In this document: positions 1 through 64,000 of the stretch, in pieces | How the letters are laid out: each line of letters begins with the position of its first letter | Numbering within the stretch: the first letter of the stretch is position 1 | Assembly (NCBI RefSeq): GCF_025399835.1 | Contig: NZ_JAODVR010000001.1 | Coordinates: 558,001-622,000, forward strand | Origin: Haloarchaeobius sp. HME9146 | Lineage (GTDB): Archaea; Halobacteriota; Halobacteria; Halobacteriales; Natrialbaceae | Direction of reading: 5' to 3' | DNA: 64,000 nt | Program-made: the position numbers and the translations under genes | Notes under the pieces: generated by a model | The model's database searches: none | Seen by the model: the letters and a program-made list of their open reading frames with translations, nothing else | What the model was told of the DNA's origin: nothing

Positions 1-1
1 C

Positions 2-430
2 ACGCCGGCGCGCATCACCCGCGCCCTCATCGAGGACTGCCTCGACGCCGACGTGTTCGAGGCGGTCGACATCCTCAACGTGAACGGGCCGGTCGACGCG
101 ACCGACCCTCGTCTCCGGGTCACGCATCCCCACGGCGACTTCGACGTTCGGGTCGAACACAACTCGGTGGACCCCGAGGACGAGGATTTGCCCGTGGAAG
201 TGGGTGAAGACGGCGAACTCATCGCCCTGCGCGATAAGTTCTGGCCCCACGTCGAGGGCTACGAGAACCCGTTCCCGGACATGGACGAGGTGCGCGAGCG
301 CTACCCGGTCGGAAGCGACCGCCGGGCCGTCGCGGACGGCGAGGTGAGCGTCTCGCCCCTGACCGCACCCCGGGAGGCGACGCACCACGAGAAACTGGAC
401 GCCATCGTCGAGCGACTGAACCTCACCTGA
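2..430 (+). CDS. C-terminal fragment of an unidentified protein
   Basis: The frame is open from base 2 to a TGA at 428-430, so only the last 142 residues of a gene that starts outside the window are visible. I do not recognise the family. The fragment is soluble and acidic, has no membrane segment, and ends in a short helical stretch (DAIVERLNLT). It lies 118 bases upstream of the ABC importer on the same strand and could be an enzyme acting on the imported compound, but position alone does not show this. Codon use and composition match the neighbours, so it looks like a real gene. Confidence 0.7.
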   Translation, partial: TPARITRALIEDCLDADVFEAVDILNVNGPVDATDPRLRVTHPHGDFDVRVEHNSVDPEDEDLPVEVGEDGELIALRDKFWPHVEGYENPFPDMDEVRERYPVGSDRRAVADGEVSVSPLTAPREATHHEKLDAIVERLNLT

Positions 431-512
431 TACCGGTAAACCCCGCCGGCGTATAACTGGCCGCGATACCCGCTGAGGTGCCGAAAATGAAAGATATCGT
501 GGGAAAAACGCG

Positions 513-524
513 GGTTAACTATTT
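513..524 (+). promoter_or_regulatory. Candidate TATA box of the ABC importer operon
   Basis: An AT-rich stretch (GGTTAACTATTT) in otherwise GC-rich DNA lies about 30 bases before the ATG at 549, the spacing expected for an archaeal box A driving a nearly leaderless transcript. No clear Shine-Dalgarno sequence lies before that ATG, which agrees. Confidence 0.35.
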
Positions 525-548
525 GAACGACCAGTGTAAGGTTGCCCC

Positions 549-1844
549 ATGGTTAGAAATAGCAAGCGATCGGTGGACCGGAGAACCTTCCTGAAGATCG
601 GCGGTGCGGGCAGTCTCGCGGCGACTGCTGGATGTCTCGGACTCGGTGGCGGCGGTGGAGGTGGGCCGATCACCTTTGGACAGCCAGCGGCCCAGACCGG
701 CCAGTGGGACTTCCTGCAGCCCGGCGTCTCGAAGGCGACCGACGTCGCAGTACAGCTCATCAACGACGCGGGCGGCCCACTCGGCCGTGAACTCGTCCTC
801 GAACGCTCGGACACCTCGGTGAACCCACAGCAGGCACGCACCGTCGTCACGCAGCTCACGGAGAACGAGGACGCCATCGCGTTGCTCGGGCTGTTCTCCA
901 GCGAACTCGAACCGCTGTTCGACTTCCTGCAGGAGCAGCAGACGCCGGTCGTCACGCCGTGGCCGGGCTCGAACTTCCTCGACACCCGTGGCGGCGACCA
1001 CGGCACGCCCGAGGACGTGAGCGACGACGGGTGGATCTGGCGGACGGTCATCAGTGACACCGTCCACACGGCCGGTGCAGCACTGCGCGCCCTCGACCAG
1101 GGCCACGACACGGTCGGCGTCATCAACGGCACGACCTCCGGCGCACGGAGCTGGGCGAACGGGTTCATCAGCGCCTACGAGGGCAACGGCGGCACCATCG
1201 CCGAGCAGGTCGAGGTGGCCCAGGGCGAATCGAACTACCAGTCCGCGCTCGAACGGCTGTTCCAGGCCGACTTCAGCGCGTTCGCGGTGAGCCTCCCGCT
1301 CGAGGACGCCATCACGCTCCTGAGCGACTGGTCCGACGGCGGCTACGGCCGCCAGCCCATCCTCTCGGACCCGCTGGCCCAGAACGACCTCCCTGACCAG
1401 GTCGGGAGCGCGCTGAACGGTGCGTGGGCAGCCAGCCCCGGCGAATCTGGCCCGAACTACGGTGCCTTCGAGAGCGCTTACAACAGCGGCGAGGGCAACG
1501 CCGAGATCAACGCCTGGACGCCGCCGGCGTGGGACGCCACCATGGTCACCGCGCTCGCCGTCGAGCGCGCCGGCGAGGCCACCGCGGAGGCCATCGAACA
1601 GAACATCGGGCCGGTGTCGCGTGGCCCCGGGACGGAGGTGGCGACCTTCGCCGAGGGGAAGGAGGCGCTCGACAACGGCGACGAGATCACGTACATGGGT
1701 GCGGCGACGCCGGTGACGTTCACCCAGTTCGGCAACGTCGTCGGCTCGGTCGTCATCAACGAGGTCCAGAACGGCCAGTTCACGCAGGTCGAGACCATCC
1801 CGGCGGACGACCTCCGGGAGTTCGTGCCGGAGGGCGAGTACTAA
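549..1844 (+). CDS. ABC transporter substrate-binding lipoprotein (LivJ/UrtA type)
   Basis: Extracellular binding protein of a branched-chain amino acid, amide or urea importer, 431 residues. The N-terminus carries a twin-arginine motif (RRTFLKIGG, residues 11-19), a hydrophobic stretch and a lipobox ending in Cys29, so it should be exported folded by Tat and lipid-anchored. A glycine-rich linker (about 33-39) leads into a periplasmic-binding-protein type I (Leu/Ile/Val-binding) domain, with the GQPAAQTGQW opening typical of the family. It is the first gene of a five-gene operon and ends 3 bases before the permease gene. The substrate cannot be told from sequence; branched-chain amino acids, urea and short amides are all possible. 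Confidence 0.85.
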   Translation: MVRNSKRSVDRRTFLKIGGAGSLAATAGCLGLGGGGGGGPITFGQPAAQTGQWDFLQPGVSKATDVAVQLINDAGGPLGRELVLERSDTSVNPQQARTVVTQLTENEDAIALLGLFSSELEPLFDFLQEQQTPVVTPWPGSNFLDTRGGDHGTPEDVSDDGWIWRTVISDTVHTAGAALRALDQGHDTVGVINGTTSGARSWANGFISAYEGNGGTIAEQVEVAQGESNYQSALERLFQADFSAFAVSLPLEDAITLLSDWSDGGYGRQPILSDPLAQNDLPDQVGSALNGAWAASPGESGPNYGAFESAYNSGEGNAEINAWTPPAWDATMVTALAVERAGEATAEAIEQNIGPVSRGPGTEVATFAEGKEALDNGDEITYMGAATPVTFTQFGNVVGSVVINEVQNGQFTQVETIPADDLREFVPEGEY

Positions 1845-1847
1845 GCG

Positions 1848-2762
1848 ATGGGACTCGCACAGAACCTCATCTTCGGGCTGGTTACGGGCTCGTACATCGC
1901 CATCGCGGCCATCGGGTTCACGCTCATCTACGGCATCGTGGACATGATCAACTTCGCGTACGGCGAGTACATCACGGCCGGGGCGTTCATCGGCCTGCTC
2001 GTGGCCGGGTCGCTCCCGCTGCCACTGCCGGTGGCCGTGCTCGTCGCGATGGTCGGCGGCGGTATCGTCAGCCTGCTGCTCGCGAAGGTGTTCTTCACGC
2101 CCATCAACCACACCGGCCCGATTCCGATGCTGCTGACGTCCATCGGACTCGGACTCATCCTCCGCAACGTGATCCGGCTTCTCGCGGGGCGGAGCGCCCG
2201 GTACTACGACACGCAGACGACGACGTGGCAGTTCCAGGACGTCCCGGCGCTGAGTGTCGGATCCGTCGACCTGCTCGGGAGCTTCTTCGTGACCTCCCAG
2301 CAACTCGTCGTCGTCGGCTGTGCAATCGGTGTGTTCCTCGTCCTGCACGGGCTGTTGACCCGGACGGACGTGGGCATCGCCATGCGTGCGATGAGCGACG
2401 ACGAGGCGCTCGCTCGCGTCCGGGGCATCGACACCCAGCTCATCCGCAACAGCGTCTGGGTGCTCGCCGGCATGCTCGCCGGACTGTCGGGGGTGCTCCT
2501 CGGTATCCAGACGAACGTGAGCGTCACGACGGGGTTCAGTCAGATACTCATGGTACTGTCGGCCGCCATCCTCGGCGGGGCCGGGAGCCCGTACGGGGCA
2601 ATCGCCGGCGCGTACGTCATCGGCGTCGTGCTGGCGCTCTCGACGGCGTTCCTCCCCTCGGGGATGACGGGCATCTCGTCCGCGGTCGCGTTCATGATAC
2701 TCGTCGTCGTCCTGCTCGTCAAGCCGAGCGGTATCGCCGGCAAGGAGGTGCGTGAGGCATGA
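1848..2762 (+). CDS. livH: ABC transporter permease, LivH type
   Basis: First integral membrane subunit of the importer, 304 residues with about eight hydrophobic segments. The region around residues 20-45 (GFTLIYGIVDMINFAYGEY) is the LivH/UrtB hallmark, and the loop near 180-200 (GIAMRAMSDDEALARVRGI) is the cytoplasmic coupling region that contacts the ATPases. It pairs with the next permease to form the channel. The start ATG lies just after the binding-protein stop, and the gene end overlaps the next start by four bases (ATGA), which suggests translational coupling. Confidence 0.87.
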   Translation: MGLAQNLIFGLVTGSYIAIAAIGFTLIYGIVDMINFAYGEYITAGAFIGLLVAGSLPLPLPVAVLVAMVGGGIVSLLLAKVFFTPINHTGPIPMLLTSIGLGLILRNVIRLLAGRSARYYDTQTTTWQFQDVPALSVGSVDLLGSFFVTSQQLVVVGCAIGVFLVLHGLLTRTDVGIAMRAMSDDEALARVRGIDTQLIRNSVWVLAGMLAGLSGVLLGIQTNVSVTTGFSQILMVLSAAILGGAGSPYGAIAGAYVIGVVLALSTAFLPSGMTGISSAVAFMILVVVLLVKPSGIAGKEVREA

Positions 2763-3802
2763 GCGTACGCGACTCGCTCCCGGACCGCGACTCGGACCTC
2801 GCGCTGGTGATCGGCACTGTCGCCGTCGTACTGGGGCTCGTCATCGCGTTCTCGCCGGTGACGGCGACGATTCCGGGCGACCTCTACGTGTTCTTCGAGG
2901 TCGGCATCCTGTTCGTCATCTACGGCATCCTCGTGCTGGGGCTCGACCTCCAGTACGGGCACACCGGCCTCGTGAACTTCGGGCACGTCGTGTTCTTCGC
3001 GGCCGGCGCGTACACGATGGCGATGCTCTCGGCCGTGGATTCCTTCGAGGGTATCGCGCTCGGGCTCCCGTGGCCGGTCGGCCTCGTCGCCGGCGTCCTC
3101 GTGGCGGCGGCCCTCGGTGCGTTCGTCGGTGCCACGTCGCTGCGCCTGCGCGGGGACTTCCTCGCCATCGTGACGCTCGCAACCGCCGAGATATTCCACA
3201 CGCTGTTCATCAACTTCACGGACATCTTCGGCGGGACGACCGGCATCTTCGGCATCCCGACGCCACTCGGCGACCTCGCCGGCAGTCGCGACGTGACGCT
3301 GGTGGCGACGCTGCTGGTGTTCGGTGGGCTCACCGCGCTGACGTTCGCCATCGTCGCGCGGCTCACGGAAGCCCCCTACGGCCGCGTGTTGCGCGCCATC
3401 CGGGCCGACGAACTGGTGGCGCGGTCGGTCGGCAAGTCCACCTTCCGCTACAAGATGCAGTCGTTCGTCTACGGGGCCGCACTCGCCGGCTTCGCGGGTG
3501 CCCTCTTCGCGATGTACAACGGCGCCATCTCGCCTGACTTCTTCGAGTTGCAGGTGACGGTGACCGTCTGGATCGGCATGCTGCTCGGCGGCGCGTCGAA
3601 CCACCGCGCGGTGCTCGGTGGCCTCGGCATCATCATGGGGCTCCGGCTGTTCTCGCGGTTCGCACAGGACGCCGCACCCGTCTCCGCCGGCGAGTTCGCG
3701 TCCATCCGGCTCATCGTCGTCGGCCTCATCCTCGTGCTCGTCATCAGGTACCGGCCCGCCGGTATCTGGGGCGACGAGCGCGACCTGGAGGTGGATTCGT
3801 GA
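2759..3802 (+). CDS. livM: ABC transporter permease, LivM type
   Basis: Second membrane subunit, 347 residues. It has an N-terminal hydrophobic pair, then the LivM hallmark LDLQYGHTGLVNFGHVVFF near residues 62-80, a GTTGIFGIP loop, and a coupling loop GRVLRAIRADELVARSVGK near 204-222. It forms the membrane channel with LivH. The start overlaps the livH stop by ATGA, and its own stop overlaps the GTG start of livG, so permeases and ATPases are likely made from one coupled message. Confidence 0.87.
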   Translation: MSVRDSLPDRDSDLALVIGTVAVVLGLVIAFSPVTATIPGDLYVFFEVGILFVIYGILVLGLDLQYGHTGLVNFGHVVFFAAGAYTMAMLSAVDSFEGIALGLPWPVGLVAGVLVAAALGAFVGATSLRLRGDFLAIVTLATAEIFHTLFINFTDIFGGTTGIFGIPTPLGDLAGSRDVTLVATLLVFGGLTALTFAIVARLTEAPYGRVLRAIRADELVARSVGKSTFRYKMQSFVYGAALAGFAGALFAMYNGAISPDFFELQVTVTVWIGMLLGGASNHRAVLGGLGIIMGLRLFSRFAQDAAPVSAGEFASIRLIVVGLILVLVIRYRPAGIWGDERDLEVDS

Positions 3803-4554
3803 CGCTGCTCGACGTCGACGGCCTCGGCAAGCAGTTCGGCGGCCTCGTCGCCATCGACGACCTCTCGGTCTCGTTCGACGAGGGCGAGCTGGTCGGGGTG
3901 ATGGGCCCCAACGGGGCCGGCAAGTCGACGTTCTTCAACTGCGTGAGCGGCGTCGTCGAACCCGACGACGGGTCGGTCGTCTTCGACGGCGAGGACGTCA
4001 CCGGCGCGGACACCGCCGTACTCGCACGCGAGGGGCTGGTCCGGACGTTCCAGCACACCCGCCAGCTCGACACGATGACCGTCCGGGAGAACGTCAGGCT
4101 CGCCGCACCCGGCCAGCCCGGCGAACAGACGGTTTCGGCGCTGCTCCGCACCGACGGCATGCAGGAGACCGAGGCCGCGGTGGCCGAGCGCGCCGACGAA
4201 CTCATCGAGACGTTCGAACTCACCCGGCTCGCCGACGAGTACGCGAGCAGCCTCTCGGGCGGCCAGCGCAAACTGCTCGAACTCGCACGCGTGCTCATGC
4301 TGGAGCCCGACCTGCTCCTGCTCGACGAGCCGTTCGCGGGGGTGAACCCCACGCTCACGAACGAGATCGCGGCCCACATCCGCGACCTGAACGACGACGG
4401 GATGACCGTGGTCGTCATCGAGCACGAACTCGAGACGCTGACCGAGCTCGTCGACCGGCTGGTCGTGCTCCAGCAGGGCAGCCTGCTCGTCGAGGGCGAC
4501 CCCGAGACCGTACTGAACGACGAGCGCGTTATCGACGCCTACCTGGGTAGCTGA
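3799..4554 (+). CDS. livG: ABC transporter ATP-binding protein, LivG type
   Basis: Cytoplasmic ATPase of the importer, 251 residues. Walker A is GPNGAGKST (36-44), the ABC signature LSGGQ is at 152-156, and Walker B LLLLDEPFAGVNP follows. The FQHTRQLDTMTVREN region after Walker A is typical of LivG. The start is a GTG overlapping the livM stop (GTGA); the reading frame and family alignment support it. It works as a heterodimer with the next gene product, two bases downstream. Confidence 0.88.
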   Translation: MTLLDVDGLGKQFGGLVAIDDLSVSFDEGELVGVMGPNGAGKSTFFNCVSGVVEPDDGSVVFDGEDVTGADTAVLAREGLVRTFQHTRQLDTMTVRENVRLAAPGQPGEQTVSALLRTDGMQETEAAVAERADELIETFELTRLADEYASSLSGGQRKLLELARVLMLEPDLLLLDEPFAGVNPTLTNEIAAHIRDLNDDGMTVVVIEHELETLTELVDRLVVLQQGSLLVEGDPETVLNDERVIDAYLGS

Positions 4555-4556
4555 CC

Positions 4557-5318
4557 ATGAACGACGCAACGACACTCGACGACACGCCGGACGACACCCG
4601 CAGCACGCGGGGAGACCACCTGCTCGAGGTCACGGACCTCGATGCGGGCTACGGCGACCTCCAGGTGCTCACCGACGTCGACCTGCACGTCGACGAGGGC
4701 GAGTACGTCACCATCGTCGGCCCGAACGGGGCCGGGAAATCGACGGCCATGAAGTCGATCTTCGGTCTCGCGGACCGGATGGGCGGCAGTATCACGTTCG
4801 GCGGCACGGACATCACCGACTACCCGCCGGAGGAGGTCATCACGGTCGGGATGAGCTACGTCCCCCAGACGGAGAACGTCTTCCCGTCGCTCACCGTCGG
4901 GGAGAACCTCCGAATCGGGGCGTACATCCTCGACGACGTGCCCGAGGAGCGGCGGCAGGCGGTGTTCGACCGCTTCCCCGTCCTCGAAGAGCGCATCGAC
5001 CAGGACGCCGGCACGCTCTCGGGCGGCCAGCAGCAGATGCTCGCCATGGGCTGTGCGCTCATGCTCGACCCGGACCTGCTGTTGCTCGACGAGCCCTCGG
5101 CCGGGCTCGCGCCCGACCTCGTCGACGTCATGTTCGACCGCATCGACGAGGTGAACGACGCCGGCACCTCCATCCTGATGGTCGAACAGAACGCGAAAGA
5201 GGCGCTCCGGCGCTGTGACCGTGGCTACGTCCTCGCACAGGGCGAGAACCGCTACGAGGGCCCGGGCGACGCACTTCTCGACGACGACGAGGTGCGCCGG
5301 CAGTTCCTCGGCGGCTAA
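4557..5318 (+). CDS. livF: ABC transporter ATP-binding protein, LivF type
   Basis: Second ATPase of the importer, 253 residues. A hydrophilic extension of about 20 residues precedes the domain; Walker A GPNGAGKST is at 55-63, the signature LSGGQQQ near 153 and Walker B LLLLDEPSAGLAP follows. The YVPQTENVFPSLTVGENL segment is characteristic of LivF. It is the last gene of the operon and faces the convergent ornithine cyclodeaminase gene across 63 bases. Confidence 0.88.
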   Translation: MNDATTLDDTPDDTRSTRGDHLLEVTDLDAGYGDLQVLTDVDLHVDEGEYVTIVGPNGAGKSTAMKSIFGLADRMGGSITFGGTDITDYPPEEVITVGMSYVPQTENVFPSLTVGENLRIGAYILDDVPEERRQAVFDRFPVLEERIDQDAGTLSGGQQQMLAMGCALMLDPDLLLLDEPSAGLAPDLVDVMFDRIDEVNDAGTSILMVEQNAKEALRRCDRGYVLAQGENRYEGPGDALLDDDEVRRQFLGG

Positions 5319-5361
5319 GTCGGGGCCACTGCCGACCCAGTTCAGGGCGACTGCCGACGTT

Positions 5362-5398
5362 CTCAGAACGACTCTTTCCGCTCAGAACGACTGTTCCG
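5362..5398. repeat. Imperfect 19-bp tandem repeat containing a stop codon
   Basis: CTCAGAACGACTCTTTCCG (5362-5380) is followed directly by CTCAGAACGACTGTTCCG (5381-5398). The second copy is the 3' end of the ornithine cyclodeaminase gene (residues QSF and stop on the minus strand); the first is an extra copy just past the stop and reads KESF-stop in its own frame. It resembles the gene-end echoes after sufU, radA and the acyl-CoA dehydrogenase gene. Confidence 0.75.
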
Positions 5399-6356
5399 TC
5401 CCGATTCCAGCCTCGGTCGCCGACTCGTACACGTCTGCCGCGGTTGCCGCGTCGAGGACCGCCGTGCCGACGCTCTCGACCACCAGAATCTCATCATCAG
5501 ATTCTCGGCCAGCATCGCCCTCGAACACCGCCGACAGCGGAATCAGGTCGTCTTCGGTCAGGTCGGTCGCCAGCAGGTCACCGATCTCTGCGACCTCCTC
5601 GGGCACGTCCGCGAAGACGCGCGCGGCCCGGTCGAACACCGCGGACTCCAGTTCCTGCATCTCCCCGGTGTACGCGCCGACCGCGACGACGAGCGTGCCC
5701 GGCGCGAGCGTGTCTGCGGGGAACACGGGCTCCGTGCTGGTCGTCGCCGTCACCACGACGGTCGCGTCCTGCACCGCTGCCTCGGCCGAGTCGACGGCTT
5801 CGGCCGGGATGTCGTGGTCGCGGAGGTCGGCCGCGCAGTCCTCGCGCGAGTCGCTCGGCGAGTAGATTTTGACCGAGTCGACGTCGCACAGCGCTGCGAT
5901 GGCGCGGGTCTGCCAGCGCGCCTGCGTGCCAGCGCCGAGCACACCGACCCGGACGGGGCCGCTCGGGGCGAGGTCGCGCGCCGCCAGGCCGCCGATGCAG
6001 CCGGTCCGGGCGTTCGTGATGCGTCCGCCGTTCATGAACGAGACGGGCTGGCCGGTTCGCGCGTCGGCGAGGACGACCTGCGCGTGGATGGTCGGCAGCC
6101 CACGGTCGGCGTTGCCCTCGTTGACCCCGACCAGCTTCGTCGCGAAGTGAGGCTCGCCGTGGATGTACGCGGGCATGGCGAGGCCCATCCCCAGCGGCTC
6201 CGGCCCGTCGAGGCCGGTCCCGATATCGTAGTGCGGGCGGTCCGGGCGCTCGACCTCGCCACGGCCCTGACTCACGAGTGCGTCCTCGACCACGGGCGCG
6301 AGCGACGGGAGGTCGATGAGCGACGCGACCTCCTCGTCGGAGAGTACGAGTACCAT
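5382..6356 (-). CDS. Ornithine cyclodeaminase/alanine dehydrogenase family protein
   Basis: NAD(P)-dependent enzyme of the ornithine cyclodeaminase/mu-crystallin family, 324 residues, the usual length. The start MVLVLSDEEVASLIDL is the conserved family opening; an upstream in-frame ATG would add 35 unrelated residues. Visible features are the substrate-side KLVGVNEGNADRGLPT segment, the NAD-binding motif GVLGAGTQARWQ in the middle, and the following VKIYSPSD strand end. Members include ornithine cyclodeaminase, alanine dehydrogenase and ketimine or opine-type reductases, so the substrate is open. It lies convergent to the amino acid/amide importer, so a role in amino acid use is possible. Confidence 0.8.
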   Translation of the reverse strand: MVLVLSDEEVASLIDLPSLAPVVEDALVSQGRGEVERPDRPHYDIGTGLDGPEPLGMGLAMPAYIHGEPHFATKLVGVNEGNADRGLPTIHAQVVLADARTGQPVSFMNGGRITNARTGCIGGLAARDLAPSGPVRVGVLGAGTQARWQTRAIAALCDVDSVKIYSPSDSREDCAADLRDHDIPAEAVDSAEAAVQDATVVVTATTSTEPVFPADTLAPGTLVVAVGAYTGEMQELESAVFDRAARVFADVPEEVAEIGDLLATDLTEDDLIPLSAVFEGDAGRESDDEILVVESVGTAVLDAATAADVYESATEAGIGTEQSF

Positions 6357-6400
6357 GTCCGGGGAGTGGCCGGCGGCCGTGTTAACTGTTTCCGGCCGGC

Positions 6401-7120
6401 TCACTTCGCCAGCCGCGCCCGGTAGTACACCCCGCGGTGGTCCACCTTGACTACTGTCCACGGCGTGCCGACGCAGGCGTCGCGCAGCCGGTCGGGAGAC
6501 ACGAGCAGGAAGTGCAGCGTCTCCCCGACGAGGCGCTCCCCGTCGCGGTCGTACTCGAAGTGGAAGGCGCGGTGGGCGACGCCCTCGCGGGGGTCCGGGC
6601 GATATCCCAGCATCTCGCCGGGGTCGTCGAGCGCGGCAGGGTCGTACTCGTCGACGAAGGCGGTCGCGTCGCTGGTCGTCACGCGGGCGAACTCACAGAG
6701 CAATGCCCGGATTCCGGCGATGGAGCCGCCGAGGCCGAGCTGGGTCCCGTTCGCGAGCAGGTTCGGGAACCGGGTCGCGGGGTAGGGCATGTCGAACATG
6801 TCCGCGACGTGGGCGTCGGCGACGCCCCGGGCGCGAGCCGCCGCGACTGCACCGGGGCTCACGTCGAAGGGGACGACCTCGGTCCCATGCGCCTGCAGGA
6901 ACAGGGCGTGCTTTCCAGCCCCGCAGCCCACGTCGAGCAGTGGGCCGTCCAGCGCGAGGAGTCGGTCGGAGAAGTCGTCGTCGCCCTCGCCGACCGCGGT
7001 GAAGTAGTTCTCGTGGATGTGGCCGTCGGCGGTCTCGGTCCCGTCGACGTACCGACAGTCGCCGCGGAGACCGCCGCGCTGGTAGTCCAGCATGGCAGTC
7101 CCCAGTGGGTCGCTGGCCAT
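6401..7120 (-). CDS. Class I SAM-dependent methyltransferase
   Basis: Soluble methyltransferase, 239 residues. The SAM-binding motif I is LLDVGCGAGKHALFL (about 60-74), followed by the acidic end of strand 2 (VVPFDVSPGAV) and motif III-like DMFDMPYP near 107. The C-terminal half, with GVAHRAFHFEYDRDGE, is like small-molecule methyltransferases of the UbiE/Methyltransf_25 type. Substrate unknown. The start ATG at 7120 follows a promoter region with a perfect inverted repeat at 7141-7160, so it is probably under a specific repressor or activator. Confidence 0.75.
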   Translation of the reverse strand: MASDPLGTAMLDYQRGGLRGDCRYVDGTETADGHIHENYFTAVGEGDDDFSDRLLALDGPLLDVGCGAGKHALFLQAHGTEVVPFDVSPGAVAAARARGVADAHVADMFDMPYPATRFPNLLANGTQLGLGGSIAGIRALLCEFARVTTSDATAFVDEYDPAALDDPGEMLGYRPDPREGVAHRAFHFEYDRDGERLVGETLHFLLVSPDRLRDACVGTPWTVVKVDHRGVYYRARLAK

Positions 7121-7140
7121 ACTCTAGTTAACACGCCCCA

Positions 7141-7160
7141 CATTACAAAAATCTGTAATG
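7141..7160. promoter_or_regulatory. Palindromic operator candidate before the methyltransferase
   Basis: CATTACA (7141-7147) and TGTAATG (7154-7160) form a perfect 7-bp inverted repeat with a 6-base A/T-rich spacer, 21-40 bases before the methyltransferase ATG at 7120. Flanking CCAC and GTGG add partial outer symmetry. The position overlaps where the box A of a leaderless haloarchaeal promoter would be, so a bound dimeric regulator would control transcription directly. Confidence 0.55.
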
Positions 7161-7221
7161 AAACGTGGTAACATCTAGCGTCGGCGGTGCCGGTTCCGGG
7201 TGACGTACCGGACCCGATTGC

Positions 7222-8415
7222 TCAGGCCCGAGCCCCACCGACCGCCAGCACCCCGACCAGCGCCAGTCCCGCTGCCAGCGACACCAGCAGGACGGCGAAC
7301 GCGGCCTGGAAGCTCGCGACGTCGGAGACGATACCGACGACCGCGGGTGCGACCGCCCCGACGCCCATGAGGAGGGTTCGGACCACCCCGAGGCCCCCGC
7401 CGGCCACGGAATCCGGAATCAACTCGACGAGGTACGCTCCTCGCACTGGGCGGAAGCCGTGGCTCCCGAGCCCGAAGGCGATGACTGCGCCCGCGAGCAC
7501 CGGCAGCGGACTCCGGGGGACCGCGACGACCAGCGCCAGCCCCGCCGTCGCCAGCGCCAGCGTCCCGCCGATGACCGTCAGCCGGCCGAGGCGGTCGCTC
7601 ACGTCGCCGGTGACGACCTGCACGAGGCTCACGAGAAACAGCCCCGAGTAGAGCGTTCCGGCGGTCGCGGGCGACAGTCCCGCGGCGTCTTCGAGGTACA
7701 GGGGCAGGAACGCGACCGCGCCGTTGTAGGTGAACGAGAACAGGATGGTCACGGCGACGAAGACGAGGAACCAGGTATCGGAGAAGAGGTTGCGGTAGGC
7801 GCTCGAACCGCCGTCTTCGTCCTCGGACTCGGGCTCCGGCGGCAGTCGGCTCGGTACCCGCCACTGGAACAGTCCCGCCAGTACCAGCCCCGCCACCCCG
7901 CCACCGAGGAAGACGACGTGCCAGTCCGCGCCCCCGGCAGCCAGCGCCCAGACCACGGCCGCGGGCGCGACCACGCCGCCGAAGGCTCCGAACGTGTCCA
8001 TCACGCCCAGTGCCCGTCCCGTTCTGGCGGGATACACCCGCGAGAGCAGCCGGACCGCGACCGTCTTGTGCGCGCCCGTTCCGACCCCGACGAGCACCAT
8101 CACCGCCACGAGCACACCGAACGGGAGCGAGATGGTGAGCGCGAGTGACGCCACCGCAGCGACGATGGCCCCGGCAGTCACGACGCGGACGCCGCCGACC
8201 CGGTCCGCAAGCAGGCCCGAGGGGAACTGCATCGCGGCGTAGGCCAGCATCAGGGCCGTGAAGGCCGTCCCGACGACCGAATTCGAGACACCGTAGGTAC
8301 TCTGGAACGTCCCGAACAGGGGTGGGAACGCGTACCGGAGGAACTTCGCGAGGAACCAGATGAGCGCCGTCAGGACGAGCGCGTCGTAGCTGGCGAGGCC
8401 GCGGATTCGGGCCAC
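7222..8415 (-). CDS. MFS transporter
   Basis: Major facilitator superfamily membrane protein, 397 residues with about 12 hydrophobic segments. The loop 2-3 motif is present as AMQFPSGLLADRVGGVR near residue 65, and again in degenerate form in the second half (GDVSDRLGRLTVIGG). An acidic loop (PEPESEDEDGG) separates the halves. I place the start at the GTG at 8415 (VARIRGLASYDALVL), directly after the srp54 stop at 8417; the longer in-frame reading would overlap srp54 by 50 bases. It is thus probably co-transcribed with srp54. Substrate unknown. Confidence 0.75.
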   Translation of the reverse strand: MARIRGLASYDALVLTALIWFLAKFLRYAFPPLFGTFQSTYGVSNSVVGTAFTALMLAYAAMQFPSGLLADRVGGVRVVTAGAIVAAVASLALTISLPFGVLVAVMVLVGVGTGAHKTVAVRLLSRVYPARTGRALGVMDTFGAFGGVVAPAAVVWALAAGGADWHVVFLGGGVAGLVLAGLFQWRVPSRLPPEPESEDEDGGSSAYRNLFSDTWFLVFVAVTILFSFTYNGAVAFLPLYLEDAAGLSPATAGTLYSGLFLVSLVQVVTGDVSDRLGRLTVIGGTLALATAGLALVVAVPRSPLPVLAGAVIAFGLGSHGFRPVRGAYLVELIPDSVAGGGLGVVRTLLMGVGAVAPAVVGIVSDVASFQAAFAVLLVSLAAGLALVGVLAVGGARA

Positions 8416-8416
8416 T

Positions 8417-9823
8417 CTATCCGAACGGCCCACCGCCGCCGCCACCGAGACCGCCCATACCGCCGCCACCGCCGCCCTGCTTCTGCATCTTCTTCATCAT
8501 CCGCTGCATGTCGCCGTCCATCCCACCCTGGAACTGCTTCAGGGTGCGCTCCATCATCTTGTGCTGCTGGAGCAGTTCACGCACCTTCTCCTCGGGCTGG
8601 CCCGCGCCGCGGGCGATGCGCTCGACCTGTTTCTGGCCGATGCCACGCGGGTTCTCCATCTCCTTCTCGGTCATGGAGTCCATGATGACCTCGAAGCTGC
8701 GCATGCGCTCCTGGGTCACGTCCATGGCGTCGTCGGGCAGCTGGTCCTTGATGCCCCCGCCGAAGCCCGGAATCATGTCCATGATCTGGTCGAGCGGGCC
8801 CATCTTGTTCATCGCGTCCATCTGCTTCTTCATGTCCTTCAGGGTGAAGTTCCCCTTCAGCATGTCCTCGGGGTCCCAGTCCTCGTCGTCCTCGGCCTGG
8901 GTCTCCTCCATCGCGCGCTCGACGCGCTCGGTGAGCTGCTTGAGGTCGCCCATGCCGAGCAGGCGGGAGATGAAGCCGTCGGGCTCGAAGCGCTCGACGT
9001 CCTTGACCTCCTCACCGGTCCCGAGGAAGGCGATGGACGAGCCGGTCTCGTTGACGGCCGCGAGTGCGCCACCACCCTTCGCGGTCCCGTCGAGCTTCGT
9101 GATGACGACGCCGTCGATACCGATGGACTCCTCGAACTTCTGGGCCTGCTCCTTCGCGGACTGGCCCATCGCGGCGTCGATGACGAGCAGGTTCTTGTCG
9201 GGGGTGGCGACGTCCTCGATGCGCTCGATCTGGTCGATGAGCTCCTGGTTCAGGCCGTCACGACCCGCCGTGTCGACGATGCGGATGTCGGCGTCCTTCG
9301 TGGCCTCCATCCCGTCGCGGACGATCTCGAGGGGGTCCTCGGCGTCGTCGTCGCCGTAGAAGTCGACCTCGGCGCGGCGCGCCATCTCCTTGGACTGGTC
9401 GTACGCACCGGGACGGTCGGTGTCGGTCTGGATGATGGCCGGGCGCATGCCCTTCTTCGAGAACCACCAGGCGATCTTCGCCGCACTCGTGGTCTTCCCG
9501 GACCCGTACAGCCCGGCGAGGAGGATGGTCTGGTTCTCCAGGGGGAGGTCGGTGGAGTCACCGACGAGCCCGACCAGCTCCTCGTAGACGATGCGGAGCA
9601 CGAAGTCCCGGGCCGGCGTTCCCTTCGGCGGCTCCTCCTCCAGGGCGCGCGTCTTGATGCTGTCCGAGAGGTCCATCACGAGGGAGACGTCGACGTCGGC
9701 CTGCAGGAGCGAGCGCTGGATCTCCTTGACGATCTCCTCGACGTCTTCTTCAGAGAGACGGGACTTCCCGCGGAGCTTATCGAGCGTGCCCCGCAGCGAA
9801 CTCCCGAGGTCGTCGAGTACCAT
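8417..9823 (-). CDS. srp54: Signal recognition particle GTPase SRP54
   Basis: Protein core of the archaeal signal recognition particle, 468 residues. It binds 7S RNA and signal sequences and docks with FtsY for co-translational membrane targeting. The N domain covers about 1-90; the G domain has P-loop GLYGSGKTT (104-112), DTAGRDG near 190, [11 protein letters not shown] near 245 and GTGEEV. The methionine-rich M domain (about 300-440) includes the RNA-binding [15 protein letters not shown] segment. The tail is almost pure glycine ([19 protein letters not shown]), as in other haloarchaea. It lies downstream of ftsY across a 326-base gap, which suggests its own promoter. Confidence 0.97.
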
Positions 9824-10149
9824 TTACTGTCCGCTAGTCGCGTCGCGCGTTAAAGCCTTTTTCTCGCCGCTGCCCTGTGGGAACCCCGTCGTGTCGGCCC
9901 AGAGGGGGTAACTGGTTCCTGCAGAGCTTTATGGTGTGGTGCGGTGTATCACACCTCGTGACTGCGTAACCACACCTGTACTGTCATCCCACTTTCCGCA
10001 GTCACCTTCCACCTGGCGGCGAGCCGGAGCTCGGGCAGCCGTCCCGCATCTCCACCCGAAACGGTACCCTTCGAGAATCTGGGTAGCTACCACTGGAGCG
10101 TCCCGGAGAACGACACCGAAGAAGAAACGCGGCCGGCTTCGACTGCAGC
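9824..10149. other. Intergenic region between ftsY and srp54 with a nested inverted repeat
   Basis: 326 bases without a supported gene. Next to srp54 the minus strand reads GGCTTTAACG about 25-30 bases before the ATG, a plausible box A. At 9933-9940 GGTGTGGT pairs perfectly with ACCACACC at 9969-9976, and inside it GGTGT (9943-9947) pairs with ACACC (9951-9955). This could be the ftsY terminator structure or a regulator site. The rest shows nothing I recognise; in particular it does not look like the 7S RNA gene. Confidence 0.45.
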
Positions 10150-11358
10150 CTACTCCTCGTCTTCCTCGAGCAGCCGTTCGACCATCCGGTCGGGGTCGAA
10201 CCGCTCGAGGTCGCCGTAGTCCTGCCCCACGCCGAGGAACAGGATGGGCTTGCCCGTGACGTGGGCGATGGAGATGGCCGCGCCGCCGTTGGAGTCGGCG
10301 TCGGCCTTCGTGAGGATGGCACCGTCGATGGCGGCCGCCTCGTTGAACTTCTTCGCGCGCTGGACCGCGTCCTGGCCGGCGACGGCCTCGTCGACGAAGA
10401 TGGTCATGTCCGGACCGACCACGCGGTCGATCTTCTCGAGCTGGTCCATCAGGCCCTCGTTCGTGTGCAGGCGACCGGCCGTGTCGCCCAGCACCACGTC
10501 GATGTCGTGGGCCTCGGCGTACTCGACGGCGTCGTAGATGACGGCCGCCGGGTCACCGCCCTGCTCGTGGGCGATGAGCTTCGTGTCGAGGTTGTCCGCG
10601 TGCTCGCGGATCTGCTCGTTCGCGCCGGCGCGGTAGGTGTCGCCGTTCGCCATCACGGACGACAGCCCGCGCTCCTCGAAGTAGCGCGAGAGCTTCGCGA
10701 TGCTCGTCGTCTTCCCGACGCCGTTGACGCCGGTGAAGATGATGACGACGGGCTTGTCGGCCTCGGCGACGCGCGCATCGAAGTCGAACTGGCCGACCGA
10801 GATGACGTCGTAGAGGGCATCGGCGAGCGCCTCCTCGACGATGTTCCCCGTCGACTCGGTGAACTTCCGGCGCTCACCGACGAGCTCGCGCTTGATGTTC
10901 TCGAGGATCTCGTTGGCGACGCTCATCTCCACGTCGGACTGGATGAGCGCCATCTCGAGCTCCCAGAGCGGGTCCTCGAGGTCCTCCTCCTCGATGACGA
11001 ACTTGCCCGTGGCGGCCGCCTTCAGCTTGGAACCGAAGCCGGTCGAGTTCCCGTTCGACTCCTCGACATCGTCCTCCTCGCGAGGATCGGCCGCCGGGGC
11101 CGACTCGACCGACGCTGCCTCGTCGGGTTCGTCGGGTTCGTCGCCGGTCGCCTCGACGGTGTCGGCGGAATCGACGGGCTCGTCGTCCGCCGTGGACTCG
11201 GTTGACGCCTCGGCGTCGGCCGCAGCCACGTCCTCCTCGGCTGCTGGCTCCGCCTCGGCTTCGGGTGCTTCCGCTTCGGCCGCTTCGGCCTTCTCGTCGG
11301 CCGTCTCCTCGACGTCCTTGCGGAAGCTACCCAGCTTCTCCTTCAGGTTGTCGAACAT
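10150..11358 (-). CDS. ftsY: Signal recognition particle receptor FtsY
   Basis: Membrane-associated SRP receptor GTPase, 402 residues. Residues 1-95 form a highly acidic, alanine/glutamate-rich extension typical of haloarchaeal FtsY. The NG domain follows, with P-loop GVNGVGKTTS near 213, DTAGRLHTNE near 296 and TKADADSNGG near 352. It pairs with SRP54 to deliver ribosome-nascent chains to SecYEG. The start lies 9 bases after the prefoldin alpha stop, placing it in the ribosomal-protein/prefoldin operon, a gene order common in Euryarchaeota. Confidence 0.96.
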   Translation of the reverse strand: MFDNLKEKLGSFRKDVEETADEKAEAAEAEAPEAEAEPAAEEDVAAADAEASTESTADDEPVDSADTVEATGDEPDEPDEAASVESAPAADPREEDDVEESNGNSTGFGSKLKAAATGKFVIEEEDLEDPLWELEMALIQSDVEMSVANEILENIKRELVGERRKFTESTGNIVEEALADALYDVISVGQFDFDARVAEADKPVVIIFTGVNGVGKTTSIAKLSRYFEERGLSSVMANGDTYRAGANEQIREHADNLDTKLIAHEQGGDPAAVIYDAVEYAEAHDIDVVLGDTAGRLHTNEGLMDQLEKIDRVVGPDMTIFVDEAVAGQDAVQRAKKFNEAAAIDGAILTKADADSNGGAAISIAHVTGKPILFLGVGQDYGDLERFDPDRMVERLLEEDEE

Positions 11359-11367
11359 CGCTATCGA

Positions 11368-11835
11368 TTATTCGCCGTCGCCTTCCTCTTCCGCCTGCTG
11401 TTGCATCTGCTGCATCTGCTGCTGCATCTGCTGCTGTTGCATCTGCTGCATCTGCGCCTCGATCTCGCTGTTCTCCTCTTCGAGCTCTGCGATCTCCGCT
11501 TCGAGCTCGTCGATGTAGTCGTCCAGCGAGTCCTGCTTGTTCTCCAGGGTCTCGATGGCACCGTCGCGGTCGCGCTCTGCGGCGTAGCCGCCGCCGAGGC
11601 CGACGATGATCTCGTCGATGTCTTGCACTTCGGCGCGGATGTACGCGTCGCCGCCGAGCGGGACCTGCACGATGGACTCGGATTCGAGCGTGTTCAGGGC
11701 CTCGACGGCCTCGTCGATCTCGCTCTTCTCGTTCCGGACCTCGGTGATCTCCTCTTCGATCTCCTCGATCTCGGCCTGAATCGCCTGCATCTCCTGCTGG
11801 AGCTGCTGGGCCTGACCGCCGCCACCGCCCATCAT
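11368..11835 (-). CDS. pfdA: Prefoldin alpha subunit
   Basis: Alpha subunit of the hexameric co-chaperone prefoldin, 155 residues. Two long coiled-coil helices (about 5-60 and 90-145) flank a beta-hairpin region containing SIVQVPLGGDAYIRAEVQD, the family signature. The C-terminus is a run of glutamine and methionine (MQQMQQQQ-type repeats) ending in an acidic tail. The ATG overlaps the LX stop by four bases, so translation is probably coupled. Confidence 0.94.
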   Translation of the reverse strand: MMGGGGGQAQQLQQEMQAIQAEIEEIEEEITEVRNEKSEIDEAVEALNTLESESIVQVPLGGDAYIRAEVQDIDEIIVGLGGGYAAERDRDGAIETLENKQDSLDDYIDELEAEIAELEEENSEIEAQMQQMQQQQMQQQMQQMQQQAEEEGDGE

Positions 11836-12008
11836 TGTTCCTCGACCTCCGAGATCTCGACCTGGGTACGCTTCAGGTTGTGCTTGCTGCCGAAGTTCGC
11901 GTACGTGTGCTCGCGTGCGACGTTCTCGTTCTCTGCGTCGATCGTCGTCTCGAACGGGCTGGGCCCGTGACGTGTCTCGAACGTCCCGCGGATAGTAAAC
12001 TGACTCAT
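11832..12008 (-). CDS. rpl18a: Large ribosomal subunit protein LX (L18a/L20e family)
   Basis: Short archaeal 50S protein, 58 residues, read on the minus strand from the ATG at 12006-12008 to a TGA at 11832-11834. It begins MSQFTIRGTF and ends RTQVEISEVEEQ, with the conserved YANFGSKHNLKRT core. The stop overlaps the prefoldin alpha ATG (ATGA). The conserved neighbourhood aIF6-LX-prefoldin alpha supports the call. Confidence 0.93.
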   Translation of the reverse strand: MSQFTIRGTFETRHGPSPFETTIDAENENVAREHTYANFGSKHNLKRTQVEISEVEEQ

Positions 12009-12140
12009 GCCCGAGAGTGCGTGAGCGAGATGGAAGAATCTTCCCTTCTCACCTGCCGTGGCTCGTGGCTCGTTCTCATGCGTGGCGCGACCCGTGGCTC
12101 GCGAGGGTGGGAGAAACGGTGAAAACGTCGACGGGGTCGC

Positions 12141-12806
12141 TCAGTCGATGAGGCCGAGCGCGTCCTCGATGCGGCCCAGTTCGGGCCCGGTCGTGTCCTC
12201 GCCGGCGACGTAGCCGGTGTCGTTGACGACCAGCCCGGAGCCGACGAGCGGGGCACCGTAGTTGATGGTGCCGACGTCGGCGGGAACGCCGAGGAGGTCT
12301 TCGAGGTAGTCCAGTTCGGCGTCGGTGGACTTGGGGTGACAGAGCACGCCCTTGTTCGTAGTGACAGCGGCGGTACCGACCGTGCGGACCCCCGCGAGGT
12401 CGCCTCGTTCGACGGGCACCTCGAGGGTGTCCTCGACGACGGCGACGGCCTCGTCGGAGAGGTCCGGGTGGACGTACGCACCGGTGTCGTTGGCGAGCAC
12501 GATGTTCCCGGCGGCGTTGCGCCGACCGGGGAGCTCGCCGATGGTGAGGTCGACGGTCTCTGCGATTCGGTCGCGCTCGCGCTGGGTGACGCGGCTCGAC
12601 ACGACGAGACCGTTCGAGTTACCGGCGGCTAGCGCGCCGACAGTGGACGAGCCGGCGATGGTCGTCGGGATAGCGGGCACCTCGAGTTCGTCGGTCATGG
12701 CTTCACGGACGGACGACTCGATGTCTGGACGGCAGAGGAGACAGTCGTTCGTCGCCCGCGCGAAGACGCCGACGTACGGTGACCCGGCGAACGCGGTACG
12801 GAGCAA
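12141..12806 (-). CDS. tif6: Translation initiation factor aIF6
   Basis: Ribosome anti-association factor, 221 residues, the normal archaeal length. It binds the large subunit near L14/L24e and prevents premature joining. The five-fold pseudo-repeat is visible as recurring short strands ending in motifs such as [56 protein letters not shown] and [19 protein letters not shown]. The start ATG lies 3 bases after the L31e stop, so it belongs to the ribosomal protein operon. Confidence 0.96.
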
Positions 12807-12808
12807 CG

Positions 12809-13087
12809 TTACTCCGCGTGTTCGGCTTCCACGACGGCCTCGCCTTCCTCGTCGAAGCGGGCGGCACGGACGCGGAGCTTGCTCGGGGGCTTCTTCCGGC
12901 CGCGCGACCAGACCGCTTCGTTGATCGAGGGGTCGAGACGGACCGAATCCTCGTCGACCTTGAAGTGCTGGGCGAGGTGCTCGCGGATGAGCGTCATCGC
13001 TTTGTCTGCACGCTTGTGCTTCGCTTCTGCGTTCACGTCTCGGAGCGGGACGGTGACGACGCGCTCCTCGAAATCACTGGAACTCAT
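12809..13087 (-). CDS. rpl31e: Large ribosomal subunit protein L31e
   Basis: 50S protein near the exit tunnel, 92 residues. The family pattern is clear: [23 protein letters not shown], then [30 protein letters not shown] with the invariant region before the tryptophan. The C-terminal tail is acidic, a halophilic trait. The ATG overlaps the L39e stop by one base (TAATG). Confidence 0.97.
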
Positions 13088-13239
13088 TATTCGTCGGTGT
13101 CGTTACGTCGCCAGTTGCGGCGCTTGTAGTTACGCTGGACTTCCATGTCGGTCTTGAGCATGACCCACGCCGGCACGCGACTGTTCTGTCGCTCGAGCTT
13201 GGCGAGGCGCTTTTTCTTGGCCTTCGATTTCTTACCCAT
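13087..13239 (-). CDS. rpl39e: Large ribosomal subunit protein L39e
   Basis: Very short basic 50S protein of 50 residues that lines the peptide exit tunnel. It starts [15 protein letters not shown] and contains the conserved [13 protein letters not shown] and [11 protein letters not shown] segments. It is one of the few basic proteins here, as expected for a protein buried in rRNA. It is the first gene of the operon; a longer upstream reading in the same frame lacks family support. Confidence 0.96.
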
Positions 13240-13359
13240 AGTGGCCGGAAGTACCTCTGCCGAGTTTAAAATGTTGTTCTTTTCTGTGCGCCAAACCGAG
13301 CCACTAGGTGTCTTGGCACGGTGGTTTCCCGTTCGGGCGGCGTACCCGTAGGCGAGACC

Positions 13360-14004
13360 ATGCCTGATGGCAGTACGCACGACGAGCGAACGCGTCGCGC
13401 GGTCCTCAAGCGCGTGGTAACGACAGCGGGCTCGGTCGCCGTCGTCGGGGCCGCCGGGGCGACGGAGACGACGAGCGAGACGACCAGCCAGTCCACCTCC
13501 ACCGACTCTCCCGCCACCGGTGGGTCGGGTATCCGCCGCCAGATGGCGTTCGAGGCTCCCTACGACGACGAGGGCGACTACGTCGGGGACTTCCTCGTGG
13601 CCGCCGACGAGGTCACCGGCGAGGTCGACACGAGCGCGGTCGACCAGTGCGGGCTCACAGACTGGGACCCGTCGAACACCGTCGTCTACGAGGCGGTCCT
13701 CACGACGGAACTCGCCACGGACCCGCAGGGTGCGGAGGTCCAGATTCTCACGAACGGCGAGAAGGACCACATCGAGTCGGGGGCGGTGTTCATCGTCAGC
13801 GACGCCGAGACCTGCGGGAACGGCTACGTCGGGGTCGACACCGAGGCCGTCTCGGACGCCCGAATCCCCGAAGGGTCGGGAACGACAGCCGCACCGACGG
13901 CCGACGACGGTCAGGAATCGATTCCAGGCTTCGAACTCGCGGGGACGGTGGCGGGCATCGCGAGCCTGCTCGGCCTAGCCCGGTGGCGTGACGGGGACGC
14001 CTAG
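13360..14004 (+). CDS. Probable exported surface-anchored protein with PGF-type C-terminal signal
   Basis: 214 residues, function unknown. A twin-arginine-like stretch ([17 protein letters not shown]) precedes a hydrophobic segment and an AGATET cleavage-like site, then a Ser/Thr-rich linker and a globular region. The C-terminus has [23 protein letters not shown]: a PGF motif, a hydrophobic helix and an arginine, the pattern processed by archaeosortase A. I chose the ATG at 13360; a GTG at 13321 would add 13 residues before the arginine motif. The stop overlaps the convergent thpR stop by four bases. Confidence 0.65.
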
Positions 14005-14555
14005 AGCCGGAACCGTTCGACGGTCCGGTACTGCGGGCCGTCCGGCGTGAGGACGCTCTCGGTCAGGCGGACCTCCTCGACGTGCATCGACCCCGCGTCG
14101 GGGTCGTTGTCCCGGACACACGCCTGCACGGTCTCCTTCCCGCCGGCGTGTTCCATCCGGGCGAGCGTGACGTGTGGGGTGAACTCGTGGGATTCGGGGG
14201 AGAACCCGATGGCGGTGGTCTCAGCCTCGATACCCTCGTGGAGCGCGGTCAGCGCGGCCGCGCCCTCGCGGACGCCGAGCCAGAGCACGTTGATGTAGTC
14301 CAGCGAGGGGAAGACCCCGAGCCCGCCGAAGGCGGCGTCGAACGGGTCGACCTCGGACTCCCTGACGCCCGTCTCGACAGCGTCTTTCACGGCGGGCAGG
14401 CGGGCCTTGCTCACCTCCCCGAGGAACTTCAGCGTGATGTGCGCCTGTGTGGGGTCGACGAACTTCAGCCCGGTCGCCGCGTCGAAGCAGTCCTGGAGGG
14501 CCGCCACGTCCTCGGCGATGTCGTCCGGGAGGTCGACACTGACAAAGAGTCGCAT
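14001..14555 (-). CDS. thpR: RNA 2',3'-cyclic phosphodiesterase
   Basis: 2H-family phosphoesterase of the LigT/ThpR type, 184 residues, opening 2',3'-cyclic phosphate ends of RNA. Both catalytic HxT motifs are present: HITLKFLG near residue 40 and HVTLARM near 127. The N-terminus MRLFVSVDLPDDI is the family opening. It diverges from the TPR gene across a shared 181-base promoter region. Confidence 0.92.
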   Translation of the reverse strand: MRLFVSVDLPDDIAEDVAALQDCFDAATGLKFVDPTQAHITLKFLGEVSKARLPAVKDAVETGVRESEVDPFDAAFGGLGVFPSLDYINVLWLGVREGAAALTALHEGIEAETTAIGFSPESHEFTPHVTLARMEHAGGKETVQACVRDNDPDAGSMHVEEVRLTESVLTPDGPQYRTVERFRL

Positions 14556-14736
14556 GGAGGATGTGACGGCGGTCTGTACCTTGAATGTATCTTCCGTTCA
14601 AACCGCCCGACTGAACGGCCTTCTTTGCCAGTCCAAGGTCTGGAACGTCGCCGCCCAGCGGGCCCCTTGACGGGTGCAGTATATGCCGGTTTCGGGTGTC
14701 GCAACCCTTACCCGTGTTCACGGCCAACCGCGACTT

Positions 14737-15471
14737 ATGACTGACCGCGAGCGAGACCACAAGTTCTCGGAGGGACAGGGCTTCTCGGACCCGTACGACG
14801 AGTTCGACCTCGACCCACCCGAACTCGGTGTGGACCCGACGAAGGTGGACCCCGTCGACTCGCGCGTCCTGACGGACATGCTGGACCAGCGTAACGTCGA
14901 CGCGGACTCGGTCGACGCGGACGAACTCATCGACGTCGGCCTGAACTACATGGGCATCAATCGCCACGAGCAGGCCGCGGACACGTTCGAGCGCGCCGCC
15001 CGGTTCGCCGAGGACGACGCCGTCAAGCAGGAGGGCTGGGTGAACAAGGGCGTCGCTCACGCCGAGATGGAGGAGTGGGACGAATCCATCAGCTCCTACC
15101 AGGAGGCCCTCCACATCGACGACGAGGGCCGGTTCGCCGCCGACGCGGAGACGAACCTCGCCTACGCGCTCTGGGAGTCCGGCGACGTCTCCCGGGCGCT
15201 CGAACACGCCGAGCGTGCCGTCGAGCTCGACCCGCGCTCGTCCCAGGCGTGGTACAACCGCGGGTTCTTCCTGCTCGAACGCGGGCTGGCCGAGGACGCG
15301 CTCAATGCGCTCGACAACGCCATCCGCCTCGGGATGCGCACCGCCGACGTGCTCGGCGAGAAGGCCCGCGCACTCGAAGAACTCGGCCGCGACGAGGAGG
15401 CCGAGGAGGTCGCCGAGGAGGCCGAGGAGCTTCGCAAACGAAAGGAAGAGGAACTGGTGGATGATCGTTAA
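14737..15471 (+). CDS. TPR repeat protein
   Basis: 244 residues. After a hydrophilic N-terminal 60 residues, four to five tetratricopeptide repeats run to about 225, with typical packing residues (for example YMGINRHEQAADTFERAARF, AHAEMEEWDESISSYQEAL, AYALWESGDVSRALEHAERA and FLLERGLAEDALNALDNAI). A charged helical tail follows. TPRs mediate protein binding; the partner is unknown. The ATG at 14737 follows the AT-poor leader; an upstream in-frame ATG would add 21 unrelated residues. The gene end overlaps the DUF424 start by 11 bases. Confidence 0.85.
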   Translation: MTDRERDHKFSEGQGFSDPYDEFDLDPPELGVDPTKVDPVDSRVLTDMLDQRNVDADSVDADELIDVGLNYMGINRHEQAADTFERAARFAEDDAVKQEGWVNKGVAHAEMEEWDESISSYQEALHIDDEGRFAADAETNLAYALWESGDVSRALEHAERAVELDPRSSQAWYNRGFFLLERGLAEDALNALDNAIRLGMRTADVLGEKARALEELGRDEEAEEVAEEAEELRKRKEEELVDDR

Positions 15472-15754
15472 CGAGCGACAGACCGAAGAAGGACTGTTCG
15501 TCTCCGTCTGTGACCCGGACGTCATGGGCGAGACGTTCGAGGAGGGGCCGGTGTCGCTCACGGTCTCCGAGGAGTTCTACGGCGGCGAACACCGCGAGGA
15601 GGACGAGGTACTGGACAGTCTGCGTCGGGCGACCGTCGCGAACATCGTCGGAAAGCGCTCCGTCGACGTGGCCGTCGAAGCCGGGTTCATCGACGAGGAC
15701 GCGGTGCTCGACATCGAGGGAACGCTCCACGCACAGTTGCTCCGGTTGGGCTGA
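15461..15754 (+). CDS. DUF424 domain protein
   Basis: 97 residues, from the ATG at 15461 inside the end of the TPR gene. The sequence MIVNERQTEEGLFVSVCDPDVMG, the EEGPVSLTVSEEFYGG core and the ANIVGKRSVDVAVEAGFID segment match the archaeal DUF424 family. Members are often found near translation genes; their function has not been settled. The overlap implies translational coupling with the TPR protein. Confidence 0.85.
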   Translation: MIVNERQTEEGLFVSVCDPDVMGETFEEGPVSLTVSEEFYGGEHREEDEVLDSLRRATVANIVGKRSVDVAVEAGFIDEDAVLDIEGTLHAQLLRLG

Positions 15755-15775
15755 GTCGGTCGTTTCTGCGGTCGG

Positions 15776-15976
15776 TCACCGACGACGGAAGCTGTTTACG
15801 AACACGTCTGTTGCGCCGTGGAACACCACGAGGTAGCCCACGACGAGGCTCAGGAGGAACTCGGACTCGACGAGCAGCGAGTCGGCAGACTGCGCGGTGG
15901 TGAATAGCACGGTCGGGGCCACGATAAGCGTGAACACGACGACCGTGACGAGCCACACGTCGAAGAGTCGGCGCAT
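15776..15976 (-). CDS. Small two-helix membrane protein
   Basis: 66 residues, MRRLFDVWLVTVVVFTLIV to VNSFRRR. Two hydrophobic segments (about 8-27 and 40-55) with an arginine-rich C-terminus indicate a small integral membrane protein. The gene is convergent with DUF424 and divergent from sufS. I know no family; similar small proteins are common in haloarchaea. Confidence 0.6.
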   Translation of the reverse strand: MRRLFDVWLVTVVVFTLIVAPTVLFTTAQSADSLLVESEFLLSLVVGYLVVFHGATDVFVNSFRRR

Positions 15977-16111
15977 GGCTGTCCGGACTCGGGCGGTCGA
16001 TAAAAAACCGCCGTCTCGTTTCTTGCAGGTTGAAACGACTGTCTGTGGGGCCGATAGCAATCCGGTCCTGTACCGAAGGACAATTGGGTCTCTGGCCCCC
16101 AGGGAACAGCA

Positions 16112-17359
16112 ATGAGCACCCAGACGACCGACCCCCTCGACGTCGAACGCATCCGGCAGGACTTCCCCATCCTCCAGCGGCAGTTCGACGGGACGGACCT
16201 CGTCTACCTCGACAACGCGGCGACGACGCAGACCCCCGAGCCGGTCGTCGACTGCATCGTCGACTACTACCACGGCTACAACGCGAACGTCCACCGTGGT
16301 ATCCACACGTTGAGCCAGGAGGCCTCCATCGCCTACGAGGACGCCCACGACCGCGTCGCCGAGTTCATCGGGGCCTCCGGCGGCCGCGAGGAGGTCGTCT
16401 TCACGAAGAACACGACAGAGAGCATGAACCTCGTCGCCTACGCCTGGGGCCTGAACGAACTCGGCCCCGGCGACGAGGTCGTCACGACCGAGATGGAGCA
16501 CCACGCCTCGCTGGTCACCTGGCAGCAGGTCGCAAAGCGGACCGGGGCGGACATCAAGTTCATCCCCATCGACGAGTCCGGCCAGCTCGACATGGCGGCC
16601 GCGAAGGAACTCATCACGGACGACACGAAGATGCTCTCGGTCGTCCACGTCTCGAACACCCTCGGGACCGTCAACCCGGTCTCGGAACTCGCCGACATCG
16701 CCCACGACCACGGTGCCCTCGCGTTCGTCGACGGCGCACAGGCCGTCCCGACGCGCCCGGTCGACGTCGAGGCCATCGACGCCGACTTCTACGCCTTCTC
16801 CGGCCACAAGATGTGCGGCCCGACCGGTGTCGGCGTCCTCTACGGGAAGCGCCACATCCTCGACGAGATGGAGCCGTACCTCTACGGCGGCGGCATGATC
16901 AAGAAGGTCACCTTCGAGGAGTCGAAGTGGAACGACCTCCCCTGGAAGTTCGAGCCCGGAACGCCCAACATCTCGCAGGGCATCGCCCTCGAAGCCGCCA
17001 TCGACTACCTCGACGACATCGGGATGGAGCGTGTCCAGGCCCACGAGGAGATGCTGGCGGAATACGCCTACGACCGCCTCTCCGAGCACGACGACATCGA
17101 GATATACGGCCCGACGCCCGAGCAGGGCCGCGGCGGCCTCGTCTCGTTCAACATCGACTCGGTCCACGCCCACGACCTCTCGTCCATCGTCAACGACTTC
17201 GGCGTGGCAATCCGGGCGGGCGACCACTGCACCCAGCCCCTGCACGACAAGCTCGGTGTCGCCGCCAGCGCCCGCGCCTCGTTCTACATCTACAACACCC
17301 GCGAGGAGATCGACGCGCTCGTCGAGGCGGTCGACGAGGCGCGCCAGCTGTTCGCGTAG
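16112..17359 (+). CDS. sufS: Cysteine desulfurase SufS
   Basis: PLP-dependent group II cysteine desulfurase, 415 residues. It removes sulfur from cysteine for Fe-S cluster and thio-cofactor synthesis. The PLP lysine is in FSGHKMCGPTG (K233), and the active-site cysteine is C373 in AIRAGDHCTQP, the group II arrangement. The N-terminal IRQDFPILQRQ and YLDNAATTQTPE segments are typical. A SufU-like scaffold lies 2 kb downstream on the same strand, the likely sulfur acceptor or partner. Confidence 0.94.
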   Translation: MSTQTTDPLDVERIRQDFPILQRQFDGTDLVYLDNAATTQTPEPVVDCIVDYYHGYNANVHRGIHTLSQEASIAYEDAHDRVAEFIGASGGREEVVFTKNTTESMNLVAYAWGLNELGPGDEVVTTEMEHHASLVTWQQVAKRTGADIKFIPIDESGQLDMAAAKELITDDTKMLSVVHVSNTLGTVNPVSELADIAHDHGALAFVDGAQAVPTRPVDVEAIDADFYAFSGHKMCGPTGVGVLYGKRHILDEMEPYLYGGGMIKKVTFEESKWNDLPWKFEPGTPNISQGIALEAAIDYLDDIGMERVQAHEEMLAEYAYDRLSEHDDIEIYGPTPEQGRGGLVSFNIDSVHAHDLSSIVNDFGVAIRAGDHCTQPLHDKLGVAASARASFYIYNTREEIDALVEAVDEARQLFA

Positions 17360-17402
17360 AACAACACAACTGTTTTTCCGGTCGGTCGAGACTCGACGCC
17401 AC

Positions 17403-18038
17403 ATGGACCAGACCGCCCTCCGCGACCGCGCCCGCACCTACTTCGGCGGGCTCTCACCGTGTCACGACTGGCACCACGTCGAGCGCGTCGTCGCCAACGC
17501 CGAGCGACTCGTCACAGACACCGACCGCGAGGTAGACGAGGACGTCCTCCTGGCTGCGGCGTGGCTCCACGACATCGGCCGGAAGCGCGAGGCCGACGGC
17601 GAAATCGACTGTCACGCCGAGTGGGGTGCCGAGGAAGCCCGCGACATCCTCGCCGAGTTCGATGTCGACGCAGAGACGCGAGCCGCCGTCGCCCACTGCA
17701 CCCGCGCCCACCGGTTCTCGAACGACGTGGAACCCGAGAGTTTCGAGGCGAAGCTCCTCTCCGACGCCGACAACCTCGACGCCATCGGTGCGGTCGGCCT
17801 TGCCAGGATGTTCGCCCACACCGGCGAAATCGCCCAGCCAATCCACGACCCGGAGTTGCCGCCCGAGGACGACGACTCCACAGCAGGCGAGACCGCCTTC
17901 AACCACCTCCACAAGAAGCTCCTCGAACTCGATTCGCGGATGTACACCGACGTCGGCAGAGAGGTGGCAGCTGACCGTCACGACTTCCTCGAGACCTTCG
18001 TCAGCCGCTTCGAGGCCGAAGTCACTGGCGAACGCTGA
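17403..18038 (+). CDS. HD domain phosphohydrolase
   Basis: 211 residues. Metal-binding HD motifs are visible: HDWHHVERV near residue 21, AAWLHDIGRK near 50, HCTRAHRF near 99 and SDADNLDAIG near 119. This is the small YedJ/PA-like HD family acting on nucleotides or other phosphate esters; the substrate is unknown. It starts 43 bases after sufS, after a T-rich stretch that may terminate sufS transcripts. Confidence 0.85.
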   Translation: MDQTALRDRARTYFGGLSPCHDWHHVERVVANAERLVTDTDREVDEDVLLAAAWLHDIGRKREADGEIDCHAEWGAEEARDILAEFDVDAETRAAVAHCTRAHRFSNDVEPESFEAKLLSDADNLDAIGAVGLARMFAHTGEIAQPIHDPELPPEDDDSTAGETAFNHLHKKLLELDSRMYTDVGREVAADRHDFLETFVSRFEAEVTGER

Positions 18039-18087
18039 TACCTCAGTTCTGCGAAAGCAATACCCGCTCTCGTCACCTCTGTAGGGT

Positions 18088-18696
18088 ATGGACGACACGC
18101 TCGAACGACACCTCATGGCGCTGCAGTTCCTGCTGCTGGGGCTGCTCGTCATCACGTTCGCCCGGTTCGTCGAGGGCCTGTCGACCGCAGGGTTCGGGGC
18201 GGTCGACGCGCTCGCGTTCATCGGGGCGGTCGTCGGGGTGGCCGGCATGCTGGGGGCGCACTGGACAGGGGAAGACGAGGAGGACGGCACGGAGCCTTCG
18301 GAGGGGGTCATGCAAGGCGACGGGGGGTCCGACGTGGACACAGACGCGGGAGACGACGTGGGAGAACTGGACGATACCGTGGAAGAGTCGGACGACCCGG
18401 TGGCCGTGACCGAGTCAGCAGAGCCGCGACCGGAGCCGGCGGAAGACCGTCTGAAGCAGGCTGCCGAGCCGACGACTGCAACCCCGTCGAGTCCTGCCCT
18501 GGCGGCCACGCCCCGGCAGGAACCGGTGTCTGAACCTGGAATCCGGGCCCGCCAGCGACGTGCCGACGTGGACAGAGAGACCAAATCCGACCTGATTCCG
18601 ACGACCGAGGTCGACCCGGTGTCGACCTCGCGATACGACCCGGTCGGCCGGGCCACCATCGACCCGGCGACGCGGCCCGACGACGACCCGGTCTGA
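18088..18696 (+). CDS. Membrane-anchored acidic protein of unknown function
   Basis: 202 residues. Two hydrophobic segments (about 10-27 and 38-58) are followed by about 140 residues of acidic, proline- and alanine-rich, probably disordered sequence. The N-terminus MDDTLERHLMALQFLLLGLLV resembles other haloarchaeal two-helix proteins. No enzymatic motif is visible. The tail is likely cytoplasmic or external depending on topology, which the sequence does not settle. Confidence 0.6.
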   Translation: MDDTLERHLMALQFLLLGLLVITFARFVEGLSTAGFGAVDALAFIGAVVGVAGMLGAHWTGEDEEDGTEPSEGVMQGDGGSDVDTDAGDDVGELDDTVEESDDPVAVTESAEPRPEPAEDRLKQAAEPTTATPSSPALAATPRQEPVSEPGIRARQRRADVDRETKSDLIPTTEVDPVSTSRYDPVGRATIDPATRPDDDPV

Positions 18697-18767
18697 GCCG
18701 GCGTCGTCTGATTCTTTCACACGCCGAGCCCACCAGATTGATAATTTCGGAATGTCCATTGGAAATT

Positions 18768-19250
18768 ATGGCGGAGATGCCCCGAAGACGTGCGATTGCC
18801 CTCCCCATCGTGGTCGCACTATCCGGCTGTGCGTCGCTGACCGCGGACACCGATCGCACGGCGAACGGTGTCGTGGACCGGAAGCTCGTCGTCGGTGACG
18901 AACGACCAGCCACCGACGACGACCAGCCACCGACGACCGAACTTCTCGTCGTCAACAACGACGGCAGCGTCGAAACCACGAACGAGAGCTACCGCGAGCG
19001 TGCAACCGAGGGGGACGTGGTGTCCGTCTCCGAGTCCCTGGCCGCGGAGTTCGAGGACGCCTACAGTTCCATCCAGTATCTCGTCACCGTGAAGCTCGAA
19101 TCGACCGACCACGTGAACGGTATCGGTCCCGGTGACGGCGTCACGTATCGAACGGACCGGCCGGCGTTCAACGATGCGACCGTCGCCGCCCCGATATCGT
19201 ACAAAACGTCGGAAAGCGGTGACCGAATCGTACAGGTAGTCGGTGGGTAG
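18768..19250 (+). CDS. Putative lipoprotein
   Basis: 160 residues from the ATG at 18768. A basic stretch (MPRRRAIALP) and a hydrophobic core lead to a lipobox-like LSGCASL (Cys near residue 24), so it may be lipid-anchored outside the cell. A Thr/Asp-rich linker follows, then a domain of about 110 residues with no recognised family. An AT-rich region (18740-18767) upstream is a plausible promoter. An ATG at 18777 is an alternative start. Confidence 0.55.
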   Translation: MAEMPRRRAIALPIVVALSGCASLTADTDRTANGVVDRKLVVGDERPATDDDQPPTTELLVVNNDGSVETTNESYRERATEGDVVSVSESLAAEFEDAYSSIQYLVTVKLESTDHVNGIGPGDGVTYRTDRPAFNDATVAAPISYKTSESGDRIVQVVGG

Positions 19251-19375
19251 GCTAGCGGTCGGCGTGCAGTTCTGATAGCTTCCGACCCGGTCTGGGGGCA
19301 GACGAGCCACCCGAGAATCGGTCACACACCGCTGCGGAACGTTTTTCCGGAGGACTACCCTACCAGCCCACAACA

Positions 19376-19804
19376 ATGGGAATGGGCTCGGACATGTACC
19401 GACAGCAGATCCTCGACCACTACAAGAACCCGCGCAACTACGGGGAGATCGAGGATGCGACGTTCACCCACGTCGGGGAGAACCCGATGTGCGGTGACGA
19501 GATTCGGATGGACGTGAAACTCGACGACGACGGCGAAACCATCGCCGCCGTGGCGTTTCGCGGCGACGGCTGTGCCATCTCGCAGGCCTCCGCGAGCATG
19601 CTCTCTGGGAAGCTCCGCGGGAAGACGCTCGACGAACTCGCCGAGATGGACCGCGACGACGTCGTCGACATGCTCGGCGTCGAAATCTCGCCGATGCGCA
19701 TCAAGTGCGCCGTCCTCGCGGAGAAGGTCGCACAGGACGGGGCGGAGATCTATCTGGGTGAAAAGGACCTGGACAAGACGACGACGGAAGAAGACGACGA
19801 CTGA
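19376..19804 (+). CDS. sufU: Fe-S cluster assembly scaffold/sulfur acceptor SufU
   Basis: NifU/IscU-like protein, 142 residues. The three ligand cysteines are present: C39 in NPMCGDEI (with D41), C66 in GDGCAISQAS and C111 in MRIKCAVLA. The insertion between the second and third cysteine fits SufU, which in bacteria takes sulfur from SufS through zinc. The C-terminus is a charged KDLDKTTTEEDDD tail. That tail and the downstream DNA are repeated 2.4 times in tandem (19763-20033). Confidence 0.92.
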   Translation: MGMGSDMYRQQILDHYKNPRNYGEIEDATFTHVGENPMCGDEIRMDVKLDDDGETIAAVAFRGDGCAISQASASMLSGKLRGKTLDELAEMDRDDVVDMLGVEISPMRIKCAVLAEKVAQDGAEIYLGEKDLDKTTTEEDDD

Positions 19805-20033
19805 GCCTCTCCACCCACTTTTTGGTCCAGCTTTTGGGAGCGAGGCGGAGGCGAGCGAGACAAAAGGTGGTAGCAGAAGGACCTGGACAAGACGACGACG
19901 GAAGAAGACGACGACTGAGCCTCTTCACCCACTTTTTGGTCCAGCTTTTGGGAGCGAGGCGGAGGCGAGCGAGACAAAAGGTGGTAGCAGAAGGACCTGG
20001 ACAAGACGACGACGGAAGAAGACGACGACTGAG
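19763..20033. repeat. 114-bp tandem repeat carrying the sufU 3' end (2.4 copies)
   Basis: Unit 1 (19763-19876) contains the last codons of sufU (KDLDKTTTEEDDD and stop), a T-run (19819-19823) and a purine-rich stretch. Unit 2 (19877-19990) is identical except for one base (C at 19811, T at 19925). A third partial copy (19991-20033) again holds the gene end through TGA. The period is 114 bases, a multiple of three. Near-identity points to a recent duplication or active homogenisation. Each full unit includes a TTTTT followed by CTTTTGGG that could act as a terminator. Confidence 0.95.
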
Positions 20034-20060
20034 TTCTGACTCCCCTTCTGTCGCTCCGAG

Positions 20061-20669
20061 TTACCTTCTTCCGAGCGCCTTCGCCAGCGCGAGCAGGTAG
20101 CCAAGCCCCTCCTTGACCTCGGGGTCCCGGGTCGCCTTCGCGAGGCCGATGACCCCGACAGGCTCTGATTCCTCGACGCTGGCGTCACCGACCGCGTGCA
20201 GCATGCGCTCCAGCCCGCGGACCGTGTCGGGCTCGGCGGCGGTGTCGGCGAGTTCGCCGAGGCTGCTGCCGGTCCTGGCGAGGCGCATGACCATGTCGTC
20301 GTCGACCGCGCCGTTCATGAGCGCGAGCAGGTCGGCCAGCGCCGCGAGGTCGTCCAGGGTGCCGTTGCGCTGGAGTTCCGAGATGGTCTCGACCGCGGCG
20401 GCGAGGTCCTCTCCCTCGCGGCCGACGGCTTCTGCCAGCCGAACCGTCTCCGGCGTGGCGACCGCGTCGGCGGATTCGGCCAGCGTGGTGCCGGTCTTCG
20501 CGAGGCGCATGACCATGTCGTCGTCCATCGCGCTCGTGCCGAGTTCGAGCACGTCGAGCAGCTCGTTCACCGCGTCGAGGCGCGAGACGAACTCGGCGAC
20601 GGCCTCGGGGTTCTGCTCGATGGCCTCGGCGAGTTCCTCGGCCTCTATCTGTTGGGGTGCTTCTGCCAT
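20061..20669 (-). CDS. DUF1641 protein of the sulfur operon
   Basis: 202 residues from the ATG at 20669, which is preceded by a good ribosome site (AGGTG about 8 bases upstream). The protein is helical and contains an internal duplication: DDDMVMRLAKTGTTLAE (about 48-64) and DDDMVMRLARTGSSLGE (about 123-139). The family commonly sits next to FAD-dependent sulfide:quinone oxidoreductase-like or formate dehydrogenase genes, and here it directly follows one with an overlapping ribosome site. Its biochemical role is unknown; it may be an accessory subunit. Confidence 0.85.
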   Translation of the reverse strand: MAEAPQQIEAEELAEAIEQNPEAVAEFVSRLDAVNELLDVLELGTSAMDDDMVMRLAKTGTTLAESADAVATPETVRLAEAVGREGEDLAAAVETISELQRNGTLDDLAALADLLALMNGAVDDDMVMRLARTGSSLGELADTAAEPDTVRGLERMLHAVGDASVEESEPVGVIGLAKATRDPEVKEGLGYLLALAKALGRR

Positions 20670-20679
20670 CCGAATCACC

Positions 20680-21822
20680 TCAGAGGAGCCCCCTGGCGGT
20701 CAGCCAGTAGGACTCGTTGTACGCGAGCTTCGCCCAGTGGACGGGGCGTGACTCGTCGCGGAGTTCGGGCGGGTTCTCGAAGTCGAACTCGACGAACGTC
20801 GCCTCGTTCATGCCCGCCTCGATGAAGCAGACGGTCTTCCCGTCGAACGTCGCCGTCGGGAGCTGACCGCGGACCTTGCTGGCGATGCGGTCCGCGATGA
20901 CGTCGGCTTCGTAGTGGGCGACGGAGCCGGCCTTGCTGGTCGGCACGTCGGCGGCGTCACCCATGGCGAACACGTCCTCGGCGTGTTCGGCTTCGAGGGT
21001 GTGCTTGTCGACCGCGACCCAGCCGTCGTCGCCGAGGCCGGAGTCCGCGATGAGGTCGTCGCCGCTGTGGGGCGGGATGGCCACGAGCAGGTCGTAGTCG
21101 AGTTCCTCACCCTCCATCGACCTGATGACCTTGTTCTCGGGGTCGACCTCCTCCGCGTTGAAGAAGGTCACCGTGTTGATGTCCCGGTCGGCGAAGCGCG
21201 GCTCCATCCAGTCCGAGACCGGCTGGAGGCCGTGCAGTCGCATGATGGGGTAGGTGTACGTGATCTCGACCTGGTCGCGGATGCCGCGCTCGCGGAACCA
21301 CTCGTCCGCCATGAGCACGAACTCGACCGGCGCGGCCGGGCACATGTGCGGGACGCCGACGACGCTCAGCACGAGGTGGCCTTCCTCGAAGTCGGCGAGG
21401 GCGTCGCGGAGCTGTTCCGCCCCCTCGGCCCCGTAGAAGTGGTGCCCACCTTCCATGAGGCCGGGCACCTCCTCGGGGACCAGTTTCGCGCCGGTCGCGA
21501 CGACGAGGTAGTCGTACGACAGCGTGTCGCCGCCGTCCTGCAGGTCGAGCGTCTTGTTCTCCGTATCGATGCCGACGACGCGGTTGATCTCCAGGTTCAC
21601 CCGCCGGTCGACGAGGTCGGCCAGGGGCCGGACCGCGTCGTTGGCGGTCTTCTTCCCGAACGGGACGTACAGGAACGTCGGCTTGTAGACGTGGTCGGGG
21701 GAGTCGTTGATCAGCGTCACCTCGACCTCGCCGGCCGCGACCTCGCGCTCGAGGTCCTCGACGAGCCGGTTTGCGAGGACGGTGCCGCCGGTGCCGCCCC
21801 CGACGATGACGATGTCAGTCAT
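20680..21822 (-). CDS. FAD-dependent oxidoreductase, sulfide:quinone oxidoreductase-like
   Basis: 380 residues. The N-terminal FAD motif is VIVGGGTGGTVLANRL (5-20), a second nucleotide-binding strand LSYDYLVVATGAKL lies near 101-114, and the FAD ribityl motif VFAMGDAADVP is near 284-294. Only two cysteines are present, C161 in HMCPAAP and C332 in KTVCFIEAG, matching two of the three cysteines of classical SQR. It likely oxidises sulfide or a persulfide and passes electrons to quinone. Neighbours TusA and DsrE support sulfur chemistry. Confidence 0.82.
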   Translation of the reverse strand: MTDIVIVGGGTGGTVLANRLVEDLEREVAAGEVEVTLINDSPDHVYKPTFLYVPFGKKTANDAVRPLADLVDRRVNLEINRVVGIDTENKTLDLQDGGDTLSYDYLVVATGAKLVPEEVPGLMEGGHHFYGAEGAEQLRDALADFEEGHLVLSVVGVPHMCPAAPVEFVLMADEWFRERGIRDQVEITYTYPIMRLHGLQPVSDWMEPRFADRDINTVTFFNAEEVDPENKVIRSMEGEELDYDLLVAIPPHSGDDLIADSGLGDDGWVAVDKHTLEAEHAEDVFAMGDAADVPTSKAGSVAHYEADVIADRIASKVRGQLPTATFDGKTVCFIEAGMNEATFVEFDFENPPELRDESRPVHWAKLAYNESYWLTARGLL

Positions 21823-21825
21823 GGT

Positions 21826-22065
21826 TCAGGCCTTCTGGACGTAAATGCTCCAGTAGTCGTCGTGCTCGACGGTCTCCAGCAGCTCGTGGCCGGCCTTCTC
21901 GACCCATTCGGGGACGTCGGAGACCGAGCCGCGGTCGGACGTCTGGAGTTCGAAGACGGTGCCGCTGTCGGCTTTCTTGACCTTCCCGATGAGGTCCATC
22001 AGGGGGCCGGGGCAGCCGGAGCCGCGTGCGTCGATCGTTACGTCAGCAGTGAGTTGTTCGGACAT
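21826..22065 (-). CDS. TusA/SirA family sulfur carrier
   Basis: 79 residues. The catalytic cysteine C18 is in the GSGCPGPLMDL motif, a CPxP variant with Gly, and the protein has the typical two-layer length. TusA proteins carry persulfide sulfur between enzymes. It sits three bases upstream of the SQR-like gene and behind a DsrE-like gene, so it is likely the soluble carrier of this pathway. Confidence 0.9.
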   Translation of the reverse strand: MSEQLTADVTIDARGSGCPGPLMDLIGKVKKADSGTVFELQTSDRGSVSDVPEWVEKAGHELLETVEHDDYWSIYVQKA

Positions 22066-22135
22066 TGTTGGATTTCTCGTGGTTTGGGGTTGTGGTCGGC
22101 GGGCGGTACGGTGGTCGCTGGGCGAGCGAGCAGGC

Positions 22136-22534
22136 TCAGATGAAGATGACCTGCTTGTCGGCGGCCTTGCTCAGGAAGCCGGAGACCCCCAGCTCCCCGT
22201 CGAAGATGTCGACGTAGTCGGAGAGTTCGCGGCCCCACATCTCCATGGCCATCGTGCAGGCGTAGATGCGCATGGGGCCCATCTCCTTGGCGTCACGGAA
22301 CTGCTCCGTGAACAGGGGAATCTCGGTCTCCTCGCTGGTCAGCATGGCCTCGCCGAGGGGCCCGACGTGGAAGTCGCGGGTCTCGACGACCTCGTGTTCG
22401 AACGGGCGGAGCCCGTTCATCGTCACGAAGATGTCGACCGGGATGTCGGAGGCTGCCGCGATGGAGCCGATGATGCTCGCCGCGGTGATCTTCTCGAATT
22501 CGTCCGTCGCGATGACGATTGCGTAGCCATTCAT
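22136..22534 (-). CDS. DsrE-like sulfurtransferase
   Basis: 132 residues of the DsrE/DsrF-like fold, with N-terminal YAIVIATDEFEKITAAS and C93 in MRIYACTMAMEMWG at the position of the conserved DsrE2-type cysteine. DsrE proteins bind persulfide and exchange sulfur with TusA. It is the first gene of the operon DsrE-TusA-SQR-like-DUF1641; the promoter region upstream has a TATA-like box and two palindromes. Confidence 0.85.
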   Translation of the reverse strand: MNGYAIVIATDEFEKITAASIIGSIAAASDIPVDIFVTMNGLRPFEHEVVETRDFHVGPLGEAMLTSEETEIPLFTEQFRDAKEMGPMRIYACTMAMEMWGRELSDYVDIFDGELGVSGFLSKAADKQVIFI

Positions 22535-22565
22535 GATCTTCTCACAGATGGTAGTTGGCGTGAGA

Positions 22566-22576
22566 CGGATATAGTC
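22566..22576 (-). promoter_or_regulatory. TATA box of the sulfur operon
   Basis: On the minus strand the sequence GACTATATCCG is centred about 37 bases before the dsrE-like ATG at 22534, giving a start of transcription about 10 bases before the ATG. It is the strongest TATA-like element in the 210-base gap. Confidence 0.55.
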
Positions 22577-22586
22577 TTGTACTGTG

Positions 22587-22653
22587 TTTCCAAGATTGTG
22601 GGAAAATACACCCGTGATAACACATCACCGTGGCTCGTGATTTCCTGGGAAAT
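22587..22653. promoter_or_regulatory. Paired TTTCC/GGAAA palindromes upstream of the sulfur operon
   Basis: Two inverted repeats share half-sites: TTTCC (22587-22591) with GGGAAA (22600-22605), and the compact ATTTCC-TG-GGAAAT (22640-22653). Both lie just upstream of the TATA box, where activators or repressors bind in haloarchaea. They are candidate operators of a sulfur- or redox-responsive regulator. Confidence 0.45.
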
Positions 22654-22744
22654 ATCTGTGGATAGTCGCGTACAAACTGTGAAAACGTGCTGGTATACTC
22701 AGCGAACCTACGGGACCATGATTGTGAACGTAGGACAATAAACC

Positions 22745-23122
22745 TCAGCTACTCGCGTCTCGTCGTTTCCCGGCCCAGTCGCCGACGGCGACCAGCACCG
22801 CGATTGCCACGCTGAGCACGACCTGGAGCGAGAAATCGACCGCAGACCGAAGCCCGGCGACGTGGGCGTACCGGAGGAACCAGATGCCGAGGAACGCGTA
22901 GCCGAACGCGGCGTACGCCAGCACGAGGCGGGAGACGGTGCTACTGGCGTCACCGAGGGCGAACCACACCGCGACGACCGCGAGGAGTCCCGCGAACAGC
23001 CCGCCGAAGAATCCGACGATGCCACCCGGGATGTCGGGAATCTGTGACGCGAGGAGCCCACCGACGAGCAGGAACGTGGTTGCCCCGGAACCGAGGGCCA
23101 GCAGGAGGCGTCGAAGGTCCAT
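22745..23122 (-). CDS. Four-helix membrane protein of unknown function
   Basis: 125 residues with four hydrophobic segments (about 4-22, 30-52, 60-82 and 90-115) and short loops. It starts MDLRRLLLALGSGATTFLL. No family is recognised. It lies downstream of radA on the same strand across 124 bases, probably as its own unit. Confidence 0.6.
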   Translation of the reverse strand: MDLRRLLLALGSGATTFLLVGGLLASQIPDIPGGIVGFFGGLFAGLLAVVAVWFALGDASSTVSRLVLAYAAFGYAFLGIWFLRYAHVAGLRSAVDFSLQVVLSVAIAVLVAVGDWAGKRRDASS

Positions 23123-23223
23123 ACCGGAGCTACACGCTCGGGAGCAGAAAACACGGTCCCTGACGGGTCCGGGACCGGAAACTGAAAAGACGAGGATGGA
23201 ACGAGTGACCGCGACGAACCCGA

Positions 23224-23261
23224 TCAGTCGGGTTTCAGCTGTCCGGTTACTCCGGCTTCAG
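23224..23261. repeat. Echo of the radA 3' end
   Basis: On the minus strand the radA gene ends CTG AAG CCG GAG TAA (LKPE-stop, 23247-23261). Eight bases past the stop, 23224-23238 reads CTG AAA CCC GAC TGA (LKPD-stop). All differences are at third codon positions or in the stop. It looks like the stranded end of another radA allele. Confidence 0.6.
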
Positions 23262-24278
23262 GCCGCCGTCCTGCACGCGCATGACGGCCTCGCCATCGGC
23301 GAGGTTCGGTGCGTCCACGAGGCGGACGATACGCTTGTCGCCCTTGGACTTGCGGAGGTACATCCGGAAGGTGGACTTGTGGCCGAGGATGTTCCCACCG
23401 ATGGGCTGGGTCGGGTCGCCGAAGAACGAGTCGGGGTTGGAGGCGACCTGGTTGGTCACGACGATGGCGCAGTTGTACAGGTTGCCGACCTTGTCGATGT
23501 CGTGCAGGTGCTTGTTGAGCTTCTGCTGCCGGTCGGCGAGCTGGCCACGGCCGACGTACTCGGCGCGGAAGTGGGCGGTGAGCGAGTCGACACAGAGCAG
23601 TCGGACGGGCCAGTCGGAGTCCTCGTGCTCGCCGGCGAGTTCCTGGGCCTTCTCGGCCAGGAGCATCTGGTGGTTGGAGTTGAACGCTTTCGCGACGTTG
23701 ATCTTGTCGAGGAAGTCGTTGACCAGCGTCTCCATCGTCTCGTCGTCGTCGATGTCTCCCTCGATGTCGCGGTCCTCGAGGGTCGCCTCGAGCGCTTCGT
23801 CCGGGAGGCCGCGGACCATGTCGTCGATACGCTCCGGGCGGAAGGTGTCCTCGGAGTCGATGAAGATGACGGAGCCGTGGAGCCCGCCAACCTCCTGGGG
23901 GAGCTGGACGTTGACCGCGAGCTGGTGGGTGACCTGGGACTTACCGGCCCCGAACTCACCGTACACCTCCGTGATGGACTGTGTCTCGACACCGCCGCCG
24001 AGGAGTTCGTCCACCTCGTCGACCTGCCAGCTGAGCTTGCCGATCTCGTTGCGCCGTTCGAGCACCTGCGAGCCGGTCTCGAAGCCGCCGATGTCGGCGT
24101 GCTCACGAGCGGCCTGGACGATGTCTGCCGCGCTGGACTCGCCGACGTCTGCCGTGTTGGAGAGTTCCGAGGGAGAGGCCACGGCGATGCCTTCGAACGA
24201 GTCGAAGCCTGCGTCTTTGAGCTTGTCTGCGGTTGCGGGGCCGACACCGGGGAGCTTCTCGAGGTCTACGTCTGCCAT
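23247..24278 (-). CDS. radA: DNA repair and recombination protein RadA
   Basis: Archaeal RecA/Rad51 recombinase, 343 residues, with no intein. The N-terminal helix-hairpin-helix domain ([15 protein letters not shown], about 6-20) is followed by the ATPase core: Walker [10 protein letters not shown] (107-115) and Walker [14 protein letters not shown] near 220. The C-terminal [24 protein letters not shown] is typical. I chose [11 protein letters not shown] as the start; a farther ATG would add nine unconserved residues. The 3' end is echoed just downstream. Confidence 0.96.
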
Positions 24279-24401
24279 ATCTATCCCTGGGGCGGGTTTC
24301 CCCATAAACCCTCGTTAACAGGAGAGTGAAAGTGAAAGTGATGGGCGTGAGGCCGGTGCAGTCGCTCGGTTTGCGAGGGTTCAAAGGGGAAAACGGGCCG
24401 G

Positions 24402-25010
24402 TTACTCCCAGGGATGCGTCCCGGAACTGCTCGGATACATCGGGTACCAGTACTCCTTCTCTTTCTCCAGGTCGAGTTCGCCGTCGAGGTTGCTTTCCAG
24501 TTTGAATTCGGTGCCACTATCGCGGTCTTTCTCGCCGCGTTTCGGGGCGAACGGGTAGTACGCGCCGCGGCGGAAGGAGTACACCCAGTACGCGAGACGG
24601 TCGTCCTTCTCGAACGCGAAGAGGGCGTTGAGCAGGCGCGAGCCGTAGTCGCGCTCGATGAACGTGTCCGCGGCGAAGTGCAGGCTCGTGATGAGGTCCT
24701 CCGGGTCGTCGTCGTGGAGCACGACCCAGTGGTAGCCGTGGTCGTCCTCGCGCACCTCGAAGGCGGTCCCGGTCTCTGACTCGCCCGCGGTGAGGATGTC
24801 CTCGACCTCGCGGACGGTGTCCTCGAAGTCGGTGCTGTCGACGCTGGAGAAACAGAGCGCCCCGTCGCCGGTGCTCGCGAAACCGAGTTCGGCCTCCATC
24901 GTGATGTAGGCCGTACTCATCCCGAAGAGGTCGTCGGGGTCGGCGTCGCGGGCAGCGTCGGCCTCGGCCCGGAGGCCGAGCACTTCGCGTATCGAATCCA
25001 GCAGGCCCAT
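24402..25010 (-). CDS. PspAB-like PspA-associated protein
   Basis: 202 residues. MGLLDSIREVLGLRAEADAARDADPDDLFGMSTAYITMEAELGF and the later SRLLNALFAFEKDDRLAYWVYSFRRGAYYPFAP region resemble the archaeal/actinobacterial PspAB family, small soluble proteins encoded with PspA and HtpX in envelope-stress systems. HtpX lies two genes upstream on the same strand, which supports the name; PspA itself is not in the window. The molecular role is unknown. The C-terminus is acidic and charged. Confidence 0.65.
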   Translation of the reverse strand: MGLLDSIREVLGLRAEADAARDADPDDLFGMSTAYITMEAELGFASTGDGALCFSSVDSTDFEDTVREVEDILTAGESETGTAFEVREDDHGYHWVVLHDDDPEDLITSLHFAADTFIERDYGSRLLNALFAFEKDDRLAYWVYSFRRGAYYPFAPKRGEKDRDSGTEFKLESNLDGELDLEKEKEYWYPMYPSSSGTHPWE

Positions 25011-25035
25011 GAGAAGAACGTGGGACGGGGGTGTC

Positions 25036-25473
25036 TTAATCGCGGCCCTTCACTTCGACGTCCCAGAGCGTCCGCCCGCCGATGATGGCGAGCAGGACGC
25101 CGACCAGCGCGACCAGCGGCGAGACGATGGTGTCGACCCGGTCGAACAGCCCCTCGCGCGGGAGGACCCGCACCCGGTAGAGTTCGCCCTCCCACCGGAG
25201 GTAGTCGTGCGTCGCGAGCGGTTCGATAGCGTCGGCCTCGCTCCCGATCCAGAGGCCCGCCTCGCCGTCGACGCCGGCGGTCTCGACGGCCGCTTGCGCC
25301 CGCGGCGGCAGGTCGGTGAAGTTCACAACCTCGTCCTCGGCGACCTCGCGCTCGGTCCGGTCCACGTCGACGAACACCTTCGATTCGCCGGGGTGAACGT
25401 CGAGGTAGAGCGGATGCGAGGCAGCGAGCAGTCCGATAAGCAGCGCGACGAGGGCGGCGGTGCGCCGGTTCAT
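25036..25473 (-). CDS. Membrane-anchored protein between HtpX and PspAB-like genes
   Basis: 145 residues with an N-terminal hydrophobic segment (about 5-24) and a C-terminal one (about 117-137), so the middle 90 residues probably sit outside the membrane. The ATG at 25473 is preceded by AGGGGGCG, a good ribosome site, which decides it over an ATG five codons upstream. I recognise no domain. Its place between htpX and the PspAB-like gene suggests a role in membrane quality control. Confidence 0.6.
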   Translation of the reverse strand: MNRRTAALVALLIGLLAASHPLYLDVHPGESKVFVDVDRTEREVAEDEVVNFTDLPPRAQAAVETAGVDGEAGLWIGSEADAIEPLATHDYLRWEGELYRVRVLPREGLFDRVDTIVSPLVALVGVLLAIIGGRTLWDVEVKGRD

Positions 25474-25495
25474 CGCCCCCTGAAACACCCGAACA

Positions 25496-26368
25496 TCAGA
25501 TCGATTCCATCTCGCGTTCGAGCTGCTGGAGGCGCTCGATGCGGCGCTCGGTCGAGGGGTGCGTGCTGAACAGCCGGGTGATGGCGCTGCCCGAGATGGG
25601 GATGATGAAGAACGCGTTCATCTCCGCCTGCTCGCGGATGTCCTCCTTGGGCACCCGGTGCATGTCACCCGAGATGGTCTGCAGCGCGGACGCCAGCGCC
25701 CGGGGTTTGCCCGTGATGATGGCGGCCCCGCGGTCCGCGGCGAACTCGCGGTAGCGTGAGAGCGCCCGGATGAGCAGGTACGAGAATATCCACACCACGA
25801 GCGAGACGGCGATGGCGACCAGGACGCCCCCGTTGTTGCGGTTGCGGCCGCCGCCGAAGAACGCGCCCCAGCGGACGATGAGGAACGCGATGGTCGAGAG
25901 GAACGACGCGATGGTCATGACCATCACGTCGCGGTTCTTGACGTGGGCGAGTTCGTGGGCCATGACGCCCTCCAGTTCGTCGTCGTCGAGGATGCGCATC
26001 AGCTCGGTCGTCACCGCGACGGCGGCGTGTTTCTGCGAGCGCCCGGTCGCGAACGCGTTCGGGTTGCGCGAGTCGACGACGGCCACCTTCGGTTTGGGCA
26101 CGTCGGCCTGCTGGGAGAGGCGCTGGACCATGGCGTGGAGCTTCGGATATTCCTCTTCGCTGACCTCTCTTGCGCCCATACTCCACAGCGTGAGCTTGTC
26201 GCTGAAGTACCACTGCCCGAGGCTGAAGATAGCGAAGAAGCCCGCTATCAGCAGGAGGCTCCCGGTGTAGAGGGTGAGTGCGGCGATGAACACGATGTAC
26301 AATCCTGCGAGGAGGAACATCGTGAGGAACATCCGGAACTGGAGGCCCCTGTCCGCTTTCCATTGCAT
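25496..26368 (-). CDS. htpX: HtpX-family membrane zinc metalloprotease
   Basis: M48B peptidase, 290 residues. The zinc site HELAHVKNRD is near residues 138-147, with the third ligand in the FAADRGAA segment (about 213-220). Two N-terminal hydrophobic helices (about 12-52) and two internal ones (about 155-200) anchor it. It degrades misfolded membrane proteins. It is the first gene of a minus-strand group with the membrane protein at 25036 and the PspAB-like gene at 24402. Confidence 0.93.
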   Translation of the reverse strand: MQWKADRGLQFRMFLTMFLLAGLYIVFIAALTLYTGSLLLIAGFFAIFSLGQWYFSDKLTLWSMGAREVSEEEYPKLHAMVQRLSQQADVPKPKVAVVDSRNPNAFATGRSQKHAAVAVTTELMRILDDDELEGVMAHELAHVKNRDVMVMTIASFLSTIAFLIVRWGAFFGGGRNRNNGGVLVAIAVSLVVWIFSYLLIRALSRYREFAADRGAAIITGKPRALASALQTISGDMHRVPKEDIREQAEMNAFFIIPISGSAITRLFSTHPSTERRIERLQQLEREMESI

Positions 26369-26463
26369 GGTATCAGTGAGGGAACGAGTCGTCTAAAGCC
26401 CGTCGCCGTGTGGCGACCGAACAGCCAACACGCTTAGATACGTGTCGTGTGAGTTATGGACGA

Positions 26464-26976
26464 ATGTCCGCCGGGGAATCGCCGCTGGTCGCGACCGGGT
26501 TCACGGTCGTGACCGCCTGTATCGTCGGGACAGTGAGCGGTATCACGGTCGTCCTCGGCCCGCCGGTCCTCACGATGCTCATCGTCGCCGTCAGCGACGT
26601 GGCCGGGAACTTCTACGCCGGCGTCTTCCTCGGCGTGTTCATCGGCGTCCTCATCAGCGCCTTCACGGCGTTCCTGGTGTACCGGGTGTACCGGCTCCAG
26701 CAGACCCACCGCCCGCAGGCACAGGACGGCGTGCTGTACGCCTCGTCACAGCAGGGGTATCAACAGCAGGGGTATCAGCAACAGGGGTACCAGCAGGGCG
26801 GCTACCAGCAGACCTACCAGCAGCAGGTTACCGGCGGTGACCCACCCCTGTTCGACATGTACCTCGTCGGGACCGTCTCGGCGCTGCTGGTGTCGCTGGT
26901 GCTGGGGCCGGTCGTGACGGTGGCGGCGGGTATCGGTGGGGCGCTGGTGAGTGCCAGACTGTTTGCGGGGGTATGA
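26464..26976 (+). CDS. Membrane protein with QGY repeats
   Basis: 170 residues. Two hydrophobic segments (about 10-33 and 35-75, the latter probably two helices) and a C-terminal one (about 133-168) flank a cytoplasmic-type linker with repeated Gln-Gln-Gly-Tyr units (about residues 95-122). Such low-complexity Q/G/Y sequence can self-associate. The ATG at 26464 is chosen because it starts shortly before the first helix; an earlier in-frame ATG would add an unlikely 18-residue leader. Function unknown. Confidence 0.6.
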   Translation: MSAGESPLVATGFTVVTACIVGTVSGITVVLGPPVLTMLIVAVSDVAGNFYAGVFLGVFIGVLISAFTAFLVYRVYRLQQTHRPQAQDGVLYASSQQGYQQQGYQQQGYQQGGYQQTYQQQVTGGDPPLFDMYLVGTVSALLVSLVLGPVVTVAAGIGGALVSARLFAGV

Positions 26977-27255
26977 ACCGTTCTGTGACTGTGGTCTCCT
27001 CGGTTCGAGTAGTCCGCAACTGCTGGTGTCCATGACCGCCACCGCACAGCACAACCCGCACCACGCCCTCCCCAGCCGACTGTGCTCCTCGCTTCGTTTC
27101 ACTTCGCTGCGGTGCTCGTCCCTCGCGCGGCTTCGGACCGGGGGCTCCGTCTCCGTCGCCCCCGGTCCAGCGCGCGCCACGGCGGTTGACGAACCACAGT
27201 TCCCCCGAACCCAGACCCGCGTTCCTTTTACGGGAGAACGGCCAAATACCGTCAA
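26977..27255. other. Gene-free region with a dispersed intergenic element
   Basis: 279 bases without a gene. 27034-27179 resembles a second element at 32312-32471, sharing blocks such as CCTCCCCAGCCGA and CCCTCGCGCG. It contains a perfect 8-bp inverted repeat, ACCGGGGG (27137-27144) with CCCCCGGT (27159-27166). The last 60 bases probably hold the nmd3 promoter. Confidence 0.5.
27034..27179. repeat. Dispersed intergenic element, copy 1
   Basis: About 146 bases that share their ends (GACCGC near the start, CGCGCCA at the end) and two 10-13 base blocks with the element at 32312-32471. It holds an 8-bp hairpin near its 3' end. No terminal duplication or coding capacity is seen, so it may be a small non-autonomous repeat or a conserved intergenic module. 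Confidence 0.5.
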
Positions 27256-28365
27256 ATGAGCGACCAGCGAACGTTCTGTCCGCGCTGTGGCGACCCCATG
27301 TCAGACGTCGCCGCGAGCGACCCGCTGGGCAAGTCCGACGTGGGCGTCTGCGACGACTGCTACTTCGAGCAGTTCGAGCTCGTCGACGCGCCCGACCGCA
27401 TCGAGGTGATGGTCTGTGCGACCTGCGGGGCGGTCCACCGGGGCCGCCGGTGGGTCGACGTGGGCGCGAAGGATTACACCGACGTGGCCATCGACGAGGT
27501 GGCCGAGGCGCTGTCGGTCCACGTCGACGCCGAGGACGTGTCCTGGCAGGTCGACCCCGAGCAGGTAGACCAGAACAACATCCGGATGCACTGTTTCTTC
27601 TCCGGCATCGTCCGCGGGCAGTTCCGCGAGGCGCAGGTGACGGTCCCCGTCCTCATCTCCCGGCAGACCTGCACCCGCTGTGGGCGCATCTCGGGCGACT
27701 ACTACGCCTCCATCGTGCAGGTGCGCGCGGCGGACCGCCAGCCCACGAAGGAGGAGATCGAGCGCTCGAAGGAGATCGCGAACAAGATCGTCGCGGACAT
27801 GGAGGCGACGGGCGACCGGAACGCCTTCATCACGGAGATGGGCGAGGAGAAGGACGGCCTCGACATCAAGGTCTCGACGAACAACATCGGGAAGAAGATC
27901 TCGAACAAGGTGACCGAAGAGTTCGGCGGCTCGTGGGAGGACCACGAGACCCTCGTCACCGAGGACGAGGACGGGAACGAGGTCTATCGGGTGACCTACG
28001 CGGTCCGACTGCCGCCGTTCATCCCCGGCGACATCATCGAGTTACGGGACGATGACGACTCCGAGGGGCCCATCCTCGTCCGGAGCGCCCACGGGAACCT
28101 GAAGGGTGTGCGGCTCACCACCGGCGAGCGCTACGAGGCGAGCTACTCGGAGGGCGACGCCCCCGAGGCCCGCAAGCTCGGAAGTCTGGACGACGGCGTC
28201 GAGACGCCCCTCGTGACGGTCGAGGACGAACACGCCGTGCAGGTGCTCGACCCGGAGACGTACGAGGCGAAGACCATCTCGCGGCCGGACTACTTCGAGC
28301 CTGACGGCGACACGGTCCGGGTGTTCAAGAGCCGCGCCGGCCTGCACGTCCTCCCCGATGAGTGA
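27256..28365 (+). CDS. nmd3: NMD3-family ribosome protein
   Basis: 369 residues. The N-terminal zinc-finger region has paired cysteines (FCPRCGDPM, VCDDCYF, VCATCGAVHRG and TCTRCGRISGDYY), as in eukaryotic NMD3, the adaptor for 60S subunit export. Archaea have no nuclear export, so a role in 50S biogenesis or quality control is likely. It overlaps the downstream methyltransferase gene by eight bases, which links it to RNA or ribosome maturation. Confidence 0.88.
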   Translation: MSDQRTFCPRCGDPMSDVAASDPLGKSDVGVCDDCYFEQFELVDAPDRIEVMVCATCGAVHRGRRWVDVGAKDYTDVAIDEVAEALSVHVDAEDVSWQVDPEQVDQNNIRMHCFFSGIVRGQFREAQVTVPVLISRQTCTRCGRISGDYYASIVQVRAADRQPTKEEIERSKEIANKIVADMEATGDRNAFITEMGEEKDGLDIKVSTNNIGKKISNKVTEEFGGSWEDHETLVTEDEDGNEVYRVTYAVRLPPFIPGDIIELRDDDDSEGPILVRSAHGNLKGVRLTTGERYEASYSEGDAPEARKLGSLDDGVETPLVTVEDEHAVQVLDPETYEAKTISRPDYFEPDGDTVRVFKSRAGLHVLPDE

Positions 28366-29401
28366 CGACCTGCCGGTGGGAGACGGCTCGGAGAACAGCG
28401 ACGACCTCGCCGCGGTCGTCCCCAAGCCCAGCACCGAGGTTGCTATTGCGAGCCTGCGCGACGAGGGTGTCTACGACGACGAGCGCCGCGTGCAGGAGTA
28501 CAGCACGGAGACCGTCGCGCTCCCGGTGACCGACCCCCCGAACGCGACCGACGTGCTGGACGTGGTCCGCCAGACCGACCCCGAACCGCGCGCACCCGAC
28601 CTCGAAACCCTGCTCCGAGAGCGCGGCTGGGACGACGAGGCGGTCGCGGATGCACCCGCGTCGTGGGCCGTCGTCGGCTCCGTCATCCTGGTCTCGCTCG
28701 ACGGCTGGACCGACGAGCAGGAACGGGACATCGGCGAGTCCCTGCTCGAACTCCACGGCGAGGCCGACACGGTCTGTGCCCACGGCGGGGTCTCGGGCGA
28801 ACTTCGCCAGCCCGACACCCGGGTCGTGGCGGGTCTGGGCGACACCGAGACGGTCCACACCGAACACGGCACCCGGTACTCGCTGGACCTCGCGAAAGTC
28901 ATGTTCTCGCCCGGTAACCAGGCCGAGCGCGCCCGGATGGGCGAGGTCGTCGATGAGGACGAGGAAGTGCTGGACATGTTCGCCGGCATCGGCTACTTCA
29001 CGCTCCCGATGGCCCGCGCCGGCGCGCAGGTCACGGCCGTCGAGAAGAACCCCGAATCCTTCCGGTTCCTCGGTGAGAACGCGAATCTCAATGGGGTGCT
29101 CGACCGCGTCTCGCTCGTCCTCGGGGACTGCCGGGAGGTCGAGGCGACCGCGGACCGGGTGGTGATGGGCTACTACGACGCCCACGAGTACCTCGACGCG
29201 GCCCTCGACGCACTGGAACCCGGTGGTATCCTCCACCTGCACGAGGCGACCCCCGAAGACCGGCTCTGGGACCGCCCCGTCTCGCGCATCCGCGAGGCCG
29301 CGGCCGCCCGCGGGCGCACGGTCGAGATACTCGATAGGCGGCGCGTAAAGAGCCACAGCGAGGGCGTCTGGCACGTCGTCGTGGACGCCAGAATCGACTG
29401 A
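28358..29401 (+). CDS. Trm5/Taw2-type tRNA modification enzyme
   Basis: Class I SAM-binding enzyme, 347 residues, of the Trm5/Taw2 group acting on position 37 of tRNA. An N-terminal tRNA-binding region precedes the motif I VLDMFAGIGYFTLPMA (about 205-220) and VTAVEKNPES. At the motif IV position, where Trm5 methyltransferases have an NLP-type sequence, this protein has RVVMGYYDAHEYLD, which favours Taw2, the aminocarboxypropyltransferase of wyosine synthesis. Both readings are possible. It overlaps nmd3 and shares its operon. Confidence 0.75.
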   Translation: MSDDLPVGDGSENSDDLAAVVPKPSTEVAIASLRDEGVYDDERRVQEYSTETVALPVTDPPNATDVLDVVRQTDPEPRAPDLETLLRERGWDDEAVADAPASWAVVGSVILVSLDGWTDEQERDIGESLLELHGEADTVCAHGGVSGELRQPDTRVVAGLGDTETVHTEHGTRYSLDLAKVMFSPGNQAERARMGEVVDEDEEVLDMFAGIGYFTLPMARAGAQVTAVEKNPESFRFLGENANLNGVLDRVSLVLGDCREVEATADRVVMGYYDAHEYLDAALDALEPGGILHLHEATPEDRLWDRPVSRIREAAAARGRTVEILDRRRVKSHSEGVWHVVVDARID

Positions 29402-29484
29402 ACACTACTGAACGGTCCTGAAGCGTCGGAAACCAAGCTGAACGAGGGCTGGGGTTTTTGCAGTCATCGGACTCAGTGGTCGGT

Positions 29485-29781
29485 ATGTCCCTCCCACAAG
29501 ACGACATCGACTGGGTCTACGCCGAGCTGCCTCGCATGCTCGTGGGCGTCATACTGGTCCTGTTCGCGTCGTGGCTGGTCCACTTCGCGCTGGACCTCGT
29601 GTTCGTCGACCTGTTCCTCCGGCCACTGGCACAGACACTCAACGGTCGGTCCATCTTCGCGCTGGCCGAGGAGGTCGCCGAGTTCGCCGACTTCCTCGGG
29701 ACGGTCGTGAAGTGGACCGGCCTCCTCGCAGTGCTTGGCTACGTGGTCCGCCGGGCGGCCCGGTCGGCCGCGCAGGCCTGA
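29485..29781 (+). CDS. Small membrane protein
   Basis: 98 residues from the ATG at 29485. Two hydrophobic segments (about 15-40 and 72-92) surround an amphipathic region with AEEVAEFADFLG. The C-terminus is basic (RRAARSAAQA). No family recognised. It converges on another small membrane protein gene, with stops 7 bases apart. Confidence 0.6.
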   Translation: MSLPQDDIDWVYAELPRMLVGVILVLFASWLVHFALDLVFVDLFLRPLAQTLNGRSIFALAEEVAEFADFLGTVVKWTGLLAVLGYVVRRAARSAAQA

Positions 29782-29788
29782 CGACGGC

Positions 29789-30052
29789 TCAGTCCCGCTT
29801 CGGCAACACGCCGCCGTAGTACAGCAGGTGCGCACCCGCCGCGATGAAGAACAGGCCGAGCAGCCGAACACGATTCCTGGCCCCGTCCCGGGGCTCGAAC
29901 TCCACGTCGAGCAGCAGGTCGTAGCTCCGGCTGGCGAGCGAGAGCAGGCTGTCAGCTTTCACCAGATGGGTGACGCCGGCCAGCGTGAGCACCGCCCCGA
30001 GCGGGCGGGCCAGCTTCGACCAGACGGCGAGCGGTGACGAACGGTCGGTCAT
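29789..30052 (-). CDS. Small membrane protein
   Basis: 87 residues from MTDRSSPLAVW. A hydrophobic region near 17-30 and another near 60-80 (LLGLFFIAAGAHLLYYGG) suggest two helices. An in-frame upstream ATG would add 19 basic residues and is less likely. No family recognised. Confidence 0.55.
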   Translation of the reverse strand: MTDRSSPLAVWSKLARPLGAVLTLAGVTHLVKADSLLSLASRSYDLLLDVEFEPRDGARNRVRLLGLFFIAAGAHLLYYGGVLPKRD

Positions 30053-30155
30053 GCCCCGGGCTTCGATTCGCCCGCGCAAAAACGGTCGGTTCCCGGGTGG
30101 CCAAGCCACGACGAGCCGAGGGCTTTACGCTCCCGGAGGTGGTAGAGAGAATCGA

Positions 30156-30248
30156 ATGTTCGGACTCAACCGTCAGCAGATCATCGCCATCATCTTCGTC
30201 GGCCTGATGGTCCTCTCCTCGGCCGTGGGCGTCATCGGCGCGTTCTAA
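30156..30248 (+). CDS. 30-residue single-helix microprotein
   Basis: MFGLNRQQIIAIIFVGLMVL followed by SSAVGVIGAF and TAA. It is one membrane helix with a short N-terminal head. The ATG at 30156 lies about 30 bases after a TTTACG box, fitting a leaderless transcript. Its stop overlaps the convergent helicase stop by four bases. Short single-helix proteins of this kind occur widely in haloarchaea; function unknown. Confidence 0.55.
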   Translation: MFGLNRQQIIAIIFVGLMVLSSAVGVIGAF

Positions 30249-32152
30249 CCGTCGGTGTCCCACACGTCGGCCATCGGCGACCGCCGCGAGCGTCGCCGCC
30301 GGGAGCGACGCGAGGAGCCGCCACTGTCGTCGTCGCTGCTCCCACCGTCACTGCCACCGCTCGCGCTGGTACCGCTGCTGCTCGTGGTTCCGCTGCTACT
30401 GCCGCTACCCCCACCAGAACCGCCCTCGCGCCACGTCTCCTGCCGCCGACTCCCGCGAATCGAGCCGCCGTCGAACGCCGTGAGCGCCTCCTGCGGTCGG
30501 AACTCGGGCAGGTCTGGCTTCGAGAGCCGGTCGACCTGCTCGGCGAACCACGGCGGCGTGTCGGTCTTCGCGCGCTCGAACAGGTCGAGCAGGCTGGTGT
30601 CGGCGAGGTAGGTGTCGCCGTAGTCGTCGGGGGCGCGGATGACCCGCCCGCAGGCCTGGATGACGGTCCGGAGCGCGGAGCGGTAGTACCACGCCCACTG
30701 TCCCTGCTCCAGTCGATGCGCGACCCGGGAGTCGCCGGTGTTGAGGAACGGGGCCTTGCACAGCACCTGCCAGCGACAGAGGTCGCCCTCGAGGTCCAGC
30801 GCCTCCTCCATCTTGACAGACAAGAAGACCTCCGGGTCGTCACAGGCCTTCCACGACTCCAGTTCGGCGTCGCGGTTCTCCCGGCCGTGGATGCGCAGGC
30901 GCTCACCGACGCCGAAGTCACGGAGGAGGTCCGCGAGCCGCTCCTGAATCCCGTACGAATGGCAGTGGATGAGGCCCTTCTCGTCCGGATGCTGCTGCAT
31001 GATGCGCGTCGTCACCCGGGCAATCTTGGGCAGTGTCTCGTCGCGGTGCTCGTAGGTCATCTTCCCCTGGGTCACGTCGTACAGCGGCCGGTTCTCGACG
31101 GGGAAGGTGTGTTCGACGTCCACCAGCGCGGTCTGTTCGGGTGGAAGACCGACCTGCCGGCAGAAGGCGTCCTTGTTGAGGATGGTCGCCGACAGCAGGA
31201 CGAACTTGTTCCCGCGGTCGTAGACGGTGTGCTGGAGGTACTTCTCGGGATTCATCGGCTTGATGGTGACCTGGCCACCCTCGCCGTCGGGCTGGTCGAC
31301 CAGCCACTCCGTCGCCGACTCGGGGTCCCGGTAGTCGGTGACGAACCAGTCGAGCTCGCCGATGCGCTCTTGCAGGCGGTCCCGAACGTGCACCTCCTCG
31401 GCCGTCAGCGCCTTCTTCGAGAGGAGGTCGTCCTTCCGGCGCACGAGCGTCTGCACCACGTTCTCGGCGTACTTCGCCGCGCGCTCGACCGACTCCAGGT
31501 TCGGCACCTTGAGGTCGTCCCACATCGGGACGGTTCTCGGCCCGAGTTCGATGGTCGCGTACATCTCCGCCCATTCGGCCAGCCCGTGGGCTTCGTCGAT
31601 GACGACCACGTCCCGCTTCCTGAACACCTCGCTCCCGGCGGTCTGCATGAAGTACGCGAGCGTCATCGCCGCGATGTTCCGATTGGAGGCGATGGCCCGG
31701 TCGGAGAAATAGGGGCAGCGGTGTTGCACCGAGCACTCGTACCCCTTCTCGCGCACACAGGGCGCGCGGTTCACCGGTGTGTCGCGCTCCCCGGGCAGGA
31801 TGCACTTGTAGTTCGACTTCCCGCGGATGATGTTCAGGTCGTCGAGCAGCGCGTCGCCCGCCACGTCGTCGAGCTGTGAGACCTGCGGCGTCGTATAGTA
31901 GGCACCGCTGGCCTCGCTCGGGGCGACCGCGTCCGCCTTCGCGGCACAACCGGCCACCGCCCGCGCGAGCAGGGACTTGCCGCTCCCGGTCGGCGCGCGC
32001 ACGAGCACCACGTCGTTCCCCGCGTCGAAGGCGTCACGAATGTCCCTGAGCGCCTGTTCCTGGTTGCCGCGGTAGGAGGGGGCGGGGAACTCCTCGAAGA
32101 TACGGGACGGGTCCACTGTCGTGTGGAAGCCGTGGGACGGGTGTAAAATCAT
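30245..32152 (-). CDS. XPD/DinG-like superfamily 2 DNA helicase
   Basis: 635 residues. Walker A is APTGSGKS (53-60) and the DEAH box is at 186-189. Between them, C117, C132, C140 and C146 match the four Fe-S cluster ligands of XPD-type helicases. Motifs V/VI are seen as DPEVFLSVKMEEALDLEGD and ACGRVIRAP. The last 80 residues are a Gly/Ser-rich linker followed by an Arg/Ser-rich tail, outside the known fold. It should unwind DNA 5' to 3' in repair. It sits next to no obvious repair partner. Confidence 0.9.
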   Translation of the reverse strand: MILHPSHGFHTTVDPSRIFEEFPAPSYRGNQEQALRDIRDAFDAGNDVVLVRAPTGSGKSLLARAVAGCAAKADAVAPSEASGAYYTTPQVSQLDDVAGDALLDDLNIIRGKSNYKCILPGERDTPVNRAPCVREKGYECSVQHRCPYFSDRAIASNRNIAAMTLAYFMQTAGSEVFRKRDVVVIDEAHGLAEWAEMYATIELGPRTVPMWDDLKVPNLESVERAAKYAENVVQTLVRRKDDLLSKKALTAEEVHVRDRLQERIGELDWFVTDYRDPESATEWLVDQPDGEGGQVTIKPMNPEKYLQHTVYDRGNKFVLLSATILNKDAFCRQVGLPPEQTALVDVEHTFPVENRPLYDVTQGKMTYEHRDETLPKIARVTTRIMQQHPDEKGLIHCHSYGIQERLADLLRDFGVGERLRIHGRENRDAELESWKACDDPEVFLSVKMEEALDLEGDLCRWQVLCKAPFLNTGDSRVAHRLEQGQWAWYYRSALRTVIQACGRVIRAPDDYGDTYLADTSLLDLFERAKTDTPPWFAEQVDRLSKPDLPEFRPQEALTAFDGGSIRGSRRQETWREGGSGGGSGSSSGTTSSSGTSASGGSDGGSSDDDSGGSSRRSRRRRSRRSPMADVWDTDG

Positions 32153-32480
32153 CGGTCGCTAGTCGCATCTGGTAGAGAGGTTTCGTCTGTCGACGCAGGT
32201 TCGGTTGGTCCTGCGTCTGGTGGGTTTCGGGATTCGTGGTTGGTTGGTCCTGCGTCTGCCGACTCCGTGGTCTGTTGCGACGAGCAGTTCACTCGCGCCG
32301 ATGGCAATGGAGACCGCAACCGCCCCCGTACAGCACCACAGCCTCCCCAGCCGATTCCCTCCACTACGCTACGCTTCGTTCCGGTCATCCCTCGCGCGCC
32401 TCAGCCTCGTGGCCTCGCATAGCGAGGCGACTGCGTCGCCTCGTGCTCGGCACACTCGCCAGCACGCGCCAGGTGGAAAA
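32153..32480. other. Intergenic region upstream of the helicase
   Basis: 328 bases. A 17-base direct repeat GGTTGGTCCTGCGTCTG occurs at 32203-32219 and 32242-32258. The second half (32312-32471) is the dispersed element described separately. A 79-codon minus-strand reading overlaps the helicase ATG, but its sequence is repeat-derived and low in support, so no gene is called. Confidence 0.5.
32312..32471. repeat. Dispersed intergenic element, copy 2
   Basis: About 160 bases related to 27034-27179 (shared CCTCCCCAGCCGA at 32342-32354 and CCCTCGCGCG at 32389-32398, similar ends). It contains two perfect hairpins, CCTCGC/GCGAGG (32413-32427) and GAGGCGA/TCGCCTC (32424-32442). They overlap, so the two folds are mutually exclusive. 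Confidence 0.5.
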
Positions 32481-32708
32481 TCAGTCGCTGTCGCGGGAGT
32501 CGGCCTCTTCGAGCGCCGCCACGTCTGCCGCGGTCGGGTCGTCGGGGAGGCGCTCGATGCAGTCGAAACAGAGGAAGTGTTCGGAGCCGTCGCTGTCGAA
32601 CTCGAGTGTCATGCCGCCGGCTTCGTCGCCGGAGAAACTCCAGAGGTTGGCGATACCGCCGCTTATCGGAACGGGCTTGCCACACCCGTCACAGGGGTCT
32701 CTGCTCAC
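32481..32708 (-). CDS. Small zinc-binding protein
   Basis: 75 residues from a GTG at 32708. The start VSRDPCDGCGKPVPISGGIANLW has a CxxC pair, and EHFLCFDCIERLPDDPTAADV has a second CxxC, giving a four-cysteine zinc site. A longer in-frame upstream reading is Arg/Cys-rich and is noise. Families of this kind are widespread in haloarchaea; function unknown. It is 25 bases from the membrane protein gene upstream. Confidence 0.7.
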   Translation of the reverse strand: MSRDPCDGCGKPVPISGGIANLWSFSGDEAGGMTLEFDSDGSEHFLCFDCIERLPDDPTAADVAALEEADSRDSD

Positions 32709-32733
32709 GCCCGGTTCGAGGTGCCCGAGTCGG

Positions 32734-33015
32734 TTAGGCCTTCTGTCCTGCCCGGCGGACGCACCAGGCGAGTCCGACGGCGAGGGCGTACAGGTAGCAG
32801 ACGAACAGCACCGCGAACGTGATCGTCGTGTACTCGAACGCCGGTAGCACCTGCTCCAGCAGCGCCCAGCCACTCAGGAGCAGGGATGCGGGAATCTGGA
32901 GCACAGCCACCGTCGTGAGCTGTGCCAGCGCGATGAGCGACGCGAGTAACGCGAAGCTCACCACCGCTTCCCGGTTGAACAGGGGGTCCACCGTCCGTGG
33001 TCGTGCCGCCACCAT
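32734..33015 (-). CDS. Two-helix membrane protein
   Basis: 93 residues with hydrophobic segments at about 17-48 and 58-86. The ATG at 33015 is preceded by AAGGAG seven bases upstream (33021-33026) and a TATA-like ATATAAATAAAT at 33076-33087 on the minus strand, so start and promoter are supported. Function unknown. The small zinc protein follows it, probably in the same transcript. Confidence 0.65.
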   Translation of the reverse strand: MVAARPRTVDPLFNREAVVSFALLASLIALAQLTTVAVLQIPASLLLSGWALLEQVLPAFEYTTITFAVLFVCYLYALAVGLAWCVRRAGQKA

Positions 33016-33074
33016 ATCATCTCCTTATTGGAAATCTATGTTATGTCTTTGGGTGGAAAACGTAGGCCTATTGA

Positions 33075-33089
33075 GATTTATTTATATAC
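33075..33089 (-). promoter_or_regulatory. TATA box of the membrane protein/zinc protein pair
   Basis: The minus strand GTATATAAATAAATC is the most AT-rich stretch of the divergent 195-base region and lies about 65 bases before the ATG at 33015. It would give a leader of about 35-40 bases, consistent with the clear Shine-Dalgarno at 33021-33026. Confidence 0.5.
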
Positions 33090-33210
33090 GACTAACTCCG
33101 GTCAGACGACCGTCTGACGAACCAGGACGGCGAAATATCCGAAGATTATTCGAATCGGTGAGTCGGGGGGAGGTCGAGGTTTTTGCCCCGGCGGCACGAA
33201 CTACCGAGAG

Positions 33211-34095
33211 ATGGAGGTGAACTGCGAGGGGTGCGCCGGTTGCTGTCTCGACTGGCGACCGCTCTCTGGGGACTCGGCGGGCACCGACCACGAGCGACGC
33301 GGGCCACGCCGGCCGCTCGACGACACGTACAACCTCGTCCCGCTGACGCGGGAGACGGTGCGACGCTACTGCGAGGCGGGACTGGCCGACGTGCTCGTCC
33401 CGCGCCTGTGGCACGCGTCGGACGACCACGCGGTGACCATCGACGGACACCGAATCGCGGCCATCGGCGGGAAACCGGCGTTCTTCGTCGGACTGCGCAA
33501 GACACCGAAACCGGTCGCGCCCTTCGGCATCGACGGCGAGCGCTGGCTCCGGACCTGCGTCTTCCTCGACCCCGCGACCCTGCAGTGTCGCATCCACGGC
33601 TCCGAGCTCTATCCGACCGAGTGTGCTGACTACCCGGGCCACAACCTCGTCCTTGAGCAAGAGACCGAGTGCGAGCGTGTCGAGACCGCCTTCGGGGGGA
33701 CCCGACTCGTCGACGACGACCCGCCGGAGTCGGCCGGCAACCTGCTCCTCGGGCCACAGGCACTCGGGGAGAAGGTGTTCGTCCATCCCTACCCAGAAGA
33801 CCTCGAGGGCGTCGTCGAGCGGGCGGTCACGCGCGGGCTGACCCGAACGGACCGGGCCAAGTTCGTGGCGACCGCGGCGGCCTCGGCACCGGGGACCACC
33901 GAGCGAAGCGAGTCGCACTACGAGCGCTACCGTGAGCAGGCACTCGATGCGGACTCGTGGGCGGGGCGGGCACTGGCCGACTGGGAGGCGCTGTCGAGTG
34001 GTATCGGGTCGCGGGTCTCCGCGAGCGTTCTCGGCACGGCTATCGAGGAAGCACACGGTGCGCCGACGACACCGGGCTGGGACGGCCGTGACTGA
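33211..34095 (+). CDS. YkgJ-type cysteine cluster protein
   Basis: 294 residues. The cysteine cluster starts MEVNCEGCAGCCLDW, continues with RTCVFLDPATLQCRIHG near 131 and YPTECADYPGHN near 150, the CxxCxxCC plus later cysteines pattern of the YkgJ/Fe-S-or-zinc cluster family. The function is not established. The C-terminal 100 residues are helical and variable. The gene ends PGWDGRD-stop and is followed by a short PGWG-stop echo (34117-34131). Confidence 0.8.
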   Translation: MEVNCEGCAGCCLDWRPLSGDSAGTDHERRGPRRPLDDTYNLVPLTRETVRRYCEAGLADVLVPRLWHASDDHAVTIDGHRIAAIGGKPAFFVGLRKTPKPVAPFGIDGERWLRTCVFLDPATLQCRIHGSELYPTECADYPGHNLVLEQETECERVETAFGGTRLVDDDPPESAGNLLLGPQALGEKVFVHPYPEDLEGVVERAVTRGLTRTDRAKFVATAAASAPGTTERSESHYERYREQALDADSWAGRALADWEALSSGIGSRVSASVLGTAIEEAHGAPTTPGWDGRD

Positions 34096-34163
34096 GCGGT
34101 CGACCCCGCGACGCGGCCGGGTTGGGGGTGACTGTTATGACAGAGCGTGAACTTTGCTAACAC

Positions 34164-35084
34164 ATGCGTGTGCTCGTCACCGGTGCGACCGGGTTCGTCG
34201 GGAGCCGGCTCGTCCCCCAACTCGTCGCCGCCGGCCACGACGTTGTCGTCCTCGTGCGTGAGCCGTCCCGCTACGACGGTCCAGCCGACGCCGAGGTCGT
34301 CGTCGGCGACCTGCTCGAGTACGAGTCGCTCCCGCCCGCGTTCGAGGGCGTCGAGGCGGCGTACTACCTCGTCCACTCGATGCACTCGGGGCCGGATTTC
34401 GAGGAACGCGACCGCCGGGCGGCCCGGAACTTCGTCGACGCGGCCAGCGGGTCGAGCGTCGAGCGCGTCATCTACCTCGGCGGCCTCGGCGAGGAGCGTG
34501 ACCACCTCTCGAAGCACCTGCGGTCGCGTCGCGAGGTCGAACACGTCCTCGAGAGCGGGTCGTACGCCCTGACGACGCTGCGGGCGGCTATCATCGTCGG
34601 GGCCGGCAGCGCGAGCTTCGACATGATCCGCCAGCTCGTGAGCCGGCTCCCCGTGATGATAACGCCGCGCTGGGTTCGAACCCCGTGCCAGCCGATCGCC
34701 ATCGACGACGTGGTCGCCTACCTCGTCGGCGTGCTCGAGTCCGAGGAGACGAAGGGCCGCACCTTCGAGATCGGGGGCACGGACATCCTCACCTACCAGG
34801 AGATGCTCGAACGCACCGCCAGGGTGATGGGGCGACGACTCCGCGTGATTCCCATCCCGGTGCTCTCGCCGGAGCTGTCGGCGTACTGGGTCAACTTCGT
34901 GACGGACGTCCCGAAGAGCGTGGCACGCCCGCTCATCACGGGACTGCGCAACCCGGTCGTCTGCTCGGAGAACCGAATCAACGAGTTCGTCGACGTGGAC
35001 CTGACCCCGTTCGACGCGGCGGTCGAGCAGGCACTGACCGAGGATGCGGCGTCGCGTGAACGCGCAGCGCCAGAGGCGAACTGA
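34164..35084 (+). CDS. NAD(P)-binding protein, atypical short-chain dehydrogenase (NDUFA9-like)
   Basis: 306 residues. The N-terminal motif is VTGATGFVGSRLVPQL (6-21), and residues of the complex I NDUFA9-like atypical SDR group follow (VEAAYYLVHSMHSG, IYLGGLGE). The IEIGGTD-like segment near 207 (FEIGGTDILTYQEML) is typical of this branch. It lacks the canonical YxxxK, as is common in the group. It may bind NAD(P)H as a regulator or quinone-related protein. The next gene overlaps its stop by one base. Confidence 0.8.
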   Translation: MRVLVTGATGFVGSRLVPQLVAAGHDVVVLVREPSRYDGPADAEVVVGDLLEYESLPPAFEGVEAAYYLVHSMHSGPDFEERDRRAARNFVDAASGSSVERVIYLGGLGEERDHLSKHLRSRREVEHVLESGSYALTTLRAAIIVGAGSASFDMIRQLVSRLPVMITPRWVRTPCQPIAIDDVVAYLVGVLESEETKGRTFEIGGTDILTYQEMLERTARVMGRRLRVIPIPVLSPELSAYWVNFVTDVPKSVARPLITGLRNPVVCSENRINEFVDVDLTPFDAAVEQALTEDAASRERAAPEAN

Positions 35085-35785
35085 TGGCGGAGGAGTTCGG
35101 CGAGACCTGGGTGTACGAGAGCATCGTCGGGGCCTTACCCGGGGTCGACATCACCGAGCGGACGGCGGTCGCCATCCAGATCGCGGTGTTCGAGGCGTCC
35201 ATCCTCATCGTCGCCTGGCTCTACGGCCTCTGGCAGGCGGTGTTGCCGGGGACCGCGGCGGTCATCGTCGCCGCCATCGGGAGCGTCCTGATGCTCCGGC
35301 TCGGGGACTCGATTCGGCGGTTGCCGACGCCCCCGCACTACCAGCGCCTGCTCTTTGGCTCCAGCGTCGAGGTCGTTCTCGGTGTCCTCGCGTTCATCGC
35401 GCTCGTCACGCACCTGTTCGTGTTCGACCCGGCCCGGTCGGAGGACCCCATCGTCACCGCGCTGTTCGGCCCGGACCCGCCGGTGCTGGCGGTGTACCTG
35501 ATGTTGCTCATCCTGTGGGACGTGGCCTACCGCATCGGGACGGGCTGGTGGGCCGCCGTCACGGCCATCTGGCGGGCGTACGTCTACGACTTCCCGCACG
35601 CGACGGCCTGGGCCTTTGCCAGAACCGACCTGCTCAACCTCGGGTTCGCGGTCGCACAGCTGGTGCTCGTGCCGTTCGTCTGGGACCGGCCGGTGCTGGC
35701 CGCGGTGCTGGTCGGGCACGTCTGTGCCGTCACGGCCGCCACATCGCTCTCGGTAGGACTGAGTCTGCGCGGAAGGTTCGCTTAA
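35084..35785 (+). CDS. Multi-spanning membrane protein
   Basis: 233 residues with about six hydrophobic segments. The start overlaps the upstream stop (TGATG), implying coupling with the NAD(P)-binding protein. The sequence VYDFPHATAWAFARTDLLNLGFAVAQLVLVP is conserved-looking, but I do not recognise a named function. Its stop overlaps the convergent DUF5786 stop by four bases. Confidence 0.65.
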   Translation: MAEEFGETWVYESIVGALPGVDITERTAVAIQIAVFEASILIVAWLYGLWQAVLPGTAAVIVAAIGSVLMLRLGDSIRRLPTPPHYQRLLFGSSVEVVLGVLAFIALVTHLFVFDPARSEDPIVTALFGPDPPVLAVYLMLLILWDVAYRIGTGWWAAVTAIWRAYVYDFPHATAWAFARTDLLNLGFAVAQLVLVPFVWDRPVLAAVLVGHVCAVTAATSLSVGLSLRGRFA

Positions 35786-35958
35786 TCGCCGCCTTTTATC
35801 TCCTTGAACTGCGCGAGCAGGTCGTCGGTGGAGTCACCGGAGTCGTACTCTACCTTGCCGTGGTACACTGTCCGCTCGTCGTCGAAGTCGGTGTCCACCT
35901 GGGTGGATTTCTGCTCGCGGCGCTCGTGTTCGTCGTCGTCATAGGCACCCATTGACAT
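35782..35958 (-). CDS. DUF5786 family protein
   Basis: 58 residues, MSMGAYDDDEHERREQKSTQ to AQFKEIKGGD, very acidic. The pattern with DFDDERTVYHGKVEYDSGDS matches a small haloarchaeal family (DUF5786). A TATA box at 35985-35996 puts the transcript start near 35964, which supports the ATG at 35958 rather than an in-frame ATG at 35973. Function unknown. Confidence 0.8.
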   Translation of the reverse strand: MSMGAYDDDEHERREQKSTQVDTDFDDERTVYHGKVEYDSGDSTDDLLAQFKEIKGGD

Positions 35959-35984
35959 GGTACTCGAAACCATGATTTGTGATT

Positions 35985-35996
35985 GATGTATATCAA
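35985..35996 (-). promoter_or_regulatory. TATA box of the DUF5786 gene
   Basis: Minus strand TTGATATACATC, centred 33 bases before the ATG at 35958. The predicted start of transcription is about six bases before the ATG, a nearly leaderless message. Confidence 0.5.
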
Positions 35997-36245
35997 GGTG
36001 TCGCTGATTATCATAATTGATTCTATGCGTCAGGTTCACCCCCCGAACCGGCACACGACCGTGCAAAAAATACGGCCAGAGGTCGGTGTTATCTCGGATA
36101 CTGTCGCCGTCGAGACGATATCTGCACACTGGAGCGGTCAGGGCGACACGGTGTCGTCGGGGGTTGACTCGCCGGCGCGCTCCCGTGGCCCGGTGGGGTC
36201 TGGCAACCCGAACGAGGTTTAAGACGGGACCCCGTAGCCGACTTC

Positions 36246-37253
36246 GTGGCACGACCCCTCCGCTTTCGCCGGTCGACCGAACGATGGCACCTCGACCGCG
36301 TCCGTCAGCAGTTGCTCTCGTCGCTCGACCAGAACATCGGTGCCGAGATGGGCACACCGCACTACAGGCCCCCGAACGGCTGGGAGGGCGTCAGATTCGA
36401 CATGGACAACGACGACATCGCGCTGTTCGTCTGGAACGACGAGGAGGCGTACTGGCTCGGCAACACCGAGACGCCGAGCGCGCTCTGGCGGACGAACAAG
36501 TTCGAGTGGGAGCAGGTCCCCTACCCCATCGCCCGCTGGGCCCAGCGCGAACTGCTGGCCGACCTCCAGGTGCAAGAGCCGTGGCTCGCGAAGTACCCCC
36601 ACGTCTCGTGGTTCTTCCTGCCCGTCCTCATGTCCAAGGACGGCCGCGAGAGCACCCGGAAGTTCTTCCGGGACTACGCCTGCGGCTTCCCCGACGCGGA
36701 CCGCGACGACGCGCTCTCGTACCTCGAATCGGTCCTCCACCCGGGCACGCTCGACGACTACCGCCACGAGATGGCGGGCAAGCTCGGCACGAGCCACCAG
36801 GTCGACCGGACCCGGATGGCCTCGGCCATCTCGGAGTTCGCCGCGGCGAAGATACTCACCGACGCCGGCTACGACGTGACCCCCGAGATCGAGGTGACGA
36901 CCGGGCACTTCCTCGACTACCGGGCGAAAGCGCCCGACGGCACGAACGTGCTCGTCGAGGTGACCCGCCCGCGGTCACCCTCGCGCCGGAGTGCGAACAC
37001 GCCGGTCGCGGCGGTCAGGGACACGGCACAGGTGAAGACCAGCGGCCAGCTCGCGAACCACGGCGGTGGCGTCGTCATGTTCGTGGACTGCTCGAACTTC
37101 CTCGACGACCAGTGGGCGGCCGTCCGCGGCGAGCAGCCGAACGTCCGGCACAAGCCCGCGGTCGTCTATCGCGTCAGACCTGACGGTCACGTCGAAGGAT
37201 ATCAGAAAGGAGACGTACCGCTCGACCTCGACGGCGTCGTCGAGTGGGTTTAG
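36246..37253 (+). CDS. DUF5784 family protein
   Basis: 335 residues from a GTG at 36246. The N-terminal ARPLRFRRSTERWHLDRVRQQLL and the C-terminal half match a haloarchaeal family (DUF5784). In the C-terminal half EIEVTTGHFLDYRAKAPDG followed by VLVEVTRPR has the spacing of a PD-(D/E)xK nuclease core (Asp, then E-x-T), but the final lysine is not obvious, so nuclease activity is only a guess. It converges on the DUF5789-like gene with overlapping stops. Confidence 0.75.
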   Translation: MARPLRFRRSTERWHLDRVRQQLLSSLDQNIGAEMGTPHYRPPNGWEGVRFDMDNDDIALFVWNDEEAYWLGNTETPSALWRTNKFEWEQVPYPIARWAQRELLADLQVQEPWLAKYPHVSWFFLPVLMSKDGRESTRKFFRDYACGFPDADRDDALSYLESVLHPGTLDDYRHEMAGKLGTSHQVDRTRMASAISEFAAAKILTDAGYDVTPEIEVTTGHFLDYRAKAPDGTNVLVEVTRPRSPSRRSANTPVAAVRDTAQVKTSGQLANHGGGVVMFVDCSNFLDDQWAAVRGEQPNVRHKPAVVYRVRPDGHVEGYQKGDVPLDLDGVVEWV

Positions 37254-37540
37254 AACGAGACCGTGTCGGGCGCGTGCGGGCTGCCCGTCGGTGTCGGGTC
37301 GCGGTCCGAGTAGCCCTTGCGGCCGATGGCGCGCTCGGAGACGCCGCCGTACAGGGTGAAGCGAACGTCTTCTGGCGTTTCGAACGTCTCGTCGCACTGC
37401 AGTCGGTCGAGGACCTGCTCGACCGTCTCGGTGCCCTCACACAGCTCCAGTTCTTCGGTGCCCAGTCGCTCGCGGAGTTCGCCGGCTGTCATCGGGTACG
37501 TCTGTGCGTCGATGCGGTCGTCGGTTCCGTTGCGGAACAT
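37250..37540 (-). CDS. DUF5789-like protein
   Basis: 96 residues. The segment YPMTAGELRERLGTEELELCEGTETVEQVLDRL and the closing GGVSERAIGRKGYSDRDP match the small DUF5789 family of haloarchaea. A TATA-like AATTATAA-containing stretch at 37560-37571 sets the transcript start next to the ATG at 37540, which supports this start over an in-frame ATG at 37573. Function unknown. Confidence 0.75.
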   Translation of the reverse strand: MFRNGTDDRIDAQTYPMTAGELRERLGTEELELCEGTETVEQVLDRLQCDETFETPEDVRFTLYGGVSERAIGRKGYSDRDPTPTGSPHAPDTVSF

Positions 37541-37559
37541 ACCCAAAACAGGATGAACG

Positions 37560-37571
37560 ATAATTATAAAC
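37560..37571 (-). promoter_or_regulatory. TATA box of the DUF5789-like gene
   Basis: Minus strand GTTTATAATTAT, centred about 26 bases before the ATG at 37540, predicting a leaderless transcript. It lies in the AT-rich divergent region shared with the PHP gene. Confidence 0.55.
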
Positions 37572-37676
37572 ATTGTCCATAACCAACCTTGGTCTCTCGG
37601 AGGGTCCTTTTACTCATTAATCGTGATAAAACATCGTGCCGAAGGGGTTTCCATCCCCCCTCTCGAACCCTCGCAC

Positions 37677-38456
37677 ATGGTGTATGCGGACCTCCACGTC
37701 CATACGACGAACTCGGACGGCCAGATGGAACTCGACGAGGTGCCGGTCGCGGCCCGCGAGGCCGGCGTCTCGGTCGTCGCCATCACGGACCACGACCGGA
37801 CGAACCCGGTCCTCGACGCGCCCGTCACGGAGCGCGACGGCGTCACGGTCATCCACGGCATCGAACTCCGCGTCGACGCGGGTGACCAGCGCGTCGACCT
37901 GCTCGGGTACGGGGTCCGCGAGACCGACGCTCTGATCGACGTGGTCGAACACATCCAGACCAATCGAATCGAGCGCGGGCAGGCAATCATCGACTGTGTG
38001 GAGGACCGTCTCGGCGTCTCGCTCGGCATCGAGGGTCGCGAGGGCCTCGGCCGCCCCCACATCGCTCGGGCCGTCGCGGCCCACCCGGACACCGACTACG
38101 ACTACAACGGAACCTTCGACCACCTCATCGGGAACGACTGCCCCTGTTACGTCCCCCGGGACGTGCCGAGCTTCGAGCACGGGCGCGAGGCGCTGCTCGA
38201 TGCCTGCGGGCTCGTCTCGCTCGCCCACCCGTTCCGCTATCCCGACCCCGAGGCCGCGCTCTCACTGTGCGACGACCTCCCCGCGGTCGAGCGCTACTAC
38301 GACTACGGGCACGAGGTCGACACCGCGCCGGTCGAGCGAGCCGTCGAGAAGTACGACCTGCTCGTGACGGGTGGCAGCGACGCCCACGACCACGAACTCG
38401 GACTCGCCGGGCTCTCCGAGGCGGAGTTCGCCGACGTGTCGGCGCTCGTCGGCTGA
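37677..38456 (+). CDS. PHP domain phosphoesterase
   Basis: 259 residues. Metal motifs of the PHP family are clear: YADLHVHTTNSDGQM (3-17), AITDHDRTNP near 38, HGIELRVD near 61, LAHPFRYPD near 182 and GSDAHDHE near 233. Relatives hydrolyse phosphate esters such as 3',5'-nucleotide bisphosphates or histidinol phosphate. The ATG at 37677 opens directly on the first motif. It is followed by a DUF6757-type gene. Confidence 0.88.
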   Translation: MVYADLHVHTTNSDGQMELDEVPVAAREAGVSVVAITDHDRTNPVLDAPVTERDGVTVIHGIELRVDAGDQRVDLLGYGVRETDALIDVVEHIQTNRIERGQAIIDCVEDRLGVSLGIEGREGLGRPHIARAVAAHPDTDYDYNGTFDHLIGNDCPCYVPRDVPSFEHGREALLDACGLVSLAHPFRYPDPEAALSLCDDLPAVERYYDYGHEVDTAPVERAVEKYDLLVTGGSDAHDHELGLAGLSEAEFADVSALVG

Positions 38457-38523
38457 CCTGGGGACGTGTCAATTCAGGTCCGGGAACGCAGGGTTCAACT
38501 CCCTTGACCACCAAGGTAAGGGT

Positions 38524-38685
38524 ATGAAGTGCCACTACTGCGACCAGGTTGCCGCCTTCGCCGCCGAGACCGACGGCATCAAGGTCGGGCTCTGTGAGGA
38601 GCACTTCCGCGAACGGCTGGAGGAACTCGCGGAAGCAGACGAGCTGAAGCAGCTGAAAGAACAGGTCGACGTGGACCGGACCTGA
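38524..38685 (+). CDS. DUF6757-type small zinc protein
   Basis: 53 residues: MKCHYCDQVAAFAAETDGIK to KEQVDVDRT. A CxxC at positions 3 and 6 and a later Cys-x-x-His (LCEEHF) form a probable zinc site, then a helical tail. Such proteins are conserved in haloarchaea; the role is unknown. It lies 67 bases downstream of the PHP gene. Confidence 0.75.
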   Translation: MKCHYCDQVAAFAAETDGIKVGLCEEHFRERLEELAEADELKQLKEQVDVDRT

Positions 38686-38718
38686 GTCGCTGGTCGCAGT
38701 CGTCTCCGATTCTTGTTG

Positions 38719-39360
38719 TTACCGTCGCCGAGCCAGGAGCGCCACGCTCGCGAGTGCGACGACTGTCACGCCGAGTCCGAAGCCGGGGATGGCGCTCGAT
38801 GACCCGTCGTCCTCGTCGGTAGCGTCGGCAGCGGTGGTCGTCGTGGCGGCGGTCGTCGTCGATGACCGGGTCGTGGTGGCCGGCGTGTCCGAGGTGGTGG
38901 GCGTCGTGGTCGTCGGTTCGGTGACCGAAAGCGTCGCCACGTCGGTCTGGGTCCCGTTCACGGACGCCACGAGCTCGTAGTCGCCGGCGTCGATGGCCCC
39001 GCCGAGGGTGTCACCGCTCGCTGAGACAATGCTGTCGTTGCCGGCGACCGAGACGGCCTTCGCGGGCGCTCGGATGCCGAGTCGCTGCGTGTAGATGGTG
39101 AGCCGGACCTGGCCGTCACTGGTGTTGTCGTGGACGGTCACGTTCATCTGGAACCCGGCGTCCTCGCTCCCGAGGCTGACCGTCGCGTTCTCCGCGTCGG
39201 TCAGCGTGAGGGTGAGCGTCACCGCCTCGTCGCGGGGCGTCTCGTAGACAGACTTGTCGAACGTTGCGTCTGGTTCGGCTGCTGTGACCGCGGGCGCGCC
39301 GGCCGCCGCGACGGCGAGCAGGGCGATACAGCAGATGCTCTGGAGGGCTGTTCGATGCAT
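38719..39360 (-). CDS. Secreted surface protein with PGF-CTERM anchor
   Basis: 213 residues. A Sec-type signal peptide (MHRTALQSICCIALLAVAAA, cut after about 27) leads to a beta-rich domain resembling the DUF7827/BGTF surface-glycoprotein module (FDKSVYETPRDEAVTLTLTLTD). A Thr-rich stretch (about 145-180) is a likely O-glycosylated stalk. The end IPGFGLGVTVVALASVALLARRR is a classic PGF-CTERM signal for archaeosortase A. A TATA-like AGATATAATC lies about 30 bases before the ATG. Confidence 0.82.
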   Translation of the reverse strand: MHRTALQSICCIALLAVAAAGAPAVTAAEPDATFDKSVYETPRDEAVTLTLTLTDAENATVSLGSEDAGFQMNVTVHDNTSDGQVRLTIYTQRLGIRAPAKAVSVAGNDSIVSASGDTLGGAIDAGDYELVASVNGTQTDVATLSVTEPTTTTPTTSDTPATTTRSSTTTAATTTTAADATDEDDGSSSAIPGFGLGVTVVALASVALLARRR

Positions 39361-39417
39361 GGAACCGTTCGGAAGGATGGTGCCCGCGATTATATCTTCA
39401 CTGCCTGATGTGACATG

Positions 39418-39780
<363 letters not shown>

Positions 39781-40101
39781 TCAGTACAGTTCGCCGCCGA
39801 GCGGAACCTGCTTGTCGGGTGTCACGAGAACCGGGTTGCCGTCGTCGCCGGGCACGCCGACCGTCAGGGCCTGGGACTCGAACCCTGCGATGTTCACGGT
39901 CCCGAGGTCGGTCACGCACAGCACCTGTCGGCCCACCAGGTCGTCCACGTCGTGGTGGTAGCCCAGTTGTGCGGCCGACTGGAGCTCGCGGTCGCCGCAG
40001 TCGAGCGTGAGCTTGACGAGTTCGGGCTTTCTGGCCTCGGGGAACGGTTCCGCCGACAGGACCTCTGCGACCTCGATGGTCACGTCGAAGGGGCTGGTCA
40101 T
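39781..40101 (-). CDS. tRNA-binding domain protein (CsaA-like)
   Basis: 106 residues of OB fold. The segment AEPFPEARKPELVKLTLDCGD and the later VGRQVLCVTDLGTVNIAGFESQALTVGV are typical of the CsaA/EMAP-II tRNA-binding family. In bacteria CsaA acts as an export-related chaperone; free domains may also support aminoacyl-tRNA synthetases. It lies upstream of the ferredoxin gene on the same strand across 39 bases. Confidence 0.85.
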   Translation of the reverse strand: MTSPFDVTIEVAEVLSAEPFPEARKPELVKLTLDCGDRELQSAAQLGYHHDVDDLVGRQVLCVTDLGTVNIAGFESQALTVGVPGDDGNPVLVTPDKQVPLGGELY

Positions 40102-40196
40102 GTGCGGGCAGACGCGAGCAGCCCACGTAAATCGTCTCCCGCCCCCGCGCCACCCCGCCGCCCGGGTTTTTGTCCCTGCCCGCCGTCGCCTCCCGC

Positions 40197-40664
40197 ATGG
40201 AGAAGGTCACCATCGAGGACGTGAACTCGCGCATGGGTCCCGCGGCCGTCAAGCGCCGGCTGACCGACGCACTGGGTGCGACCGACATGGCACTGAACTA
40301 CTACGAACTCGCCCCCGGCGACAGCCTGGGCTTCGGCTACCACCGCCACAGTGCCCAGGAGGAGGTGTTCTACGTCCAGTCGGGAACGGTCACCTTCGAG
40401 ACCGACGCCGGAGACGTGGCGGTCGCCGCCGGTGAGGTCATCCGGTTCGGGCCCGGCGAGTCCCAGCTGGGGACCAACGAGGGCGACGAGCGCGCCATCG
40501 TCCTCGCCATGGGCGCGCCACAGGAGTCCGGCGAGTTGCACATGGTCCGCGAGTGTGCTGCCTGCGGCGAGCGCACCGAACAGGACATCGAGTTGACCGA
40601 GGACCGCGACGCCATCGTCACGCTGTGCGTCGACTGCGGCGCGGAGACGGGCCGGTTCGACTGA
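40197..40664 (+). CDS. Cupin protein with C-terminal zinc ribbon
   Basis: 155 residues. The cupin motifs are FGYHRHSAQEEVFYVQSGTVTF and VIRFGPGESQLGTNEGDERA, holding the usual His/Glu metal ligands. After residue 115 a second part has ECAACGERTEQDI and VTLCVDCGAE, two CxxC pairs forming a zinc ribbon. This fusion suggests a metal-dependent binding or regulatory role; the ligand is unknown. The start MEKVTIEDV is preferred over an ATG nine codons upstream. Confidence 0.75.
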   Translation: MEKVTIEDVNSRMGPAAVKRRLTDALGATDMALNYYELAPGDSLGFGYHRHSAQEEVFYVQSGTVTFETDAGDVAVAAGEVIRFGPGESQLGTNEGDERAIVLAMGAPQESGELHMVRECAACGERTEQDIELTEDRDAIVTLCVDCGAETGRFD

Positions 40665-40751
40665 CGCGGACGGGCGCTGCCGGGCCCTGCGCCACACCAC
40701 GTCGCGGCCCTGGTGCATAGAGTTATCTCGGTAGAACGTCATTAATTCTGG

Positions 40752-41513
40752 ATGACTAGCGACGCCGTCGCTGCCGCCAACGCCAACATGGTGGCCGCGT
40801 TCGCCCGACTCTCGGACCACACCCCGACAGGGTCGTCCCGAACAGTCGGCGAGCTGACGGCCATCACGACCGGCGTCCCGGTCCCCTTCTTCAACCCGGT
40901 GTTCGTCTTCGAGCCGCCGGCCCGGGACGACCTCTCGCGGGCCGTCTCGTGGATGGCCGAGCAGGCTGTTCCGTTCCGGGTGACCGTGGCCGAGCCAGCA
41001 GTCGACGCGACGGCCTCGCTGGCGGCCGACCTCGGACTGGAGCGGACCGGCGACCCCCAGCCGGGGATGGTCCTCGGCTCGCTCGACGAGATTCCCCGGT
41101 CCGACGACCGGGTCGACATCGAGGTGGTGACCGACGCTACGGGCCTCGACGCGTTCGTGGCGGTCACGTCGGCGGCGTTCGGGATGCCGGAACCCGTGGC
41201 ACGTCAGGTCGCACCGGAGTCGCTACTCGACGACGAGACGGTCCAGATACTGGTGGGCCGTGTGGAGGGCGAACCCGCCGCTAGCGGCCTCCTGGTCCGC
41301 AGTGGTGACGTGGCCGGGGTCTACAACATCGGCGTGACCGAGGCGTTCAGACGCCGGGGTGTCGGCGAGGCGATGACCTGGGCCGTGCTCCGCGCGGGCC
41401 GTGAGGCGGGCGGGACGGTCGGCGCGTTGCAGTCCTCGGAGATGGGGTACTCCGTCTACGAGGGGATGGGGTTCGAGACCGTCGTGACCTACCACTCGTT
41501 CTCTCCCGTCTGA
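40752..41513 (+). CDS. GNAT-family N-acetyltransferase
   Basis: 253 residues. The C-terminal acetyltransferase domain (about 120-253) shows motif A as GVTEAFRRRGVGEAMTWAVL, with the pyrophosphate-binding RRRGVG, and motif B near MGYSVYEGMGFETVVTY. The N-terminal 110 residues are a less conserved GNAT-like half. Substrate unknown. Confidence 0.8.
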   Translation: MTSDAVAAANANMVAAFARLSDHTPTGSSRTVGELTAITTGVPVPFFNPVFVFEPPARDDLSRAVSWMAEQAVPFRVTVAEPAVDATASLAADLGLERTGDPQPGMVLGSLDEIPRSDDRVDIEVVTDATGLDAFVAVTSAAFGMPEPVARQVAPESLLDDETVQILVGRVEGEPAASGLLVRSGDVAGVYNIGVTEAFRRRGVGEAMTWAVLRAGREAGGTVGALQSSEMGYSVYEGMGFETVVTYHSFSPV

Positions 41514-41605
41514 GGTACGTTGGTCGACCCGCCCGTACGCCTGTCGGCAGACCGAACTATGATACAGAACCGCATGGTTATTCTCCCTCCCGTCCTAGCT
41601 TACAC

Positions 41606-42019
41606 ATGTACCAGCGTATCCTCGTCCCGACCGACGGAAGTGCCGGCGCCGAGCGCGCAGCCGACTACGCGCTCGACCTCGCGAAACGGTACGACTCCGA
41701 CCTCCACGCCCTGTTCGTCGTCGACACCAGCGTGTACGACGAGCCCGCGCTCTCCAGTACCGAACTCGTCATCGACGACCTCGAAGACTGGGGGGCGGAC
41801 CTGATGAACGAGATGGCCAGCAAGGCCGAGGAACACGACCTCTGCTTCGAGTGCAAGCTCTGTCACGGCCTCCCTCACCAGGAGATCCTCTCCTACGCCG
41901 ACGCGGTCGACGCCGACCTCATCGTCATGGGGTACCAGGGCCAGAGCCACACCAAGCACATCGGTAGCGTCGCCGACCGCGTCGTCAACCAGGGCGACCG
42001 GCCGGTGCTGACGGTCTGA
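41606..42019 (+). CDS. Universal stress protein
   Basis: 137 residues, single UspA domain. It starts MYQRILVPTDGSAGAERAAD and holds the ATP-binding signature GYQGQSHTKHIGSVADRV near 113-130. A GGTTATTC box about 27 bases upstream predicts a leaderless transcript. It converges on the MFS transporter gene. Confidence 0.88.
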   Translation: MYQRILVPTDGSAGAERAADYALDLAKRYDSDLHALFVVDTSVYDEPALSSTELVIDDLEDWGADLMNEMASKAEEHDLCFECKLCHGLPHQEILSYADAVDADLIVMGYQGQSHTKHIGSVADRVVNQGDRPVLTV

Positions 42020-42035
42020 GGCTTCTTCTCCTGTT

Positions 42036-43214
42036 TCAGTAGCCGAGGTCGAACGCCCAGTTCGCCGCGAGGGCGACGACGACCAGCGAGAGCAGCGCCA
42101 CGAGCACGCCCATGGCGACCGCCCAGCCGAACAGGTCGGCGAGGGTTCCGGTGGCGACGGACCCGACCGAGCCGAGGACGCCGTAGACGGTCCGGACGAG
42201 GCCGAAGCCAGCGCCCTGTTCTGCATCGCCGAGTTCGTCCATGAAGCGCGGGAGGAGCGCGCCACCCCAGCCGAGGCCGGTTCCGACGAGGACGAGCGCG
42301 GCCACGAGCGACACGACGCCGGGGACGGCGACCAGCAGGGCCAGGCCGGCGGCCGCCGAGAGCATACAGCCTGCCGTGGAGACCTCGCGGCCGAACCGGT
42401 CCGAGGCCGCGCCGACCCCGACCTGGGTCACCGCCTGGACGACGAAGTACGCCGAGAAGACCGCGCCCGCCGTGGTCTCGGATTGCCCGCGGTACTCGAC
42501 GAGGAACGTCGGGAGGAACGAGGCGGTCGCCTGCCAGACGAACGCGCCGGCGACGGCGAGCGCGACGGTGAAGGCGATCTTACGCCGGGAGAGCATCTCG
42601 ACCAGCGGGCCGAGTTCGAAGCGGTCACGCATCGGCTGGTCGGGCCGACGCGGCTCCGTCGGGCGGACGCGCCACGCGAACAGCACGAAGATGGGGAGCG
42701 CGATGGCTGCGCCGAGCGCCACCGCGGGCCGCCAGCCGTAGCGGACGCCCACCCAGGCGGCCGCCACCGGCGCGACCAGCCCCGCCGCCGGGCCGCCCGC
42801 GTTGTGGAAGCCGATGGCGAACCCAGTGTTGTCGTAGGTGCGCGTCAACAGCGTCGCGGCGACGCTGTAGTGTAATCCCGCGACCGCGCCGAGGGCGACC
42901 GTCGCGAGGACGAACACGGCGAACAGCGGCGAGAGTGCGAGCAACAGGCTCGCGACGGCCGTTCCGCCGACCGCGAGGAGGATGATCGGACGTTCCCCGA
43001 AGCGGTCGGCGAACACGCCGCTCGGGAACTGGGCAGCGAAGTAGGCCATCCACAGGCCGGTGAGTCCGAGGCCGACGACCCCGTTCGACACGCCGAACTC
43101 GTCGGTGATGGCCGGGACGACCGGGCTGATGACCAGTCGGCCAGCCATCGTCGCGAAGAACGCGAGCGTACTGAGGACGAGGACGGTCCGTCGGTAGCGC
43201 CACGTGAAGGTCAT
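42036..43214 (-). CDS. MFS transporter
   Basis: 392 residues with about 12 hydrophobic segments. The loop 2-3 motif appears as AQFPSGVFADRFGERP near 65-80 and the second-half copy as GAASDRFGREVS. The start MTFTWRYRR at 43214 precedes the first helix; an earlier ATG would add 27 basic residues. Related in sequence style to the transporter at 7222-8415. The gene lies between two UspA genes. Substrate unknown. Confidence 0.78.
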   Translation of the reverse strand: MTFTWRYRRTVLVLSTLAFFATMAGRLVISPVVPAITDEFGVSNGVVGLGLTGLWMAYFAAQFPSGVFADRFGERPIILLAVGGTAVASLLLALSPLFAVFVLATVALGAVAGLHYSVAATLLTRTYDNTGFAIGFHNAGGPAAGLVAPVAAAWVGVRYGWRPAVALGAAIALPIFVLFAWRVRPTEPRRPDQPMRDRFELGPLVEMLSRRKIAFTVALAVAGAFVWQATASFLPTFLVEYRGQSETTAGAVFSAYFVVQAVTQVGVGAASDRFGREVSTAGCMLSAAAGLALLVAVPGVVSLVAALVLVGTGLGWGGALLPRFMDELGDAEQGAGFGLVRTVYGVLGSVGSVATGTLADLFGWAVAMGVLVALLSLVVVALAANWAFDLGY

Positions 43215-43336
43215 CCTGTGGAGTCGGTAGCTACTCGTCGCGGTCGTCGATTCAAGAGACCGTCGGTTCCGTACGTGTGAGCCATGCATGCGCACGCTGC
43301 GGTGGACGAGACGGACATGAACTTTCGATACAAATT

Positions 43337-43356
43337 TTTACTCGAATCTGAGTAAA
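43337..43356. promoter_or_regulatory. Inverted repeat in the divergent MFS/USP promoter
   Basis: TTTACTC (43337-43343) and GAGTAAA (43350-43356) form a perfect 7-bp inverted repeat with a 6-base spacer. It sits about 20 bases upstream of a TATA-like CTTTATC at 43368-43374 that serves the stress protein gene starting at 43399, the usual place for an activator or repressor. Confidence 0.45.
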
Positions 43357-43398
43357 GAATTCGAAATCTTTATCGCGCTGCGGGAAGAACGGAGAGGT

Positions 43399-43887
43399 AT
43401 GAAGACGAGCACAGCCCACAAGCAGGCACAGACAGGCTTCGAGACCATCTTCGTCGCGCTCGGGCCGAGCGACCACGACCGCAGCGAGCGACTCGCCGAG
43501 AAGGTCATCGACCTCGCCGGTCCCTCCGGTGCCCAGGTCGTCCTCGGGCACGTGTTCACGAAGGAGGAGTACGAGGAGCGCCGCGAGATGCTCAACTACG
43601 ACCCCGACGCCGAGGTCACGCCCGACGTCGTCGCCCAGCGCTTCGACGTCATCCGCGACATCGGCGAGCACCTCGACGCCGCCGGCATCGACCACACGGT
43701 TCGCGGCGGCCTCGGCGAGTACAGCCAGGGCATCGCCGACCTGGCCGAGGAGGAGGACGCAGACCTCGTCGTCGTCGGCGGTCGCAAGCGCTCGCCGACC
43801 GGTAAAGCGGTGTTCGGTTCGACTGCGCAGGAGGTCATGCTGACCGCGCACTGCCCGGTGACCTTCGTCCGCGCCGACGCCGAGTAA
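43399..43887 (+). CDS. Universal stress protein
   Basis: 162 residues. After an N-terminal 15-residue extension the UspA fold begins FETIFVALGPSDHDRS and ends with VVVGGRKRSPTGKAVFGSTAQEVMLTAHCPVTFV, containing the nucleotide-binding glycine motif. A GGAGAGGT ribosome site lies directly before the ATG. The promoter has a TATA-like box at 43368-43374 and an inverted repeat just upstream. Confidence 0.85.
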   Translation: MKTSTAHKQAQTGFETIFVALGPSDHDRSERLAEKVIDLAGPSGAQVVLGHVFTKEEYEERREMLNYDPDAEVTPDVVAQRFDVIRDIGEHLDAAGIDHTVRGGLGEYSQGIADLAEEEDADLVVVGGRKRSPTGKAVFGSTAQEVMLTAHCPVTFVRADAE

Positions 43888-44027
43888 AAACCGGAGACTT
43901 CGTTCTTTTCTACTTTACTCGAACGCTGCAATCCCGGTTGCTGACTGCGATTGCAGGTCCTTCTCGTACTTACTCGAACGCTGCTATCCCAGTCGGCTCA
44001 CCGCCATCGCCACATTTCTCGTAATTT

Positions 44028-44056
44028 GGAGGTTTCTCCCTCCGGTCGAAACCTCC
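44028..44056. terminator. Hairpin in the 3' region of the acyl-CoA dehydrogenase gene
   Basis: GGAGGTTTC (44028-44036) pairs perfectly with GAAACCTCC (44048-44056), 11-base loop. It lies 63 bases past the gene stop on the minus strand, between the gene end and its echoes. It may be a transcript 3' end structure or part of a small repeat. Confidence 0.4.
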
Positions 44057-44082
44057 CTACTCGCGGCTACGCCGCTCGCAAC

Positions 44083-44118
44083 CGTGATTCTCGCTCGCTT
44101 CGCTCGCTCCGAATCACG
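44083..44118. terminator. Hairpin abutting the acyl-CoA dehydrogenase stop codon
   Basis: CGTGATTC (44083-44090) pairs perfectly with GAATCACG (44111-44118), ending one base before the stop at 44119. The loop is a CGCTCGCTTCGCTCG-type repeat often found between haloarchaeal genes. Confidence 0.4.
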
Positions 44119-45282
44119 CTACTCGAACGCTGCAATCCCGGTCAGGTCCTGCCCGAGAATCAGCGTATGGATGTCGTGGGTGCCCTCGTAGGTGTACACC
44201 GTCTCCATGTTCGCCATGTGGCGCATCGGCGAGTAGTCCGACGTGATGCCGTTGCCGCCGAGCATCTCTCTCGCAACCCTCGCCTGGTCACGGGCCATGC
44301 GGACGTTGTTGCGCTTGGCCATCGAGACGTGCTGCGGCCGGAGGTCGCCGCGCTCTTTGAGGTCGGCGAGGCGGTGGGCCAGCAGCTGGGCCGTCGTGAT
44401 CTGGGTGGCCATCTCGGCCAGCTTCTCCTGCTGGAGCTGGAACCGGGCGATGGGGCCGCCGAACTGCTCGCGGTCGACGGCGTAGTCGCGGGCCGTCTCG
44501 AAGCAGTCGCGGGCCGCACCGATGGCACCCCAGGCGATGCCGAAGCGGGCCTGGGTGAGACACGAGAGCGGTCCCTTCATGCCCTCGACACCGGGGAGGA
44601 CGTTCTCCTCGGGCACGAACACGTCGTTCAGGCCGAACTCGCCCGTGATAGAGGCGCGCAGCGAGAGTTTTTCAGTTATCTTGTTGACGGAGAAGCCGTC
44701 GCGGTCGGTCTCGACGAGGAACCCGCGCACCGGGTTCCCGTCCGAGGTCTTGTCGCGCGCCCAGACGACCGCCACGTCGGCGATGGGCGCGTTGGTGATC
44801 CACGTCTTCGAGCCGTTGAGGACGTAGCCGCCGTCGGCTTCTTCGGCGCGGGTCTCCATACCTGAGGGGTTCGAGCCGTGCTGGGGCTCGGTGAGGCCGA
44901 AGCAGCCGATCTTCTCGCCGAGGCCCATCTCGGGGAGCCACTCGTCTTTCTGCTCCTCGCTGCCGAACGCGTGGATGGGGTACATGACGAGTGCGCCCTG
45001 CACGCTGGCCATCGAGCGCAGGCCGGAGTCACACGCCTCGAGCTCCTGCATGAGCAGGCCGTAGGCGGTCTCGGAGACGTTCGGGAGGTCGTACCCGTCG
45101 AGGTTCGGGGCGTAGAAGCCCATCTCGCCCATCTCGGTGATGATGTCTGTCGGGAACGTCCCCTCTTCGAAGTGCTGTGCGATGTCGGGTTGTACGCGGT
45201 TCTCGACGAACTCACGGGCCGAGTCGCGGATCATCCGCTCCTCCTCGCCGAGGTCCGCCTCCAGGCCGACGTAATCGAGCAT
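44119..45282 (-). CDS. Acyl-CoA dehydrogenase, glutaryl-CoA dehydrogenase type
   Basis: FAD flavoprotein, 387 residues. Signatures are CFGLTEPQHGSNPSGMETRA near 125, GSKTWITNAPIADVAVVWA near 157, the R-F-G-I-AWGAIGAA segment near 257 and the catalytic-glutamate region VYTYEGTHDIHTLILGQDLTGIAAF at the end, which fits the glutaryl-CoA dehydrogenase branch. It oxidises acyl-CoA and passes electrons to ETF. The start MLDYVGLEADL is chosen over one 16 codons upstream. The last codons are echoed twice downstream. Confidence 0.9.
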   Translation of the reverse strand: MLDYVGLEADLGEEERMIRDSAREFVENRVQPDIAQHFEEGTFPTDIITEMGEMGFYAPNLDGYDLPNVSETAYGLLMQELEACDSGLRSMASVQGALVMYPIHAFGSEEQKDEWLPEMGLGEKIGCFGLTEPQHGSNPSGMETRAEEADGGYVLNGSKTWITNAPIADVAVVWARDKTSDGNPVRGFLVETDRDGFSVNKITEKLSLRASITGEFGLNDVFVPEENVLPGVEGMKGPLSCLTQARFGIAWGAIGAARDCFETARDYAVDREQFGGPIARFQLQQEKLAEMATQITTAQLLAHRLADLKERGDLRPQHVSMAKRNNVRMARDQARVAREMLGGNGITSDYSPMRHMANMETVYTYEGTHDIHTLILGQDLTGIAAFE

Positions 45283-45352
45283 ACGTCGGCTGGGTAGTCC
45301 GCGCAGAAAAGTACTCCTAAATCGGCGCAAGTGTTGCCGGAGGCACCCCGGC

Positions 45353-45378
45353 TCGGCTCACGGGGTCAGCTCACGCGC
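45353..45378. repeat. 13-bp tandem repeat at a gene end
   Basis: Minus strand CGTGAGCTGACCC (through the stop of the gene ending at 45366) is followed by CGTGAGCCGAGCC, 10 of 13 bases equal. The second copy has CGA where the gene has the TGA stop. It is a weaker example of the gene-end echo pattern. Confidence 0.4.
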
Positions 45379-46202
45379 TGTTCGAGCACGCGGTCACCCG
45401 AATCCGCACAGATGAGGGCGACGACCTCGTAGGAGTTACAGCAGGACTCGACGGTCTCCTCTTTCATCTCGACGGGCCCGCCGCCGGGGCACTCTTCGAG
45501 GAAGATGCGAAGCCCGTTCAGCACCGCGCCGCGGGCGACGGGGTCGAGTTCGGCCCACGACTCCGTCGCGGTCTCGGCGATGACGCGCGCCCCGGCCACG
45601 TCGACGCGCAGCGCGGTCTGGGAGGGCCACTCGCCGACGCGCTGGGCCCCGCGCTGGAGGACGACACCCTGGCCGTACTCCATGACCTCGTACTCGCCGT
45701 CGCCGTCGAGGCCGAAGACGGTCCGGACCTCCTCGGGGTCGACCTCGTCGGGCGTGTCGGCGAGAATCTCGTCCCAGCGCTCGGCGAACGCGGCGTTCAG
45801 ACAGAGGTCGTCGATGTCCTCGCAGGGTTCGATGGCACCCGCCTCCGAGAGGAACGTCTCGGGTTCGACGTCGCGGACGTCACCTGCCTTCGGGAGTGGG
45901 TGTTCGGGTTCCTTGCCGAACCACGCGAGCAGCCAGTCGGGCATGTAGCGTTTCGTCAACTCGGGTGTGCCCGGGACGAGGTAGCCCCGGAGCCAGATGG
46001 CGGCCAGACTCACCAGGAAGACGACGAAGCCGAGCCCTGCCGCGGTCCCGGTGGCGGCCGCGGTGCTCGCGACGAGCGCGACGACGACGCTCAGGACGAC
46101 CGCGATGAGCGTGTTGACCGTCGTACAGGGCCAACAGCGGTTCTCACCCGTGTACTCGGGTTGGCGAAGGGCAGCGAGCCCGGAGGAATGTGAATCAGCC
46201 AT
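45366..46202 (-). CDS. Membrane protein with a cytoplasmic-type C-terminal domain
   Basis: 278 residues. The start MADSHSSGLAALRQPEYTGENRCWPCTTVN is highly polar with a CxxC, followed by two hydrophobic segments (about 29-50 and 54-75) and a soluble domain of about 190 residues without a recognised family. The style is typical of a haloarchaeal conserved protein. Cysteine pairs near the N-terminus and a CCNSYEV near the end could bind a metal. Confidence 0.65.
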   Translation of the reverse strand: MADSHSSGLAALRQPEYTGENRCWPCTTVNTLIAVVLSVVVALVASTAAATGTAAGLGFVVFLVSLAAIWLRGYLVPGTPELTKRYMPDWLLAWFGKEPEHPLPKAGDVRDVEPETFLSEAGAIEPCEDIDDLCLNAAFAERWDEILADTPDEVDPEEVRTVFGLDGDGEYEVMEYGQGVVLQRGAQRVGEWPSQTALRVDVAGARVIAETATESWAELDPVARGAVLNGLRIFLEECPGGGPVEMKEETVESCCNSYEVVALICADSGDRVLEQRVS

Positions 46203-46274
46203 ACCCGAGAAAGCGTCCCGAACCGAAATAGGTCTTATTTTCAACAGGCCGAGATGTCGAAGGAGCGCCGCGGG

Positions 46275-46994
46275 TCAGTCCGACGCGGCGGTGGAGGTGG
46301 CGCTGTCCCCGACCTGGTCGACCCGGCGGACGTACGAGGTGAAGTTCTCGAACAGGCGCTTGGCCTCGCAGGCCTTCGCGTAGTTCCGCTCGGTGATACC
46401 GTCGACGACCGCCTGCTTGCGCTCGTCGGGCAGTTCGTCCTTGCCCATGGTGACCTCGCGGGCGGTCCGGGTGTCGTACTCGGGGTGGAACTGCACACCG
46501 AAGACGTGGCCCTTGCGGAAGCCGTGGTTCCCGTAGTCGTTGCGGGCGATCTCGGTCGCGCCGGGCGGCAGCTCGACGACCGAATCCGAGTGGGTGGTGA
46601 AGACAGTGTACTCGCCGTCGAGTCCGTCGAACAGCGGGTTGTTCCCGGAGAGCTGGACGGTACGGTAGCCGATCTCGTACTCGCCCATGTCCTCGACCCG
46701 GCCACCGAGCGCGTCCGCGAGGAGCTGGTGCCCCCAACAGACGCCCAGACAGGGCAGCCCTTCGTCCGCGGCGTCGCGGACCCACTGCTTGGTGGGCTGA
46801 ATCCATGCTTCGTCCCAGTAGACGGACGAGCGCGACCCTGTGACGACGACGCCGTCCCAGTCGTGGTGGTCCGGCAGGTGGCCATCGGTTGCGCTGAACT
46901 CCACGAGGTCGGCGTCGAGCTCCCGCCGGAAGTTGCGGCGGGTGTTCTCGTCACCATGTGCGGCGTTCAGCAGTGCGATACGAACTCGACTCAT
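46275..46994 (-). CDS. Class I glutamine amidotransferase-like protein
   Basis: 239 residues. The catalytic triad is intact: C86 in LGVCWGHQLL, H170 and E172 in FGVQFHPEYD. The protein is a stand-alone GATase domain like the GMP synthase-type homologues (YfbR/GuaA-like), without a synthase partner in the window. It may deaminate glutamine for an unknown acceptor, or hydrolyse gamma-glutamyl compounds. Confidence 0.82.
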   Translation of the reverse strand: MSRVRIALLNAAHGDENTRRNFRRELDADLVEFSATDGHLPDHHDWDGVVVTGSRSSVYWDEAWIQPTKQWVRDAADEGLPCLGVCWGHQLLADALGGRVEDMGEYEIGYRTVQLSGNNPLFDGLDGEYTVFTTHSDSVVELPPGATEIARNDYGNHGFRKGHVFGVQFHPEYDTRTAREVTMGKDELPDERKQAVVDGITERNYAKACEAKRLFENFTSYVRRVDQVGDSATSTAASD

Positions 46995-47164
46995 CGTGTA
47001 TAGAAGGGTCACTTACCAATTAGTCAGTTACGCCTCGGCGAGTGTTTGCCGACATCTCAGAGCCAAGTCGTGTAGGCCGGACACGTAGGTGTCTCGCGCC
47101 GGTAGGAACGGATGCCGTCGAGCAGACGGTAGAAGGCAATCCCCCATCTGACTGCGTGTGGACT

Positions 47165-47200
47165 CACCACGGGTGTCTCTCCCCACCCACGCCCGTGGTG
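47165..47200. terminator. Hairpin downstream of the alpha/beta hydrolase gene
   Basis: CACCACGGG (47165-47173) and CCCGTGGTG (47192-47200) form a perfect 9-bp inverted repeat 16 bases past the hydrolase stop on the minus strand. It may end the transcript. Confidence 0.4.
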
Positions 47201-47215
47201 TTGGGTGCAGCCGTT

Positions 47216-47992
47216 TCAGGTATCGCCCACGCCGTCGAGGAATCCCACGAGTGCATCGTTCACCGGTCTGGACCGTTCGATGTGAACGAAGTGGCCCGCG
47301 TCGGGGAAGTGCTCCCGTTCCCCTCGCGGGAGCCCCTCGGCGAGGGCCTGGGCGGTGCCAGCCGACACGAGGCCGTCGGACCCACCATCGACGACGAGGG
47401 CCGGGACGGTGAGCTCGTACAGCGGGGCCGCGTCGTAGCCCATGAGCGCGGCCCGCTGGCGCTGCCAATCCGTTTCACCCGCGTCCTCGTCGGTTCGCCA
47501 CCCCGCGATACCGTCGCAGACGTCGGGCATCTCCTCACAGAACTCGGCAGAAAGCACCGCAGACAACGTCTCCCGACAGGCCGATTCGTCGGTCGGGTCG
47601 GCGAAGAAGGGGTCGGGGTCGTACTCGTCACCCGTCGTCGCCCCGCCGACGAGCGTGAGGCTCCGCGCTCGACCGTGCTTGCGGGCGTATTCGAGCGCGA
47701 CCATCGCGCCGAGCCCACACCCCACGAGGTGGACCGACTTCGCGCCGTGGGCCGAGAGAACGGCGTCGAGGTCGTTGACGAACGTCGCCATCGTCAGGTC
47801 ACCGCTGGGCGGGTCCGACCGGCCGGTCCCGCGGGTGTTCCACACCAGCGTCTCGTAGGGACCGGCGAGGCTCGCGTACTGCCAGCCCCACAGCCACGCC
47901 CCGCACCCGATGTCGGGCACGAACGCGACCGTCTCCCCCTCGCCGTCGGTCTCGTAGTACAGCGTCGTCCCGTTCCTGTCTACCGTGGGCAT
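47216..47992 (-). CDS. Alpha/beta hydrolase fold protein lacking the nucleophile
   Basis: 258 residues with the standard fold: start MPTVDRNGTTLYYETDGEG, oxyanion-region and lid segments, VVDGGSDGLV near 205 and the histidine region DAGHFVHIERS near 230. The nucleophile elbow reads G91-C92-G93-L94-G95, so the Ser/Cys/Asp expected at position 93 is glycine. The rest of the triad seems present. It could be non-catalytic, a C-C hydrolase variant, or use Cys92. Function unknown. Confidence 0.7.
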   Translation of the reverse strand: MPTVDRNGTTLYYETDGEGETVAFVPDIGCGAWLWGWQYASLAGPYETLVWNTRGTGRSDPPSGDLTMATFVNDLDAVLSAHGAKSVHLVGCGLGAMVALEYARKHGRARSLTLVGGATTGDEYDPDPFFADPTDESACRETLSAVLSAEFCEEMPDVCDGIAGWRTDEDAGETDWQRQRAALMGYDAAPLYELTVPALVVDGGSDGLVSAGTAQALAEGLPRGEREHFPDAGHFVHIERSRPVNDALVGFLDGVGDT

Positions 47993-48184
47993 GGTCGAGA
48001 TGACCCGGGCCAGTGGCTTACGCGTCACGGAACCGTCGTCGTCGCGGCCACTCCCCGCGTCGCCCGTCGACCCCCCCGTTTCGGGTAGAACAACGGCACG
48101 CGAGTTCTCCGTTCTCTGGCGTCGTCGGCGACACGCACCGACGCTTCGCGGTCCTTTTGAGCCGCCGACGTGTTCACCCGTCTA

Positions 48185-49387
48185 ATGCACGCCATCAAGG
48201 ACAGCGTCCACGACTACATCGAGGTGTCGGGCGTCGTCGCCGACCTGCTCGATACACCGGCGATGCAACGGCTCCGACACGTCAAGCAGCTCTCGTCGGT
48301 GCGGCTCGTCTATCCCTCCGCGAACCACACCCGCTTCGAGCACTCGCTGGGCGTCTACCACCTCGCCCGCCGGGCGTGTCGCCACCTGGACATCGACGGC
48401 TCGCGCGCCGAGGCGGTCCAGGCCGCCGCGCTGCTGCACGACGTGGGTCACGGCCCTTACGGCCACCAGACCGAGGGCATCATCCTCCGCCGGCTCGGCC
48501 GGCACCACGACGAGGTCCACGACCTGCTCGGGCAGGGCGACCTCGCCCGCGTCCTCGAATCCCACGGGCTCGACACCGGTGCCATCGCCGACCTCATCGA
48601 CGGGCAGGGCAAGTACGGCCAGCTCGTCTCCGGCGAACTCGACGTGGACCGGATGGACTACCTGGTTCGTGACGCCCACCACTCCGGGGTACCGTACGGG
48701 ACCATCGACCAGGGCCGCCTGCTCCGTGCGCTCACCTTCATCGACGACGACCTCGCGCTCTCGGAGGGCAACCTCGCCACGGCCGAATCGATGCTGGTCG
48801 CCCGGGCGCTGATGAACGCGACCGTCTACCGCCACCACGTCTCCCGCATCGCGGGCTCGATGCTCGAACGCGTCTGCGAGCGCCTGCTCGACGAGACGCC
48901 CGTGTCGGTCGAGGAGTTCGCCCGGATGAGCGACGACGAACTGCTCGCGGCCCTGCGCCGGCACGACGAGACCAGCGACGTGGCGGCCCGCCTCGCCACC
49001 CGGGACCTCTACAAGCGAACCGTCTGGGCGGAACTCGACGACGTGCCCGACCGGGTCGTCGACGCGGACCACGAGACCCGCCGGGAGCTGGAGGCCGAGA
49101 TCGCCGAGGACGCCGGTGTTCCAGCCGAAACCGTGCTTCTGGACGTACCGGGCCGCCCCTCGATGCCGGAGTCCTCGACCCGCGTCGTCGTCAACGGCGA
49201 GGTGCGCCGTCTCCACGAGGAGTCCCCGCTGGTCCAGGGCCTGCAGGCCGCCCAGTCGGTCCAGTGGCGGCTCGGGGTCTACACGCCCGAAGAATCGGTC
49301 GAGACGGTCCGCGACGTGGCACTCGACGTGCTCGACGTCCCCGCCGATGGCACCCGCCCGTCGGGGTCGCGGTCTTGGCCAGCGTAA
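48185..49387 (+). CDS. HD superfamily phosphohydrolase (dNTPase-like)
   Basis: 400 residues. The metal motifs HTRFEHSLGVYHLAR (near 43), AALLHDVGHGPYGHQ (near 85) and LDVDRMDYLVRDAHHSG (near 153) match the SAMHD1/dGTPase-type HD family. It probably hydrolyses deoxynucleotides or related phosphates. The ATG at 48185 precedes HAIKDSVHDYIEV, the family start. The gene diverges from the alpha/beta hydrolase. Confidence 0.87.
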   Translation: MHAIKDSVHDYIEVSGVVADLLDTPAMQRLRHVKQLSSVRLVYPSANHTRFEHSLGVYHLARRACRHLDIDGSRAEAVQAAALLHDVGHGPYGHQTEGIILRRLGRHHDEVHDLLGQGDLARVLESHGLDTGAIADLIDGQGKYGQLVSGELDVDRMDYLVRDAHHSGVPYGTIDQGRLLRALTFIDDDLALSEGNLATAESMLVARALMNATVYRHHVSRIAGSMLERVCERLLDETPVSVEEFARMSDDELLAALRRHDETSDVAARLATRDLYKRTVWAELDDVPDRVVDADHETRRELEAEIAEDAGVPAETVLLDVPGRPSMPESSTRVVVNGEVRRLHEESPLVQGLQAAQSVQWRLGVYTPEESVETVRDVALDVLDVPADGTRPSGSRSWPA

Positions 49388-49669
49388 GTCACTGGCCCGG
49401 TTCCTTGTGATAACCGGCAGTCCCGACGGCGGAGATTTCCTGTTAGCGGGGTTACACAGCCGATACGTTTACAATACTGCATCTCACACTACTCGATGGG
49501 GTACGACACCCTAATCGGATCAGTCGTTGCCTCCTGACCGATGTCCTGCTCGGCCGGGACCGAGTGGGAACTGGGATACGCCACTATCATTTCCTTTCCC
49601 TTTCACCACCCGAGAGCCGACGGCTCGTGGCTCGTCGGTTCGAGATACAGATGCAGAGAAGACCCCGTT
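49388..49669. other. Gene-free region
   Basis: 282 bases downstream of the HD phosphohydrolase and of the DUF4013 gene, which converge here. Moderate AT content around 49460-49500. No open frame, repeat or structured element that I can support. Confidence 0.4.
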
Positions 49670-50290
49670 TCAGGCGGGTTCGACGATGCCCGCGGCGGCT
49701 GCCCGCTCGTACACGCGACCCCAGTACGAGGCCTGTGCGAAGGTCGCGAAGGCGCTCCCGAACAGGATACCGACGCCGAGCGCCAGCGCCGAGAGCATGG
49801 TGACGACCCCGAGCAGGATGGCCAGCGGAATATACATCGCGGCGTGCTTGGCGTAGAACACGGTGAACGCGAAGTCGGGTACCCGAGACGAGGTGTACGT
49901 CTCGCCGATGTCGCCGGTCACCGCGTAGACGGTGATGACGGCAGGCCCGACGTATACCGCGGCCAGCACCACCAGCACGTACACCGCCGGGTGGATGTAC
50001 TCGATGCTGATGAAACCCAGAATCCCCACCACCGCGACGAACGGGAGCTGGGCGACGAACAGCCAGACCCCCTCCTTCAGCAGTTCAACGTAGTCAGTGT
50101 ACGCGGGCTGTGGCTCGTCACGGGCGGCGCTCCGGTACAGCCGGAACACGTAGCCGAAGAGGACGAAATAGGGGACGATGAGGAAGCTGAGCAGCAGCGT
50201 CAGTCCGCCCTTCAGTATCGCGCCCCAGCCGTCTTCGCGGGGATACGAGAGCGCGAACTCGAAGGGACTCTTCTTGGCGTCGAGACTCAT
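49670..50290 (-). CDS. DUF4013 membrane protein
   Basis: 206 residues with about six hydrophobic segments in two groups (about 25-55, 73-125 and 145-185). The repeated FEFALSYPREDGW and the later VPDFAFTVFYAKHAAMYIPLA match the DUF4013 family found in archaea. Function unknown. A following region upstream of alaS separates them by 135 bases. Confidence 0.75.
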   Translation of the reverse strand: MSLDAKKSPFEFALSYPREDGWGAILKGGLTLLLSFLIVPYFVLFGYVFRLYRSAARDEPQPAYTDYVELLKEGVWLFVAQLPFVAVVGILGFISIEYIHPAVYVLVVLAAVYVGPAVITVYAVTGDIGETYTSSRVPDFAFTVFYAKHAAMYIPLAILLGVVTMLSALALGVGILFGSAFATFAQASYWGRVYERAAAAGIVEPA

Positions 50291-50425
50291 GCGCCGACCA
50301 CCACTCGCCGGTCCGATACGGCCATCGTCGTGTCGTCAGTCAGAAGCATCAGCCCGAGAATCTTCGAGCACCGACATAAACGTTGACGCCCGTTCGGGCG
50401 CGAGGCGTCGAAAAGCGGGCCCTGT

Positions 50426-53197
50426 TCAGGCGTTCAGCACGGTCCGGAGCACGTCGGGGGCGTCCGCCAGTGCCTCGTCGAGCTTGTCCGTCTCCGGGCC
50501 GCCACCCTGGGCGAAGTCCGGCGGGCCGCCGCCGCCGCCGCCGACCTTCGAAGCCAGCTGGCTGACGACCTGCCCGGCGTTCACGTCGGAGCCGTCGGGG
50601 ACGGCGACGACGAACTGGGCACCGTCCGCGGCAGAGCCGATGACGGCTATCTTGCCCTCCTCGACCAGCGCGTTCGCGGTCGCGCGGAGTTCGTCCGAGT
50701 CGGCGTCGATGCGCTGGACGATGGCGGGCGTGCCGCCGATGTCGACCTCCTCGGCGTCGCCGGCACCCGAGGCGCGGACCTCGGCGAGCTGTTCTTTGAG
50801 GTCTTCGATGGTCTTGCCCCGGGCCTTCCACTCCTCGAAGAAGCGCTCGGCGGTCTCGGGGACCTCCTGCGGGGAGACGTCGAGCACGTCGGCCGCCCCG
50901 TACAGGGCGTCCTCGGTCTCCTGCGTCGCCACGATGGCGGCGTCACCAGCGGCGAACGTGATGCGCTCGACCCCGTCCTGCACGCGCTCGGTGTTGCGGA
51001 TCTTGATGGCACCGATGTCGCCGGTGCGGGCGACGTGGGTTCCACCGCAGGCCTGCACGTCCTCGGCCACGTGGATGAGCCGGATGTTCGTGCCCGGCGG
51101 AATCCCACCCTGGTAGAGGTCGAAGCCGTGTTCCTCCTCGGCCTCGTGACGGTGGGGCCACTCCTGCTTCACCGGCGAGTTCTCCATCACCAGCTCGTTC
51201 GCGAAGCGCTCTATCTCCTTGATCTCCTCGCGGGAGATGCGCTCGTAGTGGTGGACGTCGATGCGGGAGGAGTCGACCCCTTTCTGGGCACCGGCCTGCC
51301 GGATGTGCTCACCGAGCACCTGCCGCGCCGCGTGGATGACGACGTGGGTTGCGGTGTGGTTGCGCATCAGCTGGCGGCGGCGGTACGTGTCGAGCTGGCC
51401 GCGGACGAACTCGCCCTTGCCGGGCGACTCGTCGGTCCGGTGCAGGATGACGCCGTCGCGAATCTGGACGTTGGTGACCTCGACGGTCACGTCGTCGGTG
51501 CTCAGCGAGCCCGTGTCGGATGGCTGGCCACCGCCCTCGGGGTAGAACATCGTCTGGTCGAGCACCACGTCGTAGCCGTCCTCGCGCTCGAACACGTCGA
51601 GGACGACGGCCTCGAACTCGGTGCGCTGCTGGTCCTCGTAGTAGAGGCGGTCGGTCTCGGGCAGGTCAGAGAGGCGCTCGTCCTGGTCGTCGCCCTCCTC
51701 CTCGAACGCCTGGCCACCGTCGTGGCGCTCGGCGACGAGCGAGAAGAAGTCGTCCGGGACGTTCACCCGGGCACCCTCCTCGTTGGCGATCTCCTCGACC
51801 ATGTCCGGCTGGAGGCCGTGACTGTCGTACAGCTCGATGAGTTCGCTCGTCGGGATGGGCTCGGACTTGCGGGCGTACTCCTCGGCGAGGGTGCGAACCT
51901 TCCGGCTGCCGCGGTCGAGCGTCTCGTGGTACTTCTCGACCTCGTTGCGGACGATCTCGCGGATGGTGTCGCGGTTCTTGTAGCCCAGTCGCTTGGCCTG
52001 CATGTCGACGAGTTCGTCGAGCGGGGCGTCGACGCCGACGTTGTCACAGAGCCGTTTCGTGCGCCGGAGGACCATCCGGGAGAGGTAGCCCGTCGAGACG
52101 TTGCTCGGGACGATACCGTCGCCGAACATGTACGCCATCGTGCGGCAGTGGTCCGTGATGGCGTAGATGTCCTCGAGGGGCTCGACGAGCTCCTCCAGTT
52201 CGGCCCGGGAGACGCCGAGCTTGTCGGCGATGGTGCCACGGGCGGTCTCCATGTCCTCGGCCTCGTCGATGTCCATGTGACCGGCGAGCTTGGCCGAGCG
52301 GTGGATGAGCTGCTCCTCGTCCTCGGTGTGCTCGATGCCGGCGTTCTCCTTCAGGAACTGTATCATGTCGGGGTAGACCGCCTCGTAGACGGTCGGGGTC
52401 CCCTGGGACATCCACGTCCACCGCTCCAGCCCGTAGCCGGTGTCGACGATGTACGTGTCCATCGGCGAGTAGCGGTTCCCGTCCTTCAGCTCGTACTCGC
52501 CCTCGGGGTCCTGCTCCATCGACATGAAGACGAGCGTCGCGAGTTCGGCCCCGCGGTAGATGACCTCGATAGCGGGCCCGGCGTTGCCGCCGCCGACCCA
52601 CGGGTCTTCGATGTAGACGATCTCGTCGAGGTTCGCGCCCATCGACTCGAACAGCTCGTCGCAGTAGCGGACGGTGTCGTCCTTCCAGTACACCTCGCCC
52701 TCGTAGGCGTACTCCTCCTCGGCGTCCTCGCGGACGTTGAAGGCGTGGTGGGCCATCATCTCGAAGGCCATCGTGTGTCGTCCCGTCTTGCCGACGTTGT
52801 CGATGTCCTGCATCCGGATGCAGGGCTGGCTGATGGTCAGCGGGTTCGCCGGCGGCGGCGTCTGGCCCGAGGTGACGAGCGGCTGGAAGTCGTAGATAGA
52901 CGCCTGCGTGAGCAGGACGTCGTCACGCCAGCGGTTCGCGGCCACCGGGTACGGGTCGATGCGTGTGTGGCCGTTCTCCTCGAAGAAGGAGAGGAACGCC
53001 TCGCGCATCTCCTCGAGGGTGTACGCCTCGTCGAACCCGGGGTTGTCGATGAAACTGTAGTCCTCGCAGGGCGGCTCCCCGCACGTCTCCCGGTCGTGGT
53101 CGCGCGTCCAGAAGTGGGCACCGCAGTCCACACACTCCCGTCGCACGAAGTCTTCCTCCTCGAAATACTCGAGGCGGTACTCCTCCTCTAGAGTCAT
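50426..53197 (-). CDS. alaS: Alanyl-tRNA synthetase
   Basis: 923 residues, archaeal type. The N-terminus [29 protein letters not shown] carries the archaeal extension with a CxxC...CxxxxC zinc-like motif. Class II catalytic motifs follow ([35 protein letters not shown]). The editing domain has [13 protein letters not shown] near 620 and [13 protein letters not shown] near 735, and the C-terminal domain ends [18 protein letters not shown]. The start is chosen because upstream in-frame sequence is not conserved. It diverges from tspO. Confidence 0.96.
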
Positions 53198-53413
53198 TCT
53201 TGTGCCACAGTGGCCTTTCGGTGAGTAAAACAGTTCCGCAACGGGGCAGGGGGCCGCAGTCGCCCCGTTCAGTCCGTTCCCGCTCGTTCGGGGCGTCTCT
53301 GGTGGTCCGGTGGACTGGGCGGCCCGCATATCGGTCCACGATTCGATGATTCACGCAGTGAACCAAACTGGTTCGACCACACCGCTATCCGGGTTGGTCG
53401 CGTATCCGTCCCC

Positions 53414-53923
53414 ATGGCAACCTCCGGTAGCACACGCTCGGGAATCGACCTCCCCTCACGGGACGAACTGCTCCGCATCCTCGGCTTCGTCGTCCTCGTC
53501 AACCTCGTCGGGGGTGCGGCCGCGGTCATCGGCGGCCCCGGCAGCGAGTGGTTCGCCGCGCTCGAAAAGCCGTGGTTCTACCCGCCAAGCTGGGCGTTCG
53601 GCGTGGTCTGGACGCTCCTGTTCTCGCTGCTCGGCGTCGCACTATACCGTGTCTGGCGCGCGGACGAATCGCGTGACCGTACCATCGCCCTCGGTGCGTT
53701 CGTCCTCCAGATGGTGTTCAACGTCGCCTGGACGCCCGCGTTCTTCGGGCTGGAGAGCCCCGGCATCGCGCTGGGCGTCATCGCCGCCCTCTGGGTGCTC
53801 GTGGTCGGGACCATCTGGGCGTTCCGCCGGGTCGACCGCACCGCCGCCGCGCTGCTGGTCCCCTACCTGCTGTGGGTCAGCTTCGCGACGGTGCTGAACT
53901 ACGACATCTGGCGGCTGAACTGA
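53414..53923 (+). CDS. tspO: TspO/MBR family protein
   Basis: 169 residues with five hydrophobic segments. The WFAALEKPWFYPPSWAFGVVWTLLF segment (about 46-70) is the TspO signature, and FNVAWTPAFFGLESPGIAL and LLWVSFATVLNYDIWRLN complete it. TspO binds porphyrins and tetrapyrroles and acts in stress responses. It is a single gene, divergent from alaS. Confidence 0.93.
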   Translation: MATSGSTRSGIDLPSRDELLRILGFVVLVNLVGGAAAVIGGPGSEWFAALEKPWFYPPSWAFGVVWTLLFSLLGVALYRVWRADESRDRTIALGAFVLQMVFNVAWTPAFFGLESPGIALGVIAALWVLVVGTIWAFRRVDRTAAALLVPYLLWVSFATVLNYDIWRLN

Positions 53924-54033
53924 CCGCTGAAGACTGCCGTCCGACGAACGGGCGGCAAGATTAACCGTCTCCTCTGATTAGTGGCCGGGTATCGAAGCGA
54001 ACGCCACGGTCCGCTCACGGATGTGATGGCCGA

Positions 54034-55956
54034 ATGAGTGAGAAGTCGCACGTCGTCGTGACCGCCAGAGCGACCGACAGACGGTCGGACGTAGCGGCTG
54101 CACTCGATGAGTGGGAGACGGCCGTCGTCGCGCCCTGCTCGGTACGCGAGTGGCTCGCGAGCCACGAGGTGGCCTGTCTCGTCGTCGCGGACGACCCGAC
54201 CACCCCCGAGATTCGTGGGGTGTGCGAGGACGCCGTCGGCGTGCCGAGCGTCGTCTTCACGGCCGTCGACCCCACCGAGGTCCCCTGTCACGCGGACGGG
54301 TTCGTCCGTGACGATGGCGACTTCGGTCGCCTCCGGGACGAGATACGCTGGCGACTGCACACCGGCCCCCACGCGGCGGCGGCTGCCGAGGACGCGTTGC
54401 GGGAGAGTCACGCGAAGATAGAGCGACTGCACGCGGTCGTCGCAGAGATGGTCGCCTGTGACACCGAGGACGAGGTGTACGAGGTTGCGATCCGCGCCGC
54501 CGAGGAGATACTCGACCTCGACATCGTGGGCATCGACACGGTCGAGGACGGCTACTTCGTCCCGCGGGCGGTCTCCGAGGAGCTGAAATCTTCGGGGTAC
54601 GGCACGCTCCCGGCCGACGAGGGCGTCGCCGGCCGGAGCTACCAGCACGGCGAGTCCATCCTGGTCCACGACGCCGAGACCCACCCGGACGCCTCGCCTA
54701 CGGGGCCGTACCGCTCCGTGCTCTCGGTCCCGGTCGGCCATATCGGCATCCTGCAGGCCGGCTCGCGAGAGACCGGTGCGTTCGACGAGCGCGACCGGGA
54801 ACTCGCCGAACTCCTGGTGAGCCACGTCGCGGAGACGATCGAACGCCTGCAGGCCGAAGAGCGCCTGCGTCGGGAGCGCGACCGCCTCTCGTCCCTGTTC
54901 GAGAACGTCCCCGACCCGGTCGTCCGGTTCGCCTACGACGACGGGGCGTTGCGGGTCCAGGACGTGAACGCGACGTTCGAGGACGTGTTCGGCTGGTCGG
55001 CCGACGAGATTCGCGGGGCGGACATCGACGAGTACATCGTCCCCGAGGGGCGCGAAGACGAGGCGAAGCGCCTGAACGAGAAGCTCATGGCCGGCGAGAG
55101 CCTCCACGTGACGACCCAGCGCCGGACCGACGACGAGGTCCGGGACATCCTGCTCCACGTCGTCCCGTTCGAGCGCGGGGAGCGCAGCCTGCAGGGGTTC
55201 GCTATCTACACCGACATCACGGAGGAGAAGGCACGCCAGCGCGAACTCGAACGCCAGAACGAGCGGCTCGACGCCTTCGCGAGCATCGTCAGCCACGACC
55301 TGCGGAATCCGCTCTCCATCGCCCAGGGCTACCTGACCCTCGCCCAGGAGGTCGGCGCGCCCCAGCACTTCGAAGAGATTCGTCACGCGCACGAGCGCAT
55401 GGGGAACCTCATCGACGACCTGCTCAGTCTCTCACGGCAGGGGGACGTGGTCGGCTCGCTCGAACCGGTCCAGCTCGCGGCGGTTGCCACGCAGGCCTGG
55501 GCCGGCGTCCAGACTGGAGCGGCGACGCTCGAATCGGTCGGCGACGTGACGTTCCTCGCGGACCGCGACCGACTCCTCGAACTGCTCGAGAACCTGTTCC
55601 GGAACGCCATCGTCCACGGCTGTCCGACCGACGGCGACCTGGGCTGTCGCGAGGATGGGTCGCCCCTCACCGTGACCGTCGGGACCGTCGAGCCGTCGGC
55701 TGGGGACGACGGCGAGCCTGCGGAGCGGGGATTCTTCGTCGCGGACTCGGGCTGTGGCATCCCGGTTGGCGAACGTGAGACGGTGCTCGAAACGGGGTAC
55801 ACCACCAGCGACGAGGGAACCGGCTTCGGGCTCACCATCGTCCAGGAGATCGCCGCGGCGCACGACTGGGCGGTCGCGGTCGAGGAGAGCGAGGCTGGTG
55901 GCGTCCAGTTCACGTTCACGGGCGTGACGGAGCCGCCGCTCGAGGCTGAGAACTGA
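54034..55956 (+). CDS. Sensor histidine kinase with receiver-like, GAF and PAS domains
   Basis: 640 residues, soluble. Residues 1-110 look like a degenerate receiver (strand VACLVVADDPTTPEIR). A GAF domain covers about 140-275, a PAS domain about 290-400 (SLFENVPDPVVRFAYDDG and ATFEDVFGWSADEI). The HisKA region has ASIVSHDLRNPLSIAQGY with the phospho-histidine H421, and the ATPase domain shows NLFRNAIVHG, DSGCGIP and GTGFGLTIV. It lies convergent with a HalX regulator gene, the likely partner. Confidence 0.9.
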   Translation: MSEKSHVVVTARATDRRSDVAAALDEWETAVVAPCSVREWLASHEVACLVVADDPTTPEIRGVCEDAVGVPSVVFTAVDPTEVPCHADGFVRDDGDFGRLRDEIRWRLHTGPHAAAAAEDALRESHAKIERLHAVVAEMVACDTEDEVYEVAIRAAEEILDLDIVGIDTVEDGYFVPRAVSEELKSSGYGTLPADEGVAGRSYQHGESILVHDAETHPDASPTGPYRSVLSVPVGHIGILQAGSRETGAFDERDRELAELLVSHVAETIERLQAEERLRRERDRLSSLFENVPDPVVRFAYDDGALRVQDVNATFEDVFGWSADEIRGADIDEYIVPEGREDEAKRLNEKLMAGESLHVTTQRRTDDEVRDILLHVVPFERGERSLQGFAIYTDITEEKARQRELERQNERLDAFASIVSHDLRNPLSIAQGYLTLAQEVGAPQHFEEIRHAHERMGNLIDDLLSLSRQGDVVGSLEPVQLAAVATQAWAGVQTGAATLESVGDVTFLADRDRLLELLENLFRNAIVHGCPTDGDLGCREDGSPLTVTVGTVEPSAGDDGEPAERGFFVADSGCGIPVGERETVLETGYTTSDEGTGFGLTIVQEIAAAHDWAVAVEESEAGGVQFTFTGVTEPPLEAEN

Positions 55957-55968
55957 CGGAAGGCGGTC

Positions 55969-56565
55969 TCAGTTCGAGGCCGTCTCGGAGTGCGAGCCGA
56001 GCAGGCCGTGGAAGAGGTAGGTGTGGTCGGTCGTGTCCGAGAGCAGGTCGTCGAGCAGGTCGTCTGCCCGGTTGGCCTGCTGTTCGACGCGCTCGGTCAG
56101 CGAGACGTACTCGTCGCTGTTCTCGAGTTCGGCCTGTGGCTTGCGTGCTTCGAGGACGGCCTTCTTCGTCACCTGCGAGTAGTAGGCCCGGAGCTCGTCG
56201 TCGTAGGCGGACCGCCGGTCGAGCCGGGTGACACACCGGTTCAGCGTCGGCCTGTCGACGGGTTTGACGAGGTAGTCGTCGAAGCCCATCTCGACGATAT
56301 CGAAGTCGGGTTCGACCGCGGTGACGATGACGACCTGGCAGTCGTGCCCGGCCGCCCGGAGCTGTTCGAGCACCTCGTCGCCGGAGATGCCCGGTAACCG
56401 ACGGTCGAGGACGACGATGTCCGTCGTCGCTGTGACGGCCTCGATGGCGGACGCACCGTCTGTTACACTACGTACGCTCCATCGGTCGCCCAACCAGGAG
56501 ACGTAGAGGCTCGCCAGCTCCGTGTTGTCCTCGACGATGAGGACCTCTGTGGTGTCGTCGGTCAT
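55969..56565 (-). CDS. Response regulator with HalX domain
   Basis: 198 residues. The receiver domain has DNTEL acid residues, the phospho-acceptor D54 in IVVLDRRLPG and the conserved lysine K101 in DDYLVKPVDRP. The C-terminal HalX domain (about 115-190) contains DRRSAYDDELRAYYSQVTKKAVLE and a coiled coil, a haloarchaeal output without a DNA-binding motif. A TATA box (56605-56613) and a strong ribosome site support the start. It converges on the kinase gene. Confidence 0.92.
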   Translation of the reverse strand: MTDDTTEVLIVEDNTELASLYVSWLGDRWSVRSVTDGASAIEAVTATTDIVVLDRRLPGISGDEVLEQLRAAGHDCQVVIVTAVEPDFDIVEMGFDDYLVKPVDRPTLNRCVTRLDRRSAYDDELRAYYSQVTKKAVLEARKPQAELENSDEYVSLTERVEQQANRADDLLDDLLSDTTDHTYLFHGLLGSHSETASN

Positions 56566-56568
56566 GCT

Positions 56569-56576
56569 GTCCTCCC
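56569..56576 (-). promoter_or_regulatory. Ribosome binding site of the HalX regulator
   Basis: Minus strand GGGAGGAC lies three bases before the ATG at 56565. Together with the TATA box at 56605-56613 it indicates a leadered message of about 15 bases. Confidence 0.6.
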
Positions 56577-56604
56577 GAAACCATCCACATCGATGCTGTT
56601 CTTT

Positions 56605-56613
56605 CGTATAAAT
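56605..56613 (-). promoter_or_regulatory. TATA box of the HalX regulator
   Basis: Minus strand ATTTATACG centred about 44 bases before the ATG, predicting a transcript start near 56582. Confidence 0.5.
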
Positions 56614-56706
56614 GTCGTGGCCGCTGACACGCTTGGCTGGTTGATATATGGGGGTAGCAGGCTCGAAAATACGTTCTGCCGGTCGTACCAGTCGGGACTG
56701 ATGGGC

Positions 56707-57687
56707 TCAGTCGAGCGCCAGCGATGCCAGCAGCGCCTCGAGCTGGACCCGTTCGCTCGCACCCTGGGTGATGCGGAAGTCGGCCTCGCCGACGCGGTCC
56801 ATCAGACGGACGGCGGCCTCCTCGGAGAGGTCGAACTCCCACGCCGACCGGTGGAGCTGGTCGATGATGTCGCCGCCGGCCAGACCGCGCTCGGTCAGGA
56901 GTTCGTCGAGTTTCGCCCGGGCCGCGATGAAGTCGCCCGCGATGGCGTCGGTGACCATCGCCTCGACCTCCTCCGGCCGCGCCGTGGCGGTGATGGCGTA
57001 GACGGTCTCCTCTGACACCTCGTCGCCCATGACGGAGGCGGCCTGGAGCGCGTTGATGGCCTTGCGCATGTCGCCGTCGGCGGCGTAGACGAGCGCGTCG
57101 ACGCCCTCGTCGGTGAGTGGGATGTCCTCCTCACCGGCGATGTAGCGGATCTGCGTGGCGACCGCCTCGTCCGACAGTTGCGTGAACCGGAACACCGCAC
57201 ACCGCGACTGGATGGGGTCGATGATCTGGCTGGAGTAGTTACACGAGAGGATGAACCGCGTGTTGTTCGAGAACTGCTCCATCGTCCGGCGCAGGGCGGA
57301 CTGGGCGTCGGAGGTCAGCGCGTCGGCCTCGTCGAGGAAGATGATGCGGTAGTCGTAGCCGCCGAAGGAGGTCCGCGCGAAGTTCTTGATGCGGTCGCGG
57401 ACCACGTCGATACCGCGCTGGTCCGAGGCGTTCAGTTCGAGGAAGTTCTCCCGCCACTCGTCGCCGTAGATCTCCTTCGCGATGGAGACGGCCGAAGCCG
57501 TCTTGCCGACGCCGGCCGGCCCCGCGAACATGAGATGGGGTAGTTCGTCCTTCGAGATGTAGCTCTGCAGGCGTCCGATGATGTCCTCGTGCCCGACCAC
57601 GTCGTCCAGGGAGTCCGGCCGGTACTTCTCGATCCAGACCTCGTTGCGGCCCCCGGGTCGTGCGCCGGTCTCGTCGGCCTCGCTCAT
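56707..57687 (-). CDS. rfcA: Replication factor C small subunit
   Basis: Clamp-loader ATPase, 326 residues, without an intein. Walker A is GPAGVGKT (56-63), Walker B is FLDEADAL near 118, and the SRC arginine finger ([13 protein letters not shown]) lies near 162. It loads the sliding clamp PCNA at replication forks. The [13 protein letters not shown] start at 57687 precedes the conserved [17 protein letters not shown]. It diverges from the bactofilin-like gene. Confidence 0.95.
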
Positions 57688-57811
57688 GGGCGAACGGAAG
57701 GCTGGCCAGTTCATAAAGCCCCCGAGACTCTCCGTGCGCCCCCGTGACGTGCTTCTCAGTTTTTGTAAATCAGCGTATGTGTATTTCTCCTCAATCGGCG
57801 AAGGAGTACAC

Positions 57812-58936
57812 ATGAGATTCACCGTCGCCAGAAAGAGATTTGTCGTACTACTTGTCACGATGCTGGTCGTCCTCGCGTCGATGCCGGCCGTCGTCGCGGC
57901 AGAGCAGGTCGTCGCCGGCACCTTCGTCGTCGAGGAGGGCGAGACAGTTCGCGGGCTCGACGTGGTCGGGGCCACCGTCATCGTCCGCGGGACCGTGCAA
58001 GGTGACCTGAACGGGGCGGCCGCCGACGTCCGCATCGAGGACACCGGTGTCGTCACGGGTGACGTGAACGTCGCCGCCGCGAGCATCCACATCGCCGGGC
58101 GCGTCGACGGGAACGTGAACGCCGGGACCGCCACCCTCCGGGTGCTCGAGGGTGCGGTCATCGCCGGGAACCTCGCCGCTGGCGCGGCTGACGCGACCAT
58201 CGCGGGCGAGATCCAGGGGAACGTCGAACTCGGCGCGGACGTCATCCGCCTGACCGACACGGCCGTCGTCGGCGGTGAGTTCCGCTACGACGCCGAGGAA
58301 CTGGTCGGGGTCGAGGGGGCCAGCATCGCCGGCGCGGTCGTCCGTGACGAGTCCATCGGGAGCTCCGACTTCAGCATCGATGTCGCCGAGGAGTTCTTCG
58401 AGGGCGTCTTCGCCGTCTACGGGTTCCTCGTGAATCTGGTGGTGGGTGCCATCCTCCTGCTCGTCCTGCCCGGGTTCTCCCGGCGGGTGTCCGAGACGGC
58501 CCTCGGCGAGCCGGCCAAGAGCGGTGGCGTCGGCCTGCTGGCACTGATCGCCATCCCGGTCGCGCTCGTGCTCGTCGCGCTGACCATCATCGGCATCCCC
58601 CTCACGCTGGTCGGGGCGGGCCTGTTCGCCCTCTTCGCGTGGGTGGCGGTCATCTACGGCCGCTTCGCGGTCGGGACCTGGCTGGTCGCGAAGGCCGGTG
58701 GCGACAACCGCTGGCTGGCGCTGGTCGTCGGGCTCCTGCTCGGTGCCCTGTTCAACCTGCTGAGCTGGGTCGGTGACCTCGCGAACTTCGCCGTGTTCCT
58801 GCTCGGGCTCGGCGCGCTCGCGCTGGTACTCTACGAGGAGTTCGGCCGCGGCCGGGACCGTGAAGCCCCGGCGGCCGACGAAGAGCCGACCGAGGCGAGT
58901 GACGATTCAGGTATCGGTGGCGTCCCGCCGGCCTGA
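57812..58936 (+). CDS. Bactofilin-like polymer-forming membrane protein
   Basis: 374 residues. After a signal-like hydrophobic stretch (about 11-30), residues 35-180 form a beta-solenoid with repeats such as [31 protein letters not shown], the bactofilin/polymer-forming cytoskeletal pattern. Four hydrophobic helices (about 208-345) and an acidic tail follow. A ribosome site AAGGAG precedes the ATG. The combination suggests an external or membrane scaffold; the role is not known. Confidence 0.8.
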
Positions 58937-58984
58937 GGTCCCGGCAACGACACGCTTAGGCCCGCGGCCCGGCAAGTGCCGGCC

Positions 58985-59182
58985 ATGCAGGTCACCGTGG
59001 ACGTCAAGGGCGAGGGGACCCACGAACTGGACCTCCCCGACCCGACCTACGCCGACCTCCTGCGCGAGCTCGACCTGAGTCCGCACGAGGTGAGCGTCCT
59101 CGTGGACGGCCGGCCCGTCCCGGAGGACCAGCCCGTCGCATCGCCCGAGGTAACCGTGTTGCGGCTCATCAAGGGCGGGTAG
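58985..59182 (+). CDS. samp2: Ubiquitin-like small archaeal modifier protein SAMP2
   Basis: 65 residues ending VTVLRLIKGG, with the diglycine needed for activation by the E1-like UbaA. The segment TYADLLRELDLSPHEVSVLVDGRPVPEDQPV is very close to haloarchaeal SAMP2, which both tags proteins on lysines and supplies sulfur for tRNA thiolation. An ATG nine bases upstream is less fitting. The stop is adjacent to the peroxiredoxin start. Confidence 0.9.
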   Translation: MQVTVDVKGEGTHELDLPDPTYADLLRELDLSPHEVSVLVDGRPVPEDQPVASPEVTVLRLIKGG

Positions 59183-59677
59183 ATGCCCGAGGAGTTCTCG
59201 CTCCCGAACGTCGGCCCGGGGCCGGACCCCTGCTCACTTGCTTCCCTCGCGGCCGACCACGACTTCGTCCTCTTGCTGTTCCAGCGCGACTACCACTGCA
59301 TCAACTGCCGCAAGCAGGTCCAGCAGGTGAAATCACGGTACGACGAGTTCACGGCCCGGAACACCGAGGTCGCCTCCATCGTCCCCGAACCCCGCGAGAA
59401 AGTGCAGGACTGGCAGGACAGCTACGACCTGCCCTACCCCCTGTTCGCGGACGCCGACGCGGCCACGGGCGACGCCTACGACCAGCCGGTCCGCTACGGG
59501 ATTTTAGGCAGGTTCAGCGACTTCTTCGGCCGGATGCCCGAGGCCGTGCTGCTCGACGCCCGCGGCGAGGAGCCCGAAATCGTCTGGTCGCATGCCGGCA
59601 AGTCCACCTTCGACCGACCCGACATCGACGAGATACTGGCCGAAATCGACGCACACCGAGCCGATGCGAGTCCGTGA
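59183..59677 (+). CDS. Peroxiredoxin-like thioredoxin-fold protein
   Basis: 164 residues. The active region is FQRDYHCINCRKQVQQVKSRYDEF with C39 and C42 in a CxxC, and the LPYPLFADADAATGDAYDQPVRYGILGRFSDFF part is of the AhpC/TSA-like redoxin type. It likely reduces peroxides or disulfides. It starts directly after the SAMP2 stop and overlaps the next gene by 14 bases, so the three form an operon. Confidence 0.82.
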   Translation: MPEEFSLPNVGPGPDPCSLASLAADHDFVLLLFQRDYHCINCRKQVQQVKSRYDEFTARNTEVASIVPEPREKVQDWQDSYDLPYPLFADADAATGDAYDQPVRYGILGRFSDFFGRMPEAVLLDARGEEPEIVWSHAGKSTFDRPDIDEILAEIDAHRADASP

Positions 59678-60029
59678 GGCACGCCCCGGGGAACGCGAGA
59701 CCGTCGAGGGCATCCTCGACGCCGCGATGCTCCAGACCGGCGAGGTGGAAGTGGCCATCGAGCGGGGCGACGCGCTGGTCGCGGTCGAAGACGGGCGGCT
59801 CCTCGGCGCGGTGATTCTCGACCCGAAACCAGGGGGGTTTCACGTCGACGCCATCGCGGTCCGGCGGCGGCGACGGGGACAGGGAATCGGCTCGGTGCTG
59901 GTGGAAAAAGCGAGCCAGCGTGGCGACCGGCTCACGGCCGCGTTCGACTCCGATGTCCGGCCGTTCTACGAGGCGCTCGGGTTCGAGATTCGTGCGAAGG
60001 AGGGGCGACTCTGGGGCGTGCTGGAGTAG
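59664..60029 (+). CDS. GNAT-family N-acetyltransferase
   Basis: 121 residues from MRVREARPGE, starting inside the end of the peroxiredoxin gene. The acetyl-CoA motif is AIAVRRRRRGQGIGSVLVEKASQ (about 61-85), and VRPFYEALGFEIRAKEG completes the fold. Small GNAT enzymes of this size often acetylate protein N-termini or small amines; substrate unknown. Confidence 0.82.
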   Translation: MRVREARPGERETVEGILDAAMLQTGEVEVAIERGDALVAVEDGRLLGAVILDPKPGGFHVDAIAVRRRRRGQGIGSVLVEKASQRGDRLTAAFDSDVRPFYEALGFEIRAKEGRLWGVLE

Positions 60030-60035
60030 GCGAGG

Positions 60036-60197
60036 TCAGTCTCGCAGGTGCGTCTCGATGCGTTCGGCGACCAGCAGGAACCGCAACGCGAGGGCGAACA
60101 CCAGCGCGAAGACGATAGCGTCCTCGACCAGTCCGACGAAGATGGCGATGGCGATGACGACCAGGTAGGCCGCGTCGACGACGTTCTGACTGGGCAT
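60036..60197 (-). CDS. Small membrane protein
   Basis: 53 residues, MPSQNVVDAAYLVVIAIAIF to ERIETHLRD, with one long or two short hydrophobic segments (about 10-44) and a charged end. No family recognised. It is convergent with the GNAT gene (7 bases apart) and follows another small membrane protein gene on the minus strand. Confidence 0.55.
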   Translation of the reverse strand: MPSQNVVDAAYLVVIAIAIFVGLVEDAIVFALVFALALRFLLVAERIETHLRD

Positions 60198-60242
60198 GGC
60201 TGTCGGTGCTGCCGCCGGCCGGATAAGCTTTCAGCCGGCTGG

Positions 60243-60524
60243 TCAGTCGAACAGTTCCGAGACCTCGCGGTCCTCGTCGTGGTCCTCTCGCTCGCTCCCG
60301 TCGGTCCGGAACCGGTCTGTGTCGTTCGTCTCGACGCTGTCGGCGATTCGCTCGAGGGCGACGACGAAGCGGCGGAACAGTTGTAGGGTCAGGTAGGTGA
60401 GGTAGAACCCGAACGGGATCGTGGCGAGGAGGAGGCCAAGCAGGATGTTCCGGGTGATGATGGCGTAGCCGAGCACGAGAATGGCGAACGCACCGTACGC
60501 GATTTTCAGGGCTCTGGAAGGCAT
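60243..60524 (-). CDS. Small membrane protein
   Basis: 93 residues with hydrophobic segments at about 8-25 and 27-48 and a charged acidic tail (TDGSEREDHDEDREVSELFD). No family recognised. It may form a transcription unit with the 53-residue membrane protein, 45 bases downstream. Confidence 0.6.
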   Translation of the reverse strand: MPSRALKIAYGAFAILVLGYAIITRNILLGLLLATIPFGFYLTYLTLQLFRRFVVALERIADSVETNDTDRFRTDGSEREDHDEDREVSELFD

Positions 60525-60568
60525 ACTCGGAATTTCTGTCGGAAACCCGAAAAAGGTTCAGTTCTGGC

Positions 60569-61945
60569 TCAGACCAGCGCGTCGACCAGTTCTTTTCCGT
60601 CGGCCAGCAGCGCCTCGACACGTTCCTGACTGCTCGCCTCGGCGTAGACTCGCATCTTCGGCTCGGTGCCGCTCGGGCGAACCAGCACCCAGGACCCGTC
60701 TTCGAGCAGGAGCTTGAACCCGTCCTTGGTGACCACGTCAGCGACCGCGGTGCCAGCCACGGACTCGGGAATCTCGTCGCTCAGGTCGTCGACCACCCGT
60801 GCTTTCTCGCTGTCGGGGCAGTCCACGCTCACCTTGCTCTGGACGATTTCGCCGTGCTCCGCGAGCAGGGCGTCGACACGCTCGTCGTACGGTTGCTCGT
60901 GGGCGACCGCGGCGGCGAGTAGCGCCATGAACACGCCGTCCTTCTCGGGGATGTGGCCGCGGACGGTGAACCCGCCCGACTCCTCGCCGGCCATCAGCGA
61001 GTCGTGCTCCTGCATGGCCTGGGCGACCCACTTGAAACCGACCGGGGTCTCGACGACTTCTTCCCCATGGGCCTCGGCGATGCGGTCGAGCAGGAACGTG
61101 GTCGAGACGGTTCTGACCACGGGCCCTTCCTTCGATTCGAGGAGGTAGTCGTAGGTCGCGGCGAAGAAGAGGTTCTCGTCGAGGAAGCCTCGTTCTGGGG
61201 TGACCACGGCGATGCGGTCGGCGTCGCCGTCGTTGGCGATACCGAGGTCGGCGTTCGTCTCCCGGACGGTCTCCACGAGTGCTTCGAGGTTCTCCGCGCT
61301 CGGTTCCGGCGGGGTGCCGCCGAACTCGGGGTCGGTCTCACAGCGGATTCGCTCGACGGTCGCCCCGGCTTCTTCGAGCAGGCGGTCGGTCGTGTCCCGG
61401 CCGGAGCCGTGCATCGCGTCGTAGACGACCGTGAGCCCGGAGAGGTCGTCGGGGACGAGGTCGCGCGCGTGGTCGAAGTGCGGGGGCACGAAGTCGACCT
61501 TCTTCACCGAGCCGTGCTGGTCCTCGGGGAGCGGGTCGGGCTCAGCGAGGCGTTCCTCGATGGCGTCGGTGACCTCCGGAAGGGCGGGGGCGGCGTCGTC
61601 GGGGATGAACTTCACGCCGTTGTACTCCGGCGGGTTGTGGCTCGCGGTGAGCATCAGGGCCCCGGCGAGGTCGCGGTGGCGGATCTGCCACGCGGTCAGG
61701 GGGGTCGGGCGGTCGCGGTCCGGGAGGACCACGTCGAACCCGTTCGCACACAGCACCCGGGCGAGTTCCTCGGCGAACCCGGGGGAGGACTCCCGGGCGT
61801 CGTAGCCGACCGCGACCGTCTCGCCGCCGCGGCCCTCGTCGCGGAGGTACGTCGCAACTGCCTGTCCGACCATCCGGACGCGCGGCGCGGTGAACTCGTC
61901 GAGTGTCGCTCGCCAGCCGTCGGTCCCGAATGAGATGGCGTCCAT
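60569..61945 (-). CDS. Phosphoglucomutase/phosphomannomutase family protein
   Basis: 458 residues. The catalytic serine is in TASHNPPEYNGVKF near 96, the metal loop is IANDGDADRIAVV near 235, the sugar-binding loop is GEESGGFTVRGH near 320 and the phosphate-binding loop VRPSGTEPKMRVYAEA near 425. It interconverts hexose 1- and 6-phosphates for glycan and glycosylation precursors. The start MDAISFGTDGWRATLDEF is the family opening. Confidence 0.93.
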   Translation of the reverse strand: MDAISFGTDGWRATLDEFTAPRVRMVGQAVATYLRDEGRGGETVAVGYDARESSPGFAEELARVLCANGFDVVLPDRDRPTPLTAWQIRHRDLAGALMLTASHNPPEYNGVKFIPDDAAPALPEVTDAIEERLAEPDPLPEDQHGSVKKVDFVPPHFDHARDLVPDDLSGLTVVYDAMHGSGRDTTDRLLEEAGATVERIRCETDPEFGGTPPEPSAENLEALVETVRETNADLGIANDGDADRIAVVTPERGFLDENLFFAATYDYLLESKEGPVVRTVSTTFLLDRIAEAHGEEVVETPVGFKWVAQAMQEHDSLMAGEESGGFTVRGHIPEKDGVFMALLAAAVAHEQPYDERVDALLAEHGEIVQSKVSVDCPDSEKARVVDDLSDEIPESVAGTAVADVVTKDGFKLLLEDGSWVLVRPSGTEPKMRVYAEASSQERVEALLADGKELVDALV

Positions 61946-62452
61946 GTGCGGTCCATGACATGCCCACGCGATAAATCCCACCGACGGCGTTCACTTTCAC
62001 TCCGGTACGAACAGGACTTTAACCCGCCCGTTCGATATTACCATTAGCGCCTGATAGTGGCGCGAGTCCCGTCTCGGGGCGACGACGCACACCGCTCTGC
62101 GTCGCTAAACAACGAACCGGCGGAGGTGAGTAAGAATCGGAAAGGGCCTCCGCGTAACACTCGCATCGGGCGGTGTCTCCCTGCTGGCACAGGGGCTGGA
62201 ATCCGGCTGGATTCTGATCGCCGTTGCGGTGTTCGCATCGTCTGACGAGCAGTCCGAGTGATACCGTCGGTCGCTGGCACGACCGTCGGCCCTTCGTTTT
62301 GCGTTTTTCGCACAGACTACCCGTCTCTGTATCCTACACGTGTCAGTTACGCGTACACGCTCAAATAACTTTACTTCCACCCGGATATCCCAACTCCCCG
62401 CGAGACGGCTTATCGATTCGCGCGTCCTACATCCCGTACGGACCCTCCAACC
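61946..62452. other. Long gene-free region between phosphomutase and osmC
   Basis: 507 bases. It holds the divergent promoters: an AT-containing stretch near 62011-62041 upstream of the phosphomutase and GGCTTATCG (62408-62416) about 40 bases before the osmC ATG. A short inverted repeat GCGCC/GGCGC lies near 62048-62065. Short open frames are present but none has a credible start, conservation or codon pattern, so no gene is called. Confidence 0.45.
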
Positions 62453-63049
62453 ATGCCAGTCGAGAAGACACAGCACGTACAGGGAATCGACCAGGCGACC
62501 CACGACGCGTTCGTCGACTGGGTCGAAGCGAACCCCGCCGCCGCGACCATCGAGTTCAGCGCGACGGGCACGACCGAGGACGTGGCGGTCCACACCGAGG
62601 CGACCATCGGCGAGTTCGTCATGGGTGACGAGACCAAGGGCGCAGACCGCGAGCACACCATCGAGGTCGGCCTGCCGGCCGAGATGGAAGACGCGATGGG
62701 CTACACCGACCCCACGGACCGTTGCGAGGCCGTCGAACTCGCGCTCGCGGGCCTCACCGCCTGCATCAACGGGACCGTCCAGCTCAACGCCATGCGCGAG
62801 GGCATCGCCGTCGAGGACGTGACGACCAGCGTCTCCGTCCCGTTCGACCCCCGGGTCCTGCTCGGTATCCACGACGAGGACCGGGCCAGCGAGATGCTCG
62901 GCGACCTCGACATCGAGGTCCAGGTGACCGGGACCGACCTCAGCGAGGCCGACATCGAGCGCATCAAGACGTTCCCGAAGCGCTCGCCCGTGTTCAACCT
63001 CCTGACCGGGGCGCACCCGGCGAAACCGACGGTCCACGTCGCGACCTGA
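62453..63049 (+). CDS. OsmC-family peroxide-related protein
   Basis: 198 residues. Two cysteines, C91 in DRCEAVELAL and C104 in LTACINGT, occupy the positions of the OsmC/YhfA family, which reduces organic hydroperoxides or binds thiols. The DPRVLLGIHDEDRASEM and FPKRSPVFNLL segments fit the family. Single gene with its own promoter. The exact substrate is unknown. Confidence 0.85.
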   Translation: MPVEKTQHVQGIDQATHDAFVDWVEANPAAATIEFSATGTTEDVAVHTEATIGEFVMGDETKGADREHTIEVGLPAEMEDAMGYTDPTDRCEAVELALAGLTACINGTVQLNAMREGIAVEDVTTSVSVPFDPRVLLGIHDEDRASEMLGDLDIEVQVTGTDLSEADIERIKTFPKRSPVFNLLTGAHPAKPTVHVAT

Positions 63050-63136
63050 CCGGGCCGTCCCCAGTTCTGTTGGGCAGACGAACGTATCATCGCCTAAACT
63101 GACGAATTTTTACGCACCCAGGGCTGAGAACCGACG

Positions 63137-63724
63137 ATGAGTGGCACGCCGACGGTCCTCGCGGTCAGCGGGAGTCTCCGCGAGACGAGTTACACGAGAA
63201 CCGCCCTGTTGCACGCGCTCGACGCGGCCGAGACCGCGGGCGCCGAGACCGCCCTCCTCGACCTGCGGGAGGCCGCCCTGCCGATGTTCGACCCGGACGA
63301 GGACGACCAGGGTGCAGGCGAGTACGTCCGGCAGGTCCGGGAGGCGGACGCCGTCATCCTCGGCTCGCCGGTCTACCACGGCTCGTACTCGGGTGCGCTG
63401 AAGAACTTCCACGACTACTGCAGCTTCGACGACTACGAGGACACCGTGGTCGGCCTGCTGGCGACCGCCGGTGGCGGCTCCTACGGGCCGACGCTGGAGC
63501 ACATGCGGAGCACGGTCCGCGGGGTCCACGGGCACGTGGTACCCGAGCAGGTCGGCATCCGGTCGGCCTACGACAAGTTCGAGTCGGCCCCCGACGCACC
63601 GGGCGGGCGGGCCTTCACCGACGAGGACATCGCCGAGCGCGTCGCGTCGCTGGGGGCCGCCGTCGTCGCGGCTGCCCGGCGGTTCGAGACGACCTGCGAG
63701 GAGCCGGCCACGGCCGACGACTGA
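63137..63724 (+). CDS. NADPH-dependent FMN reductase family protein
   Basis: 195 residues, flavodoxin fold. The FMN-phosphate loop is AVSGSLRETSYTRTAL (about 8-23), and the GSPVYHGSYSGALKNFHDYC segment (about 75-95) is characteristic. GLLATAGGGSYGPTLEHMRS supports the same family. It may reduce flavins, quinones or azo compounds. It precedes a truncated gene on the same strand. Confidence 0.87.
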   Translation: MSGTPTVLAVSGSLRETSYTRTALLHALDAAETAGAETALLDLREAALPMFDPDEDDQGAGEYVRQVREADAVILGSPVYHGSYSGALKNFHDYCSFDDYEDTVVGLLATAGGGSYGPTLEHMRSTVRGVHGHVVPEQVGIRSAYDKFESAPDAPGGRAFTDEDIAERVASLGAAVVAAARRFETTCEEPATADD

Positions 63725-63780
63725 GCCGCCGGCCGCGACGACCTGCCCTCCTTTTGTCGCGTGCGGCCGTAGCGTCCGAT

Positions 63781-64000
63781 ATGACCGACCAGCAACGGGT
63801 GGGAGTCCTCTGTGCCCCCGACCACACGGTGTTCGCGGCGGTCGCGGACAGCCTGCGCGACCGCGGGGTGGGCGTCACCTTCTACGACCCCGAGATTCCC
63901 CTCGACGGAGCGACGGTGGCCGAGCTGGACGCCGTGGTGTCGAAGAAGACCCGACCGGCGACGTTCACCACGCTCCGGCGGGCCGCCGACCGCGGCATCC
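63781..64000 (+). CDS. N-terminal fragment of an unidentified protein
   Basis: 73 codons run off the window edge. It starts MTDQQRVGVLCAPDHTVFAA and continues with a Rossmann-like alternation of strands and helices (DRGVGVTFYDPE, AELDAVVSKKT). This could be the pre-ATP-grasp part of a RimK-like enzyme, but too little is visible to be sure. Confidence 0.6.
   Translation, partial: MTDQQRVGVLCAPDHTVFAAVADSLRDRGVGVTFYDPEIPLDGATVAELDAVVSKKTRPATFTTLRRAADRGI

Follow-up and report, generated by a model that had tools for sequence, protein, structure and literature searches.

A hairpin with one protein-coding arm, built across the stop codon of haloarchaeal acyl-CoA dehydrogenase genes, and its tandem copies

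In the 64,000-nt stretch of the Haloarchaeobius sp. HME9146 genome analyzed here (“the window”), the end of an acyl-CoA dehydrogenase (ACDH) gene was found to be part of a hairpin element of ca. 56–66 nt that spans the stop codon. The last six codons of the gene (CTS-ACY-GGN-ATH-NCN-GC) make up the 5′ arm of the element, and its 3′ arm is non-coding. The anatomy of the element, the covariation of its helices, its restriction to ACDH, its tandem copies, and its presence or absence between close relatives were all observed directly. The element is read here as a cis-acting hairpin maintained by selection, copies of which are gained by duplication and lost by deletion; the function is inferred from the sequences, and the reading as a whole is given about an even chance.

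The host gene (44119..45330, minus strand; Pfam Acyl-CoA_dh_N, Acyl-CoA_dh_M, and Acyl-CoA_dh_1) lies in a haloarchaeal genome of 4.19 Mb, and its nearest relatives are those of Haloarchaeobius (89–95% identity). The last codons, L-T-G-I-A-A-F-E plus the stop codon (“S0”; 44119..44145, minus strand), form the 5′ arm of hairpin 1; the final 24 nt (44119–44142, minus strand) are ACCGGGATTGCAGCGTTCGAGTAG. An initial annotation of this DNA had reported that the last eight codons (TGIAAFE and the stop) recur twice behind the gene, that these “echoes” differ from it only at third codon positions or in the stop, and that the residues before the shared block differ sharply. This description was right in every detail. 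The first echo (“S1”; 43970..43993, minus strand; ACTGGGATAGCAGCGTTCGAGTAA) is the 5′ arm of hairpin 2; the second (“S2”; 43915..43938, minus strand; ACCGGGATTGCAGCGTTCGAGTAA) is identical to the gene end save for the stop codon and has no following antisense arm (A3). Each echo is preceded by an antisense arm: A1 (43997..44014, minus strand; TGTGGCGATGGCGGTGAG), which belongs to hairpin 1 and is decayed relative to S0, and A2 (43941..43958, minus strand; ACCTGCAATCGCAGTCAG), which belongs to hairpin 2. Hairpin 2, composed of S1, the loop, and A2 (43941..43996, minus strand), was matched by the covariance model R1 with a score of 36.9 bits (E = 3.7e-7 for the window and 2.4e-5 for the genome). 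The window holds a decayed array: a palindrome that has inserted into hairpin 1 disrupts it, and hairpin 2 is intact. A degenerate pattern for the ACDH peptide end, with one mismatch allowed, was found in exactly three places in the 4.19-Mb genome (reversed control, 0). An origin of the echoes in paralogous genes was ruled out by this search, which returned no other such gene end. A tRNA-related site was also looked for, and no tRNA was found in the window or in four element loci.

The sequence that disrupts hairpin 1 consists of GTAG-preceded palindromes of a dispersed kind, inserted in the loop between S0 and A1 (44023..44118, minus strand). Similar hairpins occur elsewhere in the genome, among them palindromes behind four tandem genes of similar sequence at C1:1219714-1223694 (L087; the L-labels designate the ACDH loci analyzed, 80 of which were fetched from other genomes, with more found later). 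In the congener L093/L121, the loop at the same place measures 18 nt. The hairpins that had been noted between the copies are therefore real, but they belong to this dispersed insert. The palindrome family has the form GAGTAG followed by GGAGATTCGGAGCGA...GCGAGAATCTCC and lies directly 3′ of stop codons (eight sites by pattern; control, 0). In Haladaptatus and Halomicrococcus (L011, L013, and L016/L129), another conserved block (CTTTTTACTGCGGGTCCTCCTCG ... CTAAAAAG) with a terminal inverted repeat starts ca. 3 nt past the ACDH stop codon, which gives the impression that small insertions favor this gene end.

Across loci, the order of parts is S0, loop, antisense arm (A), a linker of 1–6 nt, and echo S1, sometimes repeated as a tandem array; the inserts are 35–60 nt long. 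Arm A is the reverse complement of the first 16 nt of S0, and S0, loop, and A fold into one hairpin that includes the last codons and the stop codon. RNA folding of seven intact S0-loop-A units yielded a single hairpin in each case (z-scores of −3.9 to −10). The outer stem has 16–17 bp, with the codons as its 5′ arm. There is also a short helix in which the Phe/Tyr codon pairs with the loop (UUC/GAG-type) and an internal loop of tandem G-A pairs (5′-CGAG/CGAG), with a CGAG opposite the coding CGAG in 27 of 36 loci. Often there is also an inner stem, which starts with the stop codon and is closed by a GNNA loop (e.g. TGACGC-GAAA-GCGTCA and TAGCGC-GCAA-GCGCTA). Many of these GNNA loops have a pyrimidine at position 3, unlike the classic GNRA form of RNA. 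Structures of both kinds, GNNA loops and tandem G-A pairs, are stable not only in RNA but also in DNA, and the folded strand could be single-stranded DNA instead of RNA.

The two arms covary. When A was compared with its own gene end in 24 non-redundant loci, 325 of 384 positions were Watson-Crick pairs, and the best of 20,000 permutations gave 290 (p < 5e-5). Each third codon position was complementary in 18–21 of the 24 loci (8–13 expected), and in 20 loci A was a better fit to the gene end than to the echo, in one a poorer fit. Covariation with the partner positions extends to every one of the five third-codon positions, to the codons for Ala/Pro/Ser and Phe/Tyr, and to the stop codon, which is TAG or TGA. 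A structure count over 17 loci had 86.6% of cells paired and 13 of 26 pairs with changes on both sides, including the second bases of the Phe/Tyr codon (UA 8, AU 6) and of the stop codon (AU 8, GC 5). Double-change cells numbered 60 in this count, compared to 20.6 ± 4.4 in shuffles that leave relatedness in (0/500) and 3–11 in slid controls. Within one genus-level group of seven loci, mostly Halorussus, the corresponding figures were 22 and 9.2 (0/500 shuffles). From the slid controls and this within-group covariation, it is argued that relatedness is not the whole cause of the signal. G-U mismatches outnumbered A-C mismatches in the arms by 17 to 5 (p = 0.017), an excess that points indirectly to the sense strand as the one that folds.

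The element was located at no fewer than 37 distinct haloarchaeal loci in seven of 17 families and ca. 16 genera, always at the 3′ end of the same gene. ACDH genes are followed by copies of their own ends in Haloprofundus (two copies, period 58), the metagenome-assembled genomes (MAGs) QS_1_68_17 (three copies, period 55–58) and QS_9_68_17, Halorarius, Halobaculum, Halegenticoccus, and Halorussus. A tandem pattern was matched in nine of 392 genomes of the order (reversed control, 0) and a single-echo pattern in 16 of 392, nearly all of the latter sites being directly behind the ACDH gene. ACDH ends scored for an antisense and a sense copy were distributed bimodally: ca. one quarter had both and the others neither, and the spacing was fixed, with the echo at the A offset plus ca. 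20. Model R1 matched at least 24 of 195 whole genomes, a lower bound because the model filters were strict; the loci were partly picked for carrying the element, and this is the only one of the frequencies that is unbiased. Every listed match locus ends an ACDH gene, and R1 had no match outside ACDH ends in the 195 genomes. Among 3,292 ORF ends scanned in the loci, the S-A-S arrangement rose above background only at ACDH, which rules out a general habit of haloarchaeal gene ends. The element is patchy, with 18 changes on a 122-gene tree (a rough count, some element-bearing loci having been labelled element-free), and it can be present in one of two close relatives and absent from the other. 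Because of this patchiness and its absence from most ACDH genes, the element is dispensable. It matched none of 4,227 Rfam families, and no description of a hairpin element at the ACDH end was found in the openly accessible literature.

The nature of the echoes was evident from the multi-unit loci (L147, L159, L115, L039, L090, and L092). There, S, loop, and A are all repeated, so the echo is the 5′ arm of the next unit; at other loci, the unit that follows the echo has decayed. The antisense arms, which the initial annotation had missed, change the meaning of the finding. The echoes are neither strays nor integrase scars; each is the 5′ arm of an additional copy of the hairpin, and many of these copies have decayed. 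The longest array seen was at L147 (G023), where at least four nearly perfect 64-nt hairpin units stand in tandem behind ACDH. Tandem units are homogenized in L147 and L159, and species-specific changes are common to a gene and all of its echoes (GGCCTTGCAGCC in L147 and GGCATTGCGGCC in the congener L148). The echoes thus usually resemble the gene of their own species, which points to local duplication and homogenization and speaks against an origin in an alternative allele; one case that fits replacement is L158, the echo of which resembles the gene end of L013. Where an element-free relative is close, its post-stop sequence can be aligned with what follows the last echo of the filled locus (L095 with L130 and L134; L088 with L139). 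Filled and empty flanks join at the last echo, so units are gained or lost exactly between gene-end copies. Loss is suggested by loop remnants that some element-free relatives retain.

The echoes copy a true gene end and recur in related haloarchaea, and third codon positions are enriched among the differences that separate the first echo from the gene end (51 of 86, or 59%, in 31 loci). The earlier proposal that the echoes were once under protein-level selection is hardly supported by this figure (one-sided p = 0.05), since ca. 50% would be reached by any inactive copy that accompanies a functional gene. Stop-codon read-through into the echo was ruled out, as the stop-to-echo offsets fall in all three frames (29, 31, 34, 39, 40 nt, and others).

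An account without any function must be weighed against selection. The palindrome at the gene end could have been created and kept by replication template switching and slippage, with the protein-selected gene arm overwriting the non-coding arm and the tandem copies time and again. The mechanism is published, and template switching can itself create and maintain covarying arms, mimicking selection (PMC8794818). That A tracks the gene arm, that tandem units homogenize (L147 and L159), that the distribution is patchy, and that distal units decay are all in keeping with it. The conserved, non-Watson-Crick CGAG/CGAG and the GNNA-capped inner hairpins, however, are unexpected under this account: palindrome correction would have turned CGAG into CTCG and should have erased the motif, so its retention in 27 of 36 loci argues for selection on the folded sense strand. 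A G-G mismatch at one Gly position has persisted uncorrected in Haloprofundus, the excess of G-U over A-C is likewise unaccounted for, and no other gene end among the 3,292 behaves alike. This explanation is accordingly regarded as possible but somewhat unlikely.

Mobility offers a different origin for the echoes. A mobile, single-stranded hairpin cassette might insert at the gene end and supply a replacement end (S0), in which case the displaced old end would be the echo. In the Haladaptatus group, L154 and L158 have nearly identical end cassettes in genes that are 88% identical, which suggests the exchange of a short gene end alone; three relatives end in TTG-AC.. without the element. The Haladaptatus-like L158 is also 95% identical to L013 in the gene body and differs from it in the last 27 nt, and it is the L158 echo that is similar to the L013 end. 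Cassette subtypes are common to different families (L093/L154), filled and empty sites are precise, and the gene end and echo of L154 differ at six positions, all of them third codon positions. Against this stand the location of all copies at ACDH in 195 genomes, the loop remnants in element-free relatives, and the absence of an integrase within 35 kb of the gene in 14 genomes and of a Y1 transposase from the genome. No match to the latter (PF01797) was found in the genome of the window, which rules out mobilization by an IS200/RAYT system of the host. Furthermore, the nearest element-free gene was closer to S0 than to S1 in 17 cases and closer to S1 in seven; the native-like end is usually S0, and the notion that the echoes are old ends left behind by allele replacement fits L158 but not the general case. 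The cassette is therefore judged unlikely. A related and still more doubtful idea is that of a gene-locked mobile or selfish hairpin, i.e. a self-complementary cassette with a replacement gene end that would spread between haloarchaeal genera into a single site, amplify in tandem, and evolve in concert with the last codons. If true, a non-coding reservoir could rewrite the C-terminus of a protein. Finally, the echoes might be scars left at the attachment sites of proviruses or integrative elements that have the ACDH 3′ end as their target. Integrases commonly target the 3′ ends of genes, and repeats of the gene end do flank inserted sequence here. The inserts, however, are short (35–60 nt) and structured, the antisense arm covaries with the gene, no phage integrase was found within 35 kb of ACDH in 14 element-bearing genomes, and no viral contig carries the ACDH gene end. 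On the last two results a viral attachment site was rejected, and they run counter to the earlier suggestion that the ends were regenerated by an inserting element; scars of this kind are very improbable.

On the preferred reading, that of a selected cis-acting hairpin, the element would work as a folded sense strand, most likely as the 3′ end of the mRNA. A stable hairpin there may block 3′ exonucleases, or it may end or pause transcription. Complementarity of the arms would be preserved by selection as synonymous sites in the coding arm drift. Whole units would be duplicated or lost between the direct copies of the gene end by recombination or slippage, and decay of distal units would leave the echoes. 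Hairpins of Haloferax are able to stop transcription; one that lies in a coding region does so in 59% of transcripts (PMC7237163). Downstream genes were convergent at 15 of 31 filled and 30 of 69 empty loci (p = 0.67); this lack of a difference lends no support to a terminator role, and no association with convergent genes was seen.

If confirmed, this would be a structured element with one protein-coding arm, in which base pairing of RNA or DNA constrains which stop codon is used. It would reside in a single metabolic gene of haloarchaea, for which tandem copies and empty alleles both occur naturally. It also provides a comparative system for a general question, namely whether compensatory changes in hairpins come from selection or from template switching; that question can be tested because some congeners carry the element and others lack it, and because arrays range from one to four units.

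Several known systems bear comparison. Rfam families of structured cis-acting RNAs have covarying helices and conserved loops as well, whereas the ACDH element matches none of them and has a protein-coding arm. The GTAG-tagged REP/BIME sequences (PMC3733652) are likewise short hairpins, at times arrayed, that lie within gene ends or immediately past them. REPs, however, occupy many scattered sites and are associated with RAYT transposases; the ACDH element has its coding arm, is found at ACDH only (no dispersed copies were found in 195 genomes), and resides in a genome without a Y1 transposase. Of the two, it is the palindrome in the loop of hairpin 1 that resembles a REP more. The 3′-end termination hairpins of Haloferax volcanii (PMC7237163) are similarly situated close to the 3′ ends of transcripts, and one of them, which is located within a coding region, is active in a reporter. 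The ACDH element differs from them in being bound to one gene family, in including the stop codon, in its conservation by covariation across genera, and in its tandem repetition together with copies of the gene end; any effect on transcripts is putative. Hairpins made by template switching (PMC8794818) share with it the reverse-complement copies and multi-base compensatory changes, whereas the ACDH element has conserved tandem G-A pairs and GNNA loops, occurs at one gene only, and is linked to a direct copy of the gene end.
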